Assembly (NCBI GenBank): GCA_009841165.1
Contig: VXMI01000067.1
Location: forward strand, 1-53,083
DNA: 53,083 bases
Direction: 5' to 3'
Origin: Gemmatimonadota bacterium
GTDB lineage: Bacteria; Gemmatimonadota; Gemmatimonadetes; Longimicrobiales; Gaopeijiaceae
Part shown: one piece after another, positions 1-53,083 of the stretch
Layout: each line of letters starts with the position of its first letter
Position numbering within the stretch: position 1 is the stretch's first letter
Made by a program: the position numbers and the translations under genes
The notes under the pieces: model-generated
Database searches by the model: none
What the model was told of the DNA's origin: nothing
The model's input: the letters and a program-made list of their open reading frames with translations, nothing else

Positions 1-10
1 ACCACCGTGA

Positions 11-466
11 TCAACTCGAGTATGATCGTCGGCATGGTCTGTTGTGTAATAGTGTCTGGTGCCGATCGTGCTCCGGTTCGGCCTGGCGCGTCAGAATCAC
101 GACCAGATCGGCGCCCTCGACGCCACCGTACGATCCTCCGGTGCTTGGGGCCGCATCGGCGTCGACGTCCAGCACCAGTTCCACCGAGCCACGCAGGCCC
201 TGCACCGTGACGGTGTGGCCCAGGTCGATCAGGAAGTGGAGGAAGCGGGGGTCGTCCCGCACCGCGAGACCGCCAAGGTCGACGGGAGAGCCAGCCGGTA
301 CGTCGCCGATGGGATCGACCACAAGTGGTGCGACCCCCTCCCAGTCGCCAAAGTCGCCGTCGGTCCAGACAGGGGGCCGCGGCACCGGCGGGTCGACGGC
401 ACACCCGGCTATCAACGCAACAAGAGCGGTCGCGGTGAGGCGGCTATTCCCGCTGGCCAAGACCAT
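11..466 (-). CDS. Putative secreted lipoprotein with CBM9/DOMON-like start, C-terminus doubtful
   Basis: The protein begins with a short signal peptide ending in a lipobox (LIAGC, cysteine near residue 22 from the chosen start), so it should be a periplasmic or outer-membrane lipoprotein. The next stretch (TDGDFGDWEGV, then a D-rich beta-type sequence) resembles the opening of CBM9/DOMON-like sandwich domains; this is a resemblance only. I chose the ATG at 466 because the upstream ATG at 484 lies inside a palindrome that is probably an operator. The last 25 or so residues before the stop at 11 (rich in H, R and Q) look unlike the rest. The frame may be broken near the window edge, or the gene may simply be truncated by it. 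No function can be assigned. Confidence 0.55.
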   Translation of the reverse strand: MVLASGNSRLTATALVALIAGCAVDPPVPRPPVWTDGDFGDWEGVAPLVVDPIGDVPAGSPVDLGGLAVRDDPRFLHFLIDLGHTVTVQGLRGSVELVLDVDADAAPSTGGSYGGVEGADLVVILTRQAEPEHDRHQTLLHNRPCRRSYSS

Positions 467-483
467 GTAATCCCGACATGTCA

Positions 484-502
484 TAATGTAAAGTCAACAT
501 TA
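484..502. promoter_or_regulatory. Inverted-repeat operator candidate (TAATGT-N7-ACATTA)
   Basis: A perfect 6-bp inverted repeat, TAATGT and ACATTA separated by 7 bp, lies 18-36 bp upstream of the chosen start at 466. On the minus strand the spacer contains a TTGACT. A closely similar element sits upstream of the DUF5715 gene at 43460-43486, which suggests one regulator for both genes. The ATGT..ACAT half-sites recall PadR-type operators, but the spacer length differs and no such regulator is in the window. Confidence 0.5.
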
Positions 503-528
503 CTATTCTGATACTTGGCCCGCGCGCC

Positions 529-2127
529 TCAGCCATCCTGCCTCACGATGAGCCAGGTGCCCAGGTGATCCTGCGGGAAGACGCCCTCGCGCACCACCGT
601 CACCCTGCGGCCCCCGGCAACGTAGGTCACCCGGACATCGACGCGCTCGACGCCGGTCGGAATCCCGAAGTGCGCAGGCGTCGCGCCCTGCGAACAATAG
701 CCGCCGCCGGTGTCCACGAGCCGCGTGCCGAGAATCCGCCCCGTGTCGTGGTCCAGCAGCTGCACTTCGGCGCCGGGCACGATGGTCCGGCCTGTCGCAT
801 CAGTGGCCGCGACCTGCAGCGAACGCGCCGCGAAATCGGCAGGCAACAGGTTCCTGTAGAGGTGATGCGTGCCCCCTGCCTGATCGTTGTTGGCAATCGC
901 CAGATCCAGATCCCCATCGCGATCGAAGTCCGCCCAGGCGACTCCGTGGCTCGGCCCGTGTTCGAGCAGGTTCGCCGGGAGCTCGTTGGTGAAGGCGCCG
1001 CCCGCGTTCATGAAGAGATGGTCCTCGACGGCGGCGATGCCCGACAGGTATGACGTCACGATCAGGTCCGGCAGACCGTTGTGGTCCACATCGCCCCAGG
1101 CAGCGGTTGTGGAGTGGTAGTCGACGCCCAGCGTTGCCGGATCGGTGACGTTCGAAAACGTGCCGTCGCCGTTGTTGCTCCAGAGGATGTCCGGGCCGTA
1201 GGTGGCGATGAACAGGTCGAGATCGCCGTCGTTGTCGTAGTCGGTGACCGCCGGCGCGACGCTGCCGTACTCCTCGCCGCGGTTCGGGTGGTTCATCCCG
1301 AGCGCCGGTGCCACGTCGACGAACGTGCCGTCGCCTTCGTTCCGAAAGAAGGCGTCCTCGTCACCGTTCTGGTTGGAGACGTGGACGTCCAGGTCCCCGT
1401 CGCGGTCGTAGTCGAACCATGCGACGCCCACCGTGCGGCGCGGGTCGCCCACGCCCGACGCATCCGTCACGTCCGTGAAGTGCCACGCGGCACCGGGGGT
1501 GGTGGCCCGGCTCCTGGGTCCGTCGTTGCGGAAGAGCCGATTGGGCTGGTCGCGCATCGCGACGTACAGGTCCAGGTCGCCGTCGCCGTCGTAGTCGATC
1601 CAGCTGGGCTGCCGGGTGTTGCCGAGCAGATCCACGCCGAGCCCGGGCGTAACGTCCACAAAGACCTGATCATCGTTGCGATAGAGGCGGTTCGGCGTCT
1701 CCGCCGTGGCGGAATGGCCGACGTAGAGGTCGGGATCGCCATCGCCGTCGTAGTCCCCCCAGGCTGCGGCGCGTGTGTCTTCCAGATCGGCCAGTCCGAG
1801 CGCCGGCGCCACGTCCACGAAATAACCGCCTTCGTTCCGGTAGAGGCGATTCTCCGAATAGCGCATTCCCACGAACAGGTCCAGATCGCCGTCGCGGTCG
1901 AAGTCGGCCCAGGCGTTGGGTTGCGCGCCGGGTGTGGCGAAGAGGTCGGGCTGCACGCGGTCGAAGGCGGGCGGGGCGGGCGGATCCGCACCAGGGCCGC
2001 CACAGGTCGCCAGAGGGATTGACGCAAGCACCGAGAAGGGAAGCGCCGAGTGGCCACCCACGGTCCGCGAACCTGCGAACAACTTGCACCGGCGCCTGCC
2101 GGCATCATACTCAGTCCCGATTCCCAC
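529..2127 (-). CDS. FG-GAP/VCBS-repeat protein (CRTAC1-like)
   Basis: A predicted secreted beta-propeller of 532 residues. At least seven repeats of the type YDGDGDLDLYV or FDRDGDLDLFVG run from about residue 70 to 410; these DxDGDxD loops are the calcium-binding signature of FG-GAP/VCBS repeats. The final ~100 residues match the ASPIC/UnbV-like C-terminal module of CRTAC1-type proteins in character (VRVTYVAGGRR). The N-terminus has an RRRCK patch and a hydrophobic run ending in LATC, consistent with lipidation at Cys42. The GTG start at 2127 is supported by AGGAGG six bases upstream. The start lies only 29 bp from the divergent thioesterase start. The ligand or binding role is unknown. Confidence 0.85.
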   Translation of the reverse strand: MGIGTEYDAGRRRCKLFAGSRTVGGHSALPFSVLASIPLATCGGPGADPPAPPAFDRVQPDLFATPGAQPNAWADFDRDGDLDLFVGMRYSENRLYRNEGGYFVDVAPALGLADLEDTRAAAWGDYDGDGDPDLYVGHSATAETPNRLYRNDDQVFVDVTPGLGVDLLGNTRQPSWIDYDGDGDLDLYVAMRDQPNRLFRNDGPRSRATTPGAAWHFTDVTDASGVGDPRRTVGVAWFDYDRDGDLDVHVSNQNGDEDAFFRNEGDGTFVDVAPALGMNHPNRGEEYGSVAPAVTDYDNDGDLDLFIATYGPDILWSNNGDGTFSNVTDPATLGVDYHSTTAAWGDVDHNGLPDLIVTSYLSGIAAVEDHLFMNAGGAFTNELPANLLEHGPSHGVAWADFDRDGDLDLAIANNDQAGGTHHLYRNLLPADFAARSLQVAATDATGRTIVPGAEVQLLDHDTGRILGTRLVDTGGGYCSQGATPAHFGIPTGVERVDVRVTYVAGGRRVTVVREGVFPQDHLGTWLIVRQDG

Positions 2128-2133
2128 TCTGCA

Positions 2134-2139
2134 CCTCCT
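2134..2139 (-). promoter_or_regulatory. Shine-Dalgarno site fixing the GTG start at 2127
   Basis: AGGAGG on the minus strand, six bases before GTG at 2127. It argues for this long N-terminus over the internal GTG at 2061. Confidence 0.6.
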
Positions 2140-2156
2140 CGAAGGCGGACAGCGAC

Positions 2157-2633
2157 ATGGCGGACAACCACATGCTCGAACTGGGACGGAAGATACTCGC
2201 CTCGCAGCCCTTCAGCGTCCTGCTCGGCGCCGAATTGACCGGCCTTTCCGCGGGCGCGGCCGAAATCAGGATCCCGATTCGTCCCGAATTCGGACAGCAG
2301 CACGGGTTTGTGCACGGCGGCATCGTGAGCTACGCCGCGGACAATGCGCTTACGTTCGCGGGTGGCAGCGTGCTTGGAACCGGCGTCGTGACGTCCGAAT
2401 TCAAGATCAACTACCTGAGGCCGGCCATGGGCACGGCCCTCATGGCCCGCGCCACGGTCGTCCACCACGGACAGCGGCAAGCGGTTTGCCGGTGCGACGT
2501 CTTCGCGTCCGCGGACGGCATTGAAACGCCATGCGCGACGGCGCAGGGTACGATCGTCAGGCTGTCGTCGCCTAACGTCTCCCCCCGCGCCGGCCCCCGC
2601 GGCCACCCATCTGGTTCCCCAGCCGATACATGA
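2157..2633 (+). CDS. PaaI-family hotdog thioesterase
   Basis: A 158-residue single hotdog-fold protein of the PaaI/YdiI type, expected to hydrolyse acyl-CoA thioesters in the cytoplasm. The active-site helix is seen as HGGIVSYAADNA (about residues 55-66), with the conserved HGG and an acidic residue six positions later. The following strand, TSEFKINYLRPA, is the usual partner strand. ATG at 2157 is the first methionine that gives a normal PaaI N-terminus. The gene is squeezed on both sides. Its start is 29 bp from a divergent gene, and its last ~60 bases overlap the 3' end of the convergent TonB-type receptor gene, encoding a short Pro/Ser/Gly-rich tail. Substrate unknown. Confidence 0.85.
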   Translation: MADNHMLELGRKILASQPFSVLLGAELTGLSAGAAEIRIPIRPEFGQQHGFVHGGIVSYAADNALTFAGGSVLGTGVVTSEFKINYLRPAMGTALMARATVVHHGQRQAVCRCDVFASADGIETPCATAQGTIVRLSSPNVSPRAGPRGHPSGSPADT

Positions 2634-5361
2634 CCCTGAACATGAAGTACTGGCCGAGCGACTCGGTGCGCGATTCCTGTATGTAGTTCGCTGAATTCGT
2701 GACGGCGACGCCCTGGTTCTGATTCAGCAGATCGTAGGCCTGCAGCTCGATCTCGGCTCGGTCGTCGAGAACGCGCCGGGTGATCGAAGCGTCCCAACGC
2801 GCGATGTTGCGAGACTCCGAGAAAAGCCCTTGGTCGTAGGTGCGGTAGCGGAAATCCGTCTCCACCTCCCAGGCACCGAGATACCAGGTGCCCTCCGCGC
2901 GGTACTGGCTGTTGACGTAGTCCCGGTTCAGTTCCTGGTTCAGGGAATACTCGACATCGTTGAAACTGAAATCTGCCGACACCTCAACGTCGAAGCGGTC
3001 CTTGACCCGGTTGTCCACGCTTACCTCGAAGGTGTTGCGCAGGATCCGGCTCTCGTTGGCGGCGAGGTTGACCAGCTCCGTCCCTTCCGAGTAGGTAACC
3101 CGGTACTCGAGATCGAGGTCGATGCCGAGTCTCCTGACCGGCGTCCCGAAGTTCACTCCCAGGTTGCCCGACCATTCGCCGTCGGTGTTGACCGGCATCC
3201 GCGTCTGGAAGCCCCGATCGTCGAATAGGCGCGAGGTCGAAATGCTGTTGTCGTTGTACGTGAAGCCGGCGAAGGTGAAGAGGTTGATGAAGCTGAACTG
3301 GTCGAAGAAGCGGTAGTCGGCATTGAACCGGTGCCGGTACTCGGGGCGCAGATCCGGGTTGCCGGAGTAGACGTTGAGCGGGTCGCGGTTGTCCGGGTAT
3401 GGCTGGAGCTGTGTCAGCGACGGCTCGCGGCTGGAGCCGTCGTAACGGAACTCCAGGTTCTGGCCTTCCTTGATCTCGTGCTTTACTCGGGCGTTGGCCA
3501 GCAGGTGGGTGTAGCCGTTCTCGATGGTCTGGTCGCGGTCGAGGATGACGCCTTCGAGCTGCGATCTCTGCACGCGGAGTCCGACGGTGAACCAGGAACG
3601 ATCATGGTTGCGGCTGTAGCGCCCGCCGCCCTGCAGATAGGTGTACGCCCGCTCGAATCCCGAGCTCAGCCTGTCGTTGAACACGGGCACGCCGTCGATG
3701 AGGTCGTGGACCGAATTGTCACGGTCCTCACTGGTCGAATTGCGCTGGCCGAAGAGCTCCATCGTGTGGCCTTCGGCAAGGGGCTGCGTCAGCGACAGAC
3801 GAGCCGAGTTGCTCCACGTCCGTCCCACACGCGACTGCTCCTGCAGGATCTCCTCGAACTCGCCATCGCGGCCGCTGCGTCCGCGAACCTCGCCGGTGAC
3901 CACGGACGACAGGTCGGAGGAGAGATCGCTGTCGCGCAGCCCGCTTCTCAACTCCGCGACCAGACTCCGCCCGTCCTCGTTGAGCCGCCTGCGCCAGGTC
4001 AGACGCGCGTCGCCGCCCAGGTCGTCCCCGTCCACGAGATAGTCTGTGGTGGCGGAGTTGAGCATGGTGCCGCTCAGCGTGTGAGTCTGCCGGTTCGCGA
4101 AGGAGGTCAGCGACGAAGCGCGCGTATTCCCATTCATGCGCAACCGCAGATCATGGCCCTCCGAGAAGGTGACCTGGGCGTTGAGGTTCAACCGGTGGTT
4201 CCGATTGCCAGCTTCCTGATTGCTGGTCTGGTCCACCAGCGATGCGATGTCGGAACCGAAGAGCGCCTGCTGCTGAAGAGTCCGGTCCTGCGAATTGTCG
4301 AGTTCGCTGACGAAATAGCTTCCCCTGACCCACGTGTCGTCGCCGGCGCCGAAGTCCCGGCTCGCGTTCAGTCCCAGGCTCATGGTCTCCGTGAAGCCGT
4401 CGTTGCCCCCGCCCCCGCGCCCGCCTCCGCCGGCGAAGTCCGCGAAATCGCGCCAGTTGAAGCCCGCGCGGTTGACGTTGTTGGCGTTTGCGGTCAGCGC
4501 GAGCTGGGTGTTGGGCGAGAAGCGGTTGAGCGTCAGCGAGCCGTCGTAGCGCGCCTCGTTGCCGACCGCCGGCGCGGCGATCCGGCCCTGATTGTCCACA
4601 TCGCCGCCAACACCGCCCGTGGCGCGGCCGAAATACCCTGTGCGCGCCTCCTCCTTCAGCTTCAGGTCAATCGTGCGCTCTTCCTCACCGTCCGGGATCC
4701 CGGTGAACTCGGCCATGTCGGACTGCTTGTCGTAGACGTCGACCTGCGCGACAGCGTCGGCCGGCAGGTTCTGCGTGGCAACGGTCGCATCGCCACTGAA
4801 GAACTCCCGGCCGTCTACGAGGACATTCTGGACCGGCTCGCCCTGGGCCGTGATCGTGCCGTCCGACTCGACCTGGATCCCGGGGAGCCTGCGCAACAGA
4901 TCCTCCACGTTCGCGTTGGGCGGCGTTGGAAACGCCTGCACGTTGTAGCTGAGGGTGTCCCGCCGGTTCACGAAGGGCACATGCTCGACGCTGACGACCA
5001 GTTCGTCCATCTCCACCGCGGTGACCGACAGCGAAACCTCGCCGGCGTCCACGTCGGCGCTCGTGACGTCGAAGTCGCGTCGCAGCGTCTGATACCCGAT
5101 GAGCGTGACCTGAAGGATGTACTCGCCCGCCGGCAGGCCGGTGATGGTGAACGTTCCGTCGCCGCGGCTCAGCGCATACCTGGCGAGCACCGAGTCGGGC
5201 CGCGTAAGCGCGACCACCATGGCATTCTGGAGAAGGGTTCCCGCGGAGTCGGCGACGACGCCTTGCACCTCGTACTCGCGGGCTTCCTCCTGCCCGCTCA
5301 GCGGCATGGCCGGGATATGGCAACCAACCACCAACACCAGAAGTCTCATCGCGCGGCCCAA
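2572..5361 (-). CDS. TonB-dependent receptor-like outer membrane beta-barrel with CarboxypepD_reg domain
   Basis: A 929-residue outer-membrane protein: signal peptide (LLVLVVGCHIPAMPLSG), a carboxypeptidase-regulatory-like Ig fold (about residues 30-110, ending YILQVTLIGYQ), a plug-like domain (DLLRRLPGIQVESDG, NVLVDGREFFSGD), then a long beta-barrel rich in aromatic/charged alternation. The C-terminus is a Gly/Arg tail (GGRGGRRGG) after the last barrel strand. It belongs to the outer-membrane beta-barrel family common in Bacteroidota rather than SusC proper. The TTG at 5361 is preferred because AGGAGG lies six bases upstream; ATG at 5349 is the alternative. That Shine-Dalgarno overlaps the stop of the GLPGLI gene, so the two are translationally coupled. 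Likely imports or exports an unidentified peptide or metal ligand. Confidence 0.88.
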   Translation of the reverse strand: MGRAMRLLVLVVGCHIPAMPLSGQEEAREYEVQGVVADSAGTLLQNAMVVALTRPDSVLARYALSRGDGTFTITGLPAGEYILQVTLIGYQTLRRDFDVTSADVDAGEVSLSVTAVEMDELVVSVEHVPFVNRRDTLSYNVQAFPTPPNANVEDLLRRLPGIQVESDGTITAQGEPVQNVLVDGREFFSGDATVATQNLPADAVAQVDVYDKQSDMAEFTGIPDGEEERTIDLKLKEEARTGYFGRATGGVGGDVDNQGRIAAPAVGNEARYDGSLTLNRFSPNTQLALTANANNVNRAGFNWRDFADFAGGGGRGGGGNDGFTETMSLGLNASRDFGAGDDTWVRGSYFVSELDNSQDRTLQQQALFGSDIASLVDQTSNQEAGNRNHRLNLNAQVTFSEGHDLRLRMNGNTRASSLTSFANRQTHTLSGTMLNSATTDYLVDGDDLGGDARLTWRRRLNEDGRSLVAELRSGLRDSDLSSDLSSVVTGEVRGRSGRDGEFEEILQEQSRVGRTWSNSARLSLTQPLAEGHTMELFGQRNSTSEDRDNSVHDLIDGVPVFNDRLSSGFERAYTYLQGGGRYSRNHDRSWFTVGLRVQRSQLEGVILDRDQTIENGYTHLLANARVKHEIKEGQNLEFRYDGSSREPSLTQLQPYPDNRDPLNVYSGNPDLRPEYRHRFNADYRFFDQFSFINLFTFAGFTYNDNSISTSRLFDDRGFQTRMPVNTDGEWSGNLGVNFGTPVRRLGIDLDLEYRVTYSEGTELVNLAANESRILRNTFEVSVDNRVKDRFDVEVSADFSFNDVEYSLNQELNRDYVNSQYRAEGTWYLGAWEVETDFRYRTYDQGLFSESRNIARWDASITRRVLDDRAEIELQAYDLLNQNQGVAVTNSANYIQESRTESLGQYFMFRVMYRLGNQMGGRGGRRGGRR

Positions 5362-5367
5362 GGGCCA

Positions 5368-5373
5368 CCTCCT
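5368..5373 (-). promoter_or_regulatory. Shine-Dalgarno overlapping the upstream stop codon
   Basis: AGGAGG six bases before TTG 5361. It overlaps the TAG stop of the GLPGLI gene (5372-5374), so translation of the receptor is probably coupled to that gene. Confidence 0.6.
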
Positions 5374-6112
5374 ACCCCGGGCCGTTCCCACGACGCCCAT
5401 ACAACTGCTCCAACTCGTCGATCTTGTCCTCGACGATTGCTTCATACTCCTCACGCGACACCTCGTCGCCTTCTTCCGGCGCGCGAATCAGTCCCGCGTC
5501 CACTTCACCAAGCGCGATCTCCGTAGCGAAATATTGGGCGCGCCCACCGTCGAGCGACAGGACCAGGATCATTCCCGGCAGCCCGCCGTACGACGCGGGA
5601 CCCCCGGAAACCGGTATCTCCGGGGTGAACCACGCCTCGATCGCCGCGCCGTCGTGCTCTGCGGTCGCCTTCATCACCATGTGTCCCAGATGCTCCGCCT
5701 GTTCGGCCGTCATGCGCCAGGAATGGATGGGCGGCGGACCTGCCACACGGAAATCCCGCCCGAAGAACTCGCGCGTCTCCACGGCCGTGCCCTCCGAGTA
5801 GCTCACCCAGGCGTCGCGCACGACTTCAAGATCGCTGCGCGAGGCCGATCGCGTCTTTAACCTTTGCAGACGGTCTCGCCAGCGACTGGACAGCTGGCTG
5901 CCGTCCTCACCCGCTTCGGGCGCCAGCGTCATCCGGGATTCGGTGGGACCGAAGTGCAGGACGAGCGTGCTGGTCTCGGAATCCGGGATGTTGTCCCTCC
6001 AATCCTCGGGAATCTCGAAACCGTGCTGCTGGGAATAGGTGTAGGTGATGGTCCCCTGCTGTGCGGTCAGCACGGTGGGGATCAAGAGGGCGAGCGTGAC
6101 GGTTCGGGTCAT
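5372..6112 (-). CDS. GLPGLI family protein
   Basis: A 246-residue secreted protein with a signal peptide (MTRTVTLALLIPTVLTAQQG). The family hallmark appears as YGGLPGMIL around residues 178-186, followed by the typical strand-rich end. Other family features are the opening ITYTYSQ strand and the SWRMT stretch followed by a segment ending in a Trp-Phe-Thr-Pro motif (AWFTPEIPVSGGP). GLPGLI proteins are periplasmic, of unknown biochemical role, and in Bacteroidota are often beside receptors of the type encoded next. The ATG at 6112 was chosen because it begins a clean signal peptide; the frame extends to 6220 without other support. The C-terminus is a charged helix (EEYEAIVEDKIDELEQLYG). Confidence 0.85.
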   Translation of the reverse strand: MTRTVTLALLIPTVLTAQQGTITYTYSQQHGFEIPEDWRDNIPDSETSTLVLHFGPTESRMTLAPEAGEDGSQLSSRWRDRLQRLKTRSASRSDLEVVRDAWVSYSEGTAVETREFFGRDFRVAGPPPIHSWRMTAEQAEHLGHMVMKATAEHDGAAIEAWFTPEIPVSGGPASYGGLPGMILVLSLDGGRAQYFATEIALGEVDAGLIRAPEEGDEVSREEYEAIVEDKIDELEQLYGRRGNGPG

Positions 6113-6191
6113 ACCAATAGAGACAACCGAGCCGCACAAAACGTTCTTCAGGTTGCGGCCGGCACCCGGCAGGCCGTGGATAATCTCCGCG

Positions 6192-8921
6192 CTAGGGATC
6201 GTTCCCGGGCGTCCCTTCATCCTCGTCCTCCGGAGCCTCCCAGAAGTCGGGATTGAACGGCGCCGCGGCCGCGACCTGCGCTCCGTAGAGCGCCGCGTTG
6301 AAGACGATGCGGAAGTTGCCGAAGGGCTGGCCGCGCCACTGTGGTCTCATGCCGAGCAGGATCACGCGTCCATCCCCGTGCGATACGTCCAGCGCCGCCG
6401 CGTAGCCCTGAAGGTGCTCCTCGCCCAGCAGGTAGCCGGAGAGCAGCGGCGATCCTTCGCGCGGGTACTTCGCCAGGATCGCGCCCTCGAAGCCGTCCTC
6501 GGTGGTGAAGACCGGGCTGCGCTCCACCACGACCTTCGCACGCGCGGGCAAGCCGGACATGACCGGGTGCGAGGGGTCGACCTCCATTTCGACGATCGAG
6601 CCGCTCATGAAGTACTCGGCCGCGTCCAGGTCCGTGATCACGTTCCGCACCGGCAGGTGGAGCTGCCCGATCGCGAACATGCTGGCGTTGTTGAACGTCA
6701 CCAGGGTCCCGCCGTCACGCACGAAAGCGTCAAGCGCGCGCACGCCGACCGCCCCGATCCCGCCCTCGTAGCGCGGCGGCACGGTCCCCCTGGCGAACCC
6801 GTTCAGGATCTGGCCCGATCCCATGTCGGCCACGATGATCACGTCGTAGCGGTCGCCCAGCCCTCCGGCCAGCACGTCCGCGTTGCGCAAGCTGGTGAAC
6901 TCGAAGTCGTAGGCCTCCAGCAGCCAGCGGGTCCATCCCTCGTCCATCGACGGGTTCCAGGGGCGGTATAGACCCACTCGCGGCCGGGCAAACCGGGTTC
7001 CCGTGGCGCCCGCGCGTTCGGTCCGGAGCCCCAGGTCCGAGACAAGCGTGCTCCTCGCCGACCCCGACAGGCCGGTGATCAGGTAGTGTCCGGTCGTACC
7101 CGCGTCGCCGAATTCTCCCGCGGACCCGGGCACGAAGCTGACCTGGGCGCCGGCGTCCCAGGCCCGGTTCAAGGCCTTGAATGAGTTGTTTTGAGCAGGG
7201 TCCACGGCCAGGGCGCTGCCTCCGCCGTCGATGCCCGCGGGGGGCACGATGGCCGCGGCGACGGGGTGACTGTCGAAGCCGACGCCCGGCGGGGAGTCGA
7301 ACGTGGCCGCGTCGTCCACATCGGCGTCCCATTCGAACATGGCGCCGCCCGTTCCCAGCGACGTCATCGCACCCCTCACGTTCTCCCCCAGCGGCGAGGC
7401 CGCCTCGACCACGTGCACCCCCATCAGGTACGGCAGCGTCCAGCCCGACACGTCGTACGGCTGGTCCGGCGGTCCCTCCGGGTACTGGCGCAGGTCCGGG
7501 TAGTCCTGCACGGCGAAGAGCTGGCGCACGAAGTGGGCGAAGGGCTGGTCCATGGCGATCACCCACGTTCCAGCCGGGTGCGCGAGCCCGTCGTGCGTGA
7601 CGCCTTCGCTCAGCTGATGCACCTCGATCCCGTTGTAGGCGAGGCGGCGCAGCATCTCGACCGCCGCCACCGGGTCGTCCTGCTCCTGCGGAATGAAGTA
7701 CCCGTACGGCGGCCCGTTTCTGTACTGCGCGATCACGTCGCGCCCCGCCTGGTAGCGGTTGTAGAGGAGGTCGCGCCGGTACTTGGCCGCGAAGTCCAGC
7801 ACCGAGACCGACGCCGTGAGCATGTAGTCCACCGCGTCGCGCAGGCGCCACCACCCGCCCTCCCATGGGCTGCTGTATAGCGACTCCGGACGCAGCTCGC
7901 GGGTGCGCGGCGGGAAGTCCTGCAGCGTGTAGAAGCCCGGCGTCGCGTAGCGGTAGAGCCCCGTCTCGGTCAGAAACGACGCTACGTTGTGGAAGTTGTT
8001 GGCGTGGTCCATGAAGCCGGGATACCAGTTGTCGAAGCCGGTCCCCATGTGCGTCGCGCCCCTCTGGCCCCGCTCCTCCAGCGCCTGTGCCATCGACATG
8101 CCGATCAGGTTGACCGTCCGCCACATCAGCGGGTGCACGTGCGGCGAAATCGGCTCGGCGAACGGCGGGATCCAGATGCGCGTCGGGAAGGGCGAACTCT
8201 GGTGGTGATTGTACAGGATCTGCGGCTCCCACTCGCGCGCCACCCGCGTGGCCATCCGCGACTCGATCTGGTTGATCATGTAGCCGTCGCGGTTGTTGTC
8301 GTGTCCGATGTACTTCTGGTAGAGGAAGGGCGCCGGCGCGACCTCGTACGGCGTGCCCAGGTTGGAGCGGTACCACTCGGCGATCATCGTCTGGCCGTCG
8401 GGGTTGATCGACGGCCACAGCATGAGGATCACGTTGTCGAGGATGGCGCGGGTTTCGGGGTCGTCGTCGCCGGTCACCAGGTCGTACGCGAGCTGGATCG
8501 TGTGCTGGTGGGTCGCGGCCTCGCTGGCGTGGAGGCCGCCGTCGATGTGGACGAGCGCACGGCCCTCGTCGGCGAGCGCGCGGGCTGCGTCGTCGGTGAG
8601 GCCGCGGGGGTGGGCCAGCCGTAGCGCGATCTCACGGTGTCGCTCGAGGTTGGCGAGGTTCTCGGCGCTGGAGACGAGCGCGATGTAGACGGGCCGTCCG
8701 AACGAGCTGCGGCCCACCTCGCGGAGTTCGAGGCGGTCGGTGGCGGCGTCAAGCTGCTCGAAGTACTCGATCGACTCCTCGAAGGTGGCGAGGTAGAAGT
8801 CGGCGCCCACACGCTGGCCGAGGACGGACTCGGGGGTGGGGATCTGCGCGGCGAGGGGGTTGGTGATCGGGGCAATGGCCGCCGCGAAGGCGATGGCCAG
8901 GGTGGTTGTTCCGGTCTTCAT
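6192..8921 (-). CDS. Secreted M14-family zinc carboxypeptidase, large two-domain form
   Basis: A 909-residue exported metallopeptidase with signal peptide cleaved after PLAAQ. The M14 domain occupies about residues 45-400. The zinc ligands are visible as H-A-S-E in GGLHASEAA (about residue 137) and a later His in LYNHHQSSPFPTR. The substrate-binding Asn/Asp-Pro-Asp-Gly segment is present as SINPDGQTM. The C-terminal half (about 650-900) holds a DJ-1/ThuA-like Rossmann module (VGLYRPWNPSMDEGWTRWLLE, VIIVADMGS, FVRDGGTLVTFNN), a known arrangement in large bacterial M14 proteins. A paralogue lies at 24925-27531. It should trim peptides in the periplasm or outside the cell. Confidence 0.9.
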   Translation of the reverse strand: MKTGTTTLAIAFAAAIAPITNPLAAQIPTPESVLGQRVGADFYLATFEESIEYFEQLDAATDRLELREVGRSSFGRPVYIALVSSAENLANLERHREIALRLAHPRGLTDDAARALADEGRALVHIDGGLHASEAATHQHTIQLAYDLVTGDDDPETRAILDNVILMLWPSINPDGQTMIAEWYRSNLGTPYEVAPAPFLYQKYIGHDNNRDGYMINQIESRMATRVAREWEPQILYNHHQSSPFPTRIWIPPFAEPISPHVHPLMWRTVNLIGMSMAQALEERGQRGATHMGTGFDNWYPGFMDHANNFHNVASFLTETGLYRYATPGFYTLQDFPPRTRELRPESLYSSPWEGGWWRLRDAVDYMLTASVSVLDFAAKYRRDLLYNRYQAGRDVIAQYRNGPPYGYFIPQEQDDPVAAVEMLRRLAYNGIEVHQLSEGVTHDGLAHPAGTWVIAMDQPFAHFVRQLFAVQDYPDLRQYPEGPPDQPYDVSGWTLPYLMGVHVVEAASPLGENVRGAMTSLGTGGAMFEWDADVDDAATFDSPPGVGFDSHPVAAAIVPPAGIDGGGSALAVDPAQNNSFKALNRAWDAGAQVSFVPGSAGEFGDAGTTGHYLITGLSGSARSTLVSDLGLRTERAGATGTRFARPRVGLYRPWNPSMDEGWTRWLLEAYDFEFTSLRNADVLAGGLGDRYDVIIVADMGSGQILNGFARGTVPPRYEGGIGAVGVRALDAFVRDGGTLVTFNNASMFAIGQLHLPVRNVITDLDAAEYFMSGSIVEMEVDPSHPVMSGLPARAKVVVERSPVFTTEDGFEGAILAKYPREGSPLLSGYLLGEEHLQGYAAALDVSHGDGRVILLGMRPQWRGQPFGNFRIVFNAALYGAQVAAAAPFNPDFWEAPEDEDEGTPGNDP

Positions 8922-9101
8922 GCGGGTGACTCGCTTCTATCGCCGTGTGTCGCTCGAGCGCCGATGATCGGGTGCTGCAGGGAGTTGGACGATACCCGAT
9001 GCGATCAAAGGGACGCAACGGTCTCCGGAGGCTGCCATCGCCAGCGGGCGCGGGTAGGGCCCCGGGGCCGGATGGCGGCACAGTCCGCACGTTTGCATCA
9101 G

Positions 9102-9123
9102 ATATGGTAACCATATACCATAT
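9102..9123. promoter_or_regulatory. Autoregulatory operator of the RHH/PIN toxin-antitoxin pair
   Basis: Three copies of one half-site: ATATGGT at 9102-9108 in inverted orientation to tandem ACCATAT at 9110-9116 and 9117-9123. The first two form the palindrome ATATGG-TAA-CCATAT. It ends 5 bp before the antitoxin ATG and is far more AT-rich than its surroundings. A TTGCAT (9093-9098) could serve as the -35 element. Confidence 0.7.
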
Positions 9124-9128
9124 ATGCC

Positions 9129-9443
9129 ATGAAGACGATCAAGACGACGGTGTATCTGAACGCCTCGGACTACCGCAGGCTGAAATCGCTGGCAGCCGAT
9201 GAGGGGCGGTCGGCGGCGGAACTGGTGCGCGAGGCAGTTGCGCAGTACGCAGCGCGGGCGACGGAGCGTGAGTGGCCGAGGTCCATTGGTATCGCGGACA
9301 GTGGCGACCCGCACTTCGCCGAGAACTACGAGGACTACCTGGATGGTTTCGGCGAAGAGGGCCTGGAAGACTATTTCGCGAGCCTCGAGTCCGATAGTGC
9401 CCGCGAAGACTCCGTGCGGAGGCCTCATGGATTGTCGGAGTAG
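9129..9443 (+). CDS. Ribbon-helix-helix (CopG/VapB-like) antitoxin
   Basis: A 104-residue antitoxin. The N-terminal RHH fold is clear: strand KTIKTTVYLNASDYRRLKSL (residues 2-21), then the two helices ending ELVREAVAQYAAR (about 30-43). The C-terminal acidic half (ENYEDYLDGFGEEGLEDYF) is the expected toxin-neutralising region. It lies 9 bp upstream of the PIN toxin and just downstream of a three-half-site operator. Repression of its own promoter, alone or with the toxin, is therefore likely. Confidence 0.88.
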   Translation: MKTIKTTVYLNASDYRRLKSLAADEGRSAAELVREAVAQYAARATEREWPRSIGIADSGDPHFAENYEDYLDGFGEEGLEDYFASLESDSAREDSVRRPHGLSE

Positions 9444-9452
9444 CCGGCTTCG

Positions 9453-9866
9453 GTGATCGTTGCGGACACCGGCGCGATTCTCGCGCTCATGGATGTCAGG
9501 AACCCGCACCACCCACCGCTCCGATCGGCGTTGGGCTTGCATCGGGACGAGTGGGTAATCCCCTGGGCCGTGCTTCCCGAGTTGGACTACCTGGCGGTAA
9601 AGCGCCTGGGACATACCGCCGCCCGCGTCCTGCGGGCCGACCTGGCGGCAGGCCGCTACCTCGTCGAGTGGGGCGAGCCGGCTGATCTGCACAGGGCACT
9701 CGAACTTGATCGCACCTATCGCGACCTCTCGCTCGGCCTGGTCGACGGCATCGTCATGGCTGTAGCGGAGCGGCTTGAGGCGCGGGCGATCGTAACGCTC
9801 GACTTGCGGGACTTTGGGGCGGTCACACTGAAAGGGCAGCCGCACCTCTGGCCGCGGGATTTGTAG
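9453..9866 (+). CDS. vapC: PIN-domain ribonuclease toxin (VapC-like)
   Basis: A 137-residue PIN domain that covers the entire protein. The acidic metal-binding residues are in place: Asp5 (VADTGAILALMD), a Glu in WAVLPELDYLA (about residue 43), Asp98 or so in LSLGLVDGIVMA, and Asp near 116 in IVTLDLRDFG. It is expected to cleave a tRNA or other RNA when freed from the antitoxin. The start is GTG at 9453, giving 9 bp between the genes and so a single transcript. All catalytic acids are retained, so it is probably active. Confidence 0.9.
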   Translation: MIVADTGAILALMDVRNPHHPPLRSALGLHRDEWVIPWAVLPELDYLAVKRLGHTAARVLRADLAAGRYLVEWGEPADLHRALELDRTYRDLSLGLVDGIVMAVAERLEARAIVTLDLRDFGAVTLKGQPHLWPRDL

Positions 9867-9877
9867 GGGGCCGAGAG

Positions 9878-9904
9878 CGGCTGGGGCGCTCAGAGTCCCA
9901 GCCG
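9878..9904. terminator. Stem-loop between convergent genes
   Basis: CGGCTGGG (9878-9885) and CCCAGCCG (9897-9904) form a perfect 8-bp stem with an 11-nt loop. It sits 11 bp after the toxin stop and 17 bp before the stop of the convergent oxidoreductase gene. No T-run follows on either strand; a bidirectional terminator is the simplest reading. Confidence 0.5.
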
Positions 9905-9921
9905 GCAACTACGGTCTAACC

Positions 9922-11364
9922 CTACGCCCCGACCACCGCCCAGGGCTCCCACTCCCGCCACTTGCCGCGCGTGAAGTCCGGGAACTCGACCGGGGCACTC
10001 CCGTTGGCCACGCTGATCTCGGACAGCTCGCACACCGCGCTCAGCGCCGCCGCGTCGTAGACGTTCATGTCGAGCGGCAGACCCTCGCGCAGGCACTTGA
10101 TGAGCCGGTAGTCCTCCATGAAGTCCATGCCGCCGTGGCCCGCGCCGATCGAGGCTTCGCGGAGCGCGCGCCACAGGGGGTGCTCGAACTCGTCGTAGTA
10201 GGTGTCGGCTTCCTCCCAGCGGTGCGAAGGACTGCGGCCTTCGATGTAAACGCGGTCGGGGTAGCCCTGGAAGATCCCGCGCGTGCCCTGCACCTTGTTG
10301 ATTCTGTCATAGGGGCGCGGGAGGTTCGTGTCGTGGGCCACGTAGATCGTCTTGCCGAGCGCGGTCTGGATGAGGCTTCCGTTGACGTCGCCCAAGGCGA
10401 AGGTCTCGGCGCGCTTCGGATGGTCTTCCGGGTAGTTGGCGGCCGCCCACTCCTGCAGTCCGCGCGAGGGACTGCTCATGGAGACGAGGAGGGCGAAGCG
10501 GTCGCCGCGGTTGATGTCCATGCAGTTGGCGACCGGACCGAGCCCGTGCGTGGGATAGAGGTTGCCGTTCCGGGTCCAGGAGTGATCGCGGCGCCATAGT
10601 CCCTCTCCGTCGTCGGCGAACTTGATGCCGCGCAGATCGTGCAGATACCCGCACTCGGCGTGCAGGATCTCGCCGAGGAACCCCTGGCGGACCAGGTTCA
10701 GGCAAAGCAGTTCGGCGCGCCCGTAGTTGACGTTCTCCATCATCGCGCAGTGGCGGCCGGTGCGCTCGGCGGTCTCCACCAGGCGCCAGCAGTCGTCCAG
10801 CGTGTACGCGGCGGGGACCTCGGTGGCCGAGTGCTTGCCGTTTTCCATGGCCGCGACGCAGACGGGGACGTGCCAGCGCCAGGGCGTGGCCGTGTAGACG
10901 AGGTCGAGGTCGGCCTCTGCGCAAAGGCGCTCGAAATCGGTCTCGCCGGCCGTGAAGAGGGCCGGACGGGGGTGGCCGGCCTCTTCGATGATCGCCGCCG
11001 CGCGCTCCGCGTGCGCCTCGCGGACGTCGCAAACGGCGGTGACCGTGCACCCGTCGATGCGCACCAGGTTGCGGACGTGCGCGGTGCCCATCCCCCCAAC
11101 GCCCACGTAGCCGATCCGCACGTGGTCGATCGGCGGGGCGGCGAGCGGGTGATCGGGAGGGGTTGCGAGGGCCTGGGGAACGGCGGCAATACCGGCTGGC
11201 GTGCCCCGACCGAGGCCGGAGTCGCTCCCCGCCTCCCCGCAGCCGGCGAGCGCACCTGCGGCGACACCAAGGGCGCCGGTCTTAAGAAAGTCGCGGCGAT
11301 CGAGGCCGCCTCCGATCGTCATTCCCGGCGCGTGGTCCACGCCTTCAGGTCGTTCGTCACTCAT
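9922..11364 (-). CDS. Tat-exported Gfo/Idh/MocA-family oxidoreductase, probable lipoprotein
   Basis: A 480-residue NAD(P)-dependent oxidoreductase. The N-terminus carries a twin-arginine motif (LDRRDFLKTGALG, residues ~21-33) and a lipobox-like LAGCG, so it is exported folded and probably lipid-anchored. The Rossmann domain starts at about residue 83 (IGYVGVGGMGTAHVRN, then VTAVCDV), and a HSATEVP stretch replaces the common EKP motif of the family. The C-terminal half is the Gfo/Idh substrate domain and ends in the family's usual sheet. It resembles the GH109-like secreted group, where NAD assists glycoside cleavage, but substrate cannot be read from sequence. It lies 50 bp downstream of the MFS transporter on the same strand. 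Confidence 0.87.
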   Translation of the reverse strand: MSDERPEGVDHAPGMTIGGGLDRRDFLKTGALGVAAGALAGCGEAGSDSGLGRGTPAGIAAVPQALATPPDHPLAAPPIDHVRIGYVGVGGMGTAHVRNLVRIDGCTVTAVCDVREAHAERAAAIIEEAGHPRPALFTAGETDFERLCAEADLDLVYTATPWRWHVPVCVAAMENGKHSATEVPAAYTLDDCWRLVETAERTGRHCAMMENVNYGRAELLCLNLVRQGFLGEILHAECGYLHDLRGIKFADDGEGLWRRDHSWTRNGNLYPTHGLGPVANCMDINRGDRFALLVSMSSPSRGLQEWAAANYPEDHPKRAETFALGDVNGSLIQTALGKTIYVAHDTNLPRPYDRINKVQGTRGIFQGYPDRVYIEGRSPSHRWEEADTYYDEFEHPLWRALREASIGAGHGGMDFMEDYRLIKCLREGLPLDMNVYDAAALSAVCELSEISVANGSAPVEFPDFTRGKWREWEPWAVVGA

Positions 11365-11414
11365 GAATCGCGTCCTTGCGCCGAAGCAATGCGCCCGGAG
11401 TCTGCGACTACGCC

Positions 11415-12617
11415 TCAGGCGCCCGGATCATCGTACTTCAACCCCGGATGCAATGCCAACAGCGCCGCGAGCCCAGCGACGGGCAGCGACATGAGCGCTG
11501 CGGCCTGGGGCCCGGTGACGTCCGCCACCGCGCCGGTAACCATCACCCCCAGGGCCCCCACGGCCCAGGCCAGCCCCATCACGATGCCCGAACTGGCCCC
11601 AGCCGCGCGCGGATACATCTCCTGGGCCATGACCACGATCGGGGGCAGGGTCGCCATCCCGAGAAAGCCCGCCGCCGCGATCGCCAACATTCCGGTCATC
11701 GTCCACGGTCCAAGCCACACTGCCAGGAGGTGCGCAGGCAGTGCCCAGGCGCAGAGGTGGAAGAGCAGGCGTGGGCGGCTCACGCGATCCGTCAGGAAGC
11801 CACCCGTGAGAGTGCCGAACGCCTGAGCGCCCAGGTAGACCGACAGTGCCGCCGCACCCAGCGTTTCCGAGCCGCCCATGTCGGCCACGATGATCGGCTC
11901 CATGGTCAGGAACACGCGCTGTACGAAGGCCATCGTGGCGCTGATCCCGAAGATGATTCCCAGAGGGCCCGCCAGTCGTCGGAGGACCGCAGCCGGAGTA
12001 GGCGGAGGCGTCGCGCCCCGGGTCTCGCGGCGCCCGCTCGGCAACCCGCGGTAGAGGACCGGCGCGAAGAGTACGGCCGGGAGCATGGCCACCCACAGTC
12101 CCTTCATGCCGCCCCAGGCGACCAGCGCTACGGCGACGAGAGGTCCGGCTGCGTACCCCACGGCGCCTCCGAACGAGAAAACCGAATAGCGCTTGCCTCC
12201 GCCCCTTCCCGCGCCCACACGCACGGCGTAGGAGGCCCCGGGAGGATGAAATGCTGCGCCTCCCAGGCCGCCCATCACGAGCATAAGAAGCAGGGGCCAG
12301 AATGAGGGCGCGAATCCGATCAGGGAAACGAAGACCGCACTGGTGACCACCCCGCCCACGGCGAAGATCCTGCGACCGAATCGGTCTGCCAGATACCCGA
12401 AGAACGGCTGTGGAATCGCTGTCGCGATGGCGAAGGACGCACCCAGGGTCGCGGCGGCCGCGATCGACAGGTCCAGGTCATTCATGATTCGCGGCAGCAG
12501 CGGCGGGACGACCGAGGCGTAGGCGTCATTGATCAGGTGCGCCACCGCGACGATGATCGCGATGCGAGTGGCGGGGATGGTCGCCGGGGTGAGATTCGGG
12601 GAGGCTGTGCCGGGCAC
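11415..12617 (-). CDS. MFS transporter, fosmidomycin-resistance (Fsr)-like
   Basis: A 400-residue polytopic inner-membrane protein with about twelve hydrophobic segments. The N-terminal HLINDAYASVVPPLLPRI and the cytoplasmic loop GYLADRFGRRIFAVGG are characteristic of the Fsr group of major-facilitator drug or metabolite exporters. GTG at 12617 is used; no good Shine-Dalgarno is visible. It precedes the Tat oxidoreductase gene by 50 bp, and the two probably form an operon, which suggests a transported metabolite related to that enzyme's substrate rather than drug efflux. Confidence 0.87.
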   Translation of the reverse strand: MPGTASPNLTPATIPATRIAIIVAVAHLINDAYASVVPPLLPRIMNDLDLSIAAAATLGASFAIATAIPQPFFGYLADRFGRRIFAVGGVVTSAVFVSLIGFAPSFWPLLLMLVMGGLGGAAFHPPGASYAVRVGAGRGGGKRYSVFSFGGAVGYAAGPLVAVALVAWGGMKGLWVAMLPAVLFAPVLYRGLPSGRRETRGATPPPTPAAVLRRLAGPLGIIFGISATMAFVQRVFLTMEPIIVADMGGSETLGAAALSVYLGAQAFGTLTGGFLTDRVSRPRLLFHLCAWALPAHLLAVWLGPWTMTGMLAIAAAGFLGMATLPPIVVMAQEMYPRAAGASSGIVMGLAWAVGALGVMVTGAVADVTGPQAAALMSLPVAGLAALLALHPGLKYDDPGA

Positions 12618-12664
12618 GTGTGGGCTGGGGGTCTGCGAGGTCGCGCTGGTCCCGTCGAATGACC

Positions 12665-12680
12665 TTCCGTAAAGACGGAA
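12665..12680. promoter_or_regulatory. Small inverted repeat in a divergent intergenic region
   Basis: TTCCGT (12665-12670) and ACGGAA (12675-12680) around AAAG, in the 227-bp gap between the MFS gene and the divergent LVIVD lipoprotein gene. It may be an operator. I see nothing else distinct in this gap. Confidence 0.25.
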
Positions 12681-12844
12681 TCCCGGTCAAGTCCGCCGGC
12701 GGTCGCTCGTCGGCTTCATCCGTTGCGCGGCTGGAAACCCGCCTTCATCCTGCCTAGTATGGTCCGGGTGCTCGAACTCCAACGAACAGAGCCGCCCGAT
12801 TGTCGTTTTGACTGAACGCAACCCACTTCCGCAGGACGTGACGA

Positions 12845-14905
12845 ATGACCCTGAACGCGACTGTGCAACACCTGTCCTCCCTCCGCATCCGAGGTGCAGC
12901 GCTGCTCCTCGGTGCCGCTTCGCTCGCCATGCTGACCGGTTGTGCAACGCAATCGACCGGCAGCCCCGACATGGTTGCCGATCTGGCACCCCAGGCACCG
13001 GCTACCTTCGCCAACCCCGCCGGCCTTCACGTCAACCCGCCCACCCCCGACCCGCGCGTCGGCCTGGCGCCCGGACTCTTCGACGCGGGCGAGGCGATCT
13101 GGAACATGCGCATGCTGTCGACCACGCCGCCCGAGGAGCCGTTCGTGGGACAGACCAACTCCGACCTGGCCTTCACGGGCAACTATGCCATCCAGGGCAA
13201 CTATGACGGCATACAGGTCTGGGACATCTCCGACCCCGCGAACCCGGTGTCGGTGATCACCTACGTCTGCCCCGCCTCCCAGAGTGACGTGTCGGTGTAC
13301 GACAACCTGCTCTTCGTCTCCGGCGAAGGGTTTGCCGGACGACTGGACTGCAGCGGCGAAGGCGTGCAGGAGGCCGTCAGCCACCATCGGCTCCGCGGCA
13401 TCCGCATATTCGATATCTCCGACATCGCGAATCCGGAGTACGTCGCCAACGTGCAGACCTGCCGGGGTTCGCACACGCACACCGTGCTCAAGCACCCGGG
13501 CGACGACGACAACGTCTACATCTATGTGTCCGGGTCCGCTCCGGTGCGCCCCGCCGAGGAGCTGGCCGGATGCTCGGGCGGCATGCCCGACGAGGACCCC
13601 AACACCGCGCTCTTCCGGATCGAGGTCATACGGGTGCCGCTGGACAACCCGCAGGCCGCCGCCGTCGTGAGTTCGCCCCGGATCTTCCAGGATCTGGTGG
13701 CGCCGCCCAGGCACGGACCCGGGCCCGCCGACATAGCGGCCGCGGAGCAGGCGCGTGAGCAGGCCCTTGCAACAGGTGGTTTCGTGATCGAGATCCAGGG
13801 AGAGGTGCAAGTCCTTCCCGATCAGTTCGTCACGCCGATGCTCGACAGCATCGTTGCCGCACGAGGAGGCGAAGGCCCTCCCACCGCCGCCGACAGCACC
13901 GCGTTGCGCGAGTACGTCGACGAGATGGTTGCGCAGATGATGGGCGCGGCCGGCGGCGGCGACGGTCCGGCACCGGGGCCGACCCAGTGCCACGACATCA
14001 CGGTCTACCCTGCGATCGGTCTGGCGGGTGGGGCCTGCGTCGGCTATGGGCTCCTTCTCGATATCACCGACCCCGTCAACCCGACGCGTCTCCAGGCGGT
14101 GGCCGACTCCAACTTCGCAATATGGCACTCGGCTACCTTCAACAACGACGGCACCGCGATCCTGTTCACCGACGAATGGGGTGGTGGTGGCGCGCCGAAG
14201 TGTCGCGCCGACGACCCGGTGGAATGGGGCGCCAACGCGATCTTCACCATCGAAGACGGCGAGATGGTCTTCCAGAGCTACTACAAGCTGCCCGCGCCCC
14301 AGACCTCGCTGGAGAACTGTGTCGCCCACAACGGATCGCTCATTCCGATCCCCGGCCGCGACATCATGATCCAGGGCTGGTACCAGGGCGGTATCTCGCT
14401 GATCGACTGGACCGACCCCGCCAATCCGGTCGAGATCGGGTTCCACGACCGTGGCCCGTCGAACGCCACCAGCCAGGGGCCCGGCGGCAGCTGGTCCGTC
14501 TACTGGTACAACGGGGTGATCGTGAACTCGGAGATCGCACGCGGGATGGACATCTTCGAACTCGTACCCAGCGATATCCTCACGCAAAACGAAATCGACG
14601 CGGCGAACTCCGTGGTGCTCACCCAGCTCAACTCGCAGGGCCAGCCCATCTTCGAATGGCCGGCGACCTTTGCGCTGGCTAGGGCGTACCTTGACCAGCT
14701 GGAGCGCTGGCACGGCATGACCGCCCCACAGATCGCTTCGGCGCGCGCGGCGCTGGCTGCGGCCGAGGGCGCATCGGGATCGGCACGGCGCGATGGGCTT
14801 CGGTCCCTGGCCGCCACGCTGGACGGGCAGTCAGCCGGCGCGAGCGACCCCGCCAAGGTCGCGACACTGATTGACGCGGTTCAGCGACTGGCCGACGCCG
14901 GATAG
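12845..14905 (+). CDS. LVIVD-repeat beta-propeller lipoprotein, copy 1
   Basis: A 686-residue lipoprotein: signal peptide with lipobox LTGC (Cys33). The blades contain LVIVD-type repeats such as YDGIQVWDISDPANPVSV, RGIRIFDISDIANPEYV, GYGLLLDITDPVNPTRL and GGISLIDWTDPANPVEI. Conserved His/Cys clusters stand out (CRGSHTHTV, PTQCHDITV, SNFAIWHSATF, GAPKCR), suggesting bound metal or disulfides. The C-terminal ~130 residues form an alpha-helical Ala-rich module (RAYLDQLERWHGMTAPQI). AGGA lies 8 bases before the ATG. Its near-twin is at 15746-17797 with a DUF305 gene between, so the three form one operon. Function unknown; probably surface-exposed. Confidence 0.85.
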   Translation: MTLNATVQHLSSLRIRGAALLLGAASLAMLTGCATQSTGSPDMVADLAPQAPATFANPAGLHVNPPTPDPRVGLAPGLFDAGEAIWNMRMLSTTPPEEPFVGQTNSDLAFTGNYAIQGNYDGIQVWDISDPANPVSVITYVCPASQSDVSVYDNLLFVSGEGFAGRLDCSGEGVQEAVSHHRLRGIRIFDISDIANPEYVANVQTCRGSHTHTVLKHPGDDDNVYIYVSGSAPVRPAEELAGCSGGMPDEDPNTALFRIEVIRVPLDNPQAAAVVSSPRIFQDLVAPPRHGPGPADIAAAEQAREQALATGGFVIEIQGEVQVLPDQFVTPMLDSIVAARGGEGPPTAADSTALREYVDEMVAQMMGAAGGGDGPAPGPTQCHDITVYPAIGLAGGACVGYGLLLDITDPVNPTRLQAVADSNFAIWHSATFNNDGTAILFTDEWGGGGAPKCRADDPVEWGANAIFTIEDGEMVFQSYYKLPAPQTSLENCVAHNGSLIPIPGRDIMIQGWYQGGISLIDWTDPANPVEIGFHDRGPSNATSQGPGGSWSVYWYNGVIVNSEIARGMDIFELVPSDILTQNEIDAANSVVLTQLNSQGQPIFEWPATFALARAYLDQLERWHGMTAPQIASARAALAAAEGASGSARRDGLRSLAATLDGQSAGASDPAKVATLIDAVQRLADAG

Positions 14906-14918
14906 GAGCATGGTGCAC

Positions 14919-15698
14919 ATGAAGAGCAGACAGGATGCCCAACCGGTCGCCCAGCCCGGCCGACCCTGGTCGCCCCTCATCGTCCTGATCCTGGCGGGTT
15001 CCTTGCAGGCGTGTGCCACGGGACCGGGCACCTCTCCCGGATCCCCGACGCCGGCCGGTGCCGTTGCGACCACCGCCCCCGCAGCCGAGCCGGACCCTCC
15101 CCCGACCCGTCCCGACGCCGCCAGGATCGCGGAACTCGAGGCCATCTATGAACAGCGAGCCGAAGAGGTGCTGCGGAACTACCACGAAGGCGATGTCCAC
15201 TTCATGACCGGGATGATCGGGCACCACGCACAGGCACTGCTGATGTGCAGTTTCGCGCCCGGCAACGACGCCAGCGCCAACATGCAGACGCTTTGCGAAC
15301 GGATCATCAGTTCGCAGCAGGACGAGATCGACCTGATGCAACGATGGTTGCGTGATCGCCGCCTTGAGGTTCCCGAGGTCCACGTCGCCGATGGCGAACT
15401 GATGATCCACGGACCCGAACACGCGCACCACATGCCCGGAATGCTGTCCCCGGAGCAGGTGGACGACCTGCGCAGCGCTCGCGGACAGGACTTCGACCGA
15501 CTCTTCCTCGTGTACATGATCCAGCACCACGAGGGTGCGGTGACCATGGTGGACGACCTGTTCGCCACCGATGGCGCCGCGCAGGGTGACGACCTGATCT
15601 TCAGGCTCGCTTCAGATATTCAGGCCGACCAGACCTCCGAGATAAGACGCATGGAATTGATGCTGGAGGCGATGACCCCGGGTGGGTCCAACGGCTGA
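14919..15698 (+). CDS. DUF305-domain lipoprotein
   Basis: A 259-residue exported protein with a hydrophobic leader ending LQACATG, consistent with lipidation. A Pro/Thr/Ala linker (to about residue 65) is followed by a complete DUF305 four-helix module with both signature motifs, FMTGMIGHHAQALLMC and YMIQHHEGAVTMV, plus a His-rich HGPEHAHHMPGM insert. The DUF305 family includes the cyanobacterial copper-binding protein CopM, so a periplasmic metal-binding role is possible but inferred. ATG 14919 is chosen because GGAG lies ten bases upstream; GTG 14913 and ATG 14910 are alternatives. It sits between two LVIVD paralogues, 13 bp after the first. Confidence 0.87.
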   Translation: MKSRQDAQPVAQPGRPWSPLIVLILAGSLQACATGPGTSPGSPTPAGAVATTAPAAEPDPPPTRPDAARIAELEAIYEQRAEEVLRNYHEGDVHFMTGMIGHHAQALLMCSFAPGNDASANMQTLCERIISSQQDEIDLMQRWLRDRRLEVPEVHVADGELMIHGPEHAHHMPGMLSPEQVDDLRSARGQDFDRLFLVYMIQHHEGAVTMVDDLFATDGAAQGDDLIFRLASDIQADQTSEIRRMELMLEAMTPGGSNG

Positions 15699-15745
15699 CA
15701 GGAGATACTCCGACGGCATCCCACACTGTTTCAGGAAGAAGTCAA

Positions 15746-17797
15746 ATGACGCCGACCGACGCTGCGAACGACCGTTCGCCAACCCTCCTTCGCCTTGCGG
15801 CGCTCCTTCCCGTGGCCACCCTGCTGGCCATGCTCCCGGGGTGCGCTTCCCAACCCATGCCGCGCGCCGCTGCCGCGCCTTCGCAGGAGGAGGCCGCACA
15901 AGCCACCTTCGCGAATCCCCCCGGCCTGATGGTCAACGCGCCCGATCCCGACCCCCGCGTCGGGCTTGGGCCCGGACTCTTCGACGCGGAAGAGGCCATC
16001 TGGAACATGCGCATGCTGTCGACCACGCCTCCGGAGCCCCCGTTCGTCGGCTCGACCAACTCGGACCTGGCCTTCACCGGCGACTACGCCATTCAGGGCA
16101 ACTACGACGGCATCCAGGTCTGGGACATCTCCGACCCGCGCAATCCGGTGTCGGTGATCACCTACCTCTGTCCGGCCTCCCAGAGCGACGTGTCCATCTA
16201 CAACCACCTGATGTTCGTTTCCGGTGAGGGACTCGGGGGAAGGCTGGACTGCGGTGATGAGGGAATCCCGGAGGCGGTGAGCCACGACCGGCTGCGCGGA
16301 ATCCGCATCTTCGACATCTCCGACATCGCGAATCCCGAATACGTGGCCAATGTGCAGACCTGCAGGGGCTCGCACACCCACACGGTCCTCAAGCACCCGG
16401 GGGACGACGACAACGTCTACATCTACGTGTCCGGTTCCGCTGGGGTGCGTCCGCCCGAGGAGCTCGCCGGATGCTCGGGCCTTTCGCCCGACGAAGATCC
16501 CAGTTCCGCCCTCTTCCGGATCGAGGTCATTCGCGTTCCGCTCGACGACCCGCAGTCGGCGGAGATCGCGAGTTCACCGCGGATCTTCCAGGACCTGGTT
16601 GCGCCGCCCAGGCACGGCTTGTCGCCGGCGGACTACGAAGAGCTCGACGCCGCGCGGGCAAGAGGCGACATCATCGGTTACCGCCGCGGCCAGCCCCGGG
16701 TTCTGCGTGCCCAGCAGGCCCGTGCCATGTTGGACAGCGTCGTCGCCGCGCGCGGAGGTACCGGCGAACCCACCGCTGCTGACCGAGCGGCGCTCCAGGC
16801 AGCTCTGGACGAAGAGGGCCGGCTCCAGGCCGAACAGGCCGCGCAACAGGCCGACGAGCCGCGGCCCGGGCCGACCCAGTGCCACGACATCACCGTCTAT
16901 CCCCACATCGGTCTCGCGGGCGGCGCTTGCGGCGGGTACGGCCTGCTGCTCGACATCACCGACCCGGTGAATCCGAGGCGGCTGGCGGCCGTCGCCGACT
17001 CGAACTTCTCCCTGTGGCACTCGGCCACATTCAACAACGACGGCACCACGGTCATGTTCACCGACGAGTGGGGCGGGGGCGGAGCACCGAAGTGCCGCGC
17101 GTCCGACCCGAAGGAGTGGGGCGCCAACGCGACCTTCAGGATCGAAGACGGCGACATGATCTTCCAGGCCTACTACAAGCTGCCAGCGCCGCAGAGTTCA
17201 TTGGAGAACTGCGTGGCCCACAACGGGTCGCTGATCCCGATCCCGGGGCGCGACATCATGATCCAGGGCTGGTATCAGGGCGGAATCTCGCTGATCGACT
17301 GGACCGACCCGGCCAACCCGGTCGAGATCGGCTTCCACGATCGTGGCCCCTCGGACGGCACACGACAGGGTCCAGGTGGCAGCTGGTCGGTCTACTGGTA
17401 CAACGGCGTGATCGTCAATTCCGAGATTTCACGGGGCCTCGACATCTTCGAACTTGTGCCGAACGAGTCGCTCACACAGAACGAGATCGACGCCGCCAAC
17501 TCCGTCGTACTGACCCAGCTCAATTCGCAGGGCCAGCCGATCTTCGAGTGGCCGGCCACGTTCGCGTTGGCGCGCGCCTACCTCGACCAGCTGGAGCGCT
17601 GGCACGGGATGACGGCGCCGCAGATCGCCCTCGCCCGCGATGCGCTGACGGCAGCCGAGGGTGCGACCGGCGCCCAACGCAGCAGCACGCTGAGCGCGCT
17701 CGCGGAACGGCTCCGGACGCAAGCGAATGGCGCCGCCGATCCGGACAAGGCTGCCAGGCTGGCGGACGCAGTTCAGCGACTGGCGGAGGGAGGCTAG
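15746..17797 (+). CDS. LVIVD-repeat beta-propeller lipoprotein, copy 2
   Basis: A 683-residue paralogue of the gene at 12845, co-linear over almost the whole length. It has a lipobox LPGC (Cys32), the same propeller strands (GIQVWDISDPRNPVSV and others), the same CRGSHTHTV, PTQCHDITV and WHSATFNNDGT motifs, and the same helical C-terminal module. The two copies diverge mainly in the signal peptide and in a central segment of about 90 residues between the segment ending LVAPPRHG and PTQCHD, where this copy is Gln/Glu/Arg-rich. AGGAAG precedes the ATG. The similarity extends to the DNA, indicating a fairly recent tandem duplication around or with the DUF305 gene. Confidence 0.85.
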   Translation: MTPTDAANDRSPTLLRLAALLPVATLLAMLPGCASQPMPRAAAAPSQEEAAQATFANPPGLMVNAPDPDPRVGLGPGLFDAEEAIWNMRMLSTTPPEPPFVGSTNSDLAFTGDYAIQGNYDGIQVWDISDPRNPVSVITYLCPASQSDVSIYNHLMFVSGEGLGGRLDCGDEGIPEAVSHDRLRGIRIFDISDIANPEYVANVQTCRGSHTHTVLKHPGDDDNVYIYVSGSAGVRPPEELAGCSGLSPDEDPSSALFRIEVIRVPLDDPQSAEIASSPRIFQDLVAPPRHGLSPADYEELDAARARGDIIGYRRGQPRVLRAQQARAMLDSVVAARGGTGEPTAADRAALQAALDEEGRLQAEQAAQQADEPRPGPTQCHDITVYPHIGLAGGACGGYGLLLDITDPVNPRRLAAVADSNFSLWHSATFNNDGTTVMFTDEWGGGGAPKCRASDPKEWGANATFRIEDGDMIFQAYYKLPAPQSSLENCVAHNGSLIPIPGRDIMIQGWYQGGISLIDWTDPANPVEIGFHDRGPSDGTRQGPGGSWSVYWYNGVIVNSEISRGLDIFELVPNESLTQNEIDAANSVVLTQLNSQGQPIFEWPATFALARAYLDQLERWHGMTAPQIALARDALTAAEGATGAQRSSTLSALAERLRTQANGAADPDKAARLADAVQRLAEGG

Positions 17798-17801
17798 CCC
17801 G

Positions 17802-18542
17802 CTAGCGCGTACCCAGCGAGATGCCGACCCGGTACGTCACCAGGTTGGCGTCGCTGACGACGGGATTGGCCCGCCAGCCTCCGCGGGGGAGTTGGCGCAG
17901 GTTCTGCGCACCGTCTGTCAAGTACTCGGTCAGGCCGTTGTGGTGGTAGTGTGCCGCGAGATCCAGCGAAATCGGCTTGTCGCCCTCGCGCAACGACACG
18001 GACAGGCCTGCGCCCGCGGCGAGCGCAAGGCTGAAGTCGTCGAAGTTGGTCGTAGACGCGAAGGGCTCGTCGTGGTGGTCGCCGCGGACGCTGGTCTCGG
18101 TGATGAAGTACGAAAAGCCCACCGTGCCGAAGAAGTAGGGCCGGAGCGGACCGCTCCCCAGGTAGACCTGCGGCCCCACGCCCATGGCGAGGATCGAGTT
18201 GGTCGTGGAAACGTCGACATCCACGAAAGGGACCGTGGGGCTCAGCGCGGTCCTGTAGGACTCGTGACCGTACACCACGAACGACCCGTCCAGACGGACC
18301 GCCGCGAGACCCCGTCCATCCAGAAACACCAGCCCCCCCAATCCGGTGCCCCCACCCAGGTTCACATGGTTGCCGAACTCCCCGACGGGCACCGCGAGGG
18401 CGCCATGGAAATGGAACTCGCCCCGGAGCGGCTCCGGGCCACCTGTGAAATGTGCGTCGTTCCGCTGACCCTCCGCGCCGTCGGGCAACACGGCCCCCGC
18501 CAGCACCACGGCTCCCGCCAGTACAATCGTCTTCGCTGTCAT
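17802..18542 (-). CDS. Outer-membrane beta-barrel protein (porin-like)
   Basis: A 246-residue protein with an N-terminal signal peptide (MTAKTIVLAGAVVLAGAVLP). Alternating strands typical of a small eight-stranded barrel follow (GEFHFHGALAVPVGEF, YFFGTVGFSYFI, SLALAAGAGLSVSL), ending in a terminal strand RVGISLGTR. No enzyme motif is seen. It is 16 bp downstream of the D-aminoacylase-like gene on the same strand and probably co-transcribed. Its stop lies 4 bp from the stop of the convergent lipoprotein gene. Confidence 0.75.
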   Translation of the reverse strand: MTAKTIVLAGAVVLAGAVLPDGAEGQRNDAHFTGGPEPLRGEFHFHGALAVPVGEFGNHVNLGGGTGLGGLVFLDGRGLAAVRLDGSFVVYGHESYRTALSPTVPFVDVDVSTTNSILAMGVGPQVYLGSGPLRPYFFGTVGFSYFITETSVRGDHHDEPFASTTNFDDFSLALAAGAGLSVSLREGDKPISLDLAAHYHHNGLTEYLTDGAQNLRQLPRGGWRANPVVSDANLVTYRVGISLGTR

Positions 18543-18558
18543 CGTCGCCGCCTTCCCG

Positions 18559-20298
18559 CTATTCGCTCACTCCCCGGGCCCGCGTGTCCTTGTCGCGCCG
18601 GTCGAGCACCGCTCCCGGCAGGGCCCCGGTAGGCTCGCCATTGTCGACCGTGAACTCCCCGTTCACCAGTACAAACTCGATACCCGTGGGATAGAGGTCG
18701 GGTTCCATGATGGTCGCCGGCGAACTGATGTCGCCGTAGTCGAACACCACGATGTCGGCCTTGTAGCCCTCGCGCAGCAGGCCCCGGTCCTTCAACCCGA
18801 CGATCTGTGCGGCCAGACCGGTCGACGAGCGGATCGCGAACGGCAGCGTGATGACGCCGCGCTCCTTGACGTAGTGCGAGATCTTCCGCGCGAACGCCCC
18901 GTACGACCTCGGGTGCTGGCCCGGTCGCGTCCAGAGCAGGACGGAGCCGTCGGTGGACGTCGCCGTGTACTCCTGCCGCATGTAGTTCTCCACGTCGAAC
19001 CGGTGGCCGCCGACGGGACGGAAGCGTACGCCGGCGGGCCCGAGTTCCGTCGATTCCAGGGCAAAGTGAACGAGTTGTTCAAAGGGCGACCGCCCCGCTT
19101 CGGTCGCGATCTCCGCGAGGCTGCGCCCCACCGCCTCGGGAAAGTCGGGGGCGGAGACGACGATGTGCCTGTCCGCGCCGCCCTGCAGGCGCAGTATGTA
19201 GTCCGCGTCGCGCTCCAGTTCCGCCGCGGCGGACGGATCGGCCAGGTTGGCGCGCAGATTGCCCTTCGGGTCGCCCATCAGCTCCGTGTCGCGCCACAGC
19301 GGTGAATCCTGCCCGCCGGAGCGGTCGGTTCCCGGCGGCGCGTAGCCCCAGTCGGGCAGCACGTCCACGGGCCCGCCGCCGAAGGTCTCGTACGGGTACT
19401 GGTCGAGGTAGACGTCCACCCCGTCCCGCCGTGCGGCTTCGATCATGAGGACATCGGTCTGCGAGTGGCCCCACGTGTCGGTGCCCTTGGCCTTGATGTG
19501 CGTGCCCACCACGCGGATCCCCGCCGCGCGGCCGATCTCGATTGTCTCGCGCATGCCGTCCGTGCCGGTGAGCGGCTGGCCGTCCACAATCGAGGGGATC
19601 TGCCAGAGAGGCAGCGGGGACTGACTGCGCTGGTGGGCGTAGTAGAAGCCATCGTAGGGCGCGACCTCCCTGGCCAGCGCGATCAGTTCCTCGGTGGTGC
19701 TGAAGCGGCCCGGCCGGTACTCGGGACCGGCGCCGAGACCCCACGCTCCAGCTTCCATCGCGCCGCGCACCAGCTCGGCCATCCGCGCGATCTCGTCGGC
19801 CGTCGCGGGGCGTTCGTAGTCATCCCCCATCACCAACCCCCGCACGGTACCGTGACCCACCATCGGCACCACGTTCGTGGCCACGCCCGGCGTCCGGTAC
19901 GCCTCCATCTCGTCCGGGATCGGCCACACGGGATTGCGGCCGTCGGGGCCGAAGACCGAGGTGGTGATGCCCTGCATGACCAGGTTGTGCGCGCGCCGCC
20001 CCTCGACGTTGTCCGACGCGAAGGCGCGGTCGGCGTGCGAGTGCATGTCGATGAAGCCGGGCACGACGTACTTGCCGGCGGCGTCGATGACGCGCGTGGC
20101 GGTGGCGTCCGGCAGCCGGCCGATTGCGACGATCTCGTCGTCCACGATGCCGATGTCGGCGTTGAAGGCGGGGCTGCCCGATCCGTCGAGGACCATTCCG
20201 CCCCGGATGAGGAGGTCGAACTGCTGGGCGGATGCGGGGGCGGGGAGGAAAACGGCAAGCGCAAGGAACGCCGCTGCCGGGCAGTGCATCCGGTTCAT
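18559..20298 (-). CDS. N-acyl-D-amino-acid deacylase-like amidohydrolase
   Basis: A 579-residue member of the amidohydrolase superfamily, D-aminoacylase/dihydroorotase-like group, exported by a signal peptide (MNRMHCPAAAFLALAVFLPAPASAQ). The small beta-sandwich start (FDLLIRGGMVLDGSG) leads into the metal site FIDMHSHADRAF, with further ligands in VGTHIKAKGTDTWGHS. The C-terminal sandwich returns with GYKADIVVFDYGDI and EFVLVNGEFTVDNGEPTGALPG. It is expected to release free D-amino acids from N-acylated forms in the periplasm. ATG 20298 is chosen because it begins the signal peptide; the frame continues to 20328. It precedes the barrel-protein gene by 16 bp. Confidence 0.87.
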   Translation of the reverse strand: MNRMHCPAAAFLALAVFLPAPASAQQFDLLIRGGMVLDGSGSPAFNADIGIVDDEIVAIGRLPDATATRVIDAAGKYVVPGFIDMHSHADRAFASDNVEGRRAHNLVMQGITTSVFGPDGRNPVWPIPDEMEAYRTPGVATNVVPMVGHGTVRGLVMGDDYERPATADEIARMAELVRGAMEAGAWGLGAGPEYRPGRFSTTEELIALAREVAPYDGFYYAHQRSQSPLPLWQIPSIVDGQPLTGTDGMRETIEIGRAAGIRVVGTHIKAKGTDTWGHSQTDVLMIEAARRDGVDVYLDQYPYETFGGGPVDVLPDWGYAPPGTDRSGGQDSPLWRDTELMGDPKGNLRANLADPSAAAELERDADYILRLQGGADRHIVVSAPDFPEAVGRSLAEIATEAGRSPFEQLVHFALESTELGPAGVRFRPVGGHRFDVENYMRQEYTATSTDGSVLLWTRPGQHPRSYGAFARKISHYVKERGVITLPFAIRSSTGLAAQIVGLKDRGLLREGYKADIVVFDYGDISSPATIMEPDLYPTGIEFVLVNGEFTVDNGEPTGALPGAVLDRRDKDTRARGVSE

Positions 20299-20321
20299 GA
20301 TGTTACTCTGCTTCTGATCGG

Positions 20322-20558
20322 CTACCACAGGATCGGCACGGAGTACCGCGCGATCGCCTCGTCCGGTGTCACGATCGTCATTCCGTTGAGGATGGCCTGG
20401 CAGACCAGCCCACGGTCGAACGGGTCGGTGTGCAACGCCGGAAGGAGATCATCGTGGGCGGCGGCCCGCTCGTCAAACGGGAGCGGCTCCAGCCCCAGCC
20501 ATTCACGGCGACTTGTCGTGATCGGATCACCCCAGGCGTTCCAGCGCCCAGGCTGCAT
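20322..20558 (-). pseudogene. Remnant of a PIN-domain (VapC-like) toxin
   Basis: An open frame whose last ~58 residues match the C-terminal half of VapC-type PIN domains: LGLEPLPFD, the core HTDPFDRGLVCQAILNG, TIVTPDEAIARYSVPILW. The N-terminal half with the first catalytic Asp and the Glu is absent; upstream sequence in this frame runs into the 3' end of queG, which the remnant overlaps by about 30 bp. No antitoxin gene is adjacent. I read it as a decayed toxin gene truncated at its 5' end, not a functional small protein. Confidence 0.65.
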
Positions 20559-21594
20559 GCTCCCTCACCAACTCCGACCGGTCGTGCGCGGCGCGCTCCA
20601 GCACCGGAATCGCTTCCTGTGAGCCCCAGTTGCCCAGGGCCACGCAGACGTTGCGCAACAGGCCGTTCCGGCGCGCGCGCGCAACCGGCGAGTCGCGGAA
20701 CTCGCGCAGGAACCCCTTGCCGGACATTTCGAGAAGCCGCGTCGCCAGGTCGATCAGCGACACGCCATCCAGGTCGGAGCGGGGGGAGTAGTCGGGCTCG
20801 GCCGTCGGCTTGGAGAACCGCTCGTTCCAGGGGCACACCTCCTGGCAGATGTCGCAGCCGAAGACGCGGTTGCCGATGGCGGAACGCAGTTCGTGCGGAA
20901 TCGGTCCCTTCAGCTCGATGGTCAGGTACGAGATGCACCGCGTCGCGTCCATGACCGGGGCGCCGTTGTCGTCGCGGCCCAGCAGCGCACCCGTGGGGCA
21001 AGCGTCGAGACAGCGGCGGCATGTGCCGCAGTGGTCTTCGTCGAAGGGGTCCGAGGGCGTCAACGGGAGATCGGTGAGCAGCACGCCCAGAAAGAAGTAC
21101 GAGCCCCGGCGCGGGTGGATGAGCATGGTGTTCTTCCCGAACCAGCCCAGCCCCGCACGCATGGCCACCTCCCGTTCGAGAAGCGGTCCCGTGTCGACGT
21201 AGGCCCGGCGCCGGAAGGGTCGCCCGGCGAGATCCTCCAGGCGGCGCGCGAGGTCCTCGAGCCGTTCGTGCAGGACACGGTGGTAGTCGCGGCCGCGAGC
21301 GTAGCGCGCGACGATGGCGCGGGACGGGTCGCCGGGTGAGGTGGCGGGCTCGTCGTTGGCGTACGACTGCGCGACGACGAGCGCGCTCCGGAAGCCGGAC
21401 AGTGCGCGGTCGAGGTCAGCGCGGCGCCGCACGGCGTCCGGACGGGCCAGGTAGGCCATCTCCCCGTGAAGGCTGGCGGCGATCCAGCGCCGGAAACGGG
21501 CAATGTGGTCGCTGCGCCCCAGGTTGGCGACGCCCACCCATTCCAGGCCCATCGCATGGGCCTCCGTTAGTGCGCGTTCGGTGTCGAGGATCAT
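20527..21594 (-). CDS. queG: Epoxyqueuosine reductase QueG
   Basis: A 355-residue cobalamin- and iron-sulfur-dependent reductase that converts epoxyqueuosine to queuosine in tRNA. Both 4Fe-4S cysteine sets are visible: CGTCRRCLDACPTGAL, the isolated Cys of ATRCISYLTIE, and CDICQEVCPWN. The N-terminal domain has the typical HGEMAYLARP and RYARGRDYHRVL motifs, and the GWFGKNTMLIHP motif is intact. A HEAT-type repeat forms the C-terminus. ATG 21594 aligns best with known QueG starts; ATG 21621 is possible but would overlap the region upstream of the divergent gene. No other queuosine gene is in the window. Confidence 0.95.
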   Translation of the reverse strand: MILDTERALTEAHAMGLEWVGVANLGRSDHIARFRRWIAASLHGEMAYLARPDAVRRRADLDRALSGFRSALVVAQSYANDEPATSPGDPSRAIVARYARGRDYHRVLHERLEDLARRLEDLAGRPFRRRAYVDTGPLLEREVAMRAGLGWFGKNTMLIHPRRGSYFFLGVLLTDLPLTPSDPFDEDHCGTCRRCLDACPTGALLGRDDNGAPVMDATRCISYLTIELKGPIPHELRSAIGNRVFGCDICQEVCPWNERFSKPTAEPDYSPRSDLDGVSLIDLATRLLEMSGKGFLREFRDSPVARARRNGLLRNVCVALGNWGSQEAIPVLERAAHDRSELVREHAAWALERLG

Positions 21595-21678
21595 GCTACC
21601 ATTGTTCGCTGTATGAGCCATGGAACGCCATCTTCAGCGACCCCGCAGGCCGGCCACCTTCAGCCCCAGGGACAGATC

Positions 21679-22848
21679 GTGCGCATTCGCTCTTCAGATC
21701 GGGCGCCCTTCGGTGGGGTGCTCGCGTCCTGGATTGTCGCCTTGGGGTTCTCGGCCACGTGCGATGCGTTTGAGCGCGACTACGACGTCTGGGTCGACAC
21801 GCTCTCCACCGGGATGGTTCGCGTCTACAACCGGGATCTGATGAGGACCAGGCAGGAACCGGACTTCGTCCTGGTCGAAGAGCTGCGGTTGGGACAGGCG
21901 CCCGGCGCGGCGAGCGTACAGGGCCCGGGAGTTTTTGGTGACATTGTCGGTCTGGCAGTGGACGGATCGGGTAGGACCTACGTCGCGGACCGGGCGAGTC
22001 AGGAAATCCGGGTGTTCGATTCGGACGGGACCTTCCTCCGACGTTTCGGGCGAACCGGAGATGGTCCCGGGGAGTTCCAGGCGCTGGGGGGTGTGGTGTG
22101 GCATCGTTCGGGAGCGCTCCTCGCAATGGATGTAGGTGCTCGAAGAATCACCGCCTTCAACTCGTCGGGCGAAGTCCTTTCAACTTCCGCGCACAACGGG
22201 AACACGCGGAGCACGGCCTCCGTCTGGCGGGCCGAGACGGACACGCTGGGGTTCCTCTACGAGCGGGATTGGGACTCTCCCTCGTGGGCCCGGCGTGTCG
22301 TAAAGCACCGGGTCCTCCCTGACTTCACCCTGGCTCCTGTGGACACGATCGACCTGCCGGAACGCGGGCCGCATTTCGATTCGATCCCCACCAACTGGCG
22401 GCCCCTCTGGTCCGTGGACCCAAACGGAAGCGTCTGGCACGGCAACACAAACCGGTTCCTGTTCTTCAAGGTCGCGCACCGGAGGGACACGACGCTGGCC
22501 GTGGAGCTGCGGCGCCCGACGCCTCTGCTGGCAGGCCGGGAGCGAGACAGTCTGGCTGCGGCGTGGGATCTGCCCTCAAGCTTGCTTCCGCGCTACAAGG
22601 CCGTCTTGACACTCTTGCGGGTCGCCGGGGACGGAAGGGTGTGGGTATGGAATCCATATGCGCGGCAGAGATGGGGCATGTGGGAGATGTTCGACGAAAG
22701 GGGCCACCACCTGGGCCAGGTGGGGATCACCGTGGCGCTGGCGTCGACACCCTCGCCGGTCTTCGGAGATGGCACCGTTACCGGGGTCACCCATGACGAT
22801 TCCGGAGCGCAATACGTCGTCCGCCTGCGGGTGCGCGAAGTGGACTGA
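21679..22848 (+). CDS. 6-bladed beta-propeller (NHL-like) lipoprotein
   Basis: A 389-residue protein with an N-terminal hydrophobic segment ending FSATC, a likely lipidation site. Blades follow the NHL pattern: GLAVDGSGRTYVADRASQEIRVFDSDGTFLRRFG, with the GRTGDGPGEF inter-blade motif common in this family. Five or six repeats fill the protein; no catalytic motif is present. GTG 21679 is preferred because AGGG lies seven bases upstream and it gives a compact signal peptide. ATG 21613 would extend it by 22 residues. Transcribed divergently from queG. Probably a binding or sensory surface protein. Confidence 0.75.
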   Translation: MRIRSSDRAPFGGVLASWIVALGFSATCDAFERDYDVWVDTLSTGMVRVYNRDLMRTRQEPDFVLVEELRLGQAPGAASVQGPGVFGDIVGLAVDGSGRTYVADRASQEIRVFDSDGTFLRRFGRTGDGPGEFQALGGVVWHRSGALLAMDVGARRITAFNSSGEVLSTSAHNGNTRSTASVWRAETDTLGFLYERDWDSPSWARRVVKHRVLPDFTLAPVDTIDLPERGPHFDSIPTNWRPLWSVDPNGSVWHGNTNRFLFFKVAHRRDTTLAVELRRPTPLLAGRERDSLAAAWDLPSSLLPRYKAVLTLLRVAGDGRVWVWNPYARQRWGMWEMFDERGHHLGQVGITVALASTPSPVFGDGTVTGVTHDDSGAQYVVRLRVREVD

Positions 22849-22866
22849 GGGTCCGAGGGCCCGGGA

Positions 22867-23358
22867 TCAGTTGGCCACCAGCTTTTTCAGGTCGTCGATC
22901 CGGCTTGCCGTGACATCCTTGAGGTCATCGATCCGGGCGGCCGTCACGTCTCTGACATCTTCGACCCGTGCCGACATGACTTCCTTCACGTCATCGAAGC
23001 GCTTCCCCATGTCATTGAAGCGTGCTGCCACGTCATCGAAGCGCTTCCCCATGTCGTCGAAGCGGTATCCGATCCGCCGTTCGACGTCCCGAATGTTCTG
23101 CCCGATCGCGGCGTGAGCTTCCCGGCTCTCATCGCGCACCAGCCCGGTGTCGGAGCGCATCTCACCACGCACCGGCCCGATTTCGGAGCGCATCTCACCG
23201 CGCAGTTGCGTGATCTCGTCCCGCACTTCACCGAAACGCCGGTCCATGGAGCGCTGAAAGTCGTCGAGTCGCTTGCCCATCCAGACGCTGATGGCGATCA
23301 AGCCGCCGGTCAGCACCACCATTTCGGCAGCGAATCCGATCCACTGGGTGGTAGGCAC
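22867..23358 (-). CDS. Membrane-anchored coiled-coil repeat protein
   Basis: A 163-residue protein with one N-terminal transmembrane helix (WIGFAAEMVVLTGGLIAISVWMG, about residues 5-27) followed by uninterrupted helix. The helix is built from heptads (GKRFDDVAARFNDM repeated) that turn into 11-residue repeats (RDVTAARIDDL, KDVTASRIDDL). Such patterns form long rods or membrane-associating amphipathic helices. GTG 23358 is supported by GAGGAG eight bases upstream; the ORF extends to 23589 only through non-coding-like sequence. It converges on the propeller gene. No family recognised. Confidence 0.72.
   Translation of the reverse strand: MPTTQWIGFAAEMVVLTGGLIAISVWMGKRLDDFQRSMDRRFGEVRDEITQLRGEMRSEIGPVRGEMRSDTGLVRDESREAHAAIGQNIRDVERRIGYRFDDMGKRFDDVAARFNDMGKRFDDVKEVMSARVEDVRDVTAARIDDLKDVTASRIDDLKKLVAN
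22989..23055. repeat. 25-bp direct repeat inside the coiled-coil gene
   Basis: An identical 25-bp sequence occurs at 22989-23013 and 23031-23055, a period of 42 bp or two heptads. It encodes the repeated DMGKRFDDV segment and reflects internal duplication of the coiled coil. Confidence 0.85.
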
Positions 23359-23366
23359 GCCCGCTA

Positions 23367-23372
23367 CTCCTC
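23367..23372 (-). promoter_or_regulatory. Shine-Dalgarno fixing the GTG start at 23358
   Basis: GAGGAG on the minus strand, eight bases before GTG 23358, decides this start over the upstream candidates to 23589. The rest of the 230-bp gap to 23589 shows no gene. Confidence 0.6.
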
Positions 23373-23588
23373 TCTCCAACCGATTGTCATCATTTGTAGT
23401 CTCCGATACCCCTCGCTGGCAAGGGGAAGAAGGAAGATCGCATCCAGGCCGAACGAAGCCCATGGTTCGATAGGACAGATCGATGTTCGGATGGGCGAGT
23501 ACCCCGAAAGCGCGCGCCCCAGGGGCGTGAGTGCTATCCTTCCGTTGCCGGCCACGCCCCGACGACACGTCCAATACCACCTCCTGCA

Positions 23589-24713
23589 ATGAACCTCGAC
23601 CGGATTCGCGACGAGTTCCCGATCCTCGCGCGCCGCAACTATCTCAATTCGTGTTCCCTGGGAGCACTCTCGAGACGGTCGGAGGACCGACTCGGAGACT
23701 TCGTTGCCAAGTGGCATGATTTCGGGGCCTCGGCCTGGTACGAACACTGGTGGAGCGCGCTGGGCGATCTGCGCGGCCGCGTGGAGGCGCTATTCGGCGC
23801 GCCATCCGGGACCATCGCGCTCATGCCCTCGACCTCCGCGTGCCTGGCGGCGGTTTCGTCCAGCCTGGACTGGGGCAAGCGCAACCGGATTGTCACGACC
23901 GAGTTGGATTTCCCCACGCTGCTGTACCAGTGGAAGGTACGGCCCGATGCGGAGATGGTGGTGCTGAAGAGCGCCGACGGCATCCACATCGACCCGCAGC
24001 AGTTCGCCGAAGCGGTGAACGATCGGACGCTGGCGGTCGCGACCAGCCACGTCTTCTTCACGACCGGGGCGATCCAGGATCTGGAGGCCATCGCCGACAT
24101 CGCGCGGGGCGCTGGCGCGTACAGCTTGATCGACGGCTACCAGGGGGGTGGCCAGGTGCCGATCGACCTTCCCGCGGCAGGCGTCGACTTCTATACCTCG
24201 GGGCCGCTCAAGTGGCTCTGCGGCGGGCCCGGCCTGGCCTACCTCTACGTCCGCGACACCCTCATTCCAGAACTCGAACCCACCATTACCAGCTGGTTCG
24301 CCACCGAGGATCAGTTCCAGTTCAATCCCGGTGATTTCCGCTACCACCAGGACGCACGGCGCTTCGAACTGGGCACTCCCGCGCTTGCCACCGTGCATAC
24401 CGCGCTGGGCGGGCAGGAGATCGTGGACGAGGTCGGGATGGCGGCGATTCGCGCGCAAAACGTGGCACTCACGGAGCGGCTCGTGGAAGGGTGTAGCGCT
24501 GCGGGGTTTTCGCTTCGTGTGAGCGACCGGCGGGAGACGCGTTCGGCGATCGTTCTGGTACGGCACCGGAGGCCCGCTGATGCGGTTGCGCATCTCGCCC
24601 GGCGCGGGATCATCGTCGACAACCGTCCTGGAGTGGTGCGCGCAAGTCCGCACTTCTACAACACCCTGGATGAGGTCGACGAGTTCGTGGAGGTGCTGAA
24701 GGAGACGGTGTAG
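23589..24713 (+). CDS. Class V aminotransferase-fold PLP enzyme
   Basis: A 374-residue cytoplasmic PLP enzyme of the aminotransferase class V/cysteine desulfurase-like superfamily. The cofactor Lys is in TSGPLKWLCGGPG (about residue 209), the PLP-ring Asp in YSLIDGYQGGGQ, and a phosphate-contact Ser/Thr in MPSTSACLAAV. The C-terminal small domain reads GIIVDNRPGVVRASPHFYNT, as in kynureninase-like and isopenicillin-epimerase-like members. No signal peptide is present, unlike the second class V enzyme at 40222. The reaction cannot be specified. It stands alone; the 211 bp downstream contain no feature I can support. Confidence 0.85.
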   Translation: MNLDRIRDEFPILARRNYLNSCSLGALSRRSEDRLGDFVAKWHDFGASAWYEHWWSALGDLRGRVEALFGAPSGTIALMPSTSACLAAVSSSLDWGKRNRIVTTELDFPTLLYQWKVRPDAEMVVLKSADGIHIDPQQFAEAVNDRTLAVATSHVFFTTGAIQDLEAIADIARGAGAYSLIDGYQGGGQVPIDLPAAGVDFYTSGPLKWLCGGPGLAYLYVRDTLIPELEPTITSWFATEDQFQFNPGDFRYHQDARRFELGTPALATVHTALGGQEIVDEVGMAAIRAQNVALTERLVEGCSAAGFSLRVSDRRETRSAIVLVRHRRPADAVAHLARRGIIVDNRPGVVRASPHFYNTLDEVDEFVEVLKETV

Positions 24714-24924
24714 CGCGGGTTGGTCAGCCGGGCAGAACCAGCCCCATGCGGAGAAGCTCGGGTGCCTAGCCGGGCACAAAGGGTCCGTCCCGGCATTCGA
24801 TCGGATTACTACCGGAGTGACTGCAGCAGGTTCCCGGGATCCCACCGGCCGCCTGTGCAACCTCGGTTGGATCGTGCAATAGTAAAGCCACCGTTCATCG
24901 CATCCTCCAACCGGAAGAGGTCCC

Positions 24925-27531
24925 GTGTTATCTGCGCTCGCGCTCGCCACAGTCATCCAGGTGTCCCCCCAGGTGCAGGAACTCGCGCCGGGCACCCGCT
25001 ACGACCCCGACATTCCCACGCTGGAGGAGGTGGCGGGCCACGACTTCGGGGAGGTCGTCACACCGCCCGCCGACGTGATCCGGTACATCGAGGCGCTGGC
25101 CGCGGCCGCGCCGGAACGCACCCACCTCATCCGGTACGCGGAGAGCTGGGAGGGCCGCCCGCTCGTCGTCCTCGTGATCGGCTCGCCGGAGCGCATGGCC
25201 AGGCTGGACGACGTCAAGGCGGATCTCGCGCGTCTCGCCGACCCCCGTGGGCTGTCCGACGACGAGGCGGAGGCACTGCTCGCCGAGCTCCCCGTCGTGA
25301 CCGCGCTCATGCATTCGATCCACGGCAACGAGATCAGTCCGGCCGGCGCGGCCATGGCGGAGGCCTATCACCTGCTTGCGGCCACCGGGGACGCGGACGT
25401 CGATCTCATCCTGTCGGAGTCGCTGGTCCTCATCGACCCCCTCGAGAACCCGGACGGCCGGAACCGCTTCGTGTACCAGAACCAGGTCGCCCAGGCCCGG
25501 TGGCCGAACGAGGAGGCGGCGTCTGCGGAACACGACGAACCGTGGCCGGGCGGGCGTGGCAATCACTACCTGTTCGACCTGAACCGGGACCTCTTCATCC
25601 AGAGCCAGCCCGAGACGCGGGGGAAGGTGGACGTGCTCCTCGAGTTCCGGCCGCAGATCGTCGCGGACCTGCACGAGATGGGCGGGGATGCCACCTACTT
25701 CTTTCCGCCCACGGCACCGCCGTCCAACCCCTGGTACGGGGAGCGGCAGATCGCGCTCATGGACGTGTTCGGTTCGGCGACCGCGGCGCGCTTCGACGAG
25801 CGCGGCTTCGCGTACTTCAACCGGGAGGTCTTCGACCTCTTCTACCCCGGCTACGTCGACATGTGGCCGATGGGGTACGGCGGGCTCGGCATGACCTACG
25901 AGCAGGCAAGCGCCCGCGCGCTGAGGCTGAGGCAGTCGGACGGCGACCTGCTCACCTACGGCGACGGGGTGCTGCACCACTTCACGGCGGCGATCGAGAC
26001 GGCGCTGACCGCCGCCCGGAACCGCGAGAGGATCCTGCGCGACTACCTCGCGTTCCGGCGTGAGGGCGTGGCCGCGGGGCAAAGCGGCCCGGCGGAGATC
26101 GTGCTCCACTCGGCGCACGACCCGGGTATGGCGGAGCGCCTCGCCATGATGCTGGTGGAAAACGGGGTCGAGGTGTTCCGCGCATCGGGGCCCGTGACGG
26201 TCCGGGACCGCACGCTGTCCGCCGGCTCCAGCTTCATCGTGCCGCTGGACCAGCCCATGCACGGGTTCATCCACAACCTGCTCGACGCGCACGTGCCCAT
26301 GGCGGAGGAGTTCGTGCAGCGGCAGATCGAGCGTCGTGCGAACCGCCAGCCGGACGAGATCTACGACCTGACGGCGTGGAGTCAGTCGCTGCTATGGGAC
26401 GTGGAGGCAATCGAGACCGACGCGACCGGGGCTCGGGGGCAGCCGGTGACCGGTGTGGTTACGCTGGAGGCGCCGCCTGCGCTGCCCGAGGCCGTCGTCG
26501 GCTACCTCATCCCCTGGGGCACGAATGCGGCCGCTGCGGTTGTCGAGGCGCTGCGGGAGGGCATTCGCGTCCGGGCCGCGGGCGCGGAGTTCACGCTGGA
26601 AGGCCGCCGGTACGGGACCGGTACGGCGATCGTACGCGTGGCCGAGAACGGGCCGGATCTGCGGCAGCGTCTGGCGGAGATCGCGGCTCGGCACCGAGCC
26701 GAAGTCGTGGCGATCGGTGACGCCTACGTGCGCGAGGGCATGTCGCTGGGTAGCGGGCGGGTGAGGGGACTGCGCGAGCCCCGTGTGATCCTCGTCTACG
26801 ACGCCCCGGGTCAGAGCTATTCCGTGGGTTGGGCCCGTTACGTCCTCGAGCGGCGTTACGGGCAGCGCACGACGGCTGTGCGCGCATCGAGCCTGGGTCG
26901 CGTGCGGCTGGACGACTACGACGTGATCGTCTTTCCGAGCGGCAGTTACGGCAGCACGGTCGGGGACGGGCTCCTGGATCGTCTGCGGACCTGGATGCGG
27001 GACGGCGGCACCGTGATCACGATGGCCGAGTCGTCGCGCTGGGCCTCGCGGGCAGGGCTCCTCGCCACCGAGACGGAGCGCCGCGGCGGGCGGGCCGAAG
27101 GCGATGATCCGCCCGATCCCGGCACCCAGGACCAGCCCATCGAATACCTGGACGCGATTTCCCCCGACGACGAATCGCCGGAGGGCGTGCCGGGCGCGAT
27201 TCTGCGCACGACGCTCGACATGGAGCACTGGCTGGCTGCAGGCACGGATGGAGAAATCGGTGTTCTGGTCGAAGGCTCACGCGTGTTCCGACCCATCACC
27301 CTTGACCACGGTACAAATGTCGGGCGCTACGCAGAGCTCGACGACCTGGTTCTCGGCGGAATCGTGTGGGAGGAGTCCCGGCCGCAGCTGGCCAGCAAGG
27401 CCTTCCTCATCCATCAGCCCGTCGGACGCGGCCAACTGGTGGCGTTTGCCGAAGACCCCAACTACCGGGCCTATGCCGAAGCGACGCAGCTGCTGTTCAT
27501 GAACGCGGTGCTGCTGGGGCCGGGGCGGTAG
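24925..27531 (+). CDS. M14-family zinc carboxypeptidase, second paralogue
   Basis: An 868-residue paralogue of the 6192-8921 peptidase with the same two-part plan. The zinc ligands appear in LMHSIHGNEISP (H-x-x-E, about residue 134) and VADLHEMGGDATYFFPP. The substrate motif is LENPDGRNRF, and RESWEGRPLVV-like sequence precedes it. The C-terminal part carries the DJ-1/ThuA-like module (YVLERRYGQRTTAVRAS, VIVFPSGSYGS, MRDGGTVITMAESS). The GTG start at 24925 has GAGG four bases upstream; the leader (MLSALALATVIQVSPQ) is short, so export is likely but weakly supported. It converges with the anchor-B gene, stops 7 bp apart. Confidence 0.9.
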   Translation: MLSALALATVIQVSPQVQELAPGTRYDPDIPTLEEVAGHDFGEVVTPPADVIRYIEALAAAAPERTHLIRYAESWEGRPLVVLVIGSPERMARLDDVKADLARLADPRGLSDDEAEALLAELPVVTALMHSIHGNEISPAGAAMAEAYHLLAATGDADVDLILSESLVLIDPLENPDGRNRFVYQNQVAQARWPNEEAASAEHDEPWPGGRGNHYLFDLNRDLFIQSQPETRGKVDVLLEFRPQIVADLHEMGGDATYFFPPTAPPSNPWYGERQIALMDVFGSATAARFDERGFAYFNREVFDLFYPGYVDMWPMGYGGLGMTYEQASARALRLRQSDGDLLTYGDGVLHHFTAAIETALTAARNRERILRDYLAFRREGVAAGQSGPAEIVLHSAHDPGMAERLAMMLVENGVEVFRASGPVTVRDRTLSAGSSFIVPLDQPMHGFIHNLLDAHVPMAEEFVQRQIERRANRQPDEIYDLTAWSQSLLWDVEAIETDATGARGQPVTGVVTLEAPPALPEAVVGYLIPWGTNAAAAVVEALREGIRVRAAGAEFTLEGRRYGTGTAIVRVAENGPDLRQRLAEIAARHRAEVVAIGDAYVREGMSLGSGRVRGLREPRVILVYDAPGQSYSVGWARYVLERRYGQRTTAVRASSLGRVRLDDYDVIVFPSGSYGSTVGDGLLDRLRTWMRDGGTVITMAESSRWASRAGLLATETERRGGRAEGDDPPDPGTQDQPIEYLDAISPDDESPEGVPGAILRTTLDMEHWLAAGTDGEIGVLVEGSRVFRPITLDHGTNVGRYAELDDLVLGGIVWEESRPQLASKAFLIHQPVGRGQLVAFAEDPNYRAYAEATQLLFMNAVLLGPGR

Positions 27532-27537
27532 AGGCCC

Positions 27538-29997
27538 TCAGCTCACGGGCCGCACCCTCTTCTTCAGGATGAACAGTCCCTCCTGCATGCTGGTCACGAT
27601 CACCGTGCCACTGGGGAAATACGGGTAGTTGCTCCACGCGCCGCCGAACCCGGGGCCCTCCTTGTAAGGCGCCGTGTCGAAATACCCCACCTCGCGCGGA
27701 TTCTCCGGGTCGGAGATGTCGAGAACGTGCAGGCCGTAGAGGTAGTTGGCCTGGTACATCAGGTCGTCGCGGATGTAGAGGTTGTGGGCGCTCGCGGGCA
27801 TCGAGCCCATGAATTCCCTGACCAGCACGGGATCCTCGAGGTCACTCACGTCCCAGATCAGGGTGCGCGTGGTCTCGGCGTTGCCGGCGATGACGTCGGC
27901 CTCGTCGTCCTGGTAGAAGTAACGGTGGTCTTCAGTGAGCCAGCCCTGGTGGATGTACGCCGGGTTGGGCGAGGACGGGGCCGCCACTTCGACCGGGTTG
28001 TCCTTGTCGGTGACGTCCTGGATCTGGAAGGTGCGGCCGTTCGAATTGAAGCACAGTTCCCGTCCCTGGTAGTCCTCGTCGGGACCCCGGTAGATGACGC
28101 ACTGGGTGTCGTGGGTGCCGCCGGTGGGGGCGCAGCCGACGAACTCGGGGTTTTTGGGATCGTCGATGTCGATCATGTGGAGGCCGCCGCCGCAGGTGTC
28201 GCCTGCGCCTCCGCCCCCGATGGTGTACGCGATCCCGGTCTCCTCGTTGATCGCGATGTTGTGCGAGCTGCCGATGCGGGTGTAGTGGAAGTCGGGCTCG
28301 AAGAGCGCGGGCATCTCGTCGACGGAGATGTCGCGGAGGCGGGTGAGGTCGAAGACCTGCATGCCGTGCTCGCCCGCGCCGTCGGCGACGACGAAGGCGT
28401 GGTCCTTGTACGTCTTGATGTCGCGCCAGAGCTGCGACGGCGGGGTGCCCCACGGCTTGGGCAGGTCGCCGACCAGCATGGGGTTGGTGGGATCGGTGAT
28501 GTCGACGAACGACGTGCCGTCGTTGCGGCCGACCAGCGCGTATTCGCGCCCGGTCATGGGGTCGGTCCAGCCCCAGTTGTCGTTGGCGCGCACGCCGCGG
28601 GCGCGCTCCTCGGCCCGCAGGAGCGAGGGTGGCACGTATGCCAGCAGTTCGACCTCGTCGCAATCGAAGGGGCCGACCTTCCCCTCGATGCACCGGCGCT
28701 CCTCGCCCACCAGGGCTGCGAGCATGTCGGGCGCGCTCACGAGCATCTCCGCTTCCCCCCAGCCGCCATCACCGCGTTCAAACACATGGACCGAGCCGGC
28801 CTGGTGGTGCATCCCGGGCGCGCCGACCGCCACCACACCCGCGCTGGCCACGATCAGGCCGCCGAACCGGTCGCTCTCGACCGTCTCCTCCTGGGCAAGC
28901 TGGATGCGGCGCGCCTCGGCGGGCAGCGATCCGTCTGCCGCGGCCTCGAATAGGAAGGCCGAGCCGAGTTCGTAGCCGCGCGTGGTGGGGGCGCCCACCC
29001 AGACATCGTCGCCGGCCAGGGCCACGGCCTCGCCGAAGCGGTCACCGCTCTCGCCGCCCGAGAACGCGAGCCGGCCCTCGGCGGGGACCCACCGGGCGAG
29101 GTCGGCACTCCATGAATGCGTGTAGACCGCGCCACGGCTGTCGTCCGTTCCCGGCGCCCCGATCAGGACCCTGTCCCCCGCAGCCGCCAGGGCCGACCCG
29201 AAGTTGGCATTCGATTCGGCGGCCGATTCGAGGACGCCGCCCTCAACCCAACCCCCGTCAACCATGCGGTAATGATAGACGCGGCCGGCCCGTTCGCCAT
29301 CGTCGCCGCCCGCGTTCCACTGGGGAGCACCGATCAGGGCGCCGTGGGGGGTGAACTGGATCGCGGCGCCGAAACGGTCTCCTTCTGCCCCGTCCGCGGG
29401 TTGAAGCTGCCCGCGCCGGGTCCACTGGCCGTCGGCGTTGCGCTGGTAGGTGTAGACGGCCCCCTGTGGCTCGGCCTCTTGCTCGCCGCCACGGCGGCGG
29501 GGGGCGGGAGCGGCTCCGGGCGCGCCCACGAACAGCCAATCCTCGTGCGCGGCGATGGTCACGCCGAAGTCGTTGCCGCAGTAGCCGTCGTAGCGGCACG
29601 ATGGGGATGCGCCGGCGATGTCGTCACCCTCGATCGTGCCGGTGGCCGCCCACGGGCCGCCGTCCGTGCGCTCGAAGACGTGGATCGGACCGCCGCGTTG
29701 GCCGATGAAAAGGGTGTTGCCCGTCCTGGCGAGCATGGTGCCGAAGCCGTCCGCGCGCTCGGAATCGGGGGCGCGGAGCACAGTGGACTGGCGCCATCCG
29801 CCGCCGGCATTCGCGTAGATGTACACGGATCCGGGTCGGAAGCTGGTCGTCGGCTCGGCGATCAGGAGTTCGTCGCCGTCGATGATCACGGATTTGCCGA
29901 AGGAGCCGGACTGCGCGGCGAGCGGCGGAGCGGCCCAGGCGAGGGCGGCGAGAGAGGAGAGGGCGGCGAGAAAGGCGATGGTCGGCTTGCGAATCAT
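27538..29997 (-). CDS. Choice-of-anchor B family protein with FG-GAP/integrin-like N-terminal propeller
   Basis: An 819-residue secreted protein. After a signal peptide (FLAALSSLAALAWAAPPLAAQ) come FG-GAP-like repeats (GDRVLIGAPGTDDSRGAVYTHSW, GDDVWVGAPTTRGYELGSAFLF) to about residue 410. The choice-of-anchor B region then follows, with LVIVD-type units: GTSFVDITDPTNPMLVGDL, GLHMIDIDDPKNPEFVGC, GLHVLDISDPENPREVGYF. Conserved markers are SHNIAINEETG, HDTQCVIYRGPDEDY and PYFPSGTVIVTSMQEGLFILK. This family is surface-associated with unknown activity. ATG 29997 is chosen for the signal peptide. It is last in a same-strand run with the hydrolase and amidohydrolase genes. Confidence 0.87.
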   Translation of the reverse strand: MIRKPTIAFLAALSSLAALAWAAPPLAAQSGSFGKSVIIDGDELLIAEPTTSFRPGSVYIYANAGGGWRQSTVLRAPDSERADGFGTMLARTGNTLFIGQRGGPIHVFERTDGGPWAATGTIEGDDIAGASPSCRYDGYCGNDFGVTIAAHEDWLFVGAPGAAPAPRRRGGEQEAEPQGAVYTYQRNADGQWTRRGQLQPADGAEGDRFGAAIQFTPHGALIGAPQWNAGGDDGERAGRVYHYRMVDGGWVEGGVLESAAESNANFGSALAAAGDRVLIGAPGTDDSRGAVYTHSWSADLARWVPAEGRLAFSGGESGDRFGEAVALAGDDVWVGAPTTRGYELGSAFLFEAAADGSLPAEARRIQLAQEETVESDRFGGLIVASAGVVAVGAPGMHHQAGSVHVFERGDGGWGEAEMLVSAPDMLAALVGEERRCIEGKVGPFDCDEVELLAYVPPSLLRAEERARGVRANDNWGWTDPMTGREYALVGRNDGTSFVDITDPTNPMLVGDLPKPWGTPPSQLWRDIKTYKDHAFVVADGAGEHGMQVFDLTRLRDISVDEMPALFEPDFHYTRIGSSHNIAINEETGIAYTIGGGGAGDTCGGGLHMIDIDDPKNPEFVGCAPTGGTHDTQCVIYRGPDEDYQGRELCFNSNGRTFQIQDVTDKDNPVEVAAPSSPNPAYIHQGWLTEDHRYFYQDDEADVIAGNAETTRTLIWDVSDLEDPVLVREFMGSMPASAHNLYIRDDLMYQANYLYGLHVLDISDPENPREVGYFDTAPYKEGPGFGGAWSNYPYFPSGTVIVTSMQEGLFILKKRVRPVS

Positions 29998-30067
29998 GGT
30001 GCGTTTCCGGTGTTGCGTATGAGCGGGGTTGCGTGCCTGTCGGTGTGTCGAGGTCAGCGGGAGCATG

Positions 30068-31048
30068 TCAGCGTGCGAGGATTTCGGCGGCGCGCGGGGC
30101 CATGAGCGCATTGCTGTGGCCGGCGCCGGGGACGGTGTCAAGGGCCCAGCCGAAGGGGACGCCGAGTAACTCGGCAGCCGACCGGGCGGTGGCATGGAAT
30201 GTATGGCCGCGGGTGAAGCGGTGGGGTCCCTGAAGCATGGCCTCGGGAGTCCTGCGCAGGTTGCTGGCGGTGGTCACCGTGTCGGCGTCGCCCAGCAGCA
30301 CCGTGACGGGGAGTTGCAGGAACTCGGCGAGCCCGGCGACCTCGAAACCCGAGCCGCCCAGGCCGTAGGGCCATGCCGTGTCGTTGTCGGGCAGGGTGTA
30401 CCATCCGGCGTTGGCGGCGACGGCCCGTTCGACCGGCGCGTCCGGACGGGTCATCAGGAGGCGGTGGACGAACTGGCTGCCGGCGGAGTGGCCGAAGATG
30501 CGGAAAGTCGTGCGGGAGCTGCCCGCGGCGGTGCGGACGGCGTCGAAGAGGTGCTCGATCGCGGTGAAGGTCCAGGCGGACTCGGGGTTGTGGTTGGCGT
30601 TGGCTGCGCCCGAGCCGGCGTTGGCGTCCACGTCGAGCGGATAAGAGTCCGGGTCCGGGAAAACGTTGCCCAGGTTGTACCATCGGCTGCCTGGGTAGTT
30701 GTCGTCGTCGAACTCGGGTACGACGAGGAGGAAGCCGTGCGCGATGGCGTGTGGTTCCCAGTCGTTGAAGTAGCGCTGACCGGTTCGGGACGCACCGTGC
30801 ATCACGAAGACGATGGGCGTCTCGGGCGTGTGGCCCTCGGGCATGTGGTAGCGCACAGTGATCGGACGGTCGGCGTTGCCGCGGGAGTCGTGGAAGGTAA
30901 ATTGGCCGGAGCCTTGATGGAGAGCGGGGACACCAGGCGCGGCCTCGGCGGCCGGATTCGTGGCGCGACCATCCTCCTCACCGGCTCCGCCGCAGGCCAT
31001 CGCCAGGATTAGCGCCGCCACAATGGCCAGGCTGCGCCGCTCTTTCAT
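30068..31048 (-). CDS. Secreted alpha/beta hydrolase (feruloyl esterase/PHB depolymerase-like)
   Basis: A 326-residue lipoprotein (lipobox LAMACG) with an alpha/beta hydrolase domain. The nucleophile elbow is GHSAGS (about residue 190), the acid is in LLGDADTVT, and the His in PGAGHSNAL. The oxyanion region is FVMHGASRTG. The spacing matches the LpqC/PHB-depolymerase-like esterase group, so an extracellular ester or depolymerase substrate is likely. GAGGAG eight bases upstream fixes ATG 31048. It lies 36 bp after the TolB-amidohydrolase stop and 70 bp before the anchor-B gene start, so the three probably form one operon. Confidence 0.82.
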   Translation of the reverse strand: MKERRSLAIVAALILAMACGGAGEEDGRATNPAAEAAPGVPALHQGSGQFTFHDSRGNADRPITVRYHMPEGHTPETPIVFVMHGASRTGQRYFNDWEPHAIAHGFLLVVPEFDDDNYPGSRWYNLGNVFPDPDSYPLDVDANAGSGAANANHNPESAWTFTAIEHLFDAVRTAAGSSRTTFRIFGHSAGSQFVHRLLMTRPDAPVERAVAANAGWYTLPDNDTAWPYGLGGSGFEVAGLAEFLQLPVTVLLGDADTVTTASNLRRTPEAMLQGPHRFTRGHTFHATARSAAELLGVPFGWALDTVPGAGHSNALMAPRAAEILAR

Positions 31049-31084
31049 CCAAATTCTCCTCGGCATTGCGTTTCTGCGATCGCG

Positions 31085-34000
31085 CTAGCGGTTCACCGGC
31101 CGCGGACCCGACCTCCAGACCTCCTCGTGGACCCACGGGCGCGCGCCGTAGGACCGCTCGGTGGGCCATAGCTCGTCGAGGGTCATTCCGTCGTAGACGA
31201 TGCCGCCTTTCATGACAAGCATGATGTCGGTCGTATTGCGGATGTTGTCGAGGGGATTGGAATTGAGGACCATCAGGTCGGCGAGCTTGCCGGGCGTTAG
31301 CGTGCCCAGGTCTTCCGAGGCGCCGAGGAAGTAGGCCCCTTCGACGCTGGCCAGCTCCAGGGCACCCATCGGACCCATCGCCGACTCCGCGATCCAGACC
31401 TCCCAGTGGGACGCCAGACCATGCTGCTGGCCGTGCGCGCCAATGGCTCCACGGGCGCCTTCGGCCATCCAGTCGGCTAGGATCTGGGCCAGCATCGGAT
31501 AGCTGTAGTCGGTGAACGGGCGCTGGAAGACGCGGCGGGAATGCGGGACGAGCTGCTTCCACGGCATCCACAGGCGGAGCTTCTCATCGCGCCAGACCTC
31601 GGTCTCCTGGAAGAACCACTCGTCGTTCCACGGCCCCGGACCCCCGACGACGAAGGTCGGTGAGTAGACGGTCTCGGCGCGCCCGAAAAAGCGGGCCGCG
31701 TCGGAGTACATCGGCACGTAGCTGATCGGGTGCTCCCACGCGGTCTGGCCGTCCATGATCATGCCCATGTTGAAGGCCAGGTCACTGCCCTCGGACGTGA
31801 CCATGAGACCGCGCTTGCGCGCGATGTCCGACACCCACTGGCGCTGGTCGCGGCGCGGCTGCAGGTACTGCTTGAGCGACACGGCGCCCCAGGACTGGAG
31901 CCGCGCGATGTTGTCCTCGGCGACCTCGTAGCTGGTCAGTTCGTTCTGACGGCCCGCGTCACCCCGGTAGAGCGGGTCGCCCGTTGTGTAGGTGCGGGGA
32001 CCGACCAGGACGCCCGCCTCGATCATCTGGGCGGCGGGGAAGACGTCCTGCGACCACTGCGAGTTGTCGAGGTTGCTGGTGACGCCGTAGGCCAGCGCGA
32101 CGGCCATTTCGAAGGCATTGGGCGGGATGATGCCCCGGTATTCGCGGAAGAAGTGCGAGTGCATGTCTATGAAGCCGGGGATCACCGTCTTTCCGGTGCC
32201 GTCAATCGTGTGATCGGCCCCGGCTGCGTCGCATTCGGCCATTGTCCCAACGCAGGTGATCCTGCCATCCGTGGCGACGAGCGTGCCGTTCTCGATGACC
32301 TGCCGGTTCTCAAGGGTGATAATGCGGGCGCCCGTGATGGCGACGGTGCCCATGCCGAGCGAGCCGCGGGGGACTTCGAGCGCGATCTGGAAGGTGTCGG
32401 TGGTCTCGGATGCGACATCGTGCGTGTAATAGCTCGCTGCGCTCCCGAACTCGACGGTGCGGGCGTCGCGCCAGCCGGGGAAGATGCCGCCCCGCCGGCT
32501 GAGTTGCCGCACGGGGAGCATCCCGCCCTTCTTGGCGACCGCGACCGCGCCGCCGAGCCCCGCCGCCCCGCTGGGCACCGGCACCAGATACGCGTTGTCG
32601 CCCTCGTTGAAGGCGGCGTGGCGGCCGTCGGGGGAGATCATGACCTCGTCGGCCCAGGGGAGGACGAGGTGGGTGCGCGGGTCGGAGCCGTCGCGCGCGA
32701 CCGAACGCAGCCGCGTGGAGTCGCCCATCGTGCGGTAGAAGATCCGCCCGTCCGGGCCGAAAGCGCCCCGCACGAACTGGGTGCGCGTGGGCAGTGTGTT
32801 GCCGGGGACGCGGACGACGCGCTGGCCCGCTGAACCCATGCCCGCCTGGTCACCGGTCTCGGCACCGCCGCCGGGTCCGGCCGCCGGGAAGAGCACCAGG
32901 TCGTACCACGGGTTGTGCGCCACCGAGCGGTAGCGGACCGTGGCGCCCGACCCCCGCGTCGCCAGGATCTCGGTGCCGTCCGGACTCCACTGAGTGTGGG
33001 CGTACTCGCCGGGCTCGGCGCTCACCTGCCGGGGGCTGCCGCCGTCGGCGCCGATGGTCATCACATGGCCGGTCCCGTTCTCGTCCACGGTCGTGTAGGC
33101 GATCGACCGGCTGTCGGGCGACCAGGACGGCGAGTACTCGAAGCGCTTGCCTGTGTCGGAGGTGAGTCGGCGGGGCGTCCCGTCGGGCAGGTCCATGACC
33201 CAGACGCGGCCGGCGGCGACAAAGGCGAGTCGCTCACCGTCGTGCGAGCCTGTCGTCCAGCGTGTAAAGTTGATGGGGACAGGACCGTCGTCGATGCGGA
33301 AGGCCTGGTAGGCTTGCTCGGAGATCACCCTGTGGACGCGCGCGGTGAAGGGAATGGTCGAGACCTCGCCGCTGGCCACGTCCAGTCGCCTAAGCTTCCC
33401 TCCCTGCGCGATCACGATCGAAGCCCCGTCCGGCGCCCACGCGTAGCCGGGCAGCATGCGGATCGTCTTCATCCCCTCGGTCATGTCCTGCGCGATCGGG
33501 TCCATGGCGATCCGCTCGGCCCCCGTCTCCAGGTCGCGCACCCAGAGCGCGGTGCTCGGGCCGAACTCGTGCCCCTTCCACTCGATCGTGGCGTCGGGGA
33601 GGCGGCGCGCGAAGGCGACGTGGCGTCCGTCCGGGGAGATTTCGCCCGCGAACCCGCCGCCGCCCGAGAGCCGATACTGCCGTGACGGGACGCCGCTCGT
33701 GACCTTCACCACTGCGCCCGTCTCCAGGTCCATGCGGCGCAGGTTCATGGTGCCCTGGAAAGCGTCGCGCACGAGCCGGTCGTCCAGCAGGGCGGTTGCG
33801 ATATCGTCCACCGCCCACGGCACAGTCTGCCCCGGTGTGCGCACATGGTAGAACACGTACCGCCCGTCTTCGGACACCGACGGCCACGACGCCGAGCCGT
33901 CGTCGTTGGACACGACCTCGACGCCGGTGCCGCCGTCCTGGTGGTACATCCAGATCCCGCCGCTCTGCGCCACCAGGATGTACTCGCCGTCGGCCGTCCA

Positions 34001-34459
34001 TTCGGGCATCGTCACGCGGGTGTCCATGCTGGACTGCACCTGGCGCGGGTTCGATCCGTCCGCGTCCATCACCCAGAGGTTCGTCTGGCCGGCACGGTCC
34101 GAGATGAAGGCGATGCGCGTGCCGTCGGGGGAGTATTTGGGATGGTAGTTGACCGCGACGCCGCTCTCCTGCGTGAGGCTCTCGGCCTGCCCGCCCTCCG
34201 CGGGGACGCGGTAGACGTGCGCGAGGAGATCGAAGATGATCCACCGTCCGTCGGGCGACATGTCCACCGACATCCACGTCCCCTCGTCGGTCTCGAAGTC
34301 GATTTCGCGGGTATCGCCCCGCGCGAGGGTGACGTCCCAGTCGGCGTCGTCGGAGCCGTCGGGGCCGGCCGCGTCCTGGGCGAGGGCCGGGGCGGGGAGG
34401 ACAGCGGTCGCCAGGAAGGCGGCCCACAGGAACGGGGCGGCAGGACGGTCAAGAGACAT
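31085..34459 (-). CDS. TolB-like propeller fused to imidazolonepropionase-like amidohydrolase
   Basis: A 1124-residue exported protein. A signal peptide (AAFLATAVLPAPALAQ) is followed by PD40/TolB-type propeller repeats from about residue 50 to 680 (SPDGRWIIFD, SPDGTRIAFISDRAGQTNLWVMD, SPDGRHVAFARR, SPDSRSIAYTT). From about 720 to the end there is an amidohydrolase domain: ITGARIITLENRQVIENG, the metal site FIDMHSHFFREYRG, LKQYLQ with a candidate carbamylated Lys, GAHGQQHGLASHWE, and the closing TPGKLADLMVLNSNPL. This fusion is known in several bacterial lineages and is thought to act on peptides or amides. GGAGG five bases upstream supports ATG 34459. First gene of a three-gene run. Confidence 0.9.
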   Translation of the reverse strand: MSLDRPAAPFLWAAFLATAVLPAPALAQDAAGPDGSDDADWDVTLARGDTREIDFETDEGTWMSVDMSPDGRWIIFDLLAHVYRVPAEGGQAESLTQESGVAVNYHPKYSPDGTRIAFISDRAGQTNLWVMDADGSNPRQVQSSMDTRVTMPEWTADGEYILVAQSGGIWMYHQDGGTGVEVVSNDDGSASWPSVSEDGRYVFYHVRTPGQTVPWAVDDIATALLDDRLVRDAFQGTMNLRRMDLETGAVVKVTSGVPSRQYRLSGGGGFAGEISPDGRHVAFARRLPDATIEWKGHEFGPSTALWVRDLETGAERIAMDPIAQDMTEGMKTIRMLPGYAWAPDGASIVIAQGGKLRRLDVASGEVSTIPFTARVHRVISEQAYQAFRIDDGPVPINFTRWTTGSHDGERLAFVAAGRVWVMDLPDGTPRRLTSDTGKRFEYSPSWSPDSRSIAYTTVDENGTGHVMTIGADGGSPRQVSAEPGEYAHTQWSPDGTEILATRGSGATVRYRSVAHNPWYDLVLFPAAGPGGGAETGDQAGMGSAGQRVVRVPGNTLPTRTQFVRGAFGPDGRIFYRTMGDSTRLRSVARDGSDPRTHLVLPWADEVMISPDGRHAAFNEGDNAYLVPVPSGAAGLGGAVAVAKKGGMLPVRQLSRRGGIFPGWRDARTVEFGSAASYYTHDVASETTDTFQIALEVPRGSLGMGTVAITGARIITLENRQVIENGTLVATDGRITCVGTMAECDAAGADHTIDGTGKTVIPGFIDMHSHFFREYRGIIPPNAFEMAVALAYGVTSNLDNSQWSQDVFPAAQMIEAGVLVGPRTYTTGDPLYRGDAGRQNELTSYEVAEDNIARLQSWGAVSLKQYLQPRRDQRQWVSDIARKRGLMVTSEGSDLAFNMGMIMDGQTAWEHPISYVPMYSDAARFFGRAETVYSPTFVVGGPGPWNDEWFFQETEVWRDEKLRLWMPWKQLVPHSRRVFQRPFTDYSYPMLAQILADWMAEGARGAIGAHGQQHGLASHWEVWIAESAMGPMGALELASVEGAYFLGASEDLGTLTPGKLADLMVLNSNPLDNIRNTTDIMLVMKGGIVYDGMTLDELWPTERSYGARPWVHEEVWRSGPRPVNR

Positions 34460-34539
34460 GGGTGCCTCCGGGGCTGCGGCGAAGCGGTGGGACACCCGTC
34501 AGAATAGGGAACGGCGGCGCGGAGGGCCACCGGAAACAA

Positions 34540-34612
34540 CTCCCGCGGCAGGACTCGAACCTGCGACCCGACGGTTAACAGCCGTCTGCTCTACCAGCTG
34601 AGCTACGCGGGA
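34540..34612 (-). tRNA. tRNA-Asn (GTT anticodon)
   Basis: Full 73-nt cloverleaf on the minus strand. The acceptor stem TCCCGCG/CGCGGGA is perfect (34606-34612 with 34541-34547) and the discriminator is G. The D arm is TAGCTCAGCTGGTAGAGCA. The anticodon stem GACGG/CCGTC holds the loop CTGTTAA with anticodon GTT. The T arm is GCAGGTTCGAATCCTGC. CCA is not encoded. It sits between the YchF and amidohydrolase genes. Confidence 0.97.
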
Positions 34613-34653
34613 ATGCGTAAACCGCACACGGAAATCGATGCGGCACAGACCTC

Positions 34654-34683
34654 AATTTTCGCGGAGCGCGATTTCGAAGTCAA
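34654..34683 (-). promoter_or_regulatory. Possible tRNA-Asn promoter
   Basis: TTGACT (34683-34678) and AAAATT (34659-34654) are 18 bp apart on the minus strand, about 40 bp upstream of the tRNA. The -35 is good and the -10 is poor. Confidence 0.3.
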
Positions 34684-34710
34684 TGCGCGCCGGAGCGGAG
34701 AATCGACGTC

Positions 34711-35751
34711 CTACACATTGAACCGCACGTACATGATGTCGCCGTCCGCCACCACATATTCCTTCCCCTCCACCCGCATCCGCCCGGCGTCCTTCACGGC
34801 CTGCTCGGTCCCGAAATCGGCAAAGACGTCATACGGGATGATCTCGGCGCGGATGAAACCGCGCTCCATGTCGCTGTGGATCCGCCCCGCGGCCCTGCGT
34901 GCAACCATGCCGCGCCGTATGGTCCAGGCGCGCACGTCCTCGGGTCCTACGGTGAAGAACGAGATCAGATCCATCAGCGAGTACGCTGCGCGGATGAAGC
35001 GGGCCAGCGTCGGTTCGGCGAGCCCCATGTCCTCCAGGAACTCCGTCTGGTCTTCCGGGTCCAGCGCCGCGATTTCGGCCTCGACTCGCGCCGAAAGGAT
35101 CATGCCGGCGCCGCCCATCTCGGCGATTCCCGCCGCCAGCTCCGAATCGAGCGGCTCGCCCACGCGGTCCTCGTCCACGTTGACGGCTGCCAGCAGCGGC
35201 AGATCGGTCAGCAGGCCATAGCCCTTCAGGAAGCCGCGGTACAGCTCGTCACGGGGCACCTGCCGCAACGCGCGGCCTTCCTCCAGCGCGGCGACCGCGG
35301 TCTCGAAGGCACCGATCTCCCGCACGTCGGCCCGCTCCTTGCGCGCTCGGTCGAGCCTGCGCTCCGCGATGCCCAGGTCGGAGAGGACGCACTCGTCGTG
35401 GAAGGCCAGGAGATCCCCGACCGGGTCGGGCGCAGCGTCCAGCGCGGGGTTCACGAAGTCGCGCAGCACCAGACACAGGGCCTCCCGGTCCCGGATCTGC
35501 TGCAGCGCCCCTGGCGAGAGGACGTGCGGTTTGCCACCGTACTCGCCCGGTACGTCCTTGAGGTTGATCGTGGCGTGCGTCGTCTTCTTCGGAGAGTATG
35601 CCCGAGAGAGGAAGTCGACGCGCGGGTCGGGCACGCGCACGGTGCCGACGCGCACCTGGCCGCCGTATCCGACCGGAACGTCGAGCCCCGTCATGGCGTT
35701 GAAGAGGGTCGTCTTGCCCGACCCGGCGAAGCCCGCGAGAACGAACTTCAT
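34711..35751 (-). CDS. ychF: Divergent YchF/Obg-like GTPase
   Basis: A 346-residue member of the YchF family, translation-associated nucleotide hydrolases. The C-terminal DUF933/TGS domain is textbook: FFTVGPEDVRAWTIRRG, GRIHSDMERGFIRAE, RVEGKEYVVADGDIMYVRFNV. The G domain departs from the usual form. The P-loop is GFAGSGKTT where YchF normally has GLPNVGKST, and the G3 region is DVPGEYGG. The AVNVDED motif replaces NKxD as in normal YchF. A ~70-residue helical insert (RRLDRARKERADVREI) follows as usual. No Shine-Dalgarno is visible: the bases before ATG 35751 form one arm of a large inverted repeat. Possibly a second, specialised YchF. Confidence 0.85.
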   Translation of the reverse strand: MKFVLAGFAGSGKTTLFNAMTGLDVPVGYGGQVRVGTVRVPDPRVDFLSRAYSPKKTTHATINLKDVPGEYGGKPHVLSPGALQQIRDREALCLVLRDFVNPALDAAPDPVGDLLAFHDECVLSDLGIAERRLDRARKERADVREIGAFETAVAALEEGRALRQVPRDELYRGFLKGYGLLTDLPLLAAVNVDEDRVGEPLDSELAAGIAEMGGAGMILSARVEAEIAALDPEDQTEFLEDMGLAEPTLARFIRAAYSLMDLISFFTVGPEDVRAWTIRRGMVARRAAGRIHSDMERGFIRAEIIPYDVFADFGTEQAVKDAGRMRVEGKEYVVADGDIMYVRFNV

Positions 35752-35849
35752 CGGCCGGGGGCGGCTTCGGGGACCGTTGAACGCCGTGCGGGTGCCACGA
35801 GCGGCACCGTGAAGGGTGCCGACACCGCGACCGGACCGAAGCCCGGCCG
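35752..35849. repeat. Long imperfect inverted repeat with nested hairpin
   Basis: The right arm 35836-35849 (CCGAAGCCCGGCCG) pairs with the left arm 35752-35770 apart from a short bulge. Inside is a hairpin GGTGCC-ACGAGC-GGCACC (35791-35808). The element begins 16 bp after the susD stop and abuts the YchF start codon. It could end the SusCD transcript, form a structured leader for YchF, or do both. Confidence 0.55.
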
Positions 35850-35865
35850 CGGTGCGACAGGGTTG

Positions 35866-37095
35866 TCAGCTTCCTCCGAGATTCGGGTTCGATTCCCACT
35901 CGTCGATGCCGATCTCGAAGCACACTCCGCGGCCAGCAAGCGAGGGATCGTTCGTTCTCCTGAGGTCGTTGAGCCGGTGGCCCTGCAGCCAGAGTTCCGC
36001 AGAGCGCTCATACATGATCTGCGCCATCACCGCCGCGTGGCTCACCTCGCCCTCGTAGGGATCGAGAGAGACGAAAGCTCGCAACTCGTTGATGAGCTCC
36101 ACGGCGCGTTCGGCACTGCCAATATTCAACTCTGCCTCCGCTTCCATCAAGCGGGCTTCCTGCCAGGTTGAAATCGGGATCGGCGAGTCCCGCAGCTTGT
36201 ACTTCTCCTGCTCCACGTACTTCCGTGTCGGATCGGGGCCCGTTTCGTTGGGTCCCCGGTCGATGAACGAGGTACGCGGATCGGCGATGAAGCGCGGGTC
36301 GTCGTAGAAGGTCGGATGCACGCCCGCCTCCCGCCGAGTGAGGGTACGGGTCAGGCTGGCCACCGAGTTGTTTTCGCGACCGCTGTTCTGCGAGTAGACG
36401 GCTTCGAATCGGTATCCGGCCTGGATCGCCTTCGCGTCGGACATGGCGCCCGCATAGTCACCCAGCATCAGGCGGGCGCGCGCCCGCCCCGCCTGGGCCC
36501 GCATGGCCCAGTCGGGCGCACCAGCGGACGACGCGAGGCTCATGGCCTCGGTGAAGTCCTGGTCCGCAAGCCGGTAGAACTCGGCCGGCGGCATGGCCGG
36601 TCCGCCATCGAGCGTCCCCTCGCAGAAGTTGTCGCCCATCATGATCTTGGCCAGTCCGCCCCAGGTTCGAACCTGTGCGGGCTCCACCATGCCTCCTCCA
36701 CCACCGAAGGCCTCGTCGATGCGCCGGGCGGCATCATCCGCCACCCAGATCGCTCTCGACAGGTTGTTGTAGACGCCGTTGCCATTCGATGTGCGGTCCA
36801 TCAGTCCCGTCTCCACCGACCTCCAGCTCGGGAAGGAGCCGGTATGGATCAGCTCGAACGAAACGAGTCCGATGATGTTGATGGCACCTGTGTACATGAG
36901 CGCCCAGTCACCGGCGACACCGTTGACGACCGGTGGCAGAGCCGCTTCCTGGTCGAGATCCTGTTCCAGGATCTGCTGTTCGTTCTGCACTTCGAGCAAT
37001 CCGTCGCATGCGGCAAGCGCAAACGCGGGAAGCGTGAACGCGAGCAGGTACTGCAACGGAGATCGTTTCCCTGGATAAGTCCGTGAGTAAGTCAT
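35866..37095 (-). CDS. SusD/RagB-family nutrient-binding lipoprotein
   Basis: A 409-residue surface lipoprotein: signal peptide ending in FALAACDG (Cys about 30), then an all-helical TPR-like SusD fold. Family markers are the N-terminal VNGVAGDWALMY region, RAQAGRARARLMLGDY, and the C-terminal SHAAVMAQIMYERSAELWLQGHRLNDLRR, which matches the SusD signature helix. At about 400 residues it is shorter than typical Bacteroidota SusD and like those of Gemmatimonadota. It pairs with the SusC porin encoded 13 bp upstream. The intergenic gap is almost entirely a G8 run on the mRNA strand. Confidence 0.92.
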   Translation of the reverse strand: MTYSRTYPGKRSPLQYLLAFTLPAFALAACDGLLEVQNEQQILEQDLDQEAALPPVVNGVAGDWALMYTGAINIIGLVSFELIHTGSFPSWRSVETGLMDRTSNGNGVYNNLSRAIWVADDAARRIDEAFGGGGGMVEPAQVRTWGGLAKIMMGDNFCEGTLDGGPAMPPAEFYRLADQDFTEAMSLASSAGAPDWAMRAQAGRARARLMLGDYAGAMSDAKAIQAGYRFEAVYSQNSGRENNSVASLTRTLTRREAGVHPTFYDDPRFIADPRTSFIDRGPNETGPDPTRKYVEQEKYKLRDSPIPISTWQEARLMEAEAELNIGSAERAVELINELRAFVSLDPYEGEVSHAAVMAQIMYERSAELWLQGHRLNDLRRTNDPSLAGRGVCFEIGIDEWESNPNLGGS

Positions 37096-37099
37096 TGTG

Positions 37100-37107
37100 C
37101 CCCCCCC
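37100..37107. repeat. Homopolymer C8/G8 tract in the susC-susD junction
   Basis: Eight consecutive C (G on the transcribed strand) lie 4 bp before the susD ATG, in the position of its ribosome-binding site. The gap of 13 bp contains little else. Confidence 0.85.
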
Positions 37108-37108
37108 G

Positions 37109-40003
37109 TCACATCGACGTGCGGAATGTCAACAGGAAGATCCTCGGCGGCGGCAGGGTGTCGAAGTCCTGCGCCTGCCGGAGGTTCGCGGCCCCGTCCC
37201 AATTGGTCTCCGGGTGGATTCCGGAGAACTTGCTCCACATCCAGAGATTCCGGGCGGAGAAGCGGATGCTGGAGCGGGTCAGACCGAACTGGCTCAGCAA
37301 TTCGTCTGGCAGGTCGTAGCCGACGCTGAGCTCCCGTACGGTGAAGAAGTCCGCCGGCTCGTAGAAGCCGGTCCAGCCCAGCGTGACGGTGTAGTTGTAC
37401 AGTGAATCCGATGCCGGTGTCGGGTCGCCGTTGGGCCTCTGCACCAGCGACAGATACTCATCACCCGTGCGCACCCGGTTCGACCAGTAGCGGGAGAAGT
37501 TGTTCTTTACCATGCCACCCCGGAACTCCGCCATGCCGTCGAGCGTGAGGTTGCCCCAGCGCAGCTGCGTCGAATAGGAGCCGAACCACTTGGGGTCAGT
37601 TTGCCCCTGGAACATCTGCTCGTCGGTGCGGCTGTGCCTTCGGGCCGTCGGGTCCCACCCGACGAGTTCGTAACCCCACGCTCCGTGCACGGGATACCCC
37701 TCGCTGATCCGGTAGCCGAACCCGGAGATGTCGGCCACGCCGCCCATGTCGGTGACCTCGTTCTTCGAAGTCGCGAACTGGACGTTCGACGACAATTCGA
37801 GGCTCTCGGAGCTGTAGAGAAGGGCGTTCAGCCCGATCTCGATCCCGCGGTTCTCGATCTGGCCGATGTTCGTCAACTGGTCGGCCGTGAATCCCTGCGA
37901 CGACGGGAACGGCTTGAAGAGCAGCGCATCCCTCGTCTTCTGGAAGTAGGCGGTGAACTCGAGGCCTATCCGGTCGTCCAGCAGGCCTGCGTCCATCCCG
38001 ACTTCCACTTCCCGGGAGCGCTCGGGTCCCAGTTCCGGATTTCCGATGTTGCCCGGAGTCACGGCAGGCAGCCCGCCCTGTGCCGAGACCGGCGCCCAGG
38101 TGCGGTCCGCCGCGAACTGTGCCGGTGCCAGGCCGGATTCGCCGTATGCCACCCGCAGCTTCATGGTGGGCACCAGACCCGCGGGCCAGAAGCCCTCCTG
38201 CGAGATGTTGTACGCCACGGAGGCCTTCGGATAGAGCTGCGTGTTGAACTCGTTGCCGAAGGCGGAGTTGCCGTCCAGCCGCATGCCCGCGGTGACGAAG
38301 ACCTTGTCCCAGAGCCCGAGTGTCTCCTGCACGAAGACACCGGCGTTGATCTCCTCGACCCGCCGTTCGGATCCCTGCGTCGTCGATGTCGCATCGACCG
38401 ACTTGACCCCGGGAGCGGGGAAGTCGGTACCGCGTGCGTCGACCCGAATGGTGTTCTCGAAGTTGCCCTGGAAGCCCGCGGTGAACTCCGAGGTGAGTGT
38501 CTCGCCGAACGAATTGGACAGGGTCGCGCGGTACTCGGTCGTGATGTCGCGGAAGCTCCGCGTGTGGTTGCGCTTGTTGCCGAGCTTGTTGCCCGATCCC
38601 TCGTACCCGAATGGGAAGAACTTGGTGAACTCGTCGGCGTACCAGTCGACGCCGCTCCGGAAGGTGTGACTGAAGTTGTCGGTGGGCTGGTGGGTCACCT
38701 CGAACCCCGATGTGGTGCGCAGCACGCGCTGGAAGTTCTCGAGCGTGCTGTTGGCGGCCACGCTTCCGAAGCGCTCGCCGTATGGTCGCTCCGGCGAGGC
38801 GGTGTACGGCAACCCGCTCGCGAACTGGGAATAGAGTCCGTGGAGCGCGTTGTTGTCGTCGGGGACCCGTAATCGGTTGTGCACGATGCCCGTTGTCGCG
38901 GTGACGGTCACGGTCGGGCTCAGAACGGTCGTCAGGTTGAGCCTGCCGGTGATCACCTTGTTCCAGTTCGCGTCCCCCTTGAGCGACGCCTCCTGGCCCT
39001 TGTAGCTCCCGGAAATGAAGTACCGGACAGCCTGGCCTCCGCCGCTGACGGAACCCGCATAGCGATGGTGATAGCCGTTTTCGACGAGTTCGGTCGGGTC
39101 ACGCGCCTGGAAACCGTCGGGGCCCTGGAAGTACTGGTTCATCCTTCCCGGGAAGGTGTCCGTCGGCGTCCGCTCGAAGCCCTGTTCGACCTCGAAATTC
39201 CACTGGGGGGCACCGCTGCGGCCCCGCTTGGTGAAGATCTGGATGACTCCGTTCGCGCCCTGCGTTCCATACAGGGTCGAGGCCGCCGATCCCTTCACGA
39301 TTTCGATCCGGTCGATTTCGGAAGGCGAAATGTCCTGCAGCCTGGAAATGTCCATGCCGCCGAACCAGACGCCCGACTGGTCGTGTGAGGCGTCGACGCG
39401 GATTCCGTCGATGTACACCACGGGGTCTCCGCTGAGCGACACCGAGGTCATTCCGCGGATGCGGATCATGCCTCCTAGGCCGACCGTCCCGGAGGCGAGG
39501 TTCATCGCCACGCCCGCGGAGCGCCCCTGGATGAGCTGGTCCACGCTGGTGATGGGCGCCGAACGCACGACATCGACTGCGTTCACCGTCGAAATGGAGT
39601 TGCCCAGCTTGCGCCGGGCGGTTTCGGCCCCGGAGCCGGTCACCACGATTTCATCGAGGCTGATCGCGCGCTCGGTCAGGGCGAAGTCGGCCAGGGCGGT
39701 TCCCCCGGCGTCGACGGTGACCTGGACCTCCTCGACCCCGAATCCGATCATGTCCGCCCGGACCGTTACCGGCCCGGCGGGAACATTCGGGATGAGAAAG
39801 CGTCCGTTGTTGCCGGTCAGGGTGCCAAGTCCGCTTCCCACGATCGAGACCTGCACTCCGGAGAGCTCTCGACCGCTGGTCGCGTGGGTCACCTGGCCCG
39901 TGACGGTGCCGGCCTGCTGTGCCAGCAACGGGGCAGCGCTCACCAGGAACGTTGCGCAGACCGCCAGGCCGAGCCGGAAGGGATGACAGTTGGGAATCTT
40001 CAT
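37109..40003 (-). CDS. SusC/RagA-family TonB-linked outer-membrane porin
   Basis: A 964-residue TonB-dependent transporter: signal peptide (FLVSAAPLLAQQ), CarboxypepD_reg-like Ig domain (GTVTGQVTHATSGRELSGVQV, residues ~30-110), then a TonB-box-like stretch ALTERAISLDEIVVTG. The plug follows with its SusC signature PITSVDQLIQGRSAGV, MIRIRGMTSVSLSGDPVVYIDGIRVD and EIVKGSAASTLYGTQGANGVIQIFTKRG. The beta-barrel ends in IRFSARNLWMWSKFSGIHPE and a terminal aromatic strand. AGGAGG five bases upstream supports ATG 40003. With SusD it should import an oligomeric nutrient; no glycosidase or peptidase is in the same operon, so the substrate is open. Confidence 0.95.
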   Translation of the reverse strand: MKIPNCHPFRLGLAVCATFLVSAAPLLAQQAGTVTGQVTHATSGRELSGVQVSIVGSGLGTLTGNNGRFLIPNVPAGPVTVRADMIGFGVEEVQVTVDAGGTALADFALTERAISLDEIVVTGSGAETARRKLGNSISTVNAVDVVRSAPITSVDQLIQGRSAGVAMNLASGTVGLGGMIRIRGMTSVSLSGDPVVYIDGIRVDASHDQSGVWFGGMDISRLQDISPSEIDRIEIVKGSAASTLYGTQGANGVIQIFTKRGRSGAPQWNFEVEQGFERTPTDTFPGRMNQYFQGPDGFQARDPTELVENGYHHRYAGSVSGGGQAVRYFISGSYKGQEASLKGDANWNKVITGRLNLTTVLSPTVTVTATTGIVHNRLRVPDDNNALHGLYSQFASGLPYTASPERPYGERFGSVAANSTLENFQRVLRTTSGFEVTHQPTDNFSHTFRSGVDWYADEFTKFFPFGYEGSGNKLGNKRNHTRSFRDITTEYRATLSNSFGETLTSEFTAGFQGNFENTIRVDARGTDFPAPGVKSVDATSTTQGSERRVEEINAGVFVQETLGLWDKVFVTAGMRLDGNSAFGNEFNTQLYPKASVAYNISQEGFWPAGLVPTMKLRVAYGESGLAPAQFAADRTWAPVSAQGGLPAVTPGNIGNPELGPERSREVEVGMDAGLLDDRIGLEFTAYFQKTRDALLFKPFPSSQGFTADQLTNIGQIENRGIEIGLNALLYSSESLELSSNVQFATSKNEVTDMGGVADISGFGYRISEGYPVHGAWGYELVGWDPTARRHSRTDEQMFQGQTDPKWFGSYSTQLRWGNLTLDGMAEFRGGMVKNNFSRYWSNRVRTGDEYLSLVQRPNGDPTPASDSLYNYTVTLGWTGFYEPADFFTVRELSVGYDLPDELLSQFGLTRSSIRFSARNLWMWSKFSGIHPETNWDGAANLRQAQDFDTLPPPRIFLLTFRTSM

Positions 40004-40084
40004 CCGTACCTCCTCCTGCAGTGGTCCGGAGAACTCCCGCCTCAACCCGGGCCGGGAGCTTCCGGAACCGGTATGTATGGGTAG

Positions 40085-40099
40085 CAATATACGTTATTG
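40085..40099. promoter_or_regulatory. AT-rich palindrome upstream of susC
   Basis: CAATA-TACGT-TATTG lies about 82 bp upstream of the susC start in an AT-rich island (40077-40112). TACAAT- and TATATT-like hexamers occur on the minus strand, so this is a likely promoter/operator. The rest of the 218-bp gap to 40222 holds nothing else clear. Confidence 0.4.
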
Positions 40100-40221
40100 T
40101 ATCCATATCGCTACTCAGAGGTGGGCGCGCAGAATGTGGCATGCGTGTGCGGCCGGGCTGGCGGCAGGGCCGCCGTCCGCTGTAGTGTCCCGGTTCCGAC
40201 ATTCCTCTTGATGCGGGACGC

Positions 40222-41514
40222 ATGCGCATGACATCCCACCGGGCTCACCGACTCACTCGCCGCGGCTTCCTCCACGCCGGCGCAGCCGGGCTGGCAGGGG
40301 TCCCACTGGCTGGTTGCGCTCCCGCATCCGATTCGGCCGGCTCCGGCAGGCGTCCCGAACTGTCCCGTCCCGATGGCGTCGATGACGTTGCGTGGACGGA
40401 CGTACGGGGTCATTTCATCCTCGAGCCCGGCACGGCGTACATGAACAACGCCAGTCTGGGCATGCCCCCTGCGTCGGTCGCCGAGGCCGTGGCTGCCGGT
40501 TACGAGGCGCTGTCGCGCGAACCGCTGCTGGGGAAGAACGACCTGGGCGGGGTCATTGCCGACCGCGTGGTTCCGGGACTTGCGGCGCTGCTGGGCGCGG
40601 AGGCGGACGAAATGGCGCTCACGCGGAATGCGACCGAGGCGCTGCACATGGGGGCTGTCGGGGTGCGCCTGCGGCCGGGTGACGAGGTTCTGGTGACGAG
40701 CCAGGAGCATCCGGCCGGGCGGCGGCCATGGGAATTCCGTGCGCAGCGCGACGGTGTGAAGGTGAACACGGTCTTCATCCCCAGCCCGTTCGAGAGCGGG
40801 GAACAGGTGGTCGGCCTGGTGGAGGAGGCGCTGACCCCCGCGACGCGGGTGCTGGCGTTCTGCCACGTGACCCGCGGCGGGCACCTCTACCCGGTCGCGG
40901 ACCTCTGTGCCCTGGCCCGCGAGCGCGGGATCGTGAGCCATGTGGACGGAGCGCAGGCGGTCGGGATGTTCCCGGTCGATCTGCACGCGCTGGCGTGCGA
41001 CACCTACTCGGCCAGCCTGCACAAGTGGCTGCTGGGGCCGATGGGCACGGGTGTGTTCTACGTACGGCGGGGCGTGCGGGACCGGGTGCAGTCGGCGTTC
41101 GCGCACGACGCCACCGTGGACGCGCCCGCCTACCAGCCGCCGGGGACGATCGGGTTGCCGGTTCGGGCGGGGCTGGCCGCGACGCTGGACTTCTTCGAGA
41201 CGCTGGGGCTGGAACATGTGGCGGCACGGACGCGCCACCTGTCCGACCACCTGAAGCGGCGGCTTCGTGAAACCCCGGGCGTGACCCTGCTGAGCGGGCC
41301 CGACCGCGTCACCTCGTGCCCGGGCTCGACCATCTTCGAGCTGGAGGGGCTGGACGCGGTCGAGGCCGTGTCACTGATCGCCGAGCGCGCCCGGATCCAC
41401 ATTGACGAGCACCAGCGCGACGGACACAATGCCATCAGGATTTCGACCCACGTCTACAACACGACGGCCGAGATAGACCGTCTCGTGGACGCATTCCGGG
41501 GACTGTCCGCGTAG
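40222..41514 (+). CDS. Tat-exported class V aminotransferase-fold enzyme, probable lipoprotein
   Basis: A 430-residue PLP-fold enzyme with a twin-arginine leader (LTRRGFLHAGAAGLAGVPLAGC) that ends in a lipobox-like LAGC, so it is predicted to be exported folded and lipid-anchored. The catalytic domain follows: NNASLGMPP, LTRNATEALHMG, the PLP Asp in VSHVDGAQAVG, and the cofactor Lys in SASLHKWLLGPMGTG (about residue 270). The C-terminal domain ends IRISTHVYNTTAEIDRLVDAF. The fold is isopenicillin-N-epimerase/cysteine-desulfurase-like. It is followed after 31 bp by a formamidase-like lipoprotein gene, a likely operon partner. Confidence 0.87.
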   Translation: MRMTSHRAHRLTRRGFLHAGAAGLAGVPLAGCAPASDSAGSGRRPELSRPDGVDDVAWTDVRGHFILEPGTAYMNNASLGMPPASVAEAVAAGYEALSREPLLGKNDLGGVIADRVVPGLAALLGAEADEMALTRNATEALHMGAVGVRLRPGDEVLVTSQEHPAGRRPWEFRAQRDGVKVNTVFIPSPFESGEQVVGLVEEALTPATRVLAFCHVTRGGHLYPVADLCALARERGIVSHVDGAQAVGMFPVDLHALACDTYSASLHKWLLGPMGTGVFYVRRGVRDRVQSAFAHDATVDAPAYQPPGTIGLPVRAGLAATLDFFETLGLEHVAARTRHLSDHLKRRLRETPGVTLLSGPDRVTSCPGSTIFELEGLDAVEAVSLIAERARIHIDEHQRDGHNAIRISTHVYNTTAEIDRLVDAFRGLSA

Positions 41515-41545
41515 CGCACGACTCACCATCGGGAAGGAGCTGACC

Positions 41546-42562
41546 ATGTCCGCCAAGTCGATCCCCGCCGCCGGATTCCTCGTGTGCTGCCTGGCCCTCG
41601 GCGCCTGCCGTATCGATCCCGTTGCCGATCAGGCCGGCACCGCCGCCGCCGAGACCCCGGCGCCACAGTTCACGCTCGGCTCCGAGAACTCGCACAACCG
41701 CTGGAGTTCGACCATACCGCCGCAGCTGACGGTTCCCTCCGGAGCAGTGGTCGAGGTGTTCACCAAGGAAGCTTCGGACGGCCAGATCACCGAGTCGACG
41801 ACGGCCGAAGACCTGCCCAACGTCAACTTCGACCTGATCCACGCCCTCACGGGGCCCATCCAGGTCGAAGGCGCGAGTCCGGGCGATCTGCTCGCGGTGA
41901 CGCTGCACGAGATCGAGGTGCAGGGCTGGGGATGGGCGGGCATCTTCCCCGGCTTCGGCTTCCTGCCCGAGGACTTTCCCGGGCCCTGGCTCCGGGGCTT
42001 CCCGATGGAGCCGGGAGCGACGGAAGTCCGCTTCAACGACGACATCACGATTCCGCTGGCCCCGTTCGCGGGAGTCATGGGGGTGGCGCCAGCGACCGAT
42101 TCCATGCTGGTGACCATCCCGCCCCGGACCAACGGCGGCAACATGGACAACCGCCACATGATCGCCGGAACCACCGTCTATTTCCCCGTGCAGGTGGAGG
42201 GCGCGCTCTTCTCGATCGGCGACGCGCACGCCGCGCAGGGCGACGGCGAGGTGTCGGGTTCGGCCATCGAGGCACCGATGCGCGTCGTCCTGGAAGTCGA
42301 GGTGATGGAAAACACGCGGGGGATGGTCGAGCCCCAGTACGAGACCGACGAGTACTACGCCGTGACCGGCTTCGCCACCACAATCGACGAGGCAGCCCGC
42401 AAGGCGACCCGCTACATGATCGACTACCTGGTGGCGGCGCACGGGCTCACGCGCGAGGAAGCCTACGTGCTCTGCTCGATCGCGGGCGATCTGAAGATCT
42501 CGGAGACGGTGGACGTGCCGCACATGCTCGTGAGCATGCACATGCCCAAGTCGATCTTCTGA
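41546..42562 (+). CDS. Acetamidase/formamidase-family lipoprotein
   Basis: A 338-residue FmdA/AmdA-family amidohydrolase with a lipoprotein signal (LVCCLALGAC). The family fold is recognised by VHALTGPIQVEGASPGDLLAVTLHEIEVQGWGW-type sequence (the window reads IHALTG), FPGFGFLPEDF, PLAPFAGVMGVAP, PPRTNGGNMDNRHMIAGTTVYFPV and FSIGDAHAAQGDGEVSG, which carry the expected metal-site Asp/His/Asn residues. The C-terminal ICSIAGDLKISETVD-like segment (here LCSIAGDLKISETVD) is also typical. It should hydrolyse small amides to ammonia outside the cytoplasm. GGAAGGAG precedes the start by several bases. Likely co-transcribed with the Tat aminotransferase-fold gene 31 bp upstream. Confidence 0.9.
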   Translation: MSAKSIPAAGFLVCCLALGACRIDPVADQAGTAAAETPAPQFTLGSENSHNRWSSTIPPQLTVPSGAVVEVFTKEASDGQITESTTAEDLPNVNFDLIHALTGPIQVEGASPGDLLAVTLHEIEVQGWGWAGIFPGFGFLPEDFPGPWLRGFPMEPGATEVRFNDDITIPLAPFAGVMGVAPATDSMLVTIPPRTNGGNMDNRHMIAGTTVYFPVQVEGALFSIGDAHAAQGDGEVSGSAIEAPMRVVLEVEVMENTRGMVEPQYETDEYYAVTGFATTIDEAARKATRYMIDYLVAAHGLTREEAYVLCSIAGDLKISETVDVPHMLVSMHMPKSIF

Positions 42563-42574
42563 GGTCGACTGCGT

Positions 42575-43444
42575 TCAGTCCGCCAGCGCCCTCGCCACGG
42601 TGAGGTGATAGATCGTCTGCTGCCGCTCGTAGATCACGAGGACCAGCCCCTCCGACTGCGCCTCCAGGAGCACCTGGCTGAAGATGGCTCCCAGTTCGCG
42701 GGACTTTCGGGCCGAGACCGATTCCAACGCCAGATCCACGATCCGCTCGACGTGTGGCACGAGCTCGGCGGGTACGCGGGCTAGAACCTCCGGCGGTCGC
42801 TCTGCCGGTGGTGCGAACGCGGCGTAGGAGAGGTCGACGGTGGTGCCGAACTCGTGTGAGCTTACGCCGGCTGCCGCATTCGGGTTCGAGCGACGCAACC
42901 GTGCCTGCCTCTGCGACGTGCGCAGTGCGCTCGTGACCTCGATTCGGTAGGGCGGAAGTCCCATCTCCGCGAGGCGTTCCTGAAACCGCCCGCCCAGTTG
43001 CTCGAGCAGGACCGGAACGTGGGGAACGACGTAGGCGGGGGACACTCCGGGACGAACGATCCAGTGAGCGGTGCTGTCTTCGAGCTGAACGAGCCGCCCC
43101 GCCGCAAGAAGTGAGTCCCTTGCGCCTCGGTCCGCTACCCGCACGCCGAGGTCGCGGGCGCGCGCCACGTGCGACGCGTTGCGAAAGCGGCGGAGTGCCT
43201 CCTCCCGGGCCGGTGTCATGACCGGAAGGGGAGACAGAATGCCCTCGGCTCTGTCCGCCTCCTGGTCCGTCAGGGCGAGCGCCTGCGACAGGGCTTGCTC
43301 GATCTCCCTCGCCGTGGCGACCGTGGCCGCCTCCACGGCCGCCTCGCGCTCCCGATCCATTCTGCCGCACGCGGTGATGAGCAGCGCCGCGGCCACCGTC
43401 AATCCGGCCGTGAATCGAAGCGCCGTTGAACCGCCAGTCTTCAT
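42575..43444 (-). CDS. DUF5715-family lipoprotein with M15/VanY-like motif
   Basis: A 289-residue lipoprotein (lipobox LLITACG) matching the DUF5715 type. The C-terminal half contains IEVTSALRTSQRQARLRRSN followed by GVSSHEFGTTVDLSY (about residues 195-209). This resembles the S-x-H-x-x-G-x-x-x-D zinc motif of M15/VanY-type D,D-carboxypeptidases and a GYR-type loop before it. A terminal VIYERQQTIYHLTVA could supply the last His. A cell-wall or D-Ala-D-Ala peptidase role is an inference. The N-terminal half is helical and charged. Its upstream region carries a strong palindrome that overlaps the 3' end of the M28 gene. Confidence 0.75.
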   Translation of the reverse strand: MKTGGSTALRFTAGLTVAAALLITACGRMDREREAAVEAATVATAREIEQALSQALALTDQEADRAEGILSPLPVMTPAREEALRRFRNASHVARARDLGVRVADRGARDSLLAAGRLVQLEDSTAHWIVRPGVSPAYVVPHVPVLLEQLGGRFQERLAEMGLPPYRIEVTSALRTSQRQARLRRSNPNAAAGVSSHEFGTTVDLSYAAFAPPAERPPEVLARVPAELVPHVERIVDLALESVSARKSRELGAIFSQVLLEAQSEGLVLVIYERQQTIYHLTVARALAD

Positions 43445-43459
43445 CTGCTAGTCAAGGCA

Positions 43460-43486
43460 ACATTACACAATGTCATGTTGACATTA
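43460..43486. promoter_or_regulatory. Palindromic operator upstream of DUF5715 gene
   Basis: AATGTCA-TGT-TGACATT (43469-43485) is a perfect 7-bp inverted repeat. A further ACATTA half-site lies at 43460-43465. The core CAATGT-N7-ACATTA has the same layout as the element at 484-502. It lies 16-42 bp upstream of the DUF5715 start. Confidence 0.55.
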
Positions 43487-46400
43487 CTTTCTGGCAGACA
43501 TCGGCGTGTCCGGGTGCGGGATGGTGTCCCGAGCGGACGCGCCGGTTGTATCCGCTTGCGCCGTATCCGCTTGCGCCGTGTCGGCCTCCACCACGTCGGC
43601 TGAATCGCCCGCCGGCGTTGGGTCCGTATCCGCAGCGGGGCCGGGCTCGGCGGCTTGTTCCGCAGGATCGGCGGGGCTTGGGAACCGCACCTCGCCCGTC
43701 GCCGGATCCACGGTAACCCTCGTCCGAATCATGGCCCGGTCGGAAAGGGTGCGTATGTTCGGGGCCAGCTCCGAAGGGCGTCGGAACCGATCCGCGCCCA
43801 CAAGTTCGCCGGGGCGCAGGTGGTGTTCCACGATCGTGAAGCCCACGAGACCGTCGCCGGGGCCGCCGGGCAAATCCAGGAGCACTCCGCCTTCGGGGGC
43901 GCCCCAGTGCTCGACGCTCGTCCAGTCGGCGCCTGCGGGAAGCTCTCGGCCGTTCACCGCCGTCGGCCGCGTGCCGTCACCGTCGAAGCGGAAGAGCATC
44001 ATCTCCGCGCCGATGGCCGAGGTGACCGAGAGACGCAGCACGTCGGCCGCGCTGGCCGAATCGGCGACGACCGAGACCGACGGTGGTGGAGCGTCCACCG
44101 CCTCGGCCCGTGCAACCGCGTAGCCGCGCCCCGACGGAGCGAACCCCCGCAGGGAATCGGCCGCTGATGCCGCGTCGAACGGCCCGGCCACCACCGTTGC
44201 CCACGCGACTCCCGGATCAGAGCCGTCCCGTGACGGATCCGTGCCCCACCAGGCGGCTCCGGTCTCATGATCCAGAGCGTAGACCAGCGTGGAGGGCGCA
44301 GGGCGGTCCGCGGACGGGGTTGCGGTCGACATGCCCACCGCGAGGAACGCGCCGCCTGCCATCAGAACGCCGACCGGCGCCCACCATGCGTTCGGTTCGC
44401 GCAGGACTTCAAGCACGGGCAGGAGCGCGATGAACGCGATCCCGATCAGCACCGCGAGCCACACCGCCAGTTCCAGCCCCATCGCCATCCAGACCGCTTC
44501 GGTCAGCGGGGTGAACACCACGACCGCCGGGATCGCTGCCAGCAGCACCAAGACCCAGCGCACAAGCCCCATCGGACGCGTTCGGGCCAGTCCCACCACC
44601 GCCAGGCCACCAATGCAAGCCGCGATCGAGGGCCACTGCAGGTTCATCGCGGCCATGGGGAACATCGCGGTCGCGGCGGCGGCCAATCCCACTGGCACGA
44701 TCAACGCACCTGTGGCCACCTCGGCCGCCGTCAGCCACACCCTGAGCACGCCGGCCACCAGGGCCGCAAGCGAAAGCGCGGCGAAAACGATGGCCAGGAC
44801 GTACCAGCCTTCCACATGGAACGCGCCCCCGTGCAACGCACCGAGTTCGGGGTGGGCCCCGCTGCGCCACTCGAAGAGATATCGGGCCAGCGCACCCGAC
44901 ATGGCCAGATACGCCAGGGAAGCGAGCAGGGCGATCACCACCGCCCCGGTCCGTGCCCCGAATCGCCTTCCCGCGACGAAAAGGGCCACCCACAACAACA
45001 CCGCAACGATCCCCAGCGCCCAGATCCAGACGGTGCCGTACGTCACCAGCCCCAGGTACGGGACGGAGATGTAGCTCACGTTCGGGGCGTCAACGCTGGT
45101 CAGATCCACGTTGCCGAGGTGCCGCAGCATGGCGAGGACGTGCTCTCCGTGATGCTGCACCGTGGCTTCCGACAGGTTGCCGGGAGAGTCGTAGACCTGG
45201 TGATACACATGCGGCCGGCCCACGGCCGCGAAGTTGAGGCCCTGGCGGCCCGCTTCCCTGAACGGTGTGAAGTCCGTGTCGTTGGGCATGCGCGGGTAGA
45301 TCTCGAAGCTCACCGAGTTCGTGGAGGGGTAGGGGTCGGCCAGCCGCAGCTGCTCGACCACCCAGCCGTTGTTCTCACCGGTTTCGAACATGATCGAGGC
45401 GCCGCCGCCGCCCCTCATTTCGATCGCCACGACGACCGCGACGTCGTCCATCCAGGGATGCTCGTCGACGAATGCGCGTGCGCCCAGCAACCCGAGTTCC
45501 TCGCCGTCGGTGATCAGCACGATCAGGTCGTTGCGAAGCTGCCCCAGCACCCCCAGCGCCCTCAGCGACTCGAGGATCGCGACCACTCCGGAGCCGTCGT
45601 CGCCCGCGCCGAGCGCGATCTCGCGGCTATCGTAGTGCGCGGTGACCAGCACCGCCCGCCCGCCGGGCTCCGATCCAGGGATCCTGGCCAGCACGTTCCG
45701 GACGGTGGCCGCCCGCGCGGAACTCGACCCCGAAACGACCGACGTCGACGTCTGGACCTCGGGCTCATGCCCGAGGCGCCGAAGCTCGTCCACCAGGTAC
45801 TCGCGAACCCGCGCGTGGGCGGGCGACCCGGGCGGCCTCGCTTCCGAGGCGATCCGCACCAGGTGTGCCATCGCTCGCCCCGAAGAGAAGATGGAGTCCG
45901 CCGCGGTGGCCGGGACTGGGGCGGGCATCGCCCGATAGGAACTGGAAAACCAGGCAGTCAGGAGAAGGACGACGAGCGTCAAGGGGCCACGCAGGCCGCC
46001 CCACGGCGCCGCCGCCGGATGCGGGTCGGATTGAGCCGCCTGCTCGGCCGCAAGGGCGCGGCCTTCCCGCCTGGCCTGCCTGGCCTCGCTGGCTGCACGG
46101 GCCTTTTGCTGCCGCTCGGACTTCCGCGCTTCCGCCCGCGCCTTCCGCGCCTCCAGCCGCTTCTTCCGGGCCTCGCTCCGCGCCTGCGCGGCCCGGCGCT
46201 TGCGTTCGGCCGGACGGGCTTTCTGGTCGCCCTCGGCTCGACCGCTCTCGGGCGTTCGCTCGGGCGCCGTGCCGGAGGCGCGATCCGGGCCGCCGGAAGC
46301 GCGGCCGGAGCCAGGCGGGGACGAGCTTCCGGGACCGGGTGGTGGTCCTTCCGCAGGCGCACCCTCGCCGGTTTCGCGCCGTTTGCGCGCGGCCACCTCG

Positions 46401-46492
46401 TCAGCGATCTCGCGCTCGAGCTCCTCTATCTCGTCTTCGCTGATCCCCAGTTCGGCAAAGCTCGGGATGCGCGGCAGCTTGTCCTTGCCCAT
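43484..46492 (-). CDS. Membrane-integral M28 peptidase, Fxna/ERMP1-like
   Basis: A 1002-residue peptidase. Residues 1-165 are cytoplasmic: an acidic start, a Pro/Gly/Ser linker, and a long Lys/Arg/Glu/Ala helix (about 91-150). A transmembrane segment (about 171-186) leads to the M28 domain (about 205-470). Zinc ligands are in VTAHYDS, GAGDDGSG, TDGEELGLLGA, VAIEMRGGGG and HVYHQVYDSPGN. The Glu in IEMRGGGG, the FETGENNGWVV segment and PNDTDFTPFR match the Fxna/ERMP1 subgroup. Several transmembrane helices follow (about 490-770), then a soluble domain and an acidic tail with ADTAQ repeats. The stop lies inside the DUF5715 operator region. Aminopeptidase activity towards the periplasm is expected. 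Confidence 0.88.
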   Translation of the reverse strand: MGKDKLPRIPSFAELGISEDEIEELEREIADEVAARKRRETGEGAPAEGPPPGPGSSSPPGSGRASGGPDRASGTAPERTPESGRAEGDQKARPAERKRRAAQARSEARKKRLEARKARAEARKSERQQKARAASEARQARREGRALAAEQAAQSDPHPAAAPWGGLRGPLTLVVLLLTAWFSSSYRAMPAPVPATAADSIFSSGRAMAHLVRIASEARPPGSPAHARVREYLVDELRRLGHEPEVQTSTSVVSGSSSARAATVRNVLARIPGSEPGGRAVLVTAHYDSREIALGAGDDGSGVVAILESLRALGVLGQLRNDLIVLITDGEELGLLGARAFVDEHPWMDDVAVVVAIEMRGGGGASIMFETGENNGWVVEQLRLADPYPSTNSVSFEIYPRMPNDTDFTPFREAGRQGLNFAAVGRPHVYHQVYDSPGNLSEATVQHHGEHVLAMLRHLGNVDLTSVDAPNVSYISVPYLGLVTYGTVWIWALGIVAVLLWVALFVAGRRFGARTGAVVIALLASLAYLAMSGALARYLFEWRSGAHPELGALHGGAFHVEGWYVLAIVFAALSLAALVAGVLRVWLTAAEVATGALIVPVGLAAAATAMFPMAAMNLQWPSIAACIGGLAVVGLARTRPMGLVRWVLVLLAAIPAVVVFTPLTEAVWMAMGLELAVWLAVLIGIAFIALLPVLEVLREPNAWWAPVGVLMAGGAFLAVGMSTATPSADRPAPSTLVYALDHETGAAWWGTDPSRDGSDPGVAWATVVAGPFDAASAADSLRGFAPSGRGYAVARAEAVDAPPPSVSVVADSASAADVLRLSVTSAIGAEMMLFRFDGDGTRPTAVNGRELPAGADWTSVEHWGAPEGGVLLDLPGGPGDGLVGFTIVEHHLRPGELVGADRFRRPSELAPNIRTLSDRAMIRTRVTVDPATGEVRFPSPADPAEQAAEPGPAADTDPTPAGDSADVVEADTAQADTAQADTTGASARDTIPHPDTPMSARK
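43548..43586. repeat. 15-bp tandem repeat in the M28 peptidase tail
   Basis: Two exact copies of GTATCCGCTTGCGCC (43548-43562 and 43563-43577) and a partial third encode ADTAQ-type repeats in the acidic C-terminal tail. Confidence 0.85.
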
Positions 46493-46501
46493 GTCGGCCC
46501 C

Positions 46502-47944
46502 CTACAGCGGCCCGTCCTCCCAGGGTCCCCACAGCGCGTACGTGGCGCTCGGAACCGAGCCCCCGGCCTCCCGGGAGCCCTGCGTGTTGAAGAATAGCAC
46601 CCGGCCGTCGGGGCTGAAGCACGAGCCGGCGAACTCGCCCGGCTGACGCCCGCCTTCGGCCTGCGGCGAGCGCACGAGATTGACCACGCGTCCCTCGCGG
46701 TCGAGGCCCCGCACGTATTGGTCTCCGCTGCCGTCCTCGCACATGATCAGTCCTCCGCGGGGGCTGACGACGATGTTGTCGGGGCTGTCGAGCACGTCGT
46801 GGGACGGCGACTCGAAGACCATCGTGAGTTCTCCGGTGTCCGCGCCGGTCGGGCGGTAGTGGAAGACCTGCCCGGCGGTCGCGTCGCCTCCGTTGGTGGA
46901 GACCACGTAGATGCCGCCGTCGCCGTGGAATGCGCCTTCCAGGCGGGCGAAGCGCGCGGCGCCCTTTGCCACGCCCTGCCGGAAGACGGCGAGGTGGTCG
47001 GATGCGGCGTCGGGCGGATCGGGGTCGTCGATGTCCACCCAGTGGGCGGGGAGCGTATCGCCGGCGGTCTGTCCACGGGCGGTGAGATAGCCGGGCTGTC
47101 CGGTGACGGCCATCATCTGCAGCCTGCCGCCGGCGGCGAGGACTCCGGGCTCGTTGGGGATGAAGCGGTAGAGGCCCGCGCCGGGGCGCCGGTCCGCCGC
47201 CCGGGGCACGTACCAGGTGTCCTCGGTCTCGTAGACGATGCCCGTATCGGGATCGACGGCGACCGCCTCGTGGATGAAGCGTCCCATGTCCCGGAGCGGC
47301 ACTGGGTCGACGGGGCCGGTGGCATCGGCCGGGACCTCGAAGATGTAGCCGTGGGGCTGTTCGAAGCCATCCTGGCGTCCGGAGGTGATCTCTTCGCACG
47401 ACAGCCAGCTTCCCCAGGGTGTGGGGCCGCCGGCGCAGTTGACTCGCGTGCCGGCGAGCGAGACGAACTCGTCGACAAGTTCCACGTTCAGGTCGCCGTT
47501 CGCTTCCGTGATCCGCACCTCGAGCGATGTGGTCCCGCCGGCTCCCTTGCCATCGTACGCGGGCTGGCCGATGGGCCGGGCCGTGTCGGCTTCGTCGACC
47601 ATCTCGTGGTTGCGGATCAGTCGCACGTTGCCGTTGGGAAGGGGGAAGGCGGCCATCCCGTCGAAGGCGTTCGGGACGGTGAGTCCGTCACGCACGGTCG
47701 AGGGCAGGCCCCCGGAGCTGAGCCGCAAACACGTGAAGCTCTCGGGGATCTCGAGTTCCGGGCAGTCGGCGCCGCGCGCAAGGTCGCCGTACGGCGTGAT
47801 GAAGAAGCCGCCCGGGCGATGTCGGTGCCGCGGCTGGGCGCTCGCATGGTTGCACGCGATCAGCCCGGCCAGCGACGGCGTGAGCGCAAGGCTGCCTCCG
47901 GCGGAGGCGAACTGCATGAGGAAACGACGGCGGTCGATGGACAT
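46502..47944 (-). CDS. PhoX-like (DUF839) Tat-exported protein
   Basis: A 480-residue protein with a twin-arginine leader (MSIDRRRFLMQFASAGGSLAL). The body is a PhoX/DUF839-type propeller: FRLIRNHEMVDEAD-like (here VRLIRNHEMVDEA), TPWGSWLSCEE, GRFIHEAVAVDPDTGIVYETED, LYRFIPNEPG, and the C-terminal DNIVVSPRGGLIMCEDGSG and EFAGSCFSPDGRVLFFNTQ. These carry the Glu/Asp residues that bind calcium and iron in PhoX phosphatases. Alkaline phosphatase activity is plausible but not certain, as several DUF839 proteins lack it. ATG 47944 is preferred because AGGAG lies nine bases upstream and it starts the Tat leader. It precedes the M28 gene by 9 bp. Confidence 0.87.
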   Translation of the reverse strand: MSIDRRRFLMQFASAGGSLALTPSLAGLIACNHASAQPRHRHRPGGFFITPYGDLARGADCPELEIPESFTCLRLSSGGLPSTVRDGLTVPNAFDGMAAFPLPNGNVRLIRNHEMVDEADTARPIGQPAYDGKGAGGTTSLEVRITEANGDLNVELVDEFVSLAGTRVNCAGGPTPWGSWLSCEEITSGRQDGFEQPHGYIFEVPADATGPVDPVPLRDMGRFIHEAVAVDPDTGIVYETEDTWYVPRAADRRPGAGLYRFIPNEPGVLAAGGRLQMMAVTGQPGYLTARGQTAGDTLPAHWVDIDDPDPPDAASDHLAVFRQGVAKGAARFARLEGAFHGDGGIYVVSTNGGDATAGQVFHYRPTGADTGELTMVFESPSHDVLDSPDNIVVSPRGGLIMCEDGSGDQYVRGLDREGRVVNLVRSPQAEGGRQPGEFAGSCFSPDGRVLFFNTQGSREAGGSVPSATYALWGPWEDGPL

Positions 47945-48177
47945 GCGGGTGAACTCCTGAATTGTCGCGGTGAGTGAATCGTGGCGGCGAGTGCTGCTGA
48001 ACGCTGTGGGCGGGAATGGGCCCAAGGCAAGCCCGGTGGCAAAGTTGTTTCGTGACGCCGCCGGGTGCCGTACATTGCCGGGCTGACGCTCGATGCGTCA
48101 ATTCCGGGTGTTTGGGCATTTGCGGGTCAGCTTGGCCTGCCCGGTGCCAGCGGGTCCGACAACAGCGAGAGGCGAAC

Positions 48178-49329
48178 ATGTTCATACAGAACCGGCGCGA
48201 GTTTCTGAAGACCACGGCGACGGCGGCCGGGGCTCTGGGTCTGGGTGTGGCCTGCGCCCCGTCCGAGGATCAGGCGGCTGGCGGCCCCGCCCCGATGTCC
48301 ATTCTGGTGCTGGGGGGCACAGGTTTCATCGGTCCCCACATGGTGCGCTACGCGGCTGCGCGCGGACACACCGTCACCCTGTTCAACCGGGGCAGGACAA
48401 ACACGCACCTCTTCCCCGAGCTGGAGAAGCTGGTAGGGGACCGCGACGGGGATCTGACCGCGCTGGAGGGCCGCAGGTGGGACGCGGTCATCGACAATTC
48501 GGGTTTCGTGCCGCGGCACGTGCGGGACTCGGCCGCGCTGCTGTCGGATTCGGGCCAATACATGTTCGTTTCGTCCATCTCCGCCTACAGGGACCTGGTC
48601 ACCGAGGGCATTACGGAGGACTACGAGGTCGGCCGCCTCGAGGATCCGACGGTGGAAGAGGTGACCGGCGAGACGTATGGCCCCCTGAAGGCTCTCTGCG
48701 AGGAGGCGGTGCAGGAGGTCTTCGGCGATCGCGCGAACGTTGTTCGTCCCGGGTACATCGTCGGGCCGGGTGACAACACCGACCGGTGGACCTACTGGCC
48801 GGTGCGAGTGGCGGCAGGCGGCGACATGCTTGCGCCGGGCACGCCGGACCAGCCGATCCAGTTCATCGACGCGCGCGACCTCGGGGCCTGGATGGTGCGG
48901 ATGCTGGAAGACCGGATCGGCGGTGTCTTCAACGGCGTCGGGCCCACGGAAGCGGTCACCTGGGGCGGATTCTTCCAGGCGTGCCGGGAGGTGAGCGGAA
49001 GCGATACGGAAATGCACTGGGTGGACTCGGGGTTCCTTCAGGAGCAGGGCGTAGCCTTCCCGATCTGGGCGGCCCGGGACAGCAGCTTCGGCGCCGTCCA
49101 TTCAGTCGATCTGTCGCGCGCGATCGAAGCCGGCTACACGAGCCGCCCGATGGAGGAAACCATCGGCGATACGTTAGAGTGGTGGAGCGGGCTGACAGAG
49201 GAGGACCGGCCGGGTGGCGTGATGTTCAGCGGGCTGCGGACGAGAGAGATGGGGTTTGAGCCGGCTACTATCGACCAGATGTTGGAGGCGGAGGCGGAGC
49301 TGCTGAGCGCTTGGGCGGCACGCGAATAG
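48178..49329 (+). CDS. Tat-exported NAD-dependent epimerase/dehydratase, probable lipoprotein
   Basis: A 383-residue extended short-chain dehydrogenase-type protein behind a twin-arginine leader (NRREFLKTTATAAGALGLGVAC) that ends in a lipobox-like GVAC. The Rossmann nucleotide site is ILVLGGTGFIGPHMV (about residue 41). Next come VTLFNRGRTN, FVSSISAYRD, and the catalytic-type Tyr of GETYGPLKALCEE, which keeps Y-x-x-x-K. The C-terminal part IQFIDARDLGAWMVRMLED and FNGVGP matches isoflavone-reductase/epimerase-like proteins. ATG 48178 begins the Tat motif; the frame is open upstream to 48016 without support. The divergent neighbour is the PhoX-like gene, and the 233-bp gap shows no distinct feature. 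Confidence 0.87.
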   Translation: MFIQNRREFLKTTATAAGALGLGVACAPSEDQAAGGPAPMSILVLGGTGFIGPHMVRYAAARGHTVTLFNRGRTNTHLFPELEKLVGDRDGDLTALEGRRWDAVIDNSGFVPRHVRDSAALLSDSGQYMFVSSISAYRDLVTEGITEDYEVGRLEDPTVEEVTGETYGPLKALCEEAVQEVFGDRANVVRPGYIVGPGDNTDRWTYWPVRVAAGGDMLAPGTPDQPIQFIDARDLGAWMVRMLEDRIGGVFNGVGPTEAVTWGGFFQACREVSGSDTEMHWVDSGFLQEQGVAFPIWAARDSSFGAVHSVDLSRAIEAGYTSRPMEETIGDTLEWWSGLTEEDRPGGVMFSGLRTREMGFEPATIDQMLEAEAELLSAWAARE

Positions 49330-49359
49330 CGAACGAACTCAAGGAACGACGAAAGAACC

Positions 49360-49701
49360 ATGGCGATTGAGGTCAACTGGACCCGGGATTCCGGAGTCCT
49401 GGTCGCGAAGCCGGTGGGTCGCGTCTACAGCTCCGACTATCTGGACTGGCAAAGCGAGCTGGAATCGGGCATTTCACCCGACGACAAGAAGCTGGTTGTC
49501 GACTTCGAGCAGGTCCCGTACCTGAGCAGCGCCGGCCTACGGATCCTGTTGATTACCGCGAAGCGGTTCACCGGGCCCGATCACGCGTTCTGCGTGTGTG
49601 CGCTGACTCGTCCGGTGCGGAAGGTCCTCGCCGCCAGCGGCTTTGACGCGCTCGTCTCGGTGTACGAATCCGCAGAGGAGGCGATCGCGGCGATCGGCTA
49701 G
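49360..49701 (+). CDS. STAS-domain anti-sigma-factor antagonist
   Basis: A 113-residue single STAS domain, cytoplasmic, of the SpoIIAA/RsbV type. The phosphorylatable Ser region is VPYLSSAGLRILLI (about residues 54-67). It follows the usual LVVDFEQ strand, and the C-terminal helix reads PVRKVLAASGFDALV. Members switch partner sigma or signalling kinases by reversible phosphorylation. No anti-sigma kinase or phosphatase lies nearby, so the partner is encoded elsewhere. It is 30 bp after the Tat epimerase gene and shares its stop-codon bases with the convergent DUF1028 gene. Confidence 0.9.
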   Translation: MAIEVNWTRDSGVLVAKPVGRVYSSDYLDWQSELESGISPDDKKLVVDFEQVPYLSSAGLRILLITAKRFTGPDHAFCVCALTRPVRKVLAASGFDALVSVYESAEEAIAAIG

Positions 49702-50552
49702 CTTCCCGCCTGGTTGTTCTCCGCCTTCCAGCGGTCGTAGCGCATTCTGAGCGTCCGGACCGGGTTGGCGTTCTCGCCTTCCTCGATGTTCTCGTCGGTC
49801 ACGTCGATGTAGAGCGAGTACTCGCCGTCGTTGAAGGACTCGCCCTCGGGGTCGTCGGGGTTCGCGACCAGGATGTAGGCGACGTGCGAGGTCTTCCCGT
49901 CGCAAGGCACATGGTCGAGTACGGGGTCCGATTCGCAGGTGCAGCGAACATCGCCGCCGTCGGCGTCCGCAGCCTCCATCGCCGCCATGACCCGGTCGGC
50001 CAGTGTGCCACCCTCGGCCTTGAAGGCCGCGACGCCGTTGTGCACCACGTCGTCGGAGGCCAGGATGTTGCCCTGCACCGAGAAGTAGATGCCCTCGGCC
50101 GGAATGCTGTCGGCCACGGCCAGCGAAGCCTCGCCGTTTCCGCTGCCGGAGTGGCCCGCACAGCGCCCCTGCAGGTCGACGATCCCGAACTGGCGCCGCT
50201 CGAACTGTGGGTCTTCGCTCAGCATTTCGATGATCCGGTCAGGCGCCGTCCCGTTCTTCAGCTCGGCGTATATCAACTCCTGGTTGGCGCGGGTCCGGTC
50301 CACCCCGGCCTGGGCCGCGGCGACGCCCACCCCCGGCACCACGATCGCCTGGATGTCCATGAGATCCCTGGCCGGGAACCCGGGGAACGCCCTCTGCGGC
50401 ACGCAGGTCGCCGACGCGATCACCACCTGTCCCGTGCGGGTGTCGATCGCGATCACGGACCAGGTCGCCGAGAGCAGAGCGGGGAACAGGGTCAGGAGCA
50501 GAAGCGAGCCAAGCACGCGGCGGGCTTGCCGCGCCATCGAGATGCGGGTCAT
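49698..50552 (-). CDS. DUF1028-family secreted protein (Ntn-hydrolase-like)
   Basis: A 284-residue DUF1028 protein with a signal peptide ([18 protein letters not shown]). The Ntn-type start is seen as [28 protein letters not shown]. Family motifs [32 protein letters not shown] and [11 protein letters not shown] follow. The C-terminal part has a Cys-containing insert ([16 protein letters not shown]). No activity is established for the family. GGAGG five bases upstream supports ATG 50552. Its TAG and that of the convergent STAS gene overlap on the palindrome CTAG (49698-49701), leaving no terminator space. It is divergent from the Gfo gene (80 bp). Confidence 0.87.
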
Positions 50553-50631
50553 CGTTACCTCCGTTGCGGTTGTGAACCGACAACGTCCGACCACACCGGC
50601 CCATCGCGCAAGAAGAACGGAGTATCGACAA

Positions 50632-52119
50632 GTGTCTGAACAACTGACCCGCAGGGACTTCGTGGACCGCAGCGCCACCCTCGCCGCAGGCGCCATGATC
50701 GTTCCGCGGCACGTGCTCGGCGGCCCCGGCTACCGGGCACCGTCGGACAGGCTCAACCTCGCGATCATCGGGGTGGGCGGGCAGGGAACCGAGAACGCCC
50801 AGGAGTTCGGCACCGAGCACATCGCCGCAATCTGCGACGTGCACTGGGGAATCGTGCACCGGCGCGTCCAGGAGCGGCTCGTGGACGGCGACGGCAACCC
50901 CCGCGAGAAGGGTCACCGCTGGCGCGAACAGTTCCTGCAGGCGCGGCAGTACACCGACTTCCGCGAACTCCTGGACAGCGAAGCGGACCTGGACGCGGTG
51001 CTCATCGCAACCCCCGACCACCTCCACGCGACGATGGCCAAGGCGGCGATGGAGGCGGGGAAGCACGTCTATGTGGAGAAGCCACTCACCTACACCGTCC
51101 ACGAAGCCCGCGCGCTCGCCGAGATCGCACAGCGCACCGGGGTCGTCACGCAGATGGGCAACCAGGGCCACTCCGGCGACGACGCGCGGCTCGTCAACGA
51201 GTGGGTCCAGGCCGGCGTCATCGGCGATGTGACCGAAGTCCACATCTGGACCAACCGGCCGATCTGGCCGCAGGGGATCCGGCGTCCCGCACCCTGGGAG
51301 GAGGGCCTCAACCCGGGCTGGTACCAGCAGTGGCACCAGGGCGCGATCCAGTCACTCGCGGCGGACGTCATGGACGCGGGCTATCCCCTGCCGACCGGCA
51401 TGGACTGGGATCTCTACCTCGGCCCCACCACGAGGGACATCCCCTTCCACCCGGTCTACCACCCCTTCAACTGGCGCGGCTGGGTCGACTTCGGCGTGAG
51501 CGCGCTCGGCGACATGGGCGCGCACCTCGTGGATCATCCCTATTGGGCCCTCGGCCTCACCTACCCCACCACCATCGAGGCCACCTCGACCCCCTGGGGC
51601 GGCCCGGCGGACGACCCCGCTTCCTTCCCGCTCGCCATGCGCGCCCACTACGAGTTCCCGGCCCGCGGCTCCATGCCGGCGGTCGACCTCCACTGGTACG
51701 ACGGCGGCCTCATGCCCCCCCGCCCGTCCGCACTCCCCGACGACGTCGATCTCAACCGCACGGGCGGCGTCATGTTCGTCGGCGACCGCGGCATCCTGAT
51801 GCACGGCACCTACGGCCGCGATCCCCGCCTCTTCCCCGAGTCGCTGGCCGCCGAGGCCGCAGAGGTCCCTGAGACCCAGCCCCGTATCGAGGACACCCAC
51901 CAGATGAACTGGGTGAAGGCCTGCAAGGAGGACGGCGAGGCGTCATGCCCCTTCGACTACGCGTCGCGCCTGACCGAGGTCATGCTGCTGGGCATCGTCG
52001 CGCTCCGCACCGGCCAGGGGAAGAAGATCCACTACGATGCCGACGCGATGCGGGTCACAAACGTGGAGGAAGCCAACCGGTATCTGACGCGCGAATACCG
52101 GGAGGGGTGGGAGGTGTGA
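50632..52119 (+). CDS. Tat-exported Gfo/Idh/MocA-family oxidoreductase
   Basis: A 495-residue oxidoreductase with a twin-arginine leader ([20 protein letters not shown]) and no lipobox, so probably periplasmic. The NAD(P) site is [17 protein letters not shown], the second strand ends AAICDVH, and the catalytic-type [14 protein letters not shown] is intact, unlike the other Gfo protein in the window. [17 protein letters not shown] and [14 protein letters not shown] are typical of secreted sugar-related members. The C-terminal substrate domain includes [14 protein letters not shown]-like sequence (here [14 protein letters not shown]). GGAG nine bases upstream supports GTG 50632. Substrate unknown, probably a carbohydrate derivative. 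The 170 bp downstream to the repressor hold only the promoter below. Confidence 0.88.
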
Positions 52120-52215
52120 GGCTCGCGGGCTGCGGGTAGGCTCGCGCAGCGCGGGCGGCTCCGTAAAGCGGTCCTCTGACAGGCACTCGATGGTGCGCCC
52201 AAAACCGACCCGGCG

Positions 52216-52243
52216 TTGACATGCGCGGCATTTCATATATCGT
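52216..52243 (+). promoter_or_regulatory. Promoter of the ArsR-type repressor gene
   Basis: TTGACA (52216-52221) and TATCGT (52238-52243), 16 bp apart, form a good -35 and a fair -10. The -10 overlaps the repressor's putative operator. Confidence 0.55.
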
Positions 52244-52255
52244 ATATTGACGATA
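52238..52255. promoter_or_regulatory. ArsR/SmtB-type operator
   Basis: TATCGT-ATATTG-ACGATA is a perfect 6-bp inverted repeat in an AT-rich island. It overlaps the -10 element and lies 37-54 bp before the repressor start. Position and form fit autorepression relieved by metal or metalloid. Confidence 0.6.
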
Positions 52256-52291
52256 AACGATCTAACCACGCAAACGGGTAAATGGGAAGCC

Positions 52292-52630
52292 ATGGGAGTC
52301 ACCAGGACACGCGAGATCGGCTTTACCCCCGAGGCCGTGCGAACCGCGGGGTGGGGGAGGGCGCTCGCGCACCCCGCCCGCGTGGCGATTCTGATTCTGC
52401 TTGCAGAGCGGCGAACGTGCGTGTGCGGTGAGATCGTGGACGACCTCCCCCTCGCGCAGTCGACCGTCTCCCAGCATCTGCGGGTGCTTCGGGAGGAGGG
52501 CCTGGTAAGGGGCGAGGTAGATGGAACGCGCTCCTGCTATTGCATCGACGCGGATCGAGTCCGCGCGATGATGACGGACCTCAACCGGCTCGGCGCCAGC
52601 CTGGAGCGGAAGGCCGCCTGTGGCTGCTGA
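52292..52630 (+). CDS. ArsR/SmtB-family metalloregulatory repressor
   Basis: A 112-residue winged-helix repressor. The pre-DNA-binding helix carries [11 protein letters not shown] (residues ~40-50), the CxC arrangement of arsenite/antimonite-sensing ArsR proteins. The recognition helix follows as [18 protein letters not shown], and the wing as [17 protein letters not shown]. Extra cysteines occur in SCYC and in the C-terminal ACGC, so more than one thiolate site is possible. Metalloid binding is inferred from the motif only. ATG 52292 is used because the TTG at 52247 falls within the operator; GGGAAG lies just upstream. The cysteine-rich micro-ORF follows 51 bp later without a visible promoter. 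Confidence 0.88.
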
Positions 52631-52669
52631 CCGGATCAATGCAGGACAATCAACACGTCAATCCCAATC

Positions 52670-52676
52670 AAGGAGG
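52670..52676 (+). promoter_or_regulatory. Strong Shine-Dalgarno of the cysteine-rich micro-ORF
   Basis: AAGGAGG, five bases before ATG 52682, is among the best ribosome-binding sites in the window and the main evidence that the 19-codon frame is translated. Confidence 0.75.
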
Positions 52677-52681
52677 ACACG

Positions 52682-52741
52682 ATGACAAGCGTCTGCGGAT
52701 GTTGCTGCGATGGCGGTTGTTGCTGCGGCCCCTGCTGCTGA
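52682..52741 (+). CDS. Cysteine-rich 19-residue peptide (putative micro-metallothionein)
   Basis: The peptide reads M-T-S-V-C-G-C-C-C-D-G-G-C-C-C-G-P-C-C, with nine cysteines in 19 residues arranged as CxCCC, CCC and CxxCC-type clusters. It ends at TGA 52739-52741. A perfect AAGGAGG lies five bases upstream. It sits 51 bp downstream of an ArsR-type repressor on the same strand and is followed by a strong stem-loop, which suggests a two-gene metal-responsive transcript. I recognise no family. The most natural role is thiolate binding of arsenite or a soft metal in the cytoplasm; a modified-peptide precursor is possible. All of this function is inference. Confidence 0.65.
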   Translation: MTSVCGCCCDGGCCCGPCC

Positions 52742-52750
52742 GCAACTTCG

Positions 52751-52802
52751 GCAAGCCCGAAGGGGGTCGGTCAGGCGGACCGGCCGACCCCCGGGGGCTT
52801 GC
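52751..52802 (+). terminator. Large stem-loop after the cysteine-rich ORF
   Basis: Outer stem GCAAGCCC (52751-52758) with GGGCTTGC (52795-52802) and inner stem GGGGGTCGG (52762-52770) with CCGACCCCC (52784-52792). An alternative inner hairpin pairs 52765-52772 with 52778-52785. It starts 10 bp after the stop. No T-run follows, so it may be a terminator, an RNA stabiliser or another RNA structure. Confidence 0.6.
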
Positions 52803-52874
52803 GACAAGCCCATCTCCGCCCCGATATCTGATTAACAGTTCCAAACCCGGAAACGTGCAATCAGGGAATCCGAC

Positions 52875-53018
52875 ATGACTCACACGCGCCGCCGCTTCCT
52901 CGCCACCTCTGCCGCCGCCGCCGGAGCCGCCGCGCTCACACCCGGCCAGGCGCTTTCCACTGACGCTTCGCGCCCTGGCTCCCCGCTCGGCAGCGGTACC
53001 CCCTACCCCTGTCTCTGA
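52875..53018 (+). pseudogene. Tat signal-peptide start of a truncated or frameshifted gene
   Basis: A 47-codon frame starts with a clear twin-arginine leader (THTRRRFLATSAAAAGAAAL) and continues as mature-protein-like sequence (STDASRPGSPLGSGTPYPCL), then stops at TGA TAA. From about 53009 the -1 frame is open to the window end (reading LSLITITEPTRHEAIEEAG), so a frameshift in the C-rich stretch 52998-53009 is plausible. The break could be real or a sequencing error near the contig end. The intended product cannot be identified from the leader. Confidence 0.5.
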
Positions 53019-53083
53019 TAACCATCACCGAGCCCACGAGACACGAGGCAATAGAGGAGGCCGGGGTGAGGGGGGAAAAAAAA

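Follow-up and report, generated by a model that had tools for sequence, protein, structure and literature searches.

To our knowledge, the function of DUF305 proteins is understood mainly from CopM. Among systems with a comparable layout or fold, a copper-chaperone gene lies beside bacterial mtoX, and the Sphingobium phosphotriesterase, also a propeller, has a two-metal centre and three disulfides. CopM of Synechocystis is described as binding Cu(I), lowering cell copper and being partly extracellular (PMC4335983), and a CopM peptide carrying the MxxHH motif is reported to bind Cu(II) (PMC11836926). SELENBP1, related to methanethiol oxidase (SBP56), is described as a copper-dependent thiol oxidase modelled as a seven-bladed propeller, in whose cavity lie His, Asp and Glu residues needed for the copper-dependent activity (PMC10362175). 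In Starkeya novella, the genes for a DUF305 protein (Snov_0990) and a YVTN propeller (Snov_0991) are stated to lie 12 bp from each other and probably share a promoter activated by an ECF sigma factor, and Snov_0991 is noted as high on tetrathionate (PMC6527743); that pair, mentioned in passing in its source, resembles ours in having adjacent DUF305 and propeller genes, a comparison made by description.

Results

The locus and its DUF305 protein

Positions 12845-17797 of the window (the whole stretch of 53,083 nucleotides that was analyzed) hold three co-directional genes on the plus strand, in the order propeller A, DUF305 protein D and propeller B. The upstream propeller A (12845..14905, 686 aa) and the downstream propeller B (15746..17797, 683 aa) each have a lipoprotein-like leader with a lipobox-like cysteine at residue 33, and D (14910..15698, with ATG 14919 as an alternative start) has a lipoprotein-like leader as well. 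Only 4 bp separate the stop codon of A from the first ATG of D, and 47 bp the stop codon of D from the ATG of B, which agrees with the original prediction of a DUF305 gene tightly spaced between two co-linear lipoprotein-like propeller genes. Judging from this spacing, the three genes may be transcribed together as a single A-D-B operon. An Rfam search of the locus returned no match to any RNA element, a search for a sigma-70-type promoter at the locus found none, and the locus has a single terminator-like site, on the minus strand, which is fewer than chance would give. One plasmid-collection record matched; it is without annotation there.

D matches Pfam DUF305 (PF03713) with 131.6 bits across positions 1-151 of 151 (gathering cut-off 27) and the NCBIfam CopM family metallochaperone model (NF049983) with 76.3 bits, under the cut-off of 90. 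Numbered from ATG 14910, it has two MxxHH motifs, M102-H105-H106 and M203-H206-H207; the first is found in 129/129 and the second in 128/128 of the distinct rows of paired DUF305 proteins that have letters there. In Foldseek, the DUF305 model matched solved DUF305 proteins and crystal forms of CopM with Cu(I), Cu(II) and Ag; it also resembles Dps and ferritins weakly, the CopM match being the stronger. D is like CopM in its DUF305 fold, its MxxHH motifs and its export, and the earlier remark that DUF305 proteins include a copper-binding member gains weight from the CopM-type motifs retained in D. A difference is that the operon of CopM, as its source describes it, includes a two-component system, whereas the gene for D is paired with propellers.

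Propellers and DUF305 proteins form a conserved pair

We collected 64 named loci by propeller sequence alone, and DUF305 adjoins the propeller in 54 of these. Among actinomycetes, DUF305 lies beside the propeller in 36 of 38 stretches (the other two being L139 and L140), in divergent, convergent and co-directional orders, and in Bacteroidota/Balneolota it does so at 42 of 45 distinct places. Wherever a DUF305 was found, less than 1 kb separates its domain from that of the propeller. A divergent propeller clade is without adjacent DUF305 (L094 and L095, where the flanks are present, and L097, at a contig edge), and a scan of four ORF sets returned no DUF305-propeller fusion protein. At the level of whole genomes, 159 of 196 have both families and 28 have neither, leaving nine discordant cases, 6 with the propeller only and 3 with DUF305 only (Fisher p 8e-25, uncorrected for relatedness). 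Given this conserved adjacency and genome co-occurrence, propeller and DUF305 are a conserved two-gene module and functionally linked. DUF305 was also present in 5 of 14 control genomes, none of the five with a choice_anch_B match, and is therefore not tied to such propellers everywhere.

An all-against-all comparison of neighbors at 41 actinomycete and 60 Gemmatimonadota/Bacteroidota loci revealed no third partner conserved to a comparable degree: the next-commonest families occur at 8/41 and 23/60 loci, respectively, as counted with a home-made gene caller that caught DUF305 itself at 29/41 and 41/60 and may have missed other neighbors. Some flanking genes are thus also shared among Gemmatimonadota loci (up to 23/60), as would be expected if the pair were kept by common descent with no functional need. 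We nevertheless consider such hitch-hiking highly improbable, as the actinomycete pair survives changes in orientation and order and, across individual genomes, the occurrence of one family correlates with that of the other, both of which are strong counter-evidence.

The bracketing of one DUF305 gene by two propellers recurs at 21/64 named loci and is lineage-specific; the plain D-P order of one DUF305 and one propeller is found at 20/64, and other tandems are also common. The order seen in this window therefore does occur elsewhere, but a single propeller per DUF305 is common too. Of the proposed complex of two propellers around a shared DUF305 protein, the functional link stands, but the twin arrangement is not the essential unit.

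The two propellers are old paralogues

A and B are identical at 1538/2049 aligned DNA positions (75%) and 77% identical as proteins, and SHTHTV, TQCHDITV, WHSATF and APKC are found in both alike. The close similarity at the DNA level between two propellers of about 685 residues, and the retention of these His/Cys motifs in both copies, were thus correctly anticipated, as was the location of the differences: these affect 35/79 aligned residues in the N-terminal part and 46/84 in a central segment (B residues 288-372), versus 1/41 residues in the inner strands. In the model of B, DSSP assigns this segment (16607..16861, plus strand) as a mostly helical insertion between the third and fourth blades, and its divergent counterpart in A lies, by the A-B alignment, at 13706..13969 on the same strand (about residues 288-375). 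Not one of the 85 positions of the B insertion is invariant across 54 sequences. Positions fixed within paralogues fall largely into the central segment (12/25) and never into the strands, which fits the suggestion that the two propellers have specialized.

The synonymous difference between A and B is 0.55 in the window and 0.45-0.58 across eight genomes including that of the window, and no near-identical 60-codon block was found between the two in the window (lowest value 0.36). Across species, upstream and downstream copies form separate, position-specific clades, and A, D and B are all under purifying selection. Because of these separate clades, the strong synonymous divergence and the purifying selection, A and B are old paralogues, and the repeat is not due to chance or an assembly artefact. 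A gene order confined to this contig, with flanking signs of assembly duplication, had been named as what would refute the original prediction; the order recurs at other loci, and synonymous divergence and position-specific clades rule out both assembly duplication and recent copying of a propeller.

The propellers are better described as a separate family

The label LVIVD (PF08309), given earlier to both propellers, turned out to be marginal, with A exactly at the gathering score of 20.2 bits and B below it at 16.1; 50 of 54 propeller members show an LVIVD match at E up to 0.1. The choice_anch_B model (TIGR04312) scored 56.9 bits for A and 60.2 for B, both under the NCBIfam cut-off of 100, and hhalign gave a probability of 98.9 for the propeller family against eight choice_anch_B proteins of the same genome. 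Judged by these profile comparisons, the propellers are better described as a separate family related to choice_anch_B than as LVIVD. In the printed profile alignment, D148, H425, the AHN containing H492 and W547-S548 share columns with their choice_anch_B counterparts, whereas SHTH is off by one column and neither HD nor DE is aligned, with similar words nearby; the propellers of the locus further differ in having their own insertion, their own C-terminal helices and a DUF305 partner. Since the genome holds eight choice_anch_B proteins above the cut-off and a single DUF305 gene, the one in the A-D-B locus, not all eight can have a DUF305 partner. We also considered membership of SBP56 (methanethiol oxidase) and dropped it, as PF05694 is missing from the ten Pfam families to which at least one of the 54 propellers has a match (E up to 0.1). 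The author's lipobox pattern occurs in 35/54 propellers, and lipid anchoring to the surface is therefore not general.

AlphaFold2 predicts B to be a seven-bladed, WD40-like propeller (pLDDT 88.4, pTM 0.86). Its model aligns with solved propellers at Z of about 30 in VIA-align, and as the rows listed there consist of WD40 proteins of the scaffold type, the fold alone is no pointer to an enzyme. The best Foldseek match is the Sphingobium phosphotriesterase 5hrm (E 6.7e-12), which is absent among the 50 VIA-align rows listed, an absence that excludes nothing; in addition, 5hrm and 5ioj are the only PDB sequences matched by the family profile at E up to 0.01. These matches, together with the weak likeness of the DUF305 model to Dps and ferritins, could mean that the metal is other than copper, the propeller being a two-metal hydrolase of the Sphingobium phosphotriesterase kind that uses Mn, Zn or Fe, with DUF305 as a helper that is ferritin-like or binds metals in general. 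We regard this as unlikely, since the structural similarity to 5hrm is weak (TM 0.42/0.56, rmsd 9, 11% identity), the best stretch of the profile match covers 34 residues with a whole-sequence E of 0.0007, and DUF305 is closer to CopM than to ferritins.

Conserved His, Asp and Glu residues suggest a site in the propeller

For the conservation of individual residues, numbered as in B, we counted the distinct rows with a letter at the position. In H210-T-H212 of SHTHTV (16373..16381; all coordinates here on the plus strand), H210 is invariant (189/189), and H212 is His in 180/189 rows, with another residue in 9 of the 45 rows from actinomycetes. Also invariant in the rows examined are D148 (189/189), H380 and D381 of CHDITV (16883..16888; each 192/192), H425 of WHSATF (17018..17020; 193/193), D440 and E441 of FTDEW (17063..17068; each 193/193) and H492 of AHNG (17219..17221; 192/192). 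D107 and S548 vary, with Asn in 4/188 and Ala in 4/191 rows, respectively. One conserved His/Asp/Glu set lies near the starts of the inner strands of the predicted seven-bladed propeller, and from these strand positions the His and Asp residues would cluster in space. The cysteines would pair as C142/C169, C379/C395 and C450/C489, each invariant in the rows examined; they, including that of APKC, look like structural disulfides rather than metal ligands. Of the His/Cys metal cluster proposed earlier, we therefore keep the conserved histidines, with Asp and Glu, as candidate ligands and set the cysteines aside. Because the His/Asp/Glu residues map to the inner-strand starts of one propeller, a metal site within each propeller appears likelier than one at an interface.

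These residues also bear on two readings in which the propeller is not an enzyme. If the propellers were surface scaffolds or receptors that bind different ligands, with a structural polar core and DUF305 as a subunit of the complex, this would account for the seven-bladed WD40-like fold, the lipoprotein-like leaders of A, B and D and the gathering of paralogue differences in one insertion; yet ionizable residues kept across phyla at equivalent inner-strand positions look like a site, and we think this reading quite improbable. Somewhat less improbable, although still doubtful, is copper sequestration or resistance without catalysis, in which DUF305 and propeller would bind surface copper and lower the level of free copper. 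The copper binding and copper-lowering effect described for CopM (PMC4335983) and the retained MxxHH motifs of paired DUF305 proteins are in its favor; however, in the all-against-all comparison no neighbor is widely shared beyond the pair itself, so a conserved pump or oxidase partner seems to be absent, and the near-absolute conservation of His, Asp and Glu in the propeller core seems to exceed what sequestering would usually need.

Discussion

The explanation we favor, while giving it slightly less than an even chance, is that of an exported metal-dependent propeller, likely an enzyme, that is served by a CopM-like DUF305 protein, with A-D-B as one arrangement of this system. The propeller would most likely be a metal-dependent oxidoreductase or hydrolase, its metal held in the central cavity by inner-strand His and Asp/Glu residues. 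DUF305, placed in the periplasm or on the surface of the cell, would bind a metal, presumably copper, via its MxxHH motifs and would load, buffer or protect the metal site of the propeller, possibly through direct contact and metal transfer. In this lineage the propeller was duplicated; since A and B retain the same core but have diverged in the insertion that separates blade 3 from blade 4, each probably has its own substrates or partners, with a single DUF305 common to both.

The broader claim, of a widespread exported propeller metalloenzyme family with a dedicated DUF305 copper-binding partner, in which tandem substrate-specific propellers share one metal donor, across Gemmatimonadota, Bacteroidota/Balneolota and Actinomycetota, we advance more tentatively, as a possibility. 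We found no description of a DUF305-propeller module in the literature searched, which covers few subscription papers, and the recurrence in several phyla suggests a previously undescribed metal-dependent module outside the cell. Many of the Gemmatimonadota presumably derive from sponge metagenomes, going by their isolate names. The protein family is a common, uncharacterized and exported one in Gemmatimonadota and actinomycetes, some of the latter cultured strains that carry the pair (Ornithinimicrobium; L099, L101), and its conserved propeller residues provide a defined set for mutation. A partner gene kept across phyla offers a concrete hypothesis for the role of many DUF305 proteins.

Twin propellers around a DUF305 gene

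Three consecutive plus-strand ORFs make up the locus: propeller A (12845-14905, +), the DUF305 protein D (first ATG at 14910, alternative ATG at 14919, end at 15698, +) and propeller B (15746-17797, +), all three with a lipobox-like leader (3/3). The original prediction described twin co-linear propellers, tightly spaced around DUF305 and similar in DNA. This description holds: 4 bp separate the stop of A from the first ATG of D, 47 bp separate D from B, and alignment of A with B gives 75% DNA identity (1538/2049 bases). The source genome (96.6% complete, 239 contigs) contains a single DUF305 gene, and its six other matches to B score at most 42 bits each. On the strand opposite propeller A, a 665-codon open frame (12716-14713, -) most likely results from high G+C content. 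Elsewhere in the window (9129-9866, +), two small adjacent ORFs resemble, by eye, a ribbon-helix-helix antitoxin and a PIN-domain toxin.

A rapidly built maximum-likelihood phylogeny of 99 propellers, with SH-aLRT support only, joins A to 8 further upstream copies (support 93) and places B in an 11-row group of 10 downstream copies and one contig-edge row (support 100). A and B show a synonymous difference of 0.55 in the window (0.45-0.58 across 8 genomes). Measured against orthologues from 7 other genomes, A has a dN/dS of 0.06-0.22, D of 0.12-0.27 and B of 0.10-0.16. Together, the grouping by position, the synonymous divergence and the dN/dS values indicate that the duplication is older than the species compared, and that A, D and B are all kept by selection.

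The propeller and DUF305 pair across genomes

Of 196 genomes, among them that of the window, 165 have a propeller homologue (E up to 1e-40) and 162 have DUF305: 159 have both, 28 neither, 6 only the propeller and 3 only DUF305 (Fisher p 8e-25, kinship ignored). Three of the propeller-only genomes (G013, G019, G042, G059, G065 and G102) are 75-78% complete and two are in 370-400 contigs. Among the DUF305-only genomes (G121, G148 and G172), the G172 match (E 2.8e-4) is presumably the single one under Pfam's cut-off. In 14 control genomes, DUF305 was found in 5 and choice_anch_B matches, below the family cut-off, in two others; DUF305 is therefore not bound to such propellers everywhere.

Using propeller peptides alone as the query, a scan of genome_contigs, a collection with one genome per species (84,980 species), yielded 64 named loci. 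In 54 loci DUF305 adjoins the propeller(s), with domain-to-domain gaps of at most 311 bp; in eight of the other ten the propeller lies at a contig edge, and in two (L094 and L095) the flanks are present and DUF305 is absent. These two cluster with L097 in one divergent clade of the propeller tree, from Gemmatimonadetes and without adjacent DUF305 (L097 lies at a contig edge), which offers a natural comparison for the role of the propeller alone. With P for propeller and D for DUF305, the arrangements are D-P (20 loci), P-D-P (13), D-P-P (6) and other tandems of up to four propellers; in three actinomycete loci DUF305 is on the opposite strand. The order noted in the original prediction recurs in other genomes, a propeller ORF standing on both sides of DUF305 in 21 of the 64 loci, in tallies that score a small number of split propeller genes as two ORFs each. 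Split genes, in two frames or with a stop (L057, 8660-10956; L082, 5800-7857), are either pseudogenes or sequencing errors in metagenome assemblies. Five loci (L040, L054, L063, L066 and L068) titled Gammaproteobacteria or BD2-11 clade (under Pseudomonadota) have propellers that fall among Gemmatimonadota copies in the tree, and are probably from mislabelled genomes. Judged by gene order, the conserved unit is the pair of one propeller and DUF305.

In the actinomycete class, 89 of 296 sampled members have a propeller homologue (E up to 1e-50), and among the matches listed DUF305 lies within 1.5 kb of the propeller in 27 of 30 loci. We further analyzed 38 longer stretches (23 at places among those 30 loci, 13 chosen by hand from further down the list, and two in a Nonomuraea record). 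DUF305 is beside the propeller in 36, in divergent, convergent or co-directional order and with a largest domain gap of 923 bp; L139 and L140 have no DUF305 beside the propeller. Persistence of the pair through such orientation changes argues for a functional need. The Nonomuraea record (NZ_LT559118.1, 11.85 Mb; L133 and L134), listed as a plasmid, is probably a chromosome, judging from its length, and carries two or more DUF305-propeller loci, one of which includes a tandem second propeller.

Propeller matches were also found in 26 of 148 Bacteroidota and 57 of 296 Balneolota sampled genomes, with DUF305 immediately upstream on the same strand in 56 of 60 loci (domain gaps up to 318 bp). Since the two locus sets overlap, we counted distinct places by handle and place, and DUF305 is present at 42 of these 45. 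Of the remaining three, one holds the second copy in a D-P-P tandem, another the second part of a gene that a contig end interrupts, and the last a second propeller whose flanking sequence stops within the first.

Conserved residues and divergence of the propellers

The propeller model, built from a 54-sequence alignment (pLDDT 88.4, pTM 0.86), reads from its strand list as seven predicted blades, of which blades 3 and 4 are separated by a mostly helical insertion (288-372), and a helical C-terminal region that begins near 578. Solved WD40-type propellers align to it at Z about 30; the top Foldseek match, a Sphingobium phosphotriesterase, superposes poorly and is the only PDB sequence match of the propeller profile at E up to 0.01. 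Solved structures of DUF305 proteins and of the copper-binding CopM match the DUF305 model (pLDDT 85.2). In DUF305, both MxxHH motifs are conserved in all distinct rows with letters there (first 129/129, second 128/128).

We pooled 215 propeller rows from three groups (197 distinct) and counted distinct rows with a letter at each position. D148 and H210 (189/189 each), H380, D381 and H492 (192/192 each), H425, D440 and E441 (193/193 each) and W547 (191/191) are invariant, as are the cysteines C142 and C169 (189/189 each) and C379, C395, C450 and C489 (192/192 each); D107 is retained in 184/188 rows, S548 in 187/191 and H212 in 180/189. Lined up by eye from the model strand list, D107, D148, H212, D381, H425, H492 and S548 appear to occupy the equivalent place in blades 1 to 7, where each inner strand begins, a place that in propellers faces the central channel. 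In an alignment with the eight proteins of the source genome above the choice_anch_B cut-off, D148, H425, H492 and W547-S548 match up, SHTH is shifted by one column, and the HD and DE motifs do not align; part of the candidate site probably predates the pairing with DUF305. One relative of A and B is encoded in the window itself (27538-30195, -): it belongs to choice_anch_B, contains FG-GAP repeats and gives an LVIVD signal.

Between 9 upstream and 10 downstream orthologues, with at most one exception allowed per side, we found 25 fixed positions that distinguish A from B. The insertion holds 12 of these, the BC loops 4, the DA loops and the C-terminal part 3 each, and the CD loops 2; one is N-terminal and the strands hold none. 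The earlier claim, that the copies differ mainly in one central segment and the leader, is supported for the central segment. As the fixed differences gather in the insertion and spare the strands, specialisation of A and B seems reasonable; relaxed constraint could be the source of part of the pattern. Within the 54-sequence alignment, the insertion has no invariant position and measures 37-47 residues in the three actinomycete members versus 84-121 in most others. A lipobox pattern matches 35 of the 54 propellers, the 19 missed including the Bacteroidota/Balneolota and actinomycete rows; the start codons used in this comparison are guesses. All the propellers are probably exported; a lipobox-like leader is seen in a part of them, and lipid anchoring may not be general.

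Proposed role

The cited papers describe CopM as binding Cu(I) and as partly extracellular (PMC4335983), a CopM peptide carrying MxxHH as binding Cu(II) (PMC11836926), and SELENBP1 as a seven-bladed propeller using cavity His, Asp and Glu for copper-dependent thiol oxidation (PMC10362175). In Starkeya, a DUF305 gene with an ECF sigma factor-activated promoter lies 12 bp from a propeller gene that is highly expressed on tetrathionate (PMC6527743). By analogy with these systems, we favour a reading in which DUF305 would be a metal donor or guard and the propeller a putative metalloenzyme, possibly acting on sulfur compounds; beside the observed pairing and conserved residues, copper, catalysis, transfer and contact are its putative elements. 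The fold types and DUF305 itself were known already; in the literature we searched there is no description of a propeller-DUF305 module.
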